Translations under genes and position numbers: made by a program | Shown: one piece after another, positions 1-34,594 of the stretch | Numbering within the stretch: the first letter of the stretch is position 1 | Layout: each line of letters begins with the position of its first letter | The notes under the pieces: generated by a model | Told to the model about the DNA's origin: nothing | The model's input: the letters and a program-made list of their open reading frames with translations, nothing else | Database searches by the model: none | DNA from: Phycisphaerales bacterium | GTDB lineage: Bacteria > Planctomycetota > Phycisphaerae > UBA1845 | Reading direction: 5' to 3' | Assembly: GCA_020344555.1 (NCBI GenBank) | Contig: CP070827.1 | Span: forward strand, 4,113,464 to 4,148,057 | Length of the DNA stretch: 34,594 bases

Positions 1-296
1 GGCTGTTCTGCAACGGCACGGAAACGTGCTCAAACGGCCTGTGTTGGCCTGGGGAGATTCCGTGCAAGGATGAGCTCTGTGACGAAGTGGATGACATGTG
101 TGTCCCGATTCCAGATGGCGATGCAGACCACGACGGCGACACCGACCTGGATGATTTGGTCATCTTGCGGAGTTGCCTGGCCGGTCCGGGCGCTCCACTG
201 CTCGACTGCGAAGCGGCGGATTTCGATGGCGACGGAGATGTCGACCTTGCCGACGTCGGCGCGCTGCAGAGTGGCTTCAGCGGTCCACAGCCATGA
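1..296 (+). CDS. 3' end of exported protein with dockerin-like tail (partial)
   Basis: The open frame enters from the left edge (reading from base 3) and stops at 294-296, so only the last 97 residues are visible. The first part is cysteine-rich (CNGTETC, then PCKDELCDE), the style of short Cys repeats seen in secreted planctomycete and myxobacterial proteins. Two EF-hand-like dockerin type I half-repeats follow: one around DHDGDTDLDDL and one around [13 protein letters not shown], each with the Asp ladder expected for calcium binding. The protein ends five residues after the second half-repeat. This tail probably anchors or sorts an exported protein; the body and its function lie outside the window. 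The internal ATG at 87 is not a credible start, because the cysteine-rich coding pattern continues upstream of it. I am confident of the frame; the role of the tail is inferred. Confidence 0.85.
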   Translation, partial: LFCNGTETCSNGLCWPGEIPCKDELCDEVDDMCVPIPDGDADHDGDTDLDDLVILRSCLAGPGAPLLDCEAADFDGDGDVDLADVGALQSGFSGPQP

Positions 297-446
297 TGAC
301 CTTGGCCTGCGCGGTGCGTGAAAACAGGCCGAGCGCCGGCCCAAATCGTCGGTCAGCGAGATGACCTGCCCGCTCCGTTGATGTAGCCAGTCCGGCTCCC
401 AACATCGGGCCGCATTGCCTGGTCGTTTGCAAGTGGTTACTGGAAA

Positions 447-519
447 AGCGGGCGAACGGACTCGAACCGTCAACATTCAGCTTGGAAGGCTGATGCTCTA
501 CCAATTGAGCTACGCCCGC
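447..519 (-). tRNA. tRNA-Gly (anticodon UCC)
   Basis: The reverse complement folds as a complete 73-nt cloverleaf. It has a 7-bp acceptor stem (GCGGGCG/CGCCCGC), a D arm GCTC/GAGC, an anticodon stem TCAGC/GCTGA with loop CTTCCAA giving anticodon TCC, a 5-nt variable loop, and a T arm with loop TTCGAGT. The discriminator base is U73, normal for bacterial tRNA-Gly. The CCA end is not encoded: the next bases read TTT. It decodes GGA and GGG glycine codons. Confidence 0.96.
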
Positions 520-685
520 GTTTGCCCGGCACGGCCTGGTCGATCCGGTGCAGGGCCTGATGCATGAATCTACAGCAACCAGGCGGTGTGCATCAAGTCC
601 GCAGGCAAGATAGCTCGGCAGTCTCGGTCACCGGGTGCTCGGGCCGGGAGGGACGCCGGTTCGGCGGTACAACACCCCGTGAACG

Positions 686-2695
686 TTATGGGGTTAGCAG
701 TGCTGCAGCACCCTTCGCAGCCAGATAACGCTGCGCCGCGTCTACGCCGCGTTCATTTGCCGGGAATCGGTGGCCGACGATTTCTCCGAAGACCTGGGCA
801 GCCAAACGAGCCTGGCCGTCCTTTCTCTGTAAGGCCTCCATGACCAGGGGCAGCCCGGTTCGCTCTCCCAGTCGCCCCAAGGCCCCGGCGGCGCGCAGAG
901 CTACGGCCTCTACCGGATCATCCAGTTGTTGGCGAAGAGTATGAGCGGCTTCCAGCATCTTCGTCATACCCGCCGTGGCTACGGCGTGCTCCCGGACCGT
1001 TGGGTTGTGATCCTGGAGAAGGTCAAGAAGAGCCGCCCGGGCCGCCTTCGTTCCGATGTTCGCAAGAACGTCGATCGCCTTGCGGCGTACCTCAGGGTCA
1101 GACGAGGCGCCCAATTTGACCACGGTCCGTTCCGCCTCGATGGTCGGCGACCGCATGGCGGCCATCACGGCCAACGTCTCCAGCTCGTTTTCGGACGGCG
1201 TTTCAGTTCGATCACGTTCCGCGGTCTGCGGGGGAGCATGAGAATCTTTCGCAATCTCGGGCGTGGCCTCGGCTCTGTTAGCCCCCGGCCTGACTATTCC
1301 TTGAACGTCCACAGGTGCGCGGACTTCGTGTTCGGGAATACGTTGTACCAACCGCAGGCCGGCTTTGTAGATATTGCCCTCGTGCTGTCGACACCAGGCC
1401 ACGGTGCCTCGAACCCACATCTTGTGCGTTCCCTTGTCGATCTGTACGTGAACGACCTCCCCACGATACATGGGGTAGGCGCTGTACATGCACAACCCCC
1501 TGTAGGAGACGTCATGGACAGAAGCGACGAACACGTCTGGAGCACAGGTTGCATCATGTAACCGCCCGGCGTAGACACACTTGACCATGGCTCTGGCGTT
1601 ACAGGTGAACCGCTTGGGGCGTGCCCCAAAGGCCTTGCGTTGGGGAGCGGGTTGGCCGTGTTCATGCCGTGAGGACACCTCATCGATTTCGCCGCCGGGC
1701 TGGATCGGGAGAACCACCGGTTGTTGCGACCAGCATCGGTCAAACAACTCGTTCCAGCGTGTCAGCACATCGGCGTCGAACTGTCGCCCCGCCTGGCTGT
1801 TCAAGGCTCGGCTCGCTTGCAGCGGCGTAAACGCCCTTCGGTAGGATCGGCGTCCAAGCATTGCATGGAAGGAATCGACGACGGAGACGATACGGCTGCC
1901 GGGTAGGAGTTCGTCACCACTAACACCAAGAGGATAGCCGCGACCATCGACCCATTCGTGATGCTGCAGGATCATCTGCCGAACCGTTGGCGTTACATGC
2001 GGGTCGTCACCGAGCAGGCGTACGGACTCGATTGGATGTTGCTCGATCAGTTGTGACTCTTCCGGCGTGAGTGGAGTGGCTTTGTTCAACACCTCAGGGC
2101 TGATTCCAAGCTTACCCATGTCGTGCGTCATCCCGGCGAGGGCCAGGGCCCTCAAGATCTCAAGGTCAGAGCCGAAGATCTCGGCCCCAAGCGTGACGGC
2201 CAGCGCTGAAACCACGAACATGTGGCTGGCCGTCGACCGTTCGTGTCCAGCCATCTGAAGCATATGTCCGGCAACAAGCGGATCACTCAGCACTGACCCG
2301 ATGATATTGTCTACAACGTACGAGGCCCGGCCGAGGTTTTCGGAAGATCCGGGATCACGAGCCAGATCCCGGGCGACCGACGTGCCAACCTGGTGGACCA
2401 GTCTGGCTTTCTCGTCCGGCGGAACTTCCGAACTGCACACCAGGCTGCTCAGCTTGGTCTCCAGGACCGTTTCGCAACGATGCATGTCCGTGCTCAGGAC
2501 ATATAGGAAGGGCACGCCGCTGCTACGCAGGCGCTCGAAATCCGGGGGAGACAAGCCGACGCCGGCCTCCCGATAAAGCACCGGACGGTGGTCGGACGGT
2601 GCTGGCAGGTAGAGCGGGAAGTCCGCAGCTCCCTCGGCAGCCAGGGCCTGTGCGGCTGCGAGGGCAATCGGTGAGTAGTAGGTTTGTCCAGCCAT
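686..2695 (-). CDS. HD-GYP / PilZ / HEAT-repeat cyclic-di-GMP protein
   Basis: This 669-residue protein starts at ATG 2695 with GGGGA five bases upstream. Residues about 130-325 form an HD-GYP phosphodiesterase domain. The metal and signature residues are present: H151, H191-D192 in THDMGKLGI, H220, and HHEWVDGRGYP at 245-255. The expected reaction is hydrolysis of cyclic-di-GMP. Residues about 360-455 look like a PilZ domain, with the DxSxxG motif at 395-400. The upstream arginine motif is only loosely kept (RPKR at 359-362), so ligand binding is less certain. Residues about 515-669 are HEAT-like helical repeats, likely a protein-binding scaffold. The first 130 residues are a separate, poorly defined domain. 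No signal peptide or membrane segment is seen, so it should be cytoplasmic. A 7-bp-arm palindrome lies 31 bases before the start. Confidence 0.93.
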   Translation of the reverse strand: MAGQTYYSPIALAAAQALAAEGAADFPLYLPAPSDHRPVLYREAGVGLSPPDFERLRSSGVPFLYVLSTDMHRCETVLETKLSSLVCSSEVPPDEKARLVHQVGTSVARDLARDPGSSENLGRASYVVDNIIGSVLSDPLVAGHMLQMAGHERSTASHMFVVSALAVTLGAEIFGSDLEILRALALAGMTHDMGKLGISPEVLNKATPLTPEESQLIEQHPIESVRLLGDDPHVTPTVRQMILQHHEWVDGRGYPLGVSGDELLPGSRIVSVVDSFHAMLGRRSYRRAFTPLQASRALNSQAGRQFDADVLTRWNELFDRCWSQQPVVLPIQPGGEIDEVSSRHEHGQPAPQRKAFGARPKRFTCNARAMVKCVYAGRLHDATCAPDVFVASVHDVSYRGLCMYSAYPMYRGEVVHVQIDKGTHKMWVRGTVAWCRQHEGNIYKAGLRLVQRIPEHEVRAPVDVQGIVRPGANRAEATPEIAKDSHAPPQTAERDRTETPSENELETLAVMAAMRSPTIEAERTVVKLGASSDPEVRRKAIDVLANIGTKAARAALLDLLQDHNPTVREHAVATAGMTKMLEAAHTLRQQLDDPVEAVALRAAGALGRLGERTGLPLVMEALQRKDGQARLAAQVFGEIVGHRFPANERGVDAAQRYLAAKGAAALLTP

Positions 2696-2726
2696 GTAGT
2701 CCCCAAGCCAGTATGCAATACGGTTG

Positions 2727-2742
2727 GCACTCGTGCGAGTGC
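2727..2742. promoter_or_regulatory. Palindrome upstream of HD-GYP gene, possible operator
   Basis: GCACTCG and CGAGTGC form 7-bp inverted arms around a 2-bp centre. The site lies 31 bases before the start codon of the HD-GYP protein, where a repressor site or a 5' leader hairpin could act. The symmetry is seen directly; any regulatory role is inferred. Confidence 0.3.
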
Positions 2743-3101
2743 ACGTTCAGATATCGCCATCTTTGCATCTGATGGTCCGAAAAAGGTGTTGAATCGTGTG
2801 CTGCGAGCAGGCTAAACGCTGCACTCGACAGGGGACGTCGGGGAACCTCGTAGCTCTGGTGGTTGCGGTGAGCGGGAGTGAGCTTGTCACCTTTAACTGG
2901 ATGCGAGAAGCCGAGTATCGGGCTGGCTCGATCAACAGTGCAATGCCAAACACGTGTCACCCTTATCGGTGCCGCCGGTCGGATTATGGGGGCGACTCGG
3001 CGCGTCGCGGATGCGCCGCGCGTGGACGCGCACGCCCCTCATCAGAGGGCTTGTGCCCCCCTCCTTTGTGGCACCCGCCGGGCGGCTGGACGCGAGCCGT
3101 C

Positions 3102-3120
3102 AGCTCGCCGGCGGTGAGCT
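3102..3120 (+). terminator. GC hairpin followed by short T-rich run
   Basis: AGCTCGCC and GGTGAGCT pair (one G-T) around a GGC loop, followed by TTCTT on the plus strand. This resembles a weak intrinsic terminator pointing right, but no plus-strand gene feeds it, so it may be a repeat or a relic. Confidence 0.25.
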
Positions 3121-3146
3121 TTCTTAGGGAAGTCGCGATCGGGTGC

Positions 3147-3365
3147 TCACAGCCCGTGTCGATCTCCTAGGGGCCTGGTGCTGTACTGCTGGATGACCGC
3201 TGAGAGATGCACCGTCGCCACCAGGATGATTTCACCAATAAAGCCTACGGCCAGGTAGATCGGCGGTGCCCCGCGCGACGCTCCGATGAAGATCGCAACC
3301 AACAGGACGACCATTGCAAGGTAAAGCCACCTTCGCGAGATCGTAAAGTTATCGCTCTGTGCCAT
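3147..3365 (-). CDS. Small two-helix membrane protein, unknown function
   Basis: The 72-residue product has a short polar N-terminus (MAQSDNFTISRRW) and two hydrophobic stretches. One spans about residues 13-29 and the other about 35-57, separated by a short SRGAPP turn, with a polar tail. An AAGGA ribosome site lies 9 bases before the ATG at 3365, which supports real translation. No family is recognised. By composition it should be an inner-membrane protein with both ends on the same side. It stands alone, with more than 240 bp of spacer on each side. Such short hydrophobic frames can be spurious, but the ribosome site and clean helices argue for a gene. Confidence 0.6.
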   Translation of the reverse strand: MAQSDNFTISRRWLYLAMVVLLVAIFIGASRGAPPIYLAVGFIGEIILVATVHLSAVIQQYSTRPLGDRHGL

Positions 3366-3608
3366 TATGCTCGATCCTTATTTTGACTCTGGGCCCGTTT
3401 CGTCAAGCTGTAGGTATCGGGAAAGCCGACCAGGCGCTTTAACAGTAGCCAACCGTGCGGTTTCACACATCAAGAGCGTCAGGATGATCGGACCCTGTTG
3501 GCTCAGTTGAGATGTACACGGGAGACAATGCCAGCAGAAGCTGTGTTGGTCAGGAAAGCTTCAACGCCACCTGACGTGACCCGTGAAGGTAATGAGTAAC
3601 GCCGAATG

Positions 3609-4409
3609 TCACGTCGACCGGTTCCGACGCAGCATCCGTCGTCCCAACAGCCCGAGGCTGATAAGGGACAGCATTACCGCCGTCGCTGGCTCGGGAATGA
3701 ATGCAACACCCCGATAGTCGCCGGACAGCTCCACGACGTCTCCAATAACGGCTCCATTTCCTGGATCCAGTTGAACAAACTCGGAATAGCCCACAGCATA
3801 GAGCGAACCGTCAGGCGCAAACGTAATGCCCTGATGTGATAAACCTGTATGGCTGCCGATGAACTGCAGTTCGGCGTTGTCAGGATTCACCGTGAACAGA
3901 TCAGCTTCGTCAGCGTTCGGTCGTACCATGTAGAGCTGGCCATCCGGCGAAAAGGCCAGTCCCTGGGGGCGCATTCCAACTCCGCTAAGCGCGCCAACAT
4001 CAGTATGGCTGCCGTCGGCAAGACTGATGATCCGCAACATTGTAGGGGCCAACTGCTCATCACGAGCGGCAACGTACAGGTCTCCCTCAGGTGAGAACGC
4101 CATCCCCCGAATGTCGGAGTCTATGGACAGCGCGTGCTGCGCAGCGCCGTCCATGGGGTCAAGCGTGAAAAGATCACGTTCCTCGCCGGGTCCGGCGTAC
4201 AGAACTCCGCCCGGCGAAAGTGCCAAGGCGTTCAAGTCAGGCGGCACGGTCTGCGGCGATTCGTAGACTTCTCCAGTAGTCGCATCGATCCGCGCGAATT
4301 CGCCACGCCAGCCCACCAGAGCGAAAAATGGACTGGCAAGGACTTGCCCGCAGATTGTCAGTGATGCTAAGAACACCAAACACAGGGAAACAGTCTTGGA
4401 TGCGAACAT
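3609..4409 (-). CDS. PEP-CTERM exported beta-propeller protein
   Basis: The product has 266 residues when started at ATG 4409, which has AAGGAGG about 9 bases upstream. A further 10 codons are open upstream but lack a ribosome site. Residues 1-26 form a signal peptide ending near VLASP. The body has repeated segments with the pattern (F/L)SPxGxLYxxG or FAPDGSLYAVG, typical of a WD40/NHL-like propeller. The last 29 residues are a classic PEP-CTERM tail: IPEPATA, a hydrophobic helix (MLSLISLGLLG), then an arginine-rich end (RRMLRRNR). In known systems an exosortase recognises this tail and processes the protein at the membrane. No exosortase gene is in the window. Ligand and biological role are unknown. 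Confidence 0.9.
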   Translation of the reverse strand: MFASKTVSLCLVFLASLTICGQVLASPFFALVGWRGEFARIDATTGEVYESPQTVPPDLNALALSPGGVLYAGPGEERDLFTLDPMDGAAQHALSIDSDIRGMAFSPEGDLYVAARDEQLAPTMLRIISLADGSHTDVGALSGVGMRPQGLAFSPDGQLYMVRPNADEADLFTVNPDNAELQFIGSHTGLSHQGITFAPDGSLYAVGYSEFVQLDPGNGAVIGDVVELSGDYRGVAFIPEPATAVMLSLISLGLLGRRMLRRNRST

Positions 4410-4734
4410 TGTAGGCCCCCTCCTTCGGGACTGTTGCAACCCACCGCATACGGTGACGTCGGTGCCGTTGCGAATCGATGAGTCTCGCGCCCCGTGCAGC
4501 GGCCGGCTCCGGTGCCGACCATGGAGAGTCTACAGCACTCCCTCGCGCGGAATCCCCCGACTGAAAACTGCACTAGCTACGGCGCAGTATACCCGATCGA
4601 GTCCGTCTCACAAAACGCTGAACCAGCTCGATACCGGATCGATCGATGCCTTTCTCACATCATGTTGACCGGCGTCTGACACGGCGGGCCGAAGGTCTTA
4701 TATTCCACCTTCCCTGTCGCCGGGGTGCCGTATG
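4410..4734. other. Intergenic region carrying the PEP-CTERM gene promoter
   Basis: This 325-bp spacer lies between the PEP-CTERM gene and the 3' end of the epimerase gene. Both genes read leftward, so it should hold the end of one transcript and the start of the next. A candidate promoter is at 4586-4613; no clear terminator or further gene is seen. Confidence 0.5.
4586..4613 (-). promoter_or_regulatory. Candidate sigma70 promoter for the PEP-CTERM gene
   Basis: On the minus strand TTGTGA (-35) is followed 16 bases later by TATACT (-10, plus-strand 4586-4591). It would start transcription about 170 bases upstream of the start codon at 4409. The -10 box is good and the -35 box is moderate. 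Confidence 0.4.
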
Positions 4735-5847
4735 CTACAGTTTCTCTGTAATTTGCGGGTCGTCATGGTGCGAGGCCACCTCCCCGATCTTGAAGCTCGT
4801 GCCATTGCTCGAAGGAAACTCTGGGCTGGTGCGGGCCAGGCAGTCAGCAACCGCGGCGGGAATGCCTTCTTCGTAGCTGATTGACGATGACCACCCGAGA
4901 TGGTCTTTGATCTTGTTGCACTCGAAGAAACACCGTCGACCCAGCAGCCAGACGGAGTGGCGCGTCACCAGTGGCGGGTCTTTTCTGCGCAACAAGTGAC
5001 CGAAGCACTCCAGGACAAAGCCGGCAGTGTAAGCGACACGGTATGGCACCGATCTCGTCACTTCGGGCTCGCCGAGCGCCCCGGCCACCAGGTTGAAGTA
5101 CTGCCGTTGTGTCAGCACCCCGTCATGAGAGCAGTTGTAGGCTTGGCCAACTGCACGGTCGCTTTGGGCTGCCAGGATGGCAGCCTCGGCGGCATTGCCC
5201 GCATGGACGACGTTCAGCCGGTTTTCGCCGTCACCGATCAGCTTGACCCTGCCCCTGCGGATCGATTCGATCATCCGTGGCAGTGTCGTTCGATCGCGCG
5301 GGCCGTATAACCAACTCGGCCGGATAACCGTCGCTGCCACCCGACCACCTGTATGCATCGCCCAGACGCGGTCCTCCGCCCCGATTTTCGCCCGGCTGTA
5401 ATGGCTCCACCGGTGCAGATTGACACCAAGCGGAGCGCCTTCGTCGAAGATGCGATCCTCCCCGTTAACTTGACCATACACGCTGATCGAGCTGATGTGC
5501 AGGAACCGGCGGATGCCCGCGTGCGCGGCGGCGTCGAGCAGATTCTGCGTGCCGCCGATGGACACGCTCATGAACTCACTCATAGGCCCCCAATCTCCGA
5601 CCTTGGCAGCCGCATGATACACTACATCGACTCCACGACAGGCCTTGGCCAGTGCTTTGCAGTCGAAGAGGTCACCGTAAATGATGTCTGCGTTCAGGTT
5701 TCGCAGGAAACGAGTGTCGCTTCCAGTCCGGCACAGGGCCCGGATAGTCGTGCCGCGTGAGTGTAGTTGCTCGGCAATATGGCTGCCGAGCAGCCCGGTA
5801 CCGCCGGTCACCAGTGCGGTGGTTGAAGAATCCTTCCTTTCGCTCAT
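4735..5847 (-). CDS. NAD(P)-dependent epimerase/dehydratase (SDR family)
   Basis: This is an extended short-chain dehydrogenase of 370 residues when started at ATG 5847. ATG 5877 and TTG 5895 are in frame upstream; none has a strong ribosome site, and 5847 places the Rossmann strand about 10 residues in, as is usual. The nucleotide loop GGTGLLG is at 15-21. A YHAAAKVGDWG segment follows, then SSISVYG, and the catalytic YSRAK (Y150, K154). These motifs fit the 3-beta-hydroxysteroid dehydrogenase/nucleoside-sugar epimerase branch, acting on a sterol-like, polyketide or sugar-nucleotide substrate that cannot be named from sequence. It follows the protease gene by 11-58 bp depending on start, so translation may be coupled to that gene. 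Confidence 0.88.
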   Translation of the reverse strand: MSERKDSSTTALVTGGTGLLGSHIAEQLHSRGTTIRALCRTGSDTRFLRNLNADIIYGDLFDCKALAKACRGVDVVYHAAAKVGDWGPMSEFMSVSIGGTQNLLDAAAHAGIRRFLHISSISVYGQVNGEDRIFDEGAPLGVNLHRWSHYSRAKIGAEDRVWAMHTGGRVAATVIRPSWLYGPRDRTTLPRMIESIRRGRVKLIGDGENRLNVVHAGNAAEAAILAAQSDRAVGQAYNCSHDGVLTQRQYFNLVAGALGEPEVTRSVPYRVAYTAGFVLECFGHLLRRKDPPLVTRHSVWLLGRRCFFECNKIKDHLGWSSSISYEEGIPAAVADCLARTSPEFPSSNGTSFKIGEVASHHDDPQITEKL

Positions 5848-5905
5848 ACCGGTGGTACGAGAGGTCTGTGCAGCCATACCGGCCCGCCGGCCCAAATTGC
5901 TGGTG

Positions 5906-7084
5906 CTAAGGTTCGGCTTTAAGTGTCAAGAGCAGCGTGCGACCACCACGATCTATCTGCATAGCGATCACGTCAGACTCTGCGAAGAGGGTTGCCAGGC
6001 TGTGTTCGTCAAACTCGCTAGCACGCCGGCCTTCGATACTCAAGACACCGTCGCCGACCCGCAGGATTTCGTCTGCCCTGGATCCGGGAACGATATACGT
6101 GATGACAAGCCCGCCCCTCCGGCGCCCTATAGTAAGCCCGAATTTGGGCTTCAGACCGAATATGATCGGGTCGCTCCCCTGCCGGGCGAGCCGGACCCTG
6201 CCATTCTTCTGGTCAAGGGTCACAACAAAGTTCCGCAACACCTTATGGCCCACGGCTGAGCCGGTTCCAAAGAAGTAAACCGGCGGCTCGATGAGCCGAT
6301 GCCTTCCCAGTCGGAGCGTACCACTCAAGCGCGCCTCCCGGATATTCAGTTGGCTGGCGATGTCGCTGCGTTTCGCCGGCTGGAGGGCGAGCGTGACGCC
6401 ATCTTCAAGCCGTTCGGCCAGTGCAATAGCGCCGGCCATTCCGGAGTCAACAATAATCTTGACAGGAATGCGACTGATCACAACTGGTATTCCTGCCAGT
6501 CCGTCCCGCTCCTCGTAGCTCAGGATCTCTCGCCCGTCAGCGGCGGGGAGTTCGCCTTGTTTCAGGACGACATGTTCACGGGGATAGTCGAGCGTGAGCA
6601 GGCAATCCGCGAACACCGGGTATCCCAGCACGCCGTCGTATCGGCGCTTTCCACCGAATATCTCATCGTAGTCCAGCACAGTCGCTTCAAAATCACGGAA
6701 CACCGCACCGCCCAGGGTAAGCGAGTCGATACCCACAACCTCGAACACAGTCGGTGTCGCCCCCGGGGCTTCGTGTATTTCGGTTTTGCGGACAAGTCTG
6801 AGTCCCAGCGACTTGACCACGTCATCATCGAGCTTCGTGGCTTTCGCACCGGTATCAAGTACGAGCTTGAACGACCCCTTCCCGTTGATCGTTACCTCGA
6901 CTACCGGTTGTCCACTGCCCAGATCCAGTCGGGCCTCGACAACCGGGCTTAGTAGTTCGGTACGGGTGGGCCTGGCGCGGACTCGCTCCCCGGCCTCTTC
7001 CCCGCGCACCGATTGCGTATAGCCCAAGATTACGCTAAGCGCTATCGACGTAATCGTAGGGAAAACCCGCATACAAACTCTCAT
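5906..7084 (-). CDS. Exported retropepsin-like aspartyl protease with PDZ domain
   Basis: The product has 392 residues when started at ATG 7084, which has AAGGAG 7 bases upstream; a 16-codon upstream extension lacks such a site. A signal peptide spans residues 1-28. Two retropepsin-like lobes follow, each with an active-site triad: LVLDTGA (D77-T-G) and IIVDSGM (D213-S-G). Residues about 308-390 form a PDZ-like domain (FGLTIG, then GLVITYIVPGSRA, then VGDGVLSIEG) that probably binds C-terminal peptides. Two lobes in one chain mean that one molecule could form a pepsin-like active site without dimerising. The protein should act in the periplasm. Substrates are unknown. The epimerase gene lies just downstream on the same strand. 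Confidence 0.88.
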   Translation of the reverse strand: MRVCMRVFPTITSIALSVILGYTQSVRGEEAGERVRARPTRTELLSPVVEARLDLGSGQPVVEVTINGKGSFKLVLDTGAKATKLDDDVVKSLGLRLVRKTEIHEAPGATPTVFEVVGIDSLTLGGAVFRDFEATVLDYDEIFGGKRRYDGVLGYPVFADCLLTLDYPREHVVLKQGELPAADGREILSYEERDGLAGIPVVISRIPVKIIVDSGMAGAIALAERLEDGVTLALQPAKRSDIASQLNIREARLSGTLRLGRHRLIEPPVYFFGTGSAVGHKVLRNFVVTLDQKNGRVRLARQGSDPIIFGLKPKFGLTIGRRRGGLVITYIVPGSRADEILRVGDGVLSIEGRRASEFDEHSLATLFAESDVIAMQIDRGGRTLLLTLKAEP

Positions 7085-7359
7085 CTTATTCTCCTTGACT
7101 ATGCGATGCCGGGCCGACTCGTCCGCCGCCAATCCAGGCGCTTCGGTCTTCCACCCGAGCCGTCCTGATACTCCGGTCTCCCCCGGCTACGCGGACACTT
7201 GACGACTCTCTACCGAGATACATTGGTACCCGCATCGGGTGTTGGACGCAACGGGTCCCACCGGATGGTACGAAAACATGCCCACCGAGAATGGAATCGC
7301 ACGACTCCAGCGACGTGTCGGCCAATCCTTTTCATCTCCAACGCCAACCGCCGTGTCGG

Positions 7360-9186
7360 CTAGACGGGCGTTGCCATCGGCAGGCCCTTGTCAGCGGAGG
7401 AGCGCCAAACGCGCTGAAACACGTACGCAACACAACAGATGGCGATCAGTGCCAAGTCTATCCCTCCGGTCCAGAACAGGTAGCGGACGACGGCCCCGGT
7501 GCCGAAGCCGTAGCTGTGCAGCCCGATGCCCAGCACGTAGTTGACCCCCACATACGTCATGATGATCAGCCAGAAGCAAATGACGCTCTTGACCGCGGTC
7601 GCGAATTGACCACGGGCCGCGACCAGTACCACCATGACCAACGCGGCACCGCCAAGGGCCAATACTTTTCCACCGGTCAACGGCGCCAGCTTCGGTACGA
7701 TCAAAACAAACAGGGCAACCATCAGGAGCGCGCCGAGCACGTACGCCCAGTGCGGCAACTTCTCGTGGTCGATTCGCACGTGCAAGATGATCAGATACCC
7801 CAGCAGGGCGATTAGCGACCATACTTCCTTGGGATCCCATCCCCAATAACGTCCCCACGACGACGCCGCCCACATGCTTCCGGTGACGATTCCCGCCAAC
7901 AGAAGGATGGCTCCGATGTGGATATACCAGTAGTGCAGCGAATCGAGCGTCCTGATGAATCTGCGCCGCCCGGGCGCGATAGCCATGACCACGAGCTGCA
8001 TATGTGCGATCAGAACGCCGAGTGCCAGAACTGAATATGACACCATGATGACAGGCACATGGATCGACATCCAAACGGTATCCATGAGCACCGGCACGAT
8101 CGGCCGTACGTAGTGGTCCATCGGCAGACAATCGGCCAACACCAGCGCTAGCGCCCCCATCCCCGAGGCCGTCAGCGGCACCAGCCGATGCCGCAGGAAA
8201 AGCACCGACAAGATCGCAAACGCACCCATACCCCAACTCAGAAACAACAGCGACTCGAACATGTTGGCCGCCGGTATGCGCCCTGCGATCTCCCATCGCA
8301 GCCTCAAACCTTCGGTGAGCACGGCAAAGCCTGCAATCATGACCACAACGGCGAGACCATCAAACCAGGCCCGCCGGATGGACATCGCCACCGCGGCCAG
8401 GAGCGCACCTACGACCATAATCTGCCAGGCAGCTCGGAAGGGGTTAAGACTGTTATAGCGAAGTTCCGTGGCAATCCGTTGTGGATCGGGCCGGTAAGCC
8501 GCCGGCAACGCGCCCAGTACTCCTATAAGCTGCTGTGACGCCGCATCAAATGCCGTCCGGTCATCCGCCAAAAAGGCCGCCCTCAATCCCTGCCAGGCCT
8601 CTTGCACCCGTGCCATGTCGTCGGACGGGGCCGCTCCCGATCTCTCGACCGCCTGCCAGGTTCCGCCAAGATCGTTGGGATCCGGAATTGGCCGGATCAC
8701 CCGCCCGCGAAAGACTTGCTGCAGCTTGATCAGCTTCTCGTTGATGTCCGAAACTTTGGATTCCAGCGGGTTCATCTTGCGCCCACGCTCGATGTGCGCC
8801 AACGCGTCGATCAGGGAATGCAGGTGCTCGTGATCCGCAAGCTCCGCATACGAAAAAACGGTCTGCGTAGCCGGCAGACGCAACTCACCACGCAACTCGG
8901 CGTTCCTGATACTAATAAGCGGCTGCCTCATCCATGTCGGCGTGTCAAACGTCCAGGCCAGCAGCAGCAGGACCGGATCGTGACCCTGATAGAATGCGTC
9001 TCCGGTGATCGATTCCACCGTATCACGGGCGGCCGTGTCCAGCGGCGGCCAACGACCATCATGCTGCACCGGCAGAGCACGAATCGCCGTAAGATCAAGC
9101 GAAACGGGCAGCTCCGCGCCCTTAACAGGCGACGTGGCAAGCACGAGCGTTGCCAGGGCTATGACCATGTGCGACTTATGCATCAC
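7360..9186 (-). CDS. ccsA: Cytochrome c biogenesis protein CcsA (System II), long form
   Basis: This 608-residue protein can start at GTG 9186 or the adjacent ATG 9183, with AGGAG about 11-14 bases upstream. Residues 1-23 look like a signal sequence. About 220 soluble, probably periplasmic residues follow, then a run of membrane helices from about residue 252. The tryptophan-rich haem-handling motif SSWGRYWGWDPKEVWSL lies at 442-458, flanked by conserved-type histidines (H376, H423, H469). In System II, CcsA and ResB/CcsB carry haem out of the cell and attach it to apocytochrome c. CcsA alone is usually 300-400 residues, so the N-terminal domain is an addition. The gene begins 15 bp after the ResB gene ends, indicating one operon. 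Confidence 0.93.
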   Translation of the reverse strand: MMHKSHMVIALATLVLATSPVKGAELPVSLDLTAIRALPVQHDGRWPPLDTAARDTVESITGDAFYQGHDPVLLLLAWTFDTPTWMRQPLISIRNAELRGELRLPATQTVFSYAELADHEHLHSLIDALAHIERGRKMNPLESKVSDINEKLIKLQQVFRGRVIRPIPDPNDLGGTWQAVERSGAAPSDDMARVQEAWQGLRAAFLADDRTAFDAASQQLIGVLGALPAAYRPDPQRIATELRYNSLNPFRAAWQIMVVGALLAAVAMSIRRAWFDGLAVVVMIAGFAVLTEGLRLRWEIAGRIPAANMFESLLFLSWGMGAFAILSVLFLRHRLVPLTASGMGALALVLADCLPMDHYVRPIVPVLMDTVWMSIHVPVIMVSYSVLALGVLIAHMQLVVMAIAPGRRRFIRTLDSLHYWYIHIGAILLLAGIVTGSMWAASSWGRYWGWDPKEVWSLIALLGYLIILHVRIDHEKLPHWAYVLGALLMVALFVLIVPKLAPLTGGKVLALGGAALVMVVLVAARGQFATAVKSVICFWLIIMTYVGVNYVLGIGLHSYGFGTGAVVRYLFWTGGIDLALIAICCVAYVFQRVWRSSADKGLPMATPV

Positions 9187-9201
9187 CGTTTCCGTGCTCT
9201 C

Positions 9202-11109
9202 CTACTCTTGGGGTGTCGCTACCGGCTCGCTATCGCGATGCTTCGCCCCACCTTTCGGATAGGTTCGCAGATCCGCGGTCGATTGCAGCGGGTCCATTGC
9301 CGTGTGTCGGTCTTCGGCACGATCGCGCTTCTGCGCCTCGCCACCCGCGGATCCACGCCCCACCTTTCGCCGTTCGCCGATTCGCGTAATCAAGACCACA
9401 ACCATGCCGGCCATCACGGCTATATAACCCGCAAAGACGACCGCTTGACCCGGGTCGCGCGAGACGCTCAAAAAGCTGATTGAGCGTGGCCCGTTCTGGC
9501 GATAGCTCGATTGGTAGAACGAATACCCCCCGTGCTCCGTCGGGTTGTTCATGCTGATCACCCGGCTTTGGGTCCGGCCGGTCTCGGCATCAACCAGGGT
9601 AACGTGACTCTCGAAGGATCGCGGCCTTCGCGTACCCGGATAGTAGCCGACTCGGAAACGATCCAAGGTCATGTCAAAGCCGAGTGGAATCTGCTTATCC
9701 CGAAACACAAGAGCGTACGGGGTGCCGTTGACGGTCACCGTACGGGGTTCATACTTCTGCAGCCACGTCCTCCGCGCACTGTCGCCTGCGCTTAGTCTCA
9801 CGAAGACTGCCGGTATGCGCGTTTCCCGAACAGGCTCAACCGGCACGACCCCACGCGCTAACCGGGCACGGTCGAAGCGGCGCAGCACCGCGAACTTCAG
9901 GCCGGACCAAGGGGATTCAATCGCCTCACCAACGCTCACCTCCCGTGTCGCAAGGCCGCCTCCTCCGTGTCGGAACCGCACGTGGAGCATGGCATCGGGG
10001 CCCTCGAGGATCTCAATGGGAGTTGTCGATGCCGTAGCGCCGGGCGCCACAAACGTAACCTTCAGATCCTTGGTATGCTCGCCCCGGTGCATCGACATGA
10101 AGTCCGGGAACCGTGCAAAAGCCAACAGCTTCTCGGCCGTTTCAGGACCGTTTAATTCCACCTCGATGGCCGGATTGACCGGCCGGTCAGATGCGTTCGT
10201 CAACTTGTTGTTCGGGCCCACCGTCGCGTGCGGCAAGTAGCGCAGAACGCGTATCGCATAACCGGTCTCTCCAAGGGGGACCTGCTCGTCAGTGCAATCC
10301 TCCAACGGAATCTCAAAAGCGGATCCTCTGTACACGACCTTGACCAGCCCGCCGGCCTCTTCCTCCCCACTCGGCTCCTCCTCGAGTAAGCGGGCCAGTT
10401 CCGTCGCATCCTGAACGGCACGGAGCGTCACCGTCAGCGGACCAACGCCTAGCGTTTCGCCGGGAGACACCCAGATGGGATCGTCTCGGCCCGAGGGCGA
10501 AAGCGAAACCTCCACTGCAAGTTGTCCGTGAGAGTTGTCGTTTGTCATCCGCTCGGACACCGTGCTGTCCGGCAAATATCGCTCGACCTCGATCTGAAGC
10601 TGGCCAAGCGACGAGATCGGCCCACCAGTATCCTCCACACTCCGGAACCCGTTGAAGACGCCGGCATCAAGACCAGTCGTAGACCTGCTCTGATCGTCCC
10701 GGTTAGCGACCGTCAGCGTCGGCTCCGGGACGCTGAAATGGCGGACAGTGTCGCCTTCGGCAATGCCGACCTGGCCGTCCACGCCCAGGTACTTGGTGAC
10801 GAGGGTGCCGGCCAGGGTGACCAGGATCGCCGAATGCGTGATAACGAACCCGATCTGCCGCCTGGAAAACGGGTAGCGCACCACCATTGCCCCGGCCACG
10901 TTGACACCCAGCAGCCCCAAGAGCATCTGGAACCACCAGGATCGGTAGAAAAACGCCAGGGCCTGTTGGCTGCCCCGCGTCGACTCAAACACGGTCGCGC
11001 AGGCCATCGCCACCAGCAGCAGCACCAGCAACAGGGCCGCGAACCACAGCGATGCCACAGTACGAAGAATACGGTTTGATCCCGTTATCGGGCTGCTATG
11101 TCTTGCCAT
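9202..11109 (-). CDS. resB: Cytochrome c biogenesis protein ResB/CcsB (System II)
   Basis: This 635-residue protein starts at ATG 11109 with GAGG 4 bases upstream. Three N-terminal helices (about 18-38, 58-77, 86-106) precede a large periplasmic domain of about 450 residues. A final helix lies near 565-585 (VVFAGYIAVMAGMVVVLI), followed by a charged cytoplasmic tail. The helix pattern, the SLWFAALLLVLL opening and the YSFYQSSYRQNGP segment near the end fit the ResB family. It should form the haem-export and ligation complex with CcsA, which is the next gene. It leads the operon; the long upstream spacer shows no clear promoter. The tail after the last helix (about 50 residues) is longer than I would expect and of low complexity. 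Confidence 0.92.
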   Translation of the reverse strand: MARHSSPITGSNRILRTVASLWFAALLLVLLLVAMACATVFESTRGSQQALAFFYRSWWFQMLLGLLGVNVAGAMVVRYPFSRRQIGFVITHSAILVTLAGTLVTKYLGVDGQVGIAEGDTVRHFSVPEPTLTVANRDDQSRSTTGLDAGVFNGFRSVEDTGGPISSLGQLQIEVERYLPDSTVSERMTNDNSHGQLAVEVSLSPSGRDDPIWVSPGETLGVGPLTVTLRAVQDATELARLLEEEPSGEEEAGGLVKVVYRGSAFEIPLEDCTDEQVPLGETGYAIRVLRYLPHATVGPNNKLTNASDRPVNPAIEVELNGPETAEKLLAFARFPDFMSMHRGEHTKDLKVTFVAPGATASTTPIEILEGPDAMLHVRFRHGGGGLATREVSVGEAIESPWSGLKFAVLRRFDRARLARGVVPVEPVRETRIPAVFVRLSAGDSARRTWLQKYEPRTVTVNGTPYALVFRDKQIPLGFDMTLDRFRVGYYPGTRRPRSFESHVTLVDAETGRTQSRVISMNNPTEHGGYSFYQSSYRQNGPRSISFLSVSRDPGQAVVFAGYIAVMAGMVVVLITRIGERRKVGRGSAGGEAQKRDRAEDRHTAMDPLQSTADLRTYPKGGAKHRDSEPVATPQE

Positions 11110-11402
11110 TGGCCTCTGCTCGGAAACTCCGTTGTCTCATCTATATGCCCAGTGGGCGCACTTTACCACCTTCTTACTCGGCGAAATGGGGTCTCGCCCA
11201 GCCGCCGGCCCCGCGGACAGACGAGATACAGGCTTACACACCACATGCCAAGGGCGGGGCTCCCGGCCGAGCCTCCCGCATGCCCGAAACCGAGACACCC
11301 ACAGAAGGGGACCGGCTCCGCCCTGCAAGTCGTCCAAAACGCTCACTCATCAAGATCGGGACAACCAGCCACAGGCACGCAAGAGCCCTCGCGGCCGTGC
11401 CC

Positions 11403-11425
11403 GTCCCCCCTTGTGAAGGGGGGAC
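11403..11425. repeat. Perfect 10-bp-stem hairpin (GTCCCCCCTT / AAGGGGGGAC)
   Basis: The two arms are exact complements around a 3-base GTG loop. There is no T-run on either side, so it is not a standard intrinsic terminator. It looks like one unit of a dispersed intergenic palindrome. Confidence 0.6.
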
Positions 11426-11482
11426 CACAGGGGGGTCGAGGAAACATGCAGTGCCCGCTGTCGAAGCGAAGCGAACATCCTG

Positions 11483-11544
11483 ATCCCGATGCCTGTCCCG
11501 ATCCCGATGTACCGCGACAAGCCGGGACGAAGACGCATCGGGAT
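11483..11544. repeat. Nested inverted repeats of the TCCCGATG palindrome family
   Basis: ATCCCGATG occurs at 11483-11491 and 11501-11509, and its exact complement CATCGGGAT at 11536-11544. Between them GTCCCG (11495-11500) and CGGGAC (11523-11528) add a second pairing option. The arm sequence recurs in the palindromes at 34218-34239 and 34338-34363. Confidence 0.6.
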
Positions 11545-11604
11545 TGGGGTCGCTTGTTCATCCCCTCCCTTGCGGTCGGGGCTCTGATCCGTTCATCGCC
11601 CTCC

Positions 11605-11716
11605 CTTCGCTATTCGCCATTTGACATTCGCTGCTCGCGAATCCCCAATCGACAATCGCCAATCCCCAATCCCCAATCCGCAATCCGCAATCGACAATCC
11701 GCAATCCCCAATCACG
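11605..11716. repeat. Degenerate heptanucleotide tandem array (16 x 7 bp)
   Basis: Sixteen consecutive 7-bp units run in strict register. The last eleven fit AATCNNC except the final one (AATCACG), with AATCCCC, AATCCGC and AATCGAC as common versions. The first five are more diverged (CTTCGCT, ATTCGCC, ATTTGAC, ATTCGCT, GCTCGCG). The array overlaps the stop codon of the metalloprotease gene (11712-11714). It resembles the short tandem heptamer repeats of cyanobacteria in style, though origin and role here are unknown. Confidence 0.85.
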
Positions 11717-14700
11717 GACATCCACCAGGCCCGGACCACACAGCGCAGAAGGGGAAGCGTGGCACATCCGAATAGGTGCACCCACGGAACGCATCGAGGA
11801 CCTGTGTAACGTCCGTCATGTTCACCAGCCAATCCGGGAAGTTGGGCTCGATGTCCGCCCTGGACTTAGGCACCGCGTTGGCCAGGTTCTTGAACTTGTC
11901 GAGCACAGCCGTTACGTCGGTGGGTATGCCAACCACTCCGTCCGGCGGGCTGCACGGAATGACCGCACACGTTCCCACCAGATCGCCCCACCCGCTCGTG
12001 GTTATCGTGAGCGGCGCCGAGTAGTCCGCCTCGTTGCCGAAATCGCATTCACAGTCGATGGCCTGTACATCGTAGACCGCGCCGGGGATGATGTCGTCAT
12101 CGGTCACGTGAAGGACGCCCACCATGCCCCAGTCCATGCAGTATGGGGTACCGTCCAGGTTGGCGCTCCAGAAGTCTGGCCAACCCGGTTCGTGATTAAT
12201 CTTACCGGCGTTCTCACTGACTTGCCGCGGCTCACCGACCCAACACTTCGTGCCGTTGAATCCGTTGAACGGCGGCGGGAGGGTGTTGAGGGTAACGCGC
12301 AGAGCACTCTGCCTGCCCGGATTGCCAGGCACCATCGAGATGTAGCGGATTTTCTGATAACCCGCCTCACCCGATGGTGCGGTTGGCGGATCAGACACCG
12401 GACACTCGCTGGGTGGGCAGCTATATAGCTCAAAGTCATCGACGTACCAGCCCAACCAGCCGGTGCAGCCGTTCTTGCCGAAGTCAAAGCGGAACTCGAC
12501 CTCGTCGCCGCCGGAGACGTAACCGCTCAGATCAACAAGCGACGTACCCCATCCCCCGCCGAGCATTGAAAAGCCCGTCCAGGCCTCCTCACCGGCCAGC
12601 GGGTTGGTGTTGCCCGCAGCCGCAGAGGCCAGAACGTCATTGTAGGGGTTGTACTGAAATGCGCTACCCGGTATGAGTTGCCAGTCACCACCGTCGACCC
12701 GAATTCTCACATTGCCCCCGTCGTAGGCCCACTCTGCGTCGAGGTAATGCGAAAACGCCAGTGTTGGAGATGACAGCGGCGGGTCCGTGGGAAGAACGAT
12801 CACCGGGCTAAACAGCGAATGCACTGCCGACTCGTCCTGAGTGTCGCAGTTCCCGACGGAGCGATCCTGGCAGTGCCAAACGGAGCCCGGCCAACCAAAC
12901 GGCAGCCCCCCTGTCGTGATCCACTCCCAGTCGTAGGGCGTCGGCGGGCCGAACGGACCGGTGTTGGAGACCGACCAACCATCGACGTCCAGCTCGAAAT
13001 CATCGAAGTAGAGTGTGGTCCTGTCCGGGCATTTGTCGGGTGGGTCGGGATCCACAACATTGCCGCTAGCGCCGCAAAGCCCCTCGGTGTTCATCTCCGT
13101 CGCCAGCAGGGCCTTGTCGACCTCCGCGGCGTCGGCAGAGGTGAACAAGCCGTAATCGGAGCCGTCGCGGGGGTCTATCACCATCGTGTCGGTCAGGTCC
13201 GCCGCGGTCTGATTCAGTGCCCAGTAGGCGTCCTCAAAGTCTGACGCCGGGGTCAGGTAGGTGATCAGAGCGTAGTACCACACGGCCCCCGCCTTGATGA
13301 TGCCGATCCCGTTTACGGTGTAGCCGTTGAACGTCTTTCCGTCCGACATGATCGCGAACGCGTGGTTGGGAGTGCCGCTCCCACTGTGAACGCCGCCATT
13401 ATCGTCTGGATTGCAGACTTGGAACGGGTGGTTGGCTCTGTCCGGATCGCCGTAGCACGTTGGCTCCCACATATCGCGGATCGCACCGCCAAACGCGCTG
13501 GCGTCCTCCGACACGAGCCAACGCACGCCCTCCGCGCTGCTGTTGGCCCGCATCGTGGCATTGACAGTAGTCCCCCCCTCTACGGTCGAGCGGATCGAGG
13601 CCCCGTCCACCTGCACGATCATAACGGAGGGAATAGTTATGACGTCGGGCGTCCCCGGGGCCATTGTAATCGGAGGCCCGGGGCGATTATTGGCCACGAT
13701 GACGGCGATCGCCCCAGCGTCCTGGCAGTTCTTGACCTTTGTAGTGAAATAGCAGTCGCCGCGGTCGACCAGTGCGATCTTCCCGTTGACCACGCTGGGA
13801 TTCGTGATGGGGTCGCAGGCCAGCGCCGGCTCCGCCAGAGCAACGTCACCGGTAACCCCGGTCTCGTCCAGCGCAGGACCAAAATTCGCGGGACCGGCCA
13901 GGTACGTCCCGGCGATGGAGGGCGGAGCATTGACGTCGAGGGCTACCCCACTTACGCAGGCGCCCGACGTGCGCAGCGCGTTAGGTGTGTCCGTGCCAGG
14001 TCCGACATAGCCGGTGGTCGTCGGCCAGTACGGCGGACCGCTTGGTTCATCACCGGGATCCACTCTGTTGCCGTTAAGCAGGTCGATCATTTCACCCCAG
14101 ATGTCGGAGTATGATTCATTCAATTGGCCGGCTTGATTCCAGTAGATCAGGTCGGCGGTCCAACTGGTGATGCTGTGTCCCCACTCGTGGGCCACAACGT
14201 CGTCGGACGCGGTCCCGGTGCAAAAATAGCTCCACCCGCCGCCGCCGAATGCGTTCGGGCAACTGCTGCTCTGGAGGTGCACGGTCACGCCCATGTCTGA
14301 GCCCTCGTTATCGTAACCGTCGCGACCGAACGCGCGAGAAAAGTAGCCGTACACGTCCCCGGTGTAGTTGTAGGCCGCGTCCGCATCAGGGTCGCCCGTT
14401 GGCGGGTCCTCTTCAAGGCGGACCCATGCGGAAGTCTGGTCATTCCACACCCTCCGGTAGAGTCCGGTGTGTAGGAGGCTCCACCGCTCGAGAATCTTGC
14501 CGGTGTGCGCATCCACGAAGAACGCCTCGCGCAACGGAACCGACAGGTCGGCCAGGACGATATAGTAGGCCAGGTGCGCGCCTTGCGGGGGGTTCCCGTA
14601 CCAGCCCGGGTCAACGATGACAAGTTCTGAATGTTCCACCGTCGGTTGCCCGTGCCCGATCATCCGCCTGGCGATTGTGGTCGCGACTTGGGGCTCGAGC

Positions 14701-15143
14701 TTTGGCTGGGTGTTGACCTTCGCGGCTCTGGGATGGAAGTGGCCGTTGCCTGCGATCACGGCGCCGTTGGGCTCCTGATGGACCTTCAACACGCCGGAGA
14801 ACACCGGCACGCCGTCGTGCACTTGCTGGAACGTGGTATGCGTACGCCCGAGCCAATCAGTGTGGGCCTTCTCGACCTTCAGTTGAAGCCTCGCATCCGT
14901 GACGCCGAACAGGTGACCGTGCGCCACAAGAAAGTCACGCGGCTCAACGACTCGTTTCCCGGCTGCGACCGGGACCGGAACGGGACCTCCGTCCGTCGCG
15001 GTCACGAAGGTCGCCAGACCCGTCCTACCGGACCTCCGAATCGTAAGCCCAACGCTCGAATTCTCGTCCGCAGCGCTCCGGCCCGCGAGAAGTATCTCAC
15101 CTACGAGCGCAAACACAATCAGCGATGCTCTCTTCCAACCCAT
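11712..15143 (-). CDS. Secreted thermolysin-like (M4) metalloprotease with PA domain and novel C-terminal module
   Basis: The product has 1143 residues when started at ATG 15143, which has AGGAAGG about 6 bases upstream; the 60 open codons before it overlap the leader and are rejected. A signal peptide covers 1-25. An FTP/PepSY-like propeptide spans about 30-220. The zinc site is HEWGH (319-323) with the glutamate helix NESYSDIWG (342-350), and the active-site histidine is H586 in NGGVHSGSG. These are thermolysin-family features. A protease-associated (PA) domain (about 440-530, VNGKIALVDRGDCYF) is inserted between the zinc ligands and H586. Residues about 705-912 form a beta-rich, MAM/jelly-roll-like domain. 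Residues 931-1143 match the tail of the propeller/ASPIC protein at 29042-31741. The likely role is degradation of extracellular protein, possibly while tethered to the cell surface. Confidence 0.93.
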   Translation of the reverse strand: MGWKRASLIVFALVGEILLAGRSAADENSSVGLTIRRSGRTGLATFVTATDGGPVPVPVAAGKRVVEPRDFLVAHGHLFGVTDARLQLKVEKAHTDWLGRTHTTFQQVHDGVPVFSGVLKVHQEPNGAVIAGNGHFHPRAAKVNTQPKLEPQVATTIARRMIGHGQPTVEHSELVIVDPGWYGNPPQGAHLAYYIVLADLSVPLREAFFVDAHTGKILERWSLLHTGLYRRVWNDQTSAWVRLEEDPPTGDPDADAAYNYTGDVYGYFSRAFGRDGYDNEGSDMGVTVHLQSSSCPNAFGGGGWSYFCTGTASDDVVAHEWGHSITSWTADLIYWNQAGQLNESYSDIWGEMIDLLNGNRVDPGDEPSGPPYWPTTTGYVGPGTDTPNALRTSGACVSGVALDVNAPPSIAGTYLAGPANFGPALDETGVTGDVALAEPALACDPITNPSVVNGKIALVDRGDCYFTTKVKNCQDAGAIAVIVANNRPGPPITMAPGTPDVITIPSVMIVQVDGASIRSTVEGGTTVNATMRANSSAEGVRWLVSEDASAFGGAIRDMWEPTCYGDPDRANHPFQVCNPDDNGGVHSGSGTPNHAFAIMSDGKTFNGYTVNGIGIIKAGAVWYYALITYLTPASDFEDAYWALNQTAADLTDTMVIDPRDGSDYGLFTSADAAEVDKALLATEMNTEGLCGASGNVVDPDPPDKCPDRTTLYFDDFELDVDGWSVSNTGPFGPPTPYDWEWITTGGLPFGWPGSVWHCQDRSVGNCDTQDESAVHSLFSPVIVLPTDPPLSSPTLAFSHYLDAEWAYDGGNVRIRVDGGDWQLIPGSAFQYNPYNDVLASAAAGNTNPLAGEEAWTGFSMLGGGWGTSLVDLSGYVSGGDEVEFRFDFGKNGCTGWLGWYVDDFELYSCPPSECPVSDPPTAPSGEAGYQKIRYISMVPGNPGRQSALRVTLNTLPPPFNGFNGTKCWVGEPRQVSENAGKINHEPGWPDFWSANLDGTPYCMDWGMVGVLHVTDDDIIPGAVYDVQAIDCECDFGNEADYSAPLTITTSGWGDLVGTCAVIPCSPPDGVVGIPTDVTAVLDKFKNLANAVPKSRADIEPNFPDWLVNMTDVTQVLDAFRGCTYSDVPRFPFCAVWSGPGGCP

Positions 15144-15166
15144 TAGTGCCTTCCTAAATTGAGGTG

Positions 15167-15189
15167 AAAAAAACAGGTCAGGCCCGACC
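15167..15189 (-). terminator. Intrinsic terminator/attenuator just before the protease ribosome site
   Basis: On the minus strand GGTCG and TGACC pair (one G-T) around GGCC, followed by TG and seven T residues (plus-strand A-run 15167-15173). This is a standard factor-independent terminator shape. It ends 23 bases before the protease ATG, inside the transcript expected from the promoter at 15314-15342. It would either stop a short RNA or control read-through into the protease gene. Confidence 0.6.
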
Positions 15190-15313
15190 GTTGGTACAAA
15201 GCCGACGCACACAACGCGCATCGGGAGCTTCCTTGTACGTTCGGATAGACAACAGTGCCTGAATGAATCAAGGAATTCCCTCCTCGGCTTGGACGCACCA
15301 TAGAATCTCGCTG

Positions 15314-15342
15314 AAGATAGCAAATCGGCAGGCCCGGGTCAA
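15314..15342 (-). promoter_or_regulatory. Sigma70-type promoter for the metalloprotease leader
   Basis: On the minus strand TTGACC (plus-strand 15337-15342) is followed by a 17-base spacer and TATCTT (15314-15319). Transcription would start near 15307 and give a leader of about 160 nt before the protease start codon. Confidence 0.6.
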
Positions 15343-15500
15343 CCGCCGATTTGTTTGTTCCTCGCTGTGCGAGGGCGGAGCCTCTGGTGAACGATAAGCC
15401 GGCCCCGTCGCCCCTTGGAACTCGGCGAGAGCGTCAAAGAGGCAGGGCAGCGTCTCGGATCGCGAAGGGGCGTGCAGAGAAGAACGCTGCGCACGGGTGC

Positions 15501-15536
15501 CACTGGTCCCGACGTACGTCGGGATCTGCCAGCGTG
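15501..15536. repeat. Nested palindrome, TCCCGACGTACGTCGGGA core
   Basis: The 18-bp core (15507-15524) is a perfect palindrome, flanked by CACTGG on the left and GCCAGCGTG on the right, which can pair as an outer stem. The 13 bases CGGGTGCCACTGG at 15494-15506 recur exactly at 34162-34174 beside a related element, so this is a dispersed repeat family. Confidence 0.7.
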
Positions 15537-15751
15537 GATGAGCAGACACGTTGCCGGTGGGATTCCATGGCTTGGCTTGGCCAGACCGATGCCACGCGTT
15601 GGAGACTGTTGGTCCAGTTTGGGCGTGGTTCTGATAGACTATGGAGCGCTGGACGACTTTCGTTTCTTGCGTTGCCGCGACGTACCGCGTTGTCCATCGG
15701 AACAGGCGTCGGGGGCCGGCCGGTGGACAATAATCGTGGGTTGACGGACAT

Positions 15752-16216
15752 ATGTCCGACACCAATGCAATTAAGTGGCTAAAGGCCCAACGCGTCGACT
15801 TCGAGGTGTTCACCTACCAGTTCACCGAAATCGGCGCCGATCATGCAGCGGAGGCAATTGACCGACCCCTGGAAGCGGTGTGTAAAACGCTGATCGTAGA
15901 GGCCACCGGGCAGTCGTACTGGGTTGCCATCATCCCTGGTGACCAGCGCTTCGACGCCCGCCTCATGGCATCTGCCGTCGACGCCGGGCACGTCGAACTC
16001 GCCGCACAACCTGCTGCCGAAAAGGTCACTGGCTATCGCGTCGGCGGCATTTCGCCCCTGGCCACGCGCCGCAAGCTGCCGGTGATCATCGAGGAGTCGC
16101 TGCTGGCCCTCGATCGGATCATCGTAAACGGCGGTCGCCGAGGTGTGCTGGTCGAGCTGGCGACCGAAGACCTTGTCAATATACTTAACGCCAGACCGGC
16201 GAACATCTGCAGGTGA
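15752..16216 (+). CDS. ybaK: YbaK/EbsC-type aminoacyl-tRNA deacylase
   Basis: This 154-residue protein fits the YbaK family, which hydrolyses Cys-tRNA(Pro) and related mischarged tRNAs. Family marks are the opening [18 protein letters not shown], the KTLIVEA strand near 45-51, and the segment [19 protein letters not shown] near 97-115. In the last, the usual GGISPLGxKK signature carries Ala and Arg at the variable places. The conserved lysine of the substrate pocket is K45 (CKTLIV). The length is normal for the family. The ATG at 15752 is preceded by a weak GACGGA site. The gene converges on the pyrophosphatase gene and the two share a hairpin between their stops. It is cytoplasmic and probably a housekeeping quality-control enzyme. 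Confidence 0.92.
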
Positions 16217-16221
16217 TGCGC

Positions 16222-16242
16222 GGGTGGGTCGATGACCCACCC
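16222..16242. terminator. Shared hairpin between convergent ybaK and hppA
   Basis: GGGTGGGTC and GACCCACCC form a perfect 9-bp stem with a GAT loop, immediately after the ybaK stop and touching the hppA stop. There is no strong T-run, so a bidirectional terminator is likely but not certain. Confidence 0.5.
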
Positions 16243-18905
16243 TACCCGAGGCCGAGGAATGTGCTTATCTGCGGGGCGTACTTGACGATCAGGCCGGCGA
16301 ACACCACGCTGACCATGCTCATCAACTTGATCAGGATGTTCAGGCTCGGACCTGACGTATCCTTGAACGGGTCGCCCACAGTGTCACCGACAACGCCGGC
16401 CTTGTGAGCGTCACTGCCCTTGCCACCGTGGTGCCCGACCTCGATCCACTTTTTAGCGTTGTCCCAGGCGCCGCCGGCGTTGGCCATGAAGATGGCAACG
16501 GCAAAACCGCTGGTCAGTCCACCGGCCAGCAGACCCATCACACCGGGCACATCGAAGACCAGCCCAACGACCACAGGTGTGACAACGGCCAAAACCGAGG
16601 GGAAGAACATCGCACGCTGGGCGCGAGCGGTGGAGATGGCCACACAGTTGGCGTAGTCGGGAACCTTCTGCCCTTGATAGTCAATCTGCACTCTGGGCCA
16701 GTTATCCGAGTTGTTGACGAAGGCCTCGTCCTTGCCCTGGTCACGGAGGTAGGCCCGCATCTTGTCGAACTGGTTGCGGCACTCCAGCATCATCCTGTTG
16801 GCTGCTCGTCCCACCGCCTGCATAGTCAGCGAGCAGAATAAGAATACCAGCAATACTCCGCAAAAGATGCCGCAAAGCGTCTTGGGGTTCATCAATGTCA
16901 CGTCGTAGAAGGACATGTACTGGGCAAGGGATGCTCGCCGCGCCGAGACCACCCGGAGCACATGGCTGCCAACCGTAGCGCTCTGAACGTCCTCTTCGTC
17001 GGGTGCGGACAGACCGGTAATCCTGGTTCCGGGTTCAAGCGAGTCAGGCACCGGCTTCGGTTGCAGAATCATCAGGCACTCGAAGGCGCCGTCTCCCGTT
17101 CCCTCTGCCACGCGCATGCCGAACTTGCGGTGATCGAGGTAAATCGCCTCGTCCGTGTTGGGCTCGGTTATAACCTCTGCGATCCGGTCGCGGGCCTCAC
17201 GAATCTGCCCGATGCGGACTTCCTCGACATAAGCAGCTAGCAGCGCCAGGGCGGTCAGCGCCGCCGAGCCTATGGCAAAGCCCTTGCCGGTAGCCGCGGT
17301 GGTGTTGCCCAGCGAGTCGAGGGCGTCGGTTCGTTTGCGGACCACGGGATCCTGCCCCGTCATTTCCGCATTACCGCCGGCGTTGTCTGCAATCGGTCCG
17401 TACGCATCTGTTGCCAGCGTGATGCCCAGGGTGGCGAGCATTCCAACAGCCGCAATACCCACGCCGTAGAGGCCAAGCAGGAACTCTTCCTTGCCACCCG
17501 CTGCGATGAACGCAACCAGAATGGCGACGATAATTGTGGCCAGGGACGCCCAGGTGCTCTTCATACCAGTTGCAACGCCGGCAATGATCAGCGTGGCCGG
17601 CCCCGTGAGCGCTTGCTCGCTAATCTTCTTGGTCGGGCCGTAGTCGTAGCTGGTATAGTACTCCGTAGCGAGTCCGATGATATTCCCGGCCACTAGGCCC
17701 GCGATGATCGCTCCCCAGATGCCAAGCCAGCTCACGCCTTCGATGTTGTGCAGCAGCACATAACAAACACCCAAGGCGCCGACGGCGATCAAGACGCTAC
17801 TGCCCCAGATGCTGATGCGAAGAGCCTTCAGCAGTTGCCCCATCGTAGCGTCTTCCTCGGTCCGCACCATATAGATCCCAACGATGGAAAGAAGGATGCC
17901 GATCCCGGCCAGTACCATCGGAGCAGACAACATCTTGAACGCCGCCGTATATCCGGCGATTTCGCTGCCATAAAGAGCGGAGGCTGCTGCCACTCCTAGA
18001 GCGGCGGTGGCCAGAATCGAACCGCAGTAGGACTCGAAGAGGTCGGCACCCATGCCGGCCACGTCGCCGACATTGTCACCTACGTTGTCGGCGATGGTGG
18101 CTGGGTTCCGGGGATCGTCCTCCGGTATGCCCGCCTCGACCTTGCCGACGAGATCTGCCCCGACGTCGGCCGCCTTGGTGTAGATCCCTCCGCCGACACG
18201 GGCAAACAACGCCTGAGAGCTGGCTCCCATCCCGAATGTCAGCATGACGACAGTGATCTCGTTTAAGCTCATGTGCTGGGTGAAGTCGAACGGCAGCCAG
18301 CCCGAATAGAGCAGCCAGAACCAACCGGTGATGTCGATCAGACCGAAACCGACGACGACCAGGCCCATCACGGCCCCGCTACGGAATGCGACGACCAGTC
18401 CATCGTTGAGAGACTTCCGGGCCCCGGCGGTTGTGCGGTGCGATGCCCGCGTTGCGGTCATCATTCCCAAAAGGCCGCAAAGCGCGCTCCAGAAACCACC
18501 GGTAAGGAACGCTGCAAAGACGATTTGATGTTGCACGTGCAGCACCCACCCCATGTACAACAAGGCCAATGAGACCAGGATGAAGAAGCAGGCCACTACG
18601 ATGTACTGCCGCCTCAGATAGGCCATCGCTCCCTGGCGGACGTACCCGGAGATTCGGATCATGTCCTCATCGCCCTCATCCGACCTAAGCATGTCATGAT
18701 AGAACCGCCACGCGAAGACCAGCGCCGCGATGGCTCCCACTGGGGCGATCAGCCAAATGGCCCAAATCCAGCCCACGCTGCCCGCAACTTCGCTCGTGAC
18801 CCCCGCCGCGGCCTCGGGTTGACCAAACGCGGCAGCGGGTTCAAGCAGGATGAGACAACACACTGCGAGAAGCGACAGCAACAACCAGGCACGTTTCGCG
18901 TTCAA
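16242..18905 (-). CDS. hppA: Membrane-bound ion-pumping pyrophosphatase, K+-dependent type, with insert
   Basis: This 887-residue pump hydrolyses PPi and moves H+ or Na+ across the membrane. Signature parts are [20 protein letters not shown] (238-257), [19 protein letters not shown] (263-281), and the C-terminal [15 protein letters not shown]. At the potassium-determining site the sequence is [10 protein letters not shown] (533-542), with Ala and Gly where K+-independent enzymes have Lys and Thr, so K+ dependence is expected. H+ versus Na+ specificity cannot be settled. The start is TTG 18905 with AAGGAG 8 bases upstream. The family norm is about 670-770 residues. The excess comes from a long N-terminus and from about 105 hydrophilic residues (560-665) between two membrane segments. 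A promoter lies at 19081-19109. Confidence 0.95.
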
Positions 18906-19413
18906 CAGAGACTCTCCTTACAGGCCGGCAAGTCCATACGGCGGACGTTGTGGCGCTGTTGTTTCACGGTGACCCGTTGCCCCAGGCGCTGGGGCGGGCC
19001 GGTTAACGTAACCATCTGGCAACAATACAGTTGGCGACCGGCCTGCCCGCGAGCGCCAGTCGCGTCGGCCGAACGCCGGGACTATACCAGAACGACGCGC
19101 CGTTGCCAAATAGCGGTTAGCACGCTGGATACAACCTTAATTTGACGCGGATGTGGTCCTTGGTCAGTTCAACCCAAATCTGAGCCCCGTTCGGGCATTT
19201 ACGTCGCGTCTGATGTTCTGTGAGCACCTGAGTCACTGGGCCCGAGAGGCTCAGCGATAGACACGAGCAACGTGATCATGCGTCTCTCCCTCGGTCTTAT
19301 TGGTATCTGCAGGACCCCTTTTACACTCGCGGGCGCAGGGGATTGCGCGAGCCCCTGATCGCACAGCCAACGTTGACTGTTCGATGGCGACGGCTCGGCG
19401 ACGCCCTTCAGGG
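18906..19413. other. Intergenic region with hppA promoter and long leader
   Basis: This 508-bp spacer holds the hppA promoter (19081-19109), a leader of about 170 nt with GC-rich inverted repeats (for example GCCCCA/TGGGGC at 18979-18995), and about 300 bp up to the regulator gene stop in which I see no gene. Confidence 0.6.
19081..19109 (-). promoter_or_regulatory. Sigma70-type promoter for hppA
   Basis: On the minus strand TTGGCA (19104-19109), a 17-base spacer and TATAGT (19081-19086) form a good promoter. The start would be near 19074, giving a 5' leader of about 170 nt before the TTG start. Confidence 0.65.
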
Positions 19414-19839
19414 TCAGTCATCGTGGTCGCCAAACACCTCCCGGGCCTTCTCGCGAAGGCGACTCTTCGCTCGCTGGACTTGCTGAAGAGCCTCCCTCAA
19501 CTGCTCCAGCTCAGAAGCCCGGACTTTCAGCCCTTCACGTATGAACAGGGCGGCGGCCTCGGACCGACTCTTCACGTATCCCGTCTCTACCCAGGCGTCG
19601 AGCGTCTTGATCGTCTCCTCATCGATGCGGACCATGACGGTCTGACCGCGCGGCGCCTGACCCATTTCCTGCACGCTCTCAGCAAGGTCCGGTGCCACGC
19701 ACACGACTTTCGCTCGCGCGCCCTCCATGCCCGCGCAGCATAGCGTATCCAGGTCAATGCCCTTTGCCCGGAGTTCGTCGCGTATCGCCGCCCACAGCCC
19801 ACCTTGTCCGCTATCGGTACCACTCACGGTGCCGTCCAT
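19414..19839 (-). CDS. Ribbon-helix-helix DNA-binding regulator with N-terminal domain and coiled coil
   Basis: The product has 141 residues, starting at ATG 19839 with TAGGAG about 8 bases upstream. Residues about 67-105 fit a ribbon-helix-helix fold: a short strand (TVMVRIDEE), a helix (TIKTLDAWVETG), a turn and a second helix (SRSEAAALFIREGL). The last 35 residues are heptad-rich and charged (LEQLREALQQVQRAKSRLREKA), a likely coiled coil. The first 60 residues, with a CC pair and AKVVCVAPDLAE, belong to no domain I recognise. The protein should act as a dimeric transcription factor. No toxin-like partner lies next to it. A near-consensus promoter with an overlapping inverted repeat lies directly upstream, suggesting autoregulation. 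Confidence 0.8.
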   Translation of the reverse strand: MDGTVSGTDSGQGGLWAAIRDELRAKGIDLDTLCCAGMEGARAKVVCVAPDLAESVQEMGQAPRGQTVMVRIDEETIKTLDAWVETGYVKSRSEAAALFIREGLKVRASELEQLREALQQVQRAKSRLREKAREVFGDHDD

Positions 19840-19870
19840 ACGAACACTCCTACATGAAACACCGTATCCT

Positions 19871-19890
19871 GTATTACTATTACATAATAC
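19871..19890. promoter_or_regulatory. Inverted repeat overlapping the -10 box, likely operator
   Basis: GTATTA (19871-19876) and TAATAC (19885-19890) are exact inverted arms separated by 8 bases. The right arm covers the -10 box of the regulator promoter, so a dimer bound here would block transcription. Binding by the neighbouring RHH protein is inferred. Confidence 0.5.
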
Positions 19891-19912
19891 ACCGCATCGG
19901 CGGATGTGTCAA
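19884..19912 (-). promoter_or_regulatory. Near-consensus sigma70 promoter of the RHH regulator gene
   Basis: On the minus strand TTGACA (19907-19912), exactly 17 bases and TATTAT (19884-19889) form the strongest promoter seen in the window. It is AT-rich against the GC-rich background and lies 45-73 bases before the start codon. Confidence 0.8.
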
Positions 19913-20034
19913 GCGGACAGGATCAGATTGACGCCGACCTCCCGGCGTGGTGATGTAACCTATTGGAGAGTAAGCACTTACGAACCTAAACGTCCAAGCG
20001 GCCCTGGTGTTGTTCGGCGCAGCGGTCGCCAGAA

Positions 20035-20133
20035 GTAGGGCAGGTTGTTGTTCCGCGCCAGCGGAACGTTGACCTGCCGTTTTCGGGTGGCAGGTGAACC
20101 TCCCGGCCGGGCCGGCAGAACCGCCTGCCCTAC
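20035..20133. repeat. 99-bp palindromic mini-element with terminal inverted repeats
   Basis: The ends GTAGGGCAGG (20035-20044) and CCTGCCCTAC (20124-20133) are exact complements. Inside are a hairpin GTTCCGC/GCGGAAC with a GCCA loop, the pair CCTGCC/GGCAGG, and a CCCGGCCGGG-type centre. It codes for nothing and looks like a small non-autonomous repeat. Confidence 0.65.
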
Positions 20134-20222
20134 CTCTCACGTGGCCCAGGCCGGCGCGAGCAGGGAAGCTCGGCCGTGCCGCACCGTGCCGGCTGGCAGC
20201 CTGACGATTGAAATGACAAGGT

Positions 20223-21983
20223 TCACAGCTCGATGAGCCGCTGCCCGACGACGTCCAGGACGCCACGATCGGTGATTCGCAGCTCGGGAATGACGGATAG
20301 GCAGAGGAACGACAGCGTCCCGAATGGCGCCGGCAAGGTACATCCCAGACTCCGCGCGGCCTCGGTGAGCTCACCGAGTTGGCGGCGGACCGTACGGGAA
20401 TTCTCGGTTGACACCAGACCTGCTACCTGCAACGGCAGGCGGGCGACGACCGAACCCGCGCTGACCACCACCAGCCCGCCACCCATTTCTTCTAGCGTAC
20501 GCACGCAGGCCAGCATGTCGCCCGGGTTGGTCCCGGCCGTCACCAGATTATGAGCATCGTGGGCGACGGATGAGCCCAAGGCACCGGCCCGACGGAACCC
20601 GAATCCGCGGGCTAATCCCATCCCCACGCGTCCCGTGGCCCGATGGCGCTCGACGCAGGCAACCAGCGACACATCCTCCTCCGGGTCAAACACCCAGCGC
20701 TTCGTTGCCGGGTCAGCACGGACCGAACGGGATTCGTGTCGGGTAACAATGGTATCGGGGACGATGCCGATCACCGGGCAATGGTTGCTGTTGGGTCTAA
20801 GCTCGAAGTCCCTGTCGTCAAGCCGGGCTAGTCGCACCGTGTTCTCAAACTTGACGGCCGGTTGACGCTCTTCCGCCTGGTACACACCGGTGCGGGCCAC
20901 GATCTGACCATTCTTGATGACCGTATGGGGCTCAAAGCTGGTGAGGTCCTGGACGACCAGCAGGTCGGCACGGTAGCCGGGCGCTATGGCGCCACGATCG
21001 CTCAGCCCATAGTGTCGAGCGGGTATCAACGAGAGGTGACGGACCGCGTGGGCCGCAGGCACACCGGCAGCCACCACCCGCCGCAGCAGGTTGTCCATGT
21101 GGCCGTGATCCATCAGATCATCGACATGTATGTCATCAGTGACCAGACACCAGTCGCCCAGCCTGCCCTCGGCCAGCAACGGCAAATAACAATCCAGGCT
21201 GCGGGCACTTGAACCCTCGCGCACCTGAACAAGCATTCCCAGCGCGGCTTTGGCAAGGGCTTCCTCGACAGTAATGGATTCGTGATCGGAGTGAATGCCG
21301 GCGGCAGCATAAGCGAGTAGTTGTTGGCCGGTCAGTCCGGGGGCGTGCCCGTCGACCGGCATACCCCTGGAACTAGCGCCGGCGATTTTCTGCAAGACCT
21401 CCGGCTGTTGGTTGATGACACCGGGGAAATTCATCATCTCGGCGAGCCCGAGGACTCCAGGGTGCTTTAGAACCTCCTCCACGGTGGCGGCGTCAAGGAC
21501 CGCACCGGCGCTTTCCCAGGGGCTGGCCGGCACGCAGGAGGGTGCCATGAAGAACACGTCCAATGGCAACCCTGTACTGGCGTGGATCAACAACTCGATG
21601 CCTGCTACCCCGGCGACGTTGGCGATTTCATGTGGGTCGGCCACTACCGTAGTGGTTCCGTGTGGCACGATCACCTTGGCAAGTTCGCCAGGAAGTAGGA
21701 GCGTGCTCTCGAGGTGCATGTGGGCGTCGATAAGCCCGGGAAGGACGGCCTGACCGGAGAGGGACACGGTCTCGTGGGCCGGCCATTCAAAAAGCCCGAC
21801 ACCGGCGATCCACCCGTCGGCGAGCACCACGTTCGCCGTTTCGACTTGTTCGGTGAACACGTTGACGACTTGACCGTCGCGCAACACGAGATCACCCGGC
21901 TCCTGTCCGAGGGCCACGCGGACGCGCCGCCGGAGCGTTTGCGCGTCAACTCTCGCAACGGGCTTGGACACAGCCGTTCCCAC
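20223..21983 (-). CDS. ade: Adenine deaminase
   Basis: This 586-residue enzyme of the amidohydrolase superfamily converts adenine to hypoxanthine and ammonia. Marks of the family are the metal motif LIDAHMHLEST (84-94, H88 and H90), HGTTTVVADPHEIANVAG (108-125), VDGHAPGL, GIHSDHES, and LVTDDIH with the conserved Asp pair. A C-terminal SSVAHDAHN segment is characteristic of bacterial adenine deaminases. The length is normal. The start is GTG 21983, only 8 bp after the hpt stop and without a clear ribosome site, so translation is probably coupled to hpt. The next step of the salvage pathway is carried out by the upstream gene product. Confidence 0.95.
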   Translation of the reverse strand: MGTAVSKPVARVDAQTLRRRVRVALGQEPGDLVLRDGQVVNVFTEQVETANVVLADGWIAGVGLFEWPAHETVSLSGQAVLPGLIDAHMHLESTLLLPGELAKVIVPHGTTTVVADPHEIANVAGVAGIELLIHASTGLPLDVFFMAPSCVPASPWESAGAVLDAATVEEVLKHPGVLGLAEMMNFPGVINQQPEVLQKIAGASSRGMPVDGHAPGLTGQQLLAYAAAGIHSDHESITVEEALAKAALGMLVQVREGSSARSLDCYLPLLAEGRLGDWCLVTDDIHVDDLMDHGHMDNLLRRVVAAGVPAAHAVRHLSLIPARHYGLSDRGAIAPGYRADLLVVQDLTSFEPHTVIKNGQIVARTGVYQAEERQPAVKFENTVRLARLDDRDFELRPNSNHCPVIGIVPDTIVTRHESRSVRADPATKRWVFDPEEDVSLVACVERHRATGRVGMGLARGFGFRRAGALGSSVAHDAHNLVTAGTNPGDMLACVRTLEEMGGGLVVVSAGSVVARLPLQVAGLVSTENSRTVRRQLGELTEAARSLGCTLPAPFGTLSFLCLSVIPELRITDRGVLDVVGQRLIEL

Positions 21984-21991
21984 AGAGCGAT

Positions 21992-22564
21992 TCAGGATTG
22001 CTTTTTGGTGGGGACATACCCCACGTAGGGCAGCTCACGGTGGCGACCGGCGCAGTCGATGCCGTAGCCCACCACGAACCGATCGGGGATCTCAAAGCCA
22101 ACGTAGTCGATCGCGACAGGGACGCGCCGCCGGGCGGGCTTGTCCAACAAGGCGCACAGCCGCACGCTTGCCGGGCCCTTTTGCTTCATGTGGTCGATAA
22201 GCCAGGCAATCGAGATGCCCGTGTCCACGATGTCGTCCACCATAAGAATATGCTCTCCGTCAACGGGCTGGGTCAGGTCAAGACGGAGTTTCACCCGCCC
22301 CGAGGTGACCGTATCGTTCTCGTAGCTGGAGACCATCACGAAACCGCATCGAACCGGAATAGTCAGGCATCGCACGAGATCTGCCATGAACACGTAGGCC
22401 CCGTGCAGCACCCCGACGACGAGCAGCGGTTTGTCGGCGTAGTCGGCCGAGATCGCCTTGGCAAGCTCTGCAACGCGCTGGGCAAGCTTCTCAGCGGGTA
22501 TCAGGCACTCCACCTGATCTCCCACCCCGTTTGCGACCGTCTGGTCGGATTGGCAAACCTCCAT
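21992..22564 (-). CDS. hpt: Hypoxanthine phosphoribosyltransferase
   Basis: This 190-residue cytoplasmic enzyme joins hypoxanthine (and often guanine) to PRPP, giving IMP or GMP and PPi. The PRPP-binding motif HILMVDDIVDTGIS is at 105-118. The flexible catalytic loop (SSYENDTVTSG, 79-89) and the early GVLHGAYVF strand-loop (51-59) are present. The length and C-terminus (DRFVVGYGIDC, then LPYVGYV) match the bacterial family. The ATG at 22564 has GAGGT 5 bases upstream, and a good promoter lies 42-70 bases before it. It heads a two-gene salvage operon with adenine deaminase. Confidence 0.96.
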   Translation of the reverse strand: MEVCQSDQTVANGVGDQVECLIPAEKLAQRVAELAKAISADYADKPLLVVGVLHGAYVFMADLVRCLTIPVRCGFVMVSSYENDTVTSGRVKLRLDLTQPVDGEHILMVDDIVDTGISIAWLIDHMKQKGPASVRLCALLDKPARRRVPVAIDYVGFEIPDRFVVGYGIDCAGRHRELPYVGYVPTKKQS

Positions 22565-22899
22565 CGGAACCTCGCAGCAAATAGGGACAAGGGTCTACAC
22601 CAGGCATTATAATCGCTACGCGTACTCTTGGCGAGTGCAGTTTGGGCAGCTTTTTTCGAGATCGCTGGGCGGCATCGGCGGCGTGGGCTGCCCGATCCGC
22701 TCCGTCTTGGCCTGCCAGGCGGAATCGTCGCTCGCCAGGGATGTGATAGAGTGCGGTCGCTGGCCCGATCATGGAGACTCGGCCCCCGGCCAGGGTGATC
22801 CGGCCATACAATGATTTGCGACCTCAATGAATCAGTGCCGCCAAGCCGACTAAGACTGCATGGATGTGGTAGGGGCACGTCACGCCCCGATGGTATCCG
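22565..22899. other. Divergent intergenic region between hpt and the permease gene
   Basis: This 335-bp spacer holds the hpt promoter (22606-22634). A T-run (22652-22657) follows GC-rich sequence without a clear stem. I see no gene and no convincing promoter for the rightward permease. Confidence 0.5.
22606..22634 (-). promoter_or_regulatory. Sigma70-type promoter for hpt-ade
   Basis: On the minus strand TCGCCA (22629-22634), a 17-base spacer and a perfect TATAAT (22606-22611) are present. Transcription would start near 22599, about 35 bases before the hpt start codon. Confidence 0.65.
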
Positions 22900-24378
22900 A
22901 TGGTGTCTGGACAACGAGACGTCACCGGTGCCGACAGTGGTGGAAAAGCCGATTTGAGCAGGAACCAGAGACTAGCACTGAGATTCATCATCTGCGGATG
23001 TGCCCTCGCCGTGGCAACGTGGCTGGTGCTTGCGGAGCCGTTCATCCGGCCGACCAACTTACCGGCTGACATGCTTCCGGCAGCCCCGCAACGGTGTGTG
23101 GGTGTCTTCCTGGTGTGCATGGCCCTTTGGTTCACGAACTTGATCCCTCTGGCGGCTACAGGTCTGCTGGCAATCGCCTTGCTTCCCCTGCTAGAGGTCC
23201 TTCCCAAGGATGAAGCATTCGGACTGTTCGGAAACAGTGCGTTTTTTTTCATGCTGGGTGTCTTCTTGTTGGCAGCAGCGATGATCTCGACCGGCCTGTC
23301 GAAACGTATCACTCTCCTGGCATTGCAGCGCTTCGACCGCAGCCCGACAAGGCTGGTCGTGGGCGTCGCGGTCTCGGCGTCGTTTCTGGCCCTGTGGATG
23401 CCCGAGCACGCGGTCGCCGCGATGATGTATCCGATAGTCGTGGAAATAGTGACTGCCCTACAACTCAAACGAGGCAGCAACTATGCCAAGAAGCTGTTTT
23501 TGGGGCTGGCCTGGGGCTCGGTCATTGGCGGCATAGGCACGTTCCTGGGTGGCGCCCGAGCACCTTTGGCATTGAGCCTGCTTCACGAGGCTCATCCTGA
23601 AACGAGAATAGGCTTCTTGAGCTGGATGGCCGCTGCCATGCCGTTGGTCATTGTGCTGACCGCGATCGCCGTATGGATGTTGAGTCTGCGAATACCAAAC
23701 GACATCGAGGACATAAGGGCCGCTACCCGGATGCTCGACGAGCGTGTGCAGCGGCTGGGACCGATGTCGGCCAGGGAGCGGCGTCTTGGCGTGCTGAATT
23801 TATTGACCATCGTTGCATGGATCTTCTTGGGCCATACGGTTGGCCTGGGAGTCATCGCTATGGTCTCGGCCGTGATGCTATTCGTTCTTCGGGTGGTCAA
23901 CTGGAACGCGGTGCAGGGCTATGTAAACTGGGGCGTGTTGATTATGTACGGCGGAGCGGTCGCCCTCGGGCGGGCGGTCACTGAGACACGGGCCATGGAG
24001 TGGCTGTTCGGTCATGCCATCGACCCGGCCATGCACGTGCTCCTTGTGGTGATGATCATGGCCGCTGCTGCGATCGTGTTGACGGAGGGTATCAGCAACT
24101 CGGCCGCAGTAGCTATTCTGCTGCCGATCGGGTATTCCGTGGGCGACCTGACCGGTGTCAACCCCGCGATGATGACGCTTGCGGTGACCATACCAGCGGG
24201 ATTAGCCTTTATGCTTCCCGTGGGTTCGCCGCCGAACGCTATCAGCTTTTCCGCCGGGCACTATAGCATTCGCGAGGTCGTCCAGATTGGCTGGCCGTTG
24301 AGCCTGTGTGGCCTGGCGACGCTTTTCGTCGTAATCGTGCTGTGGTGGGGCCCCGTGCTCAACGTCAACGCTTGGTAG
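22900..24378 (+). CDS. SLC13/DASS-family anion permease
   Basis: This is a 492-residue inner-membrane transporter with about 11-12 hydrophobic segments. The second half has the family signature ISNSAAVAILLPIGY near 398-412 and MLPVGSPPNAISFSAG near 437-452, as in sodium/dicarboxylate or sulfate carriers. In the first half the matching segment reads GGIGTFLGGARAPLAL, where related proteins usually have a threonine-rich, proline-asparagine motif, so substrate binding may differ. The start is uncertain: ATG 22900 has no clear ribosome site, and the soluble first 28 residues are not needed by the fold. A kinase resembling APS kinase follows 9 bp downstream, which hints at sulfate or a related oxyanion as substrate; this is inference. 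Confidence 0.85.
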   Translation: MVSGQRDVTGADSGGKADLSRNQRLALRFIICGCALAVATWLVLAEPFIRPTNLPADMLPAAPQRCVGVFLVCMALWFTNLIPLAATGLLAIALLPLLEVLPKDEAFGLFGNSAFFFMLGVFLLAAAMISTGLSKRITLLALQRFDRSPTRLVVGVAVSASFLALWMPEHAVAAMMYPIVVEIVTALQLKRGSNYAKKLFLGLAWGSVIGGIGTFLGGARAPLALSLLHEAHPETRIGFLSWMAAAMPLVIVLTAIAVWMLSLRIPNDIEDIRAATRMLDERVQRLGPMSARERRLGVLNLLTIVAWIFLGHTVGLGVIAMVSAVMLFVLRVVNWNAVQGYVNWGVLIMYGGAVALGRAVTETRAMEWLFGHAIDPAMHVLLVVMIMAAAAIVLTEGISNSAAVAILLPIGYSVGDLTGVNPAMMTLAVTIPAGLAFMLPVGSPPNAISFSAGHYSIREVVQIGWPLSLCGLATLFVVIVLWWGPVLNVNAW

Positions 24379-24387
24379 TTAGTTAGT

Positions 24388-24990
24388 TTGGGTACAGCTT
24401 TTACCATCTGGTTTACGGGGATGTCGGGATCCGGCAAGTCAACCATTGGACGTGCCCTCGGGGAAGCCCTGCGCGCACGCGGCTTACACATTGAGGTGCT
24501 GGACTCCGGCAGGATCCGTCAGCAGCTTAACCGTACGCTGGGCTTCAGTCGCGAGGAGGTCGAGACCAACCTTCTGCGGCTGGGATATGAGTGCAAGCTG
24601 CTCAACCGCAACGGTGTAACCGCGATCGTGACAGCCGTCTCACCATACCGGGACGTAAGAGATCGGCTGCGTGAAGAGATCGGGGATTTCGTGGAGATCC
24701 ATTGCCGCTGCCCGATGGAGGTCCTCGTGCGGCGCGGGGCCGGCGAGCTATTCGAAAAGGCCCGCCGCGGTGAGATCGCCCACGTGGCCGGCGTCAACGC
24801 TCCCTACGAAGAGCCACTCAAACCGGAGGTACTCCTAAACACTGATCAGATCACGGTGGAGCAGTCAGTCAAACAGGTCATTGCCACGCTCGAGGTCCTA
24901 AGGCGCCTCGAGCGGGTGGAGACGGCCTGCTACACCCCGGAGGAAGAAGAGATGATCCGCCAGCGGTTGCAGGATCTGGGGTACCTGTAG
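24388..24990 (+). CDS. APS-kinase-like P-loop protein (CysC family), divergent
   Basis: This 200-residue P-loop kinase has the Walker A motif GMSGSGKST (11-19) and overall adenylylsulfate-kinase layout: LGFSREEVETN, then AVSPYRDVRDR, then ARRGEIAHVAGVNAPYEEP. APS kinases phosphorylate adenylylsulfate to PAPS. Several family residues differ. The usual LDGDxxR is LDSGRIR (38-44), so the second Asp is Gly; the arginine before the conserved Asn is Val; and the RDxKGLY region reads RRGAGELF. Activity on APS is therefore uncertain, and another small substrate is possible. The start is a TTG without a clear ribosome site, 9 bp after the permease stop, so the gene is probably co-transcribed and translationally coupled. 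Confidence 0.82.
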   Translation: MGTAFTIWFTGMSGSGKSTIGRALGEALRARGLHIEVLDSGRIRQQLNRTLGFSREEVETNLLRLGYECKLLNRNGVTAIVTAVSPYRDVRDRLREEIGDFVEIHCRCPMEVLVRRGAGELFEKARRGEIAHVAGVNAPYEEPLKPEVLLNTDQITVEQSVKQVIATLEVLRRLERVETACYTPEEEEMIRQRLQDLGYL

Positions 24991-25107
24991 ACCACACAGC
25001 AAGGCAAACACCTGTCGCGTCCCGAGCAATTCGGGTGAGGCATGTTCATACATCATGCTGGGATGGTAACGTACCGCGGCACGACTCGCGTCCGCTTCTG
25101 GTGTATC

Positions 25108-27783
25108 CTAGGGGGTCGATAACGTTGTGTCCGCCGGGAACTCGCCCAGCCGCTTGCGGTAGGGCTCCACCTCGTCCGGCCTCCCCCAAGCCTCGTACAG
25201 ACTAATCAGGCGCTGAAGCGCCGTCCGGGCCAGAGGGTGGCTGTAGGTAAGCTCATTATGGAGTACCGCATGGGACTCCAGCAGGATGGGCTCGGCTTCC
25301 TCGTAGCGACCGAGTGTCGTCAGGGAGTCTCCCAGCCGGCCCGCCGCGTACTGGGTGAATATACGATTCTCCGTGGGCAGGGTCTTAACCAACTGAACGG
25401 TCTCGCGAAGTAGGGGTTCCGCATGGTCGGCACGCTCAAGTGCCGTGAGAAGGCTTGCGGTGCCCAGGAGTGCCTGCGCCGCTTCGGTCGAGTCTTCTGA
25501 CCGCTCCGCGATCAACGCCAACGCCTCTCGATACGGCGGCAGAGAGTCCTCGGTGCTGCGTTGGGCCGCAAACAGGGTTGCGAACCTATTAAGCTGTTCG
25601 GCATCGGCGGGACTGCTCTCGGATAGTTGCCGGCATGCGACTGCGATGGACTCGTGCTGCCATCGTTTCGCGGCGGCCAGAGCCCCCTTGGCGAGGTACA
25701 GACCGGCCAAGCGGCGCATCATGCCCGGAGTCCGGATCCTACCGAAGCGCCGCGGTGCGAGGGCAAGCAGCCTGCGCAACATCGCTTCGGCCTCCTCGTA
25801 TCGCCCCAACTGTTGTAAGGCATCGGAGTAGCCCAGCATACATTCCACAGTGAACTGGTGCTCCTCGCCGAGAAGCTTGCGTGACATGATTAGCGATTCG
25901 CTGAAGAGCGACTCGGACTGATCGTACCGCCCTAGCACGTGCTGCATGGCTCCATAGGCGAACAGGCAGCGGGCAATATCGGGATGTTCGTCTCCGAGCA
26001 GCCTGCGGTATAGTGCCAAGGCCTCGTGATAGTGCCGTTCGGCGTCGTCCCACCGGCGTGGGGAGGCCGTTCTCCAGTATGCGTAGGCAAGTTCGTTCTT
26101 GCTCTCGGCAACGAGTACGTGCTCAGCGCCGTACAGCTTTCGGCGCTTGGCCAACGCTTCTTGCTGGAGTTCCACTGCTTCCGGGTCGCGTAGCTCGCCG
26201 AGTACCATTCCCAACAGGACCATCGCTCGCAAAGTATCGGGGTGCTCCGGGCCGTAAGCCCGCACGTACAGATGCAACGCTGCTCGAAGATGACGTGCGG
26301 CTTCTTCCTGCCTCCAAACGGTATCGTAGGCGTGACCGATGGTGTACTGGATCGCCGCCGCCACAGCAGGCTGATCGCTTAACTGATCTGAGATGCGCGC
26401 GGACGCCTCGTCCAGCACTTGCAACAACGTAGCATCGGGGCCCAACCGCTGAGAGCTCGCTTCGAACAGCATGTCTTGGAGGAAGGTCAGCGTTCGCCGC
26501 GCTCGATCGGCCTCACGCTCGGCCCGGTGGTACATCACCGACATCGTTACGCCAAATCCGACGAGAAGGAGCACGAAGCCTGCGGCTACGGCTACGGGAG
26601 CTTTGTGTCGGCGCACGGACTTGTGAAAGACGTACCATGCGCTGTCGCGTTTGGCGTCGATGGGTTCACCCGCAAGATAGTGGCGGATGTCGCGCGCCAG
26701 CTCCATGGCACTCTGGTAGCGGCGGTCAGGCTCTTTGGCGAGGGATTTCAAGACGATGGTGTCGACGTCGTCGTCGATGGAGGGAACGACCTTGCTCGGC
26801 TTATCGGGATCGGTCTGGAGAATGTTGTTTATGACCTCGCGCAGGTGCCCAGCCACGGAGTAAGGAAACCGACTCGCGATAATCTGGTAGAGCATCACAC
26901 CCAGCGAGTAGACATCCGTACGCAGGTCGATTCTTGCGGGGGCGCCCTCGGCCTGCTCGGGGCTGGCCCACGGCAGCGAGCCGACAAACTGCCCGGTCAT
27001 GGTCATGGAGTGCTCCGAGAACCCGTCGCGGGCGTCGTCCGGCGCCGCCTTGGCCAGGCCAAAATCGAGAATGCGCGGCTCACCGTCAGCATCGATTCGG
27101 ATATTGCTCGGTTTGAGGTCGCGATGGATGATCCCGCGCAGATGAGCCGCATGAACAGCCTCGCAGACTTTGCCGAACAGTTCGAGTTTCTTCCGGATCG
27201 AGTAGTCACTGTTGTCCAAGTGCACGTCGAGGGTCGGCCCAGCCACGTAGTCCATGACCATGAAGAATCGACCCGCGGCTACGCCGGAGTCGTGGATAGT
27301 CACAATGTTGGGATGTCTAAGCTGCCCGAGAATCCGCGCCTCGCGCTGGAAACGAGCCCGATCGTGAGCTCCCGCGAAAGGGCCTTCGACCATCACCTTG
27401 ACGGCGACTTGCCGCTCAGTCGCAGTCTGCAGCGCTCGGTACACGACACCCATCGCCCCTCGGCCGAGCTCCGCCCGAATCTCATAGCCTCGAAAGACGT
27501 TCGCCGACAGCATCTCCACGGGCAGCGCCTCGGAAGTACTTCTGAGATTGCTCGCGGTGACCAGCGTCGTCCCGGAGTCGGCGGCGATCCGGCGCGCCTG
27601 TTCCGTCAGGCGAAGGGCGTGAAGCTTGGAGCCGAGCTCCGGCATGAGCTCCGGGTAGGCCGAGATCACGGACTCGTCGGCGACCTCCTCACCAGCCAGG
27701 CGTCGCGCCGTCACGTCCTCCAGCACACGGAGTATATGTGTACCGGGATCGTCAACGTCGACCGTGGGTGACCGATCAAACAT
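25108..27783 (-). CDS. Ser/Thr protein kinase with membrane helix and TPR repeats
   Basis: The product has 891 residues from ATG 27783 (AGGA 8 bases upstream; a GTG lies one codon earlier). After a 95-residue N-terminal region, the kinase domain covers about 99-370. It has the glycine loop GRGAMGVV, K129 in VAVKVM, catalytic HRDLKPSN (220-227), metal-binding DFGLAK (240-245) and SPEQ in the activation segment. One membrane helix (about 397-418, AVAAGFVLLLVGFGVTMSV) separates the cytoplasmic kinase from about 470 residues of TPR repeats. Recurring LGxxHPDTLRAMxxLG-like units are also found in kinesin-light-chain-type repeats. The protein probably senses envelope or protein partners. It follows the ECF sigma gene by 200 bp on the same strand, a common planctomycete pairing. 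Confidence 0.94.
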   Translation of the reverse strand: MFDRSPTVDVDDPGTHILRVLEDVTARRLAGEEVADESVISAYPELMPELGSKLHALRLTEQARRIAADSGTTLVTASNLRSTSEALPVEMLSANVFRGYEIRAELGRGAMGVVYRALQTATERQVAVKVMVEGPFAGAHDRARFQREARILGQLRHPNIVTIHDSGVAAGRFFMVMDYVAGPTLDVHLDNSDYSIRKKLELFGKVCEAVHAAHLRGIIHRDLKPSNIRIDADGEPRILDFGLAKAAPDDARDGFSEHSMTMTGQFVGSLPWASPEQAEGAPARIDLRTDVYSLGVMLYQIIASRFPYSVAGHLREVINNILQTDPDKPSKVVPSIDDDVDTIVLKSLAKEPDRRYQSAMELARDIRHYLAGEPIDAKRDSAWYVFHKSVRRHKAPVAVAAGFVLLLVGFGVTMSVMYHRAEREADRARRTLTFLQDMLFEASSQRLGPDATLLQVLDEASARISDQLSDQPAVAAAIQYTIGHAYDTVWRQEEAARHLRAALHLYVRAYGPEHPDTLRAMVLLGMVLGELRDPEAVELQQEALAKRRKLYGAEHVLVAESKNELAYAYWRTASPRRWDDAERHYHEALALYRRLLGDEHPDIARCLFAYGAMQHVLGRYDQSESLFSESLIMSRKLLGEEHQFTVECMLGYSDALQQLGRYEEAEAMLRRLLALAPRRFGRIRTPGMMRRLAGLYLAKGALAAAKRWQHESIAVACRQLSESSPADAEQLNRFATLFAAQRSTEDSLPPYREALALIAERSEDSTEAAQALLGTASLLTALERADHAEPLLRETVQLVKTLPTENRIFTQYAAGRLGDSLTTLGRYEEAEPILLESHAVLHNELTYSHPLARTALQRLISLYEAWGRPDEVEPYRKRLGEFPADTTLSTP

Positions 27784-27983
27784 CACTATTGTCCTACTAG
27801 AGTCGTGCCGAAGCGGATTGTGTGGTCGCGCTGGACACCGTCAGTCGCTCATTTCGCACAGGTGCATCGAAACGGCTCGGGACAGTTCGAGCACTTGTTC
27901 GAAGCGCCGTCGAGCCTCTGTCCTTTTCTTATACTTAACAAGAAACAGCGTGTGGCGCGCTCCACCCCAATGTCCAGAGTCGG

Positions 27984-28625
27984 CTACCCGGAACTGCTCA
28001 GGTAGCGCGAACGACTGCCCATAAGCTTACGAAGTCGGTCCTTGGCCTTGTAACACAGATTGTGGATCGCCCGCTCGGTCCGCCCCATTTTGGCGGCTGC
28101 CGCGGCCACGGGTTGTCCTTCGATGTAGACAAGTTGTACAGCCTGCCGGTAATCCTCCGGCAAAAAGGCCAGAGCCGCTTGCACCGCTTGCACGGCCTCA
28201 CGTCCGGCGGCGGTCCGGCTTGGCGTTTTGACAGGGGCGGCCAGTAGGTCCAATAACGCCACGCACGATTCCTCAGGGACGCCGGCCCGGGCAGCCCCCG
28301 CCCGCGCCAGCCTGCCGCCGCCACGCTTGAGTGCCCTGTGTCTCTCCACGGCGTTGCGCAACCGGCGGATCGCGATCGTGGCAAACCATCGATAGAACGA
28401 GTCGGGCCCCTGCGGCACAAAGTGGGCAATGTGACTGTAAGCCTGGACCTGAGCATCCTGAAGCACATCGTCAGCGTCGATCGTACCGCGCAAATCCGCC
28501 GGGATTCTCCGTGTGACGTGGTTGCGCAGTCGGCCGCGAGCCTGCGTGAGCAACACGGTAAGCGCGACCGGGTCGCCACCGACAGCTTTGCCCACCAACA
28601 CAAGCTCGTAGGCTTCGCTCGGCAT
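27984..28625 (-). CDS. ECF-type RNA polymerase sigma factor
   Basis: The product has 213 residues when started at ATG 28625, which has AAGGA 7 bases upstream; a 32-codon upstream extension has no such site. Region 2 covers about 14-98, with IDADDVLQDAQVQAYSHIAHF as the core-binding and -10 segment and FYRWFATIAIRRLRN after it. Region 4 covers about 142-202 (LPEDYRQAVQLVYIEGQPVAAAAAKMGRT), a helix-turn-helix for the -35 element. A 40-residue loop joins them. No anti-sigma factor gene is adjacent; the neighbour is a Ser/Thr kinase, which may control the sigma factor by phosphorylation. The target promoters are unknown. Confidence 0.93.
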   Translation of the reverse strand: MPSEAYELVLVGKAVGGDPVALTVLLTQARGRLRNHVTRRIPADLRGTIDADDVLQDAQVQAYSHIAHFVPQGPDSFYRWFATIAIRRLRNAVERHRALKRGGGRLARAGAARAGVPEESCVALLDLLAAPVKTPSRTAAGREAVQAVQAALAFLPEDYRQAVQLVYIEGQPVAAAAAKMGRTERAIHNLCYKAKDRLRKLMGSRSRYLSSSG

Positions 28626-29041
28626 AACGTGTTCCTTGTTGGACGCCGGAACTCCCATCCGCGGCGGATGCCGCGGCACCCCATTGTACTGTATCACGGT
28701 CGATCCGCGCCGACCACCCACGTCGCCCCCGCTGTAGCCTATCTACTCATTATGGGATCTTCATGAAGCGCGCCCTGTGCGTCTTCTGTTGTAGTGCTTA
28801 TGGGGCATGCATGGCCCCCGGGTGGCCAGCGGTGACCGGCGATCCAAACGCCGCACCGGCCGGTCAGGGCACAAACCGTGTTCGGCGTACCTGAACGCGG
28901 AGGTGCCGGTGCGCGCCCGGAGGTGAGTTGCCCAAGGTGAGGGTTTCGCCACTGCCGTTGGCGAACGACCTCACTAACCTCCGTGTCGTATGTGGTCCGC
29001 ATCACGGAGGCCGGTGAGCGACACAACAAAGGAGAACGAAC
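28626..29041. other. Divergent intergenic region, sigma gene / propeller protein gene
   Basis: This 416-bp spacer lies between divergently transcribed genes and should carry both promoters. GC-rich inverted repeats occur (for example CATCCGC/GCGGATG near 28656-28670). No clear sigma70 promoter is seen in either direction, which leaves room for an ECF-type promoter. No gene is supported. Confidence 0.5.
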
Positions 29042-31741
29042 ATGCCTACTACCACAACCAAGTCACCAGCGACGGCTGTGCTTCTGTTGGCCGGTACAGC
29101 CATAATGGGTAACAGCCTCTTGCATGCGGCAGAGAAGTTCCTGCCGGGCAGTCCCGCCATGGACCGCAGCGCCTCGGCCCCCGCGTACGTGGTGTCTGCA
29201 CGAGACAACGTTCCGGACTTCACGGCTCGTGAGGAGTTCGGGGCTGGTCTCACCATTACCGTCGCCTGGGGCGATGCCAACAACGACGGCGCGCCCGACC
29301 TGGCAGTTGGCAACACGATTGGGCCGAATCACCTTCACACCAACAACGGCAGCGGCAGCTTCACAGACTCTAACCAGTTCGGCAGCGCCTCTACGTTCGC
29401 TGTCGTCTGGGGCGACTACGACAACGACGGTGATCTGGACGTGGCTGTCGGAGGCGGGGCAGCACATGCACTCTACGTCAATAACGGAAGCGGTGTGTTC
29501 GATCCTGAGGAGCAGTTCGGCGACTCGACGACCGTCGCCATGGCGTGGGGTGACTGTGATAACGACGGCGATATAGACCTTGCCGTCGGCAACGGAATCC
29601 TCGGTCCAGAAGAGCAGAACTATGTCTACGTCAACAACGGAGATGGCTCGTTCACTGAGCAGGAAGCGTTTGGCATGGGACGTACGGACTCCGTTGCCTG
29701 GGGTGACTTCGATAACGACGGCGATCTGGACCTGGCCGTGGGCAACGGCGGCTTCCAAAGAAACGAGCAGAATTATCTCTATACCAATGAAGGAAATTGC
29801 ACCTTCCACGCGGTTGCGGAATTTGGAACTGCAGACACCGCCGCGGTGGCCTGGGGTGACGCCAACAGCGATGGCCTGCTGGACCTCGCGGTGGCCAACT
29901 GGGGAACGGACAATCAAAACCGCCTGTACATCAACAAGGGCGATGGAAGCTTCGAAGGACGAGCGGAATTCGGGGCTCGAGACACTAATACGATCGCGTG
30001 GGCGGACTTCGACAACGACGGCGATATGGACGTGGTGGTCGGGAATGGAGACTTTGACGTCGCCGATCAAAACTACCTGTACGTCAACGCCGGCGATGGC
30101 ACGTTCGTGGAGTTCGCCGAGTTTGGACTGGGGAGCACCGATGCCGTCGCCTGGGCCGACGTGGAGGGCGACGGCGACCTGGACCTGGCCGTGGGCAACG
30201 AACACCATCCCTACACCAACTATCTCTATATCAACAACGAGAATGATCAAGACTACCTGATCCTTCACCTTGTTGGGCACCGACATGATCTGGGTCCCGG
30301 ATACTCGAACCGAGACGGGATCGGCGCGAGGGTCTCGGTTTACGAGTCCGGCCACATTTGCGACGCCGATTACCTGCTCGGCTTCCGGCAGATTGAAGCT
30401 ACGGGAGGATTCAGTCCACAACAGTCCCTGGATGCGGAGTTTGGGGTACCAGGTCATGCGACTGTAGATATCCGGATTGACTGGCCCGGGTCCGATGACC
30501 AGTCCATCGTGCAGGAGATTGCGGGCGTTGCGGTCGCGCAGCGAATAGTCGTCGATGAGGCAGTAAGCGTTCCTGGTACCGACTGCAACAACAATGGGAT
30601 GTCCGACGAATGCGATATTGGAAGCGGGGCGGCGCCGGATTGCAACGACAATGGTGCACCCGATGAATGTGATGTCACCGGTGACACCAGTGACGACTGC
30701 AGCGGAAACGGAGTCCCCGACGAGTGTGAACCGGACTGTAACAACACCGGCGTGGCCGACAGTTGTGATATCCTCGAGGGTACTAGTGACGACTGCAGTG
30801 GCAACGAAATCCCAGACGAGTGCGAGCCGGACTGCAACAACACTGGTGTGGCCGACAGTTGTGACATCCTCGAGGGTACAAGCGACGACTGCAGTGGCAA
30901 CGGCGTCCCCGACGAGTGTGAGCCGGACTGTAACGACACCGGCGCGGCCGACAGTTGCGATATTCTCATGGGGACCAGTCAGGACTGCAACACCAATGAA
31001 GTGCCGGATGCATGCGATTTGGCGGAGGGAACCTCGACCGACGTGAACGGCAACGGTGTCCCGGACGAATGTGACACGTGCCCCCCCACGGATGCACCCC
31101 AGTCGGAAGAGGTAGCAACGGCCAAGAACCGCTACCTGACCATCGTGCCCGGCAATCCTGGGCAACAAACTGCCATCCGGGTGACATTTCAGAGTCTACC
31201 CTCACCATTTGACATCTGGAACGGCATACACATGTGGGTAGTCTCGCCGGTGGAGATCAGCGAGAATGCCGGCAAGCTCGAGCACACACCGGGCTTTCCG
31301 GACTTCATGGCCGCAGACCTCCAATGCGAGCCCTACTACACTGATTGGAGCCCATATGGCATCATCCACACCCACCATGAAGGCATCGTTCCAGGTGGTG
31401 TGTATGACCTGCAGGCAATCGACCAAGAGTGTGACGCTGGCGCCGAGAGCAGCTACTCGGCACCGCTAACGATAACCGCCAGCATTTGGGGCGATGTGGT
31501 GGGGCACTGCGCGGTTATTCCGTGTACTCCGCCGGACGGCGTCGTGGGCATTCCCACCGATGTCACGGCCGTGCTCGATAAGTTCAAGAATCTCGAGGGC
31601 GCGCCGGCTAAGGCGAGGTGCGACATTGAGCCCTGGATACCGGACTTGCTGGTAAACATTGCCGACGTCACGTACGTTCTGGAGGCGTTCCGCGGGTTTG
31701 CGTTCCCGTTTGAGCCTGGGCCGAGTCCGTGTGATCGTTAG
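29042..31741 (+). CDS. Secreted seven-bladed propeller / ASPIC / TSP3-like protein with novel C-terminal module
   Basis: This 899-residue exported protein starts at ATG 29042 with AAAGGAG 8 bases upstream. A signal peptide covers about 1-30. Seven FG-GAP/VCBS-type repeats follow, each built on WGDxDNDGDxDLAVGN with centres near 76, 123, 169, 220, 271, 320 and 371. Their spacing of about 50 residues predicts a seven-bladed calcium-binding propeller. Residues about 400-507 resemble the ASPIC/UnbV domain. About 513-680 is a chain of calcium-binding repeats of the DCNNNGxxDECD type, related to thrombospondin type 3. Residues 695-899 form the module shared with the metalloprotease. The protein probably acts in adhesion or ligand binding at the cell surface; no enzyme residues are seen. 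Confidence 0.92.
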   Translation: MPTTTTKSPATAVLLLAGTAIMGNSLLHAAEKFLPGSPAMDRSASAPAYVVSARDNVPDFTAREEFGAGLTITVAWGDANNDGAPDLAVGNTIGPNHLHTNNGSGSFTDSNQFGSASTFAVVWGDYDNDGDLDVAVGGGAAHALYVNNGSGVFDPEEQFGDSTTVAMAWGDCDNDGDIDLAVGNGILGPEEQNYVYVNNGDGSFTEQEAFGMGRTDSVAWGDFDNDGDLDLAVGNGGFQRNEQNYLYTNEGNCTFHAVAEFGTADTAAVAWGDANSDGLLDLAVANWGTDNQNRLYINKGDGSFEGRAEFGARDTNTIAWADFDNDGDMDVVVGNGDFDVADQNYLYVNAGDGTFVEFAEFGLGSTDAVAWADVEGDGDLDLAVGNEHHPYTNYLYINNENDQDYLILHLVGHRHDLGPGYSNRDGIGARVSVYESGHICDADYLLGFRQIEATGGFSPQQSLDAEFGVPGHATVDIRIDWPGSDDQSIVQEIAGVAVAQRIVVDEAVSVPGTDCNNNGMSDECDIGSGAAPDCNDNGAPDECDVTGDTSDDCSGNGVPDECEPDCNNTGVADSCDILEGTSDDCSGNEIPDECEPDCNNTGVADSCDILEGTSDDCSGNGVPDECEPDCNDTGAADSCDILMGTSQDCNTNEVPDACDLAEGTSTDVNGNGVPDECDTCPPTDAPQSEEVATAKNRYLTIVPGNPGQQTAIRVTFQSLPSPFDIWNGIHMWVVSPVEISENAGKLEHTPGFPDFMAADLQCEPYYTDWSPYGIIHTHHEGIVPGGVYDLQAIDQECDAGAESSYSAPLTITASIWGDVVGHCAVIPCTPPDGVVGIPTDVTAVLDKFKNLEGAPAKARCDIEPWIPDLLVNIADVTYVLEAFRGFAFPFEPGPSPCDR

Positions 31742-31894
31742 CTATCGGAGGTCCTCGCTGCCTCCAGCGCGACGGAGCGGCGCACCAACTGCTGACGTGG
31801 GCGCTAGGATTCTCGACTTTAACCCCTCCCCAACGTCTCCGAGTGGGGCTTGACGGCGATAACGCTACTGGCGTTTGCGCCTGCGACCGTGATG

Positions 31895-32155
31895 CTAAGA
31901 TGGCGTCCACGATATCTTCGTTCCACATTCCGGGCACACACCCGATTCGTTGCCGGTGAGGTTATACCCACACTTGTGACAGACTTCGGGCTCACCCCAA
32001 TACCACACGCTCACGACGCCCTCTATACCATGCTCGGAATGAGAGATCGAAACGAGCCGTTCAGGTCCCACCTCCGTCGCAAAGTCCGAGGCATCCTGAA
32101 ACAGGGTACGCCACGTTTTGAAGGCTCCGCGGAAATGCTTATAAAGCACACGCAT
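31895..32155 (-). CDS. Small zinc-ribbon protein
   Basis: This 86-residue protein starts at ATG 32155 with GAGGAG 7 bases upstream, strong evidence of real translation. The N-terminal half (AFKTWRTLFQDASDFATEVG, then LVSISHSEHG) is a compact alpha/beta domain with no named family I can recall. The C-terminal part has a four-cysteine zinc ribbon: C59-x2-C62 in CHKCGYNLTG and C74-x2-C77 in CPECG. This CxxCGYNLTG...CPECG form is frequent in planctomycete proteins. Zinc binding is likely; the function is unknown. It is flanked by non-coding DNA on both sides. Confidence 0.82.
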   Translation of the reverse strand: MRVLYKHFRGAFKTWRTLFQDASDFATEVGPERLVSISHSEHGIEGVVSVWYWGEPEVCHKCGYNLTGNESGVCPECGTKISWTPS

Positions 32156-32810
32156 CGTGCATCTCCTCAGTACAATCTGGTTAGTTCACACCTCACTTCT
32201 TGTGCGGCTCCGACATCAGCCGGGCCCACAGCTCGGTGGCCGCAAGTCTAGCCTCTTCCTGCGGATTAGTCGCCTCGGAGGTCGCGCTCATGAGTCGGCG
32301 GAACACGACCTCGAGCCCGCTTCAGTAGCCCTAGGCGTGCTCAGGATCAAGCTCAGGGCCCTCGATCAGCTTGACTGAGTGGGATAGGTCCACGCCGGCC
32401 GGCCTACCACCATGTCAGCCCCGCTACTATTTACCTAGCCACCGCCCACTGCGATCTTGCCACCATGCCGTACGGGCAATATAATGGAGGCGACGTGCAA
32501 AGTCGGTGAGGACTTCCTCTATCACCTCACCGACGACCCTCCAGACCGTGCCGCTGAACGTGCCCGATGCACACTTGGCGGCGCGGTTCTTTCATTCCGT
32601 GCGGGCTGAAGCCCGCGGCTCGGGGCCAGATCGCTGTCGCACCGTTTATGAAACACGGTAACAGGGAAGCACCTAGGATAGGCGTAGGGGAGACCGGTAC
32701 AACGGTAGTCCCCGTCCCTATCATGGGGCCGGTGGTCGGTGGTTCCCGCCCGGATCGGTATTGCCGGGCCGCGTCAGATGATTCAGCGCTGTTGTAGGTA
32801 AGCCAGATCG
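32156..32810. other. Intergenic region, no gene seen
   Basis: This 655-bp spacer has short open frames without ribosome sites or recognisable products. A GCGGGCT/AGCCCGC hairpin with a 2-base loop sits at 32601-32616. It may contain decayed sequence; I see no promoter I would defend. Confidence 0.5.
32601..32616. repeat. GCGGGCTGAAGCCCGC palindrome
   Basis: A 7-bp stem with a GA centre. It lies far from any gene end and has no T-run, so it is more likely a dispersed palindrome than a terminator. Confidence 0.4.
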
Positions 32811-33734
32811 TTACGGCCCATCGAAAGATCTCATGAACGTGGCGTAGTCCGCCAGATCCACGTCGCCGTCGCCGTCAAAGTCGCCGAGAATAGTGCCTTC
32901 TTCCTGGCAGTTCGCGGAACACCCGTCGCCGTCGACGGTGTTGCCGTCGTCGCACTCCTCGCCCGGGTCGACGTGGCCGTCGCCGCAGGAGGGGGCCAAC
33001 TGAATCTCCCAGTACATGATCATCTCGTCGACGCCGAATCCGGCGATGTCTTCCCCACCCAGACCGACGACCCCGGCCCCGGAGACGCCGTTGGCATCGC
33101 TGTCATGGAGGGACAGTTCGAAGCAGCCCAGGACCGTTCCGGCATCTGCCACGCAGAAGCCGGAGTCAACGACGGTGAAGCCGGGGTTCGGAGTCCAGTT
33201 GATCTTGTCGGTACCTGCCGCGGTCGTGCCTACGTCCATGCGCCAGGAGTCGTAGATAAGACCGTCAGGCGAGACGGACCCGGCAGGCACGATGTCCGAG
33301 CCGTCCGTTGTAAAGTAGTTGACCTGGAGTGAGTTGGTCCCCGGCACCCCGGGGCCGAAGTCGGTTCCCACAATCCGCATATCCACACCGGAGATCAAGT
33401 TTGCCCCGGCGCTCTCCTCGCCTGTGCCGAAGGTGTGATTGTCGGGGACATCGTCGACGATCCAGGCAGTCGCGGCGTCCTGGACGAGCCCGACCGCGTC
33501 GTAGGTATCACCGGTCGCGTCGCGCAAGGCCGCGATCCGGACATCCAAGTCCCGAACACTGATCAGGCCAAGCTGGGGCGTCTTCTGCGGCGTCACCCCG
33601 AGGACCGCGGCGGTGTGGCCGCTCGTTGCGATCGGGGTACCCCTAACCTCGTGGCCAAAGACCGGCAGCAGGAAGCATCCGAGCCCCGCACAGGCCAGCC
33701 CGGTCACGGTCCATCGCGTTCTGTTGTTGAGCAT
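32811..33734 (-). CDS. Exported protein with Cys-rich repeat and dockerin-like tail
   Basis: This 307-residue protein starts at ATG 33734, preceded by a purine-rich GAGGAAAGG site about 8-10 bases upstream. A signal peptide covers about 1-28. The body (about 30-245) is beta-rich and includes [11 protein letters not shown] and a [22 protein letters not shown] segment with paired cysteines; I do not recognise its family. Near 251-278 is a Myxococcus-type cysteine repeat ([17 protein letters not shown], then GCSANC). It ends with a single dockerin-type half-repeat ([17 protein letters not shown]) with intact Asp ligands. The layout of Cys-rich segment plus dockerin tail matches the partial gene at 1-296, suggesting a shared surface-display route. 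Confidence 0.85.
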
Positions 33735-34168
33735 CTCTTCGCCTTTCCTCTTTTCCTATCCGGCGGTCGCAGGGGTAGGGCAAGGCCGGCAAGTCCGGCC
33801 GTCCACAACGCCGTGGGAGGCCTCGATCATCCCCCATCGACCGTTGGCAAGCGACTCCGGTTGACCACTGACGTCACCCGGCGCAGCCGATACCACCGGC
33901 ACGAACACGTGACGACTTGGTCTACTATCCCCGCAGTCTATCCTAGACCGCCACTTCACAAGGGTCTATATGAGAGCAGGGCCGCTCGCTGTCTGGAAAC
34001 CACGGTCCGCATAAACCATGCGTCCTCGGTCCTCTGTGCCTCCCTCGCCTCAATCGAGATCACCCATTTGCCGTCTGGGTGGGTACAATTATCACCCGCA
34101 AGGCGCGCCCACTTCCACGGAAAGCGGACCTTTCGACGCTTACTCTGAGACTTCTGTGCGCCGGGTGC

Positions 34169-34249
34169 CACTGGCGGCTGGCCCGCCAGTGTCCATCCGT
34201 GCGCGCGGGGTACCGCTGGTCCCGATGTGCATCGGGACCTCCGCCAGTG
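34169..34249. repeat. Compound palindrome: CACTGGCGG arms and GGTCCCGATG core
   Basis: CACTGGCGG (34169-34177) pairs with CCGCCAGTG (34183-34191) and can also pair with a second CCGCCAGTG (34241-34249). Between them GGTCCCGATG and CATCGGGACC form a perfect 10-bp stem (34218-34239) around TG. The left flank CGGGTGCCACTGG also occurs at 15494-15506. Confidence 0.75.
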
Positions 34250-34337
34250 TGCGTCTCGGGCTATGCGGCGTGCCTGACCTTCTCTCAAGTCGGATGACAC
34301 CAGAAGGTCCGACGTTGCGGTTTAGATCATCGTGTCC

Positions 34338-34363
34338 CCCATCCCGATGTACATCGGGGTGGG
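34338..34363. repeat. 26-bp palindrome with TCCCGATGT core
   Basis: The sequence is symmetric over 13 base pairs with a single T-G mismatch (CCCATCCCGATGT against ACATCGGGGTGGG). It shares the TCCCGATG core with the elements at 11483-11544 and 34218-34239. Confidence 0.7.
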
Positions 34364-34406
34364 CCACCCGTCGGGCGATCGAATTGAATCTGCCAGACCG
34401 GTTCGC

Positions 34407-34594
34407 TTAGCCACGGGACACTGCCTTTCGCCGGGCCACGGCCTCGGGTCGAATGCTGAACTGGCCCGAGGCTACGGGGACCTGAATCGTTCGATAGAGC
34501 GGCGTGTGGGCCCGTTTGTGGCAGGATTCGCAGAGGAAAACGAAATCGCCGGGGCGCATGGGCTCGAGATGATGGATGGTGAGGTTTTCCTCGG
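34407..34594 (-). CDS. 3' end of HNH-type protein (partial)
   Basis: The open frame runs off the right edge and stops at 34407-34409 (TAA), leaving 61 visible residues. Near the start of the visible part it reads LTIHHLEPMRPGDFVFLCES, then CHKRAH. The HH pair followed by LCESCHKRAH fits an HNH-type zinc-finger nuclease fold, in which the first His pair and a CxxCH cluster form the metal site. Only the last part of the domain is present, so nuclease activity cannot be judged. A plain basic tail (ARRKAVSRG) ends the protein. There is no start codon in the window because the 5' end lies beyond it. Confidence 0.7.
   Translation of the reverse strand, partial: EENLTIHHLEPMRPGDFVFLCESCHKRAHTPLYRTIQVPVASGQFSIRPEAVARRKAVSRG

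Follow-up and report, generated by a model that had tools for sequence, protein, structure and literature searches.

The module at the locus

The window, by which we mean the whole stretch of 34,594 nucleotides analysed here, encodes two proteins with different bodies that end in copies of the same module. This module consists of an N half of about 120 residues, predicted to form a beta sandwich, a dockerin-derived C half of about 75 residues, and a proline-rich tail with a near-invariant cysteine. The first host is a secreted M4 protease on the reverse strand, whose body (12405–15143) comprises a signal peptide (MGWKRASLIVFALVGEILLAGRSA), an FTP propeptide, the M4 catalytic and alpha-helical domains, and a PA domain (Pfam matches: M4_C, 1.3e-27; PA, 2.9e-20; FTP, 2.7e-13; M4, 1.8e-9). 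Downstream of it lie the linker CPVSDPPTAPSGEAGYQK with a conserved cysteine (12351–12404), the N half of copy 1 (11991–12350), which is predicted from its alignment to copy 2, from the alignments A1 and A2, and from the AF2 model of copy 2, the C half with its pair of loop-helix repeats (11769–11990; WGDLVG...DVTAVLDKFKNL / PDWLVNMTDVTQVLDAFRG), and the proline-rich tail DVPRFPFCAVWSGPGGCP, in which the penultimate residue is a cysteine (11715–11768).

The second host is an FG-GAP/ASPIC protein on the forward strand (Pfam matches: FG-GAP_3, 3.9e-45; UnbV_ASPIC, 7.6e-7). Its body (29042–31078) carries a signal peptide, an FG-GAP/ASPIC propeller, and cysteine-rich NGVPDEC repeats, and is followed by the linker CPPTDAPQSEEVATAK, again with the conserved cysteine (31079–31126), the predicted beta-sandwich half of copy 2 (31127–31486), the dockerin-derived loop-helix repeat pair (31487–31708; WGDVVG...DVTAVLDKFKNL / PDLLVNIADVTYVLEAFRG), and the tail FEPGPSPCDR with its near-invariant cysteine (31709–31738). 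Tandem cysteine-rich repeats (DCSGNGVPDECEPDCNNTG...) precede this copy at 30500–31060 on the forward strand and recur in several other module-bearing bodies of the genome. Elsewhere in the window, our reading of the open reading frames (ORFs) places a Ser/Thr kinase with a TPR-like region beside an ECF-type sigma factor (25108–28721, reverse strand).

A previous sequence-only reading had located the shared stretch at 11715–12353 on the reverse strand (residues 931–1143 of the protease, a numbering that assumes the ATG at 15143 as start) and at 31124–31738 on the forward strand (residues 695–899 of the FG-GAP/ASPIC protein), and had estimated a gap-free identity of about 63% between unrelated parents. 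Our alignments agree with this on every point. The two copies align locally from the linker cysteine to near the C-terminal end with 133 identities in 229 columns and a score of 681 (maximum of 50 among 200 shuffles), and their core is 63% identical across 192 residues without a gap. The two bodies, by contrast, reach a score of only 41 and are unrelated, which rules out full-length relatedness of the parent proteins. The stretch from CAVIPC to DKFKNL, previously described as differing in one residue, indeed differs at one of 29 residues, whereas 14 of its 29 third codon positions differ. The identity of the two copies is therefore old and maintained by purifying selection, and a recent duplication or gene conversion between them can be ruled out.

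Sequence searches of Pfam and the PDB returned no relative of the N half. In the AF2 model of copy 2, means over 10-residue blocks lie between 77 and 91 across most of this half, and a Foldseek search of the model against the PDB returned C2 and FN3 folds, none of them at a significant level.

Dockerin ancestry of the C half

Comparative analysis of the C half points to the dockerins, the plugs from which cellulosomes are assembled. Nearly all of the 23 PDB matches listed for a C-half profile, and all of the best eight (top E-value 0.0027), are chains of cellulosomal dockerins or scaffoldins. The NCBIfam model dockerin_GC (NF041540) matches 12 of 14 C halves, with a best E-value of 4.3e-6, and aligning the C half by hhalign to 13 canonical dockerin stretches places the two in register, if weakly (E-value 0.036). 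In both window copies, the first loop-helix repeat aligns to the second with a score above all 500 shuffles, and the AF2 model of copy 2 contains one helix after each loop (residues 146–157 and 182–192). Judged by homology, the C half is descended from dockerins; the dockerin likeness suggested by the sequence-only reading was right in this sense, being borne out by the PDB profile, by dockerin_GC, and by relatives with a canonical loop.

However, we do not file the module as a canonical dockerin because the window copies miss both the curated scores and the canonical loop. All curated dockerin models stay below their cut-offs on the window copies, and Dockerin_1 of Pfam has no match on the window proteins; dockerin_GC reaches 13.6 bits on copy 2 (E-value 0.067) and 26.8 bits on one relative, against a cut-off of 29. 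The canonical 12-residue calcium loop, with ligands at positions 1, 3, 5, and 12, is retained in relatives such as L159 (WGDVNDDGPINFDD) and L152, and in one copy of this genome, o289 (WGDVNNNGTVDIDD). In 60 of the 70 measurable copies of this genome, the aspartates of loop 1 are spaced by 22 instead of 11 residues, so that canonical calcium binding is doubtful; the window copies share this spacing by sequence and do not fit the canonical loop. Like type I dockerins (Pfam PF00404; NF041540), the module sits C-terminally on secreted modular proteins and has two tandem loop-helix repeats, each about 22 residues long. It differs from them in that loop 1 of most local copies contains an insertion of 11 residues with a cysteine pair and loop 2 is longer, and in the beta-sandwich half that precedes the dockerin-derived one.

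A small protein encoded in the window (32811–33734, reverse strand) has a DUF4215 domain and finishes in one dockerin-like repeat of canonical form. Elsewhere in the genome, a protein of 426 residues (L175:18174-19451) joins a region that looks cohesin-like by eye to a module whose loop is canonical and to another dockerin-like pair.

Conserved cysteines

The tails are short and rich in proline, most of them finishing in Cys-Pro or a similar sequence. Of 72 intact copies, 60 have a cysteine among their last four residues; the same holds for 32 of 576 ORFs in the background (p about 1e-48). In alignment A2, this cysteine is invariant down to 35% identity. The linker cysteine is likewise conserved, 13–23 residues upstream in most copies. 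Three pairs of cysteines co-vary (phi 0.97–1.0), one of which is formed by the two cysteines of HCAVIPC in copy 2 and lies within the loop-1 insertion. Seven copies have only three cysteines in module and tail together, an odd number. Because confidence is low in the AF2 model that includes the tail (pLDDT 58), the model gives no partner for the tail cysteine.

Copies and host proteins in the genome

The two window copies belong to 104 matches of the module in 96 ORFs of this genome. The source assembly (5.25 Mb, 71% complete) joins short contigs by gaps of 100 N where we read it, which is why several module genes are cut; our gene models are stop-to-stop ORFs in 1.38 Mb of the genome's stretches. 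Among 76 intact copies, defined by a genuine stop codon and a C-terminal end that is not cut, the module lies at most 45 residues from the stop in 72. Internal and tandem copies also exist, and six ORFs contain two to four matches each. One copy contains an in-frame TGA that interrupts it (C1:4199179-4200312, reverse strand). A strict signal-peptide rule is passed by 28 of 62 module ORFs compared with 106 of 509 others (p 9e-5), and a looser one by 37 of the 62; both rules are home-made and miss GTG and TTG starts.

The host bodies are diverse. Scanning 73 module copies, we found S8 (10), DUF7901 (7), M28 (6), M20 (4), M4 (3), and M12B (2) bodies, and other copies are attached to FG-GAP, RCC1, and beta-helix bodies. 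The nearest neighbour of a module belongs to a protein with an unrelated body for 50 of the 73 copies, and M28 paralogues whose bodies are 63–72% identical have modules that are just 30–32% identical. These data strongly support the view, already put forward in the sequence-only reading, of a portable C-terminal module on varied bodies: an attachable tail of about 195 residues on about a hundred proteins of this planctomycete.

Distribution and association with cohesins

The module is restricted to one family-level planctomycete lineage. Sampling the class, we found it in 39 of 397 genomes, and in the order in 40 of 114, with the high-copy genomes falling into one GTDB family; in a phylum-wide sample of 392 genomes, only the present genome scored.

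Within 51 genomes of this family, richness in the module (six or more copies) tracks cohesin, and not exosortase or ordinary dockerins. Of the 25 module-rich genomes, 24 have cohesin, as do 9 of the 26 module-poor ones (counted by genome, p = 3.9e-6; by genus, p = 0.01; uncorrected for kinship), whereas exosortase and Dockerin_1 each occur in all 51, irrespective of the module. Some findings speak against cohesin as the partner: genome G451 has the module and no detected cohesin, the nine module-poor genomes have cohesin, and in the present genome the roughly 100 module copies are far more numerous than the six detected cohesins.

The association extends to gene neighbourhoods. Cohesin gene clusters in genomes G439, G440, G470, and G472 adjoin a module-bearing gene. 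According to Pfam, those of G439 encode cohesin + HYR and cohesin + PKD proteins, including one of 1075 residues (Cohesin, 2.8e-9; HYR, 4.1e-8) in which we read dockerin-like repeats by eye, and the present genome encodes similar proteins (L124–L126 and L128). In genome G449, a single ORF of 892 residues contains both a cohesin match and a full module. Other, divergent regions in module-bearing cluster proteins look cohesin-like by eye only and found no match in the PDB.

Function of the module

We consider it probable, judging from homology and genomic context, that the module docks a peptidase-rich set of secreted proteins onto cohesin scaffolds. The host proteins would be exported by the Sec route, and the dockerin-derived half would then plug into the cohesin domains carried by scaffolds or adaptors, proteins that combine cohesin, HYR or PKD, and dockerin. 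The beta-sandwich half may stabilise or tune the cohesin contact, as the X module does in X–dockerin pairs. Chains such as 2b59 and 3kcp, which are X module–dockerin pairs of cellulosome scaffoldins with a beta-sandwich domain directly before the dockerin, are among the PDB matches of the C-half profile. The N half nevertheless shows neither sequence similarity to such chains nor a significant fold match, and the module is found on enzymes and many other bodies rather than on scaffoldins only. What we observe is homology and association; the binding itself, its calcium dependence, and any part played by the tail cysteine are inferred.

This would yield a surface assembly in which proteolytic proteins make up a large share, much like the "planctosome" that has been proposed for the Nemodlikiaceae of the Phycisphaerae (Andrei et al, 2019; PMC6461901). 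Its described features are adaptors of cohesin, HYR, and dockerin, peptidases with docking domains, and a cohesin anchor protein with a lamin-tail domain (PMC6461901). An adaptor of cohesin, HYR, and dockerin is encoded in G439, with the similar L124–L126 and L128 in the present genome, and peptidases with docking domains occur here with S8, M28, M20, M4, and M12B bodies. The differences are a composite module of 195 residues present in about 100 copies in one genome, bodies rich in S8, M28, and M4, and a cysteine tail.

Other functions have to be weighed against docking. The surface-anchoring or sorting role envisaged in the sequence-only reading fares differently in its parts: the likeness to dockerins stands by homology, whereas the comparison with PEP-CTERM was mistaken and that with Por/T9SS tails finds no support. 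A cleaved secretion or sorting signal of the PEP-CTERM or T9SS type would fit the strong C-terminal bias of a module on exported proteins, in a genome that has another sorting route in exosortase. Nonetheless, we regard such a signal as highly improbable: the tails have no PEP motif, no hydrophobic or membrane helix, and no basic cluster, internal and tandem copies of the module disfavour cleavage, and exosortase is ubiquitous in the family with or without the module. For T9SS, SprA_N had no match in seven genomes, in a search without a working positive control. An undescribed export route gains no support, many copies having ordinary signal peptides and the module being tracked by cohesin. 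Separately, a PEP-CTERM-like tail (FIPEPATAVMLSLISLGLLGRRMLRRNRST) is encoded in the window at 3609–4439 on the reverse strand, and the genome has two exosortase matches, indicating a separate sorting route.

The module might instead be the surface anchor itself, its C-terminal cysteine tail being bonded, by a disulfide or otherwise, to a surface component with no involvement of cohesins. The enrichment of the terminal cysteine, its invariance in alignment A2, and the odd cysteine number of seven copies speak for such an anchor; however, as the linker also has a conserved cysteine, the module is equally likely to be closed by a structural disulfide, and internal copies have no C-terminal end nearby. 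We hold this reading to be unlikely. We think it rather less plausible still that the module serves as a cap with a structural or regulatory role, for instance as a stabiliser, an oligomerisation domain, or an intramolecular protease inhibitor. The bodies of the 73 scanned copies gave more than twenty matches to peptidase families, which would suit a cap, as would the pairwise co-variation of cysteines, but many bodies are of other kinds (FG-GAP, RCC1, beta helix, DUF7901), and the module does not move as a unit with its body.

Docking onto cohesins thus remains the reading that we prefer. A bolder form of it is conceivable, if on balance doubtful, in which the module and its partner cohesins form a new docking type in one planctomycete lineage: the first calcium loop of a dockerin would be replaced by a disulfide-bearing insertion, the cysteine tail would lock the plug, and about a hundred possible subunits would build a partly proteolytic surface complex. 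The loop change can be traced stepwise, as relatives and one local copy keep the canonical loop and most others have gained the insertion. For about a hundred proteins of this planctomycete, the analysis names a likely docking part, and its link to cohesin gene clusters makes the hypothetical planctosome testable against defined partners.
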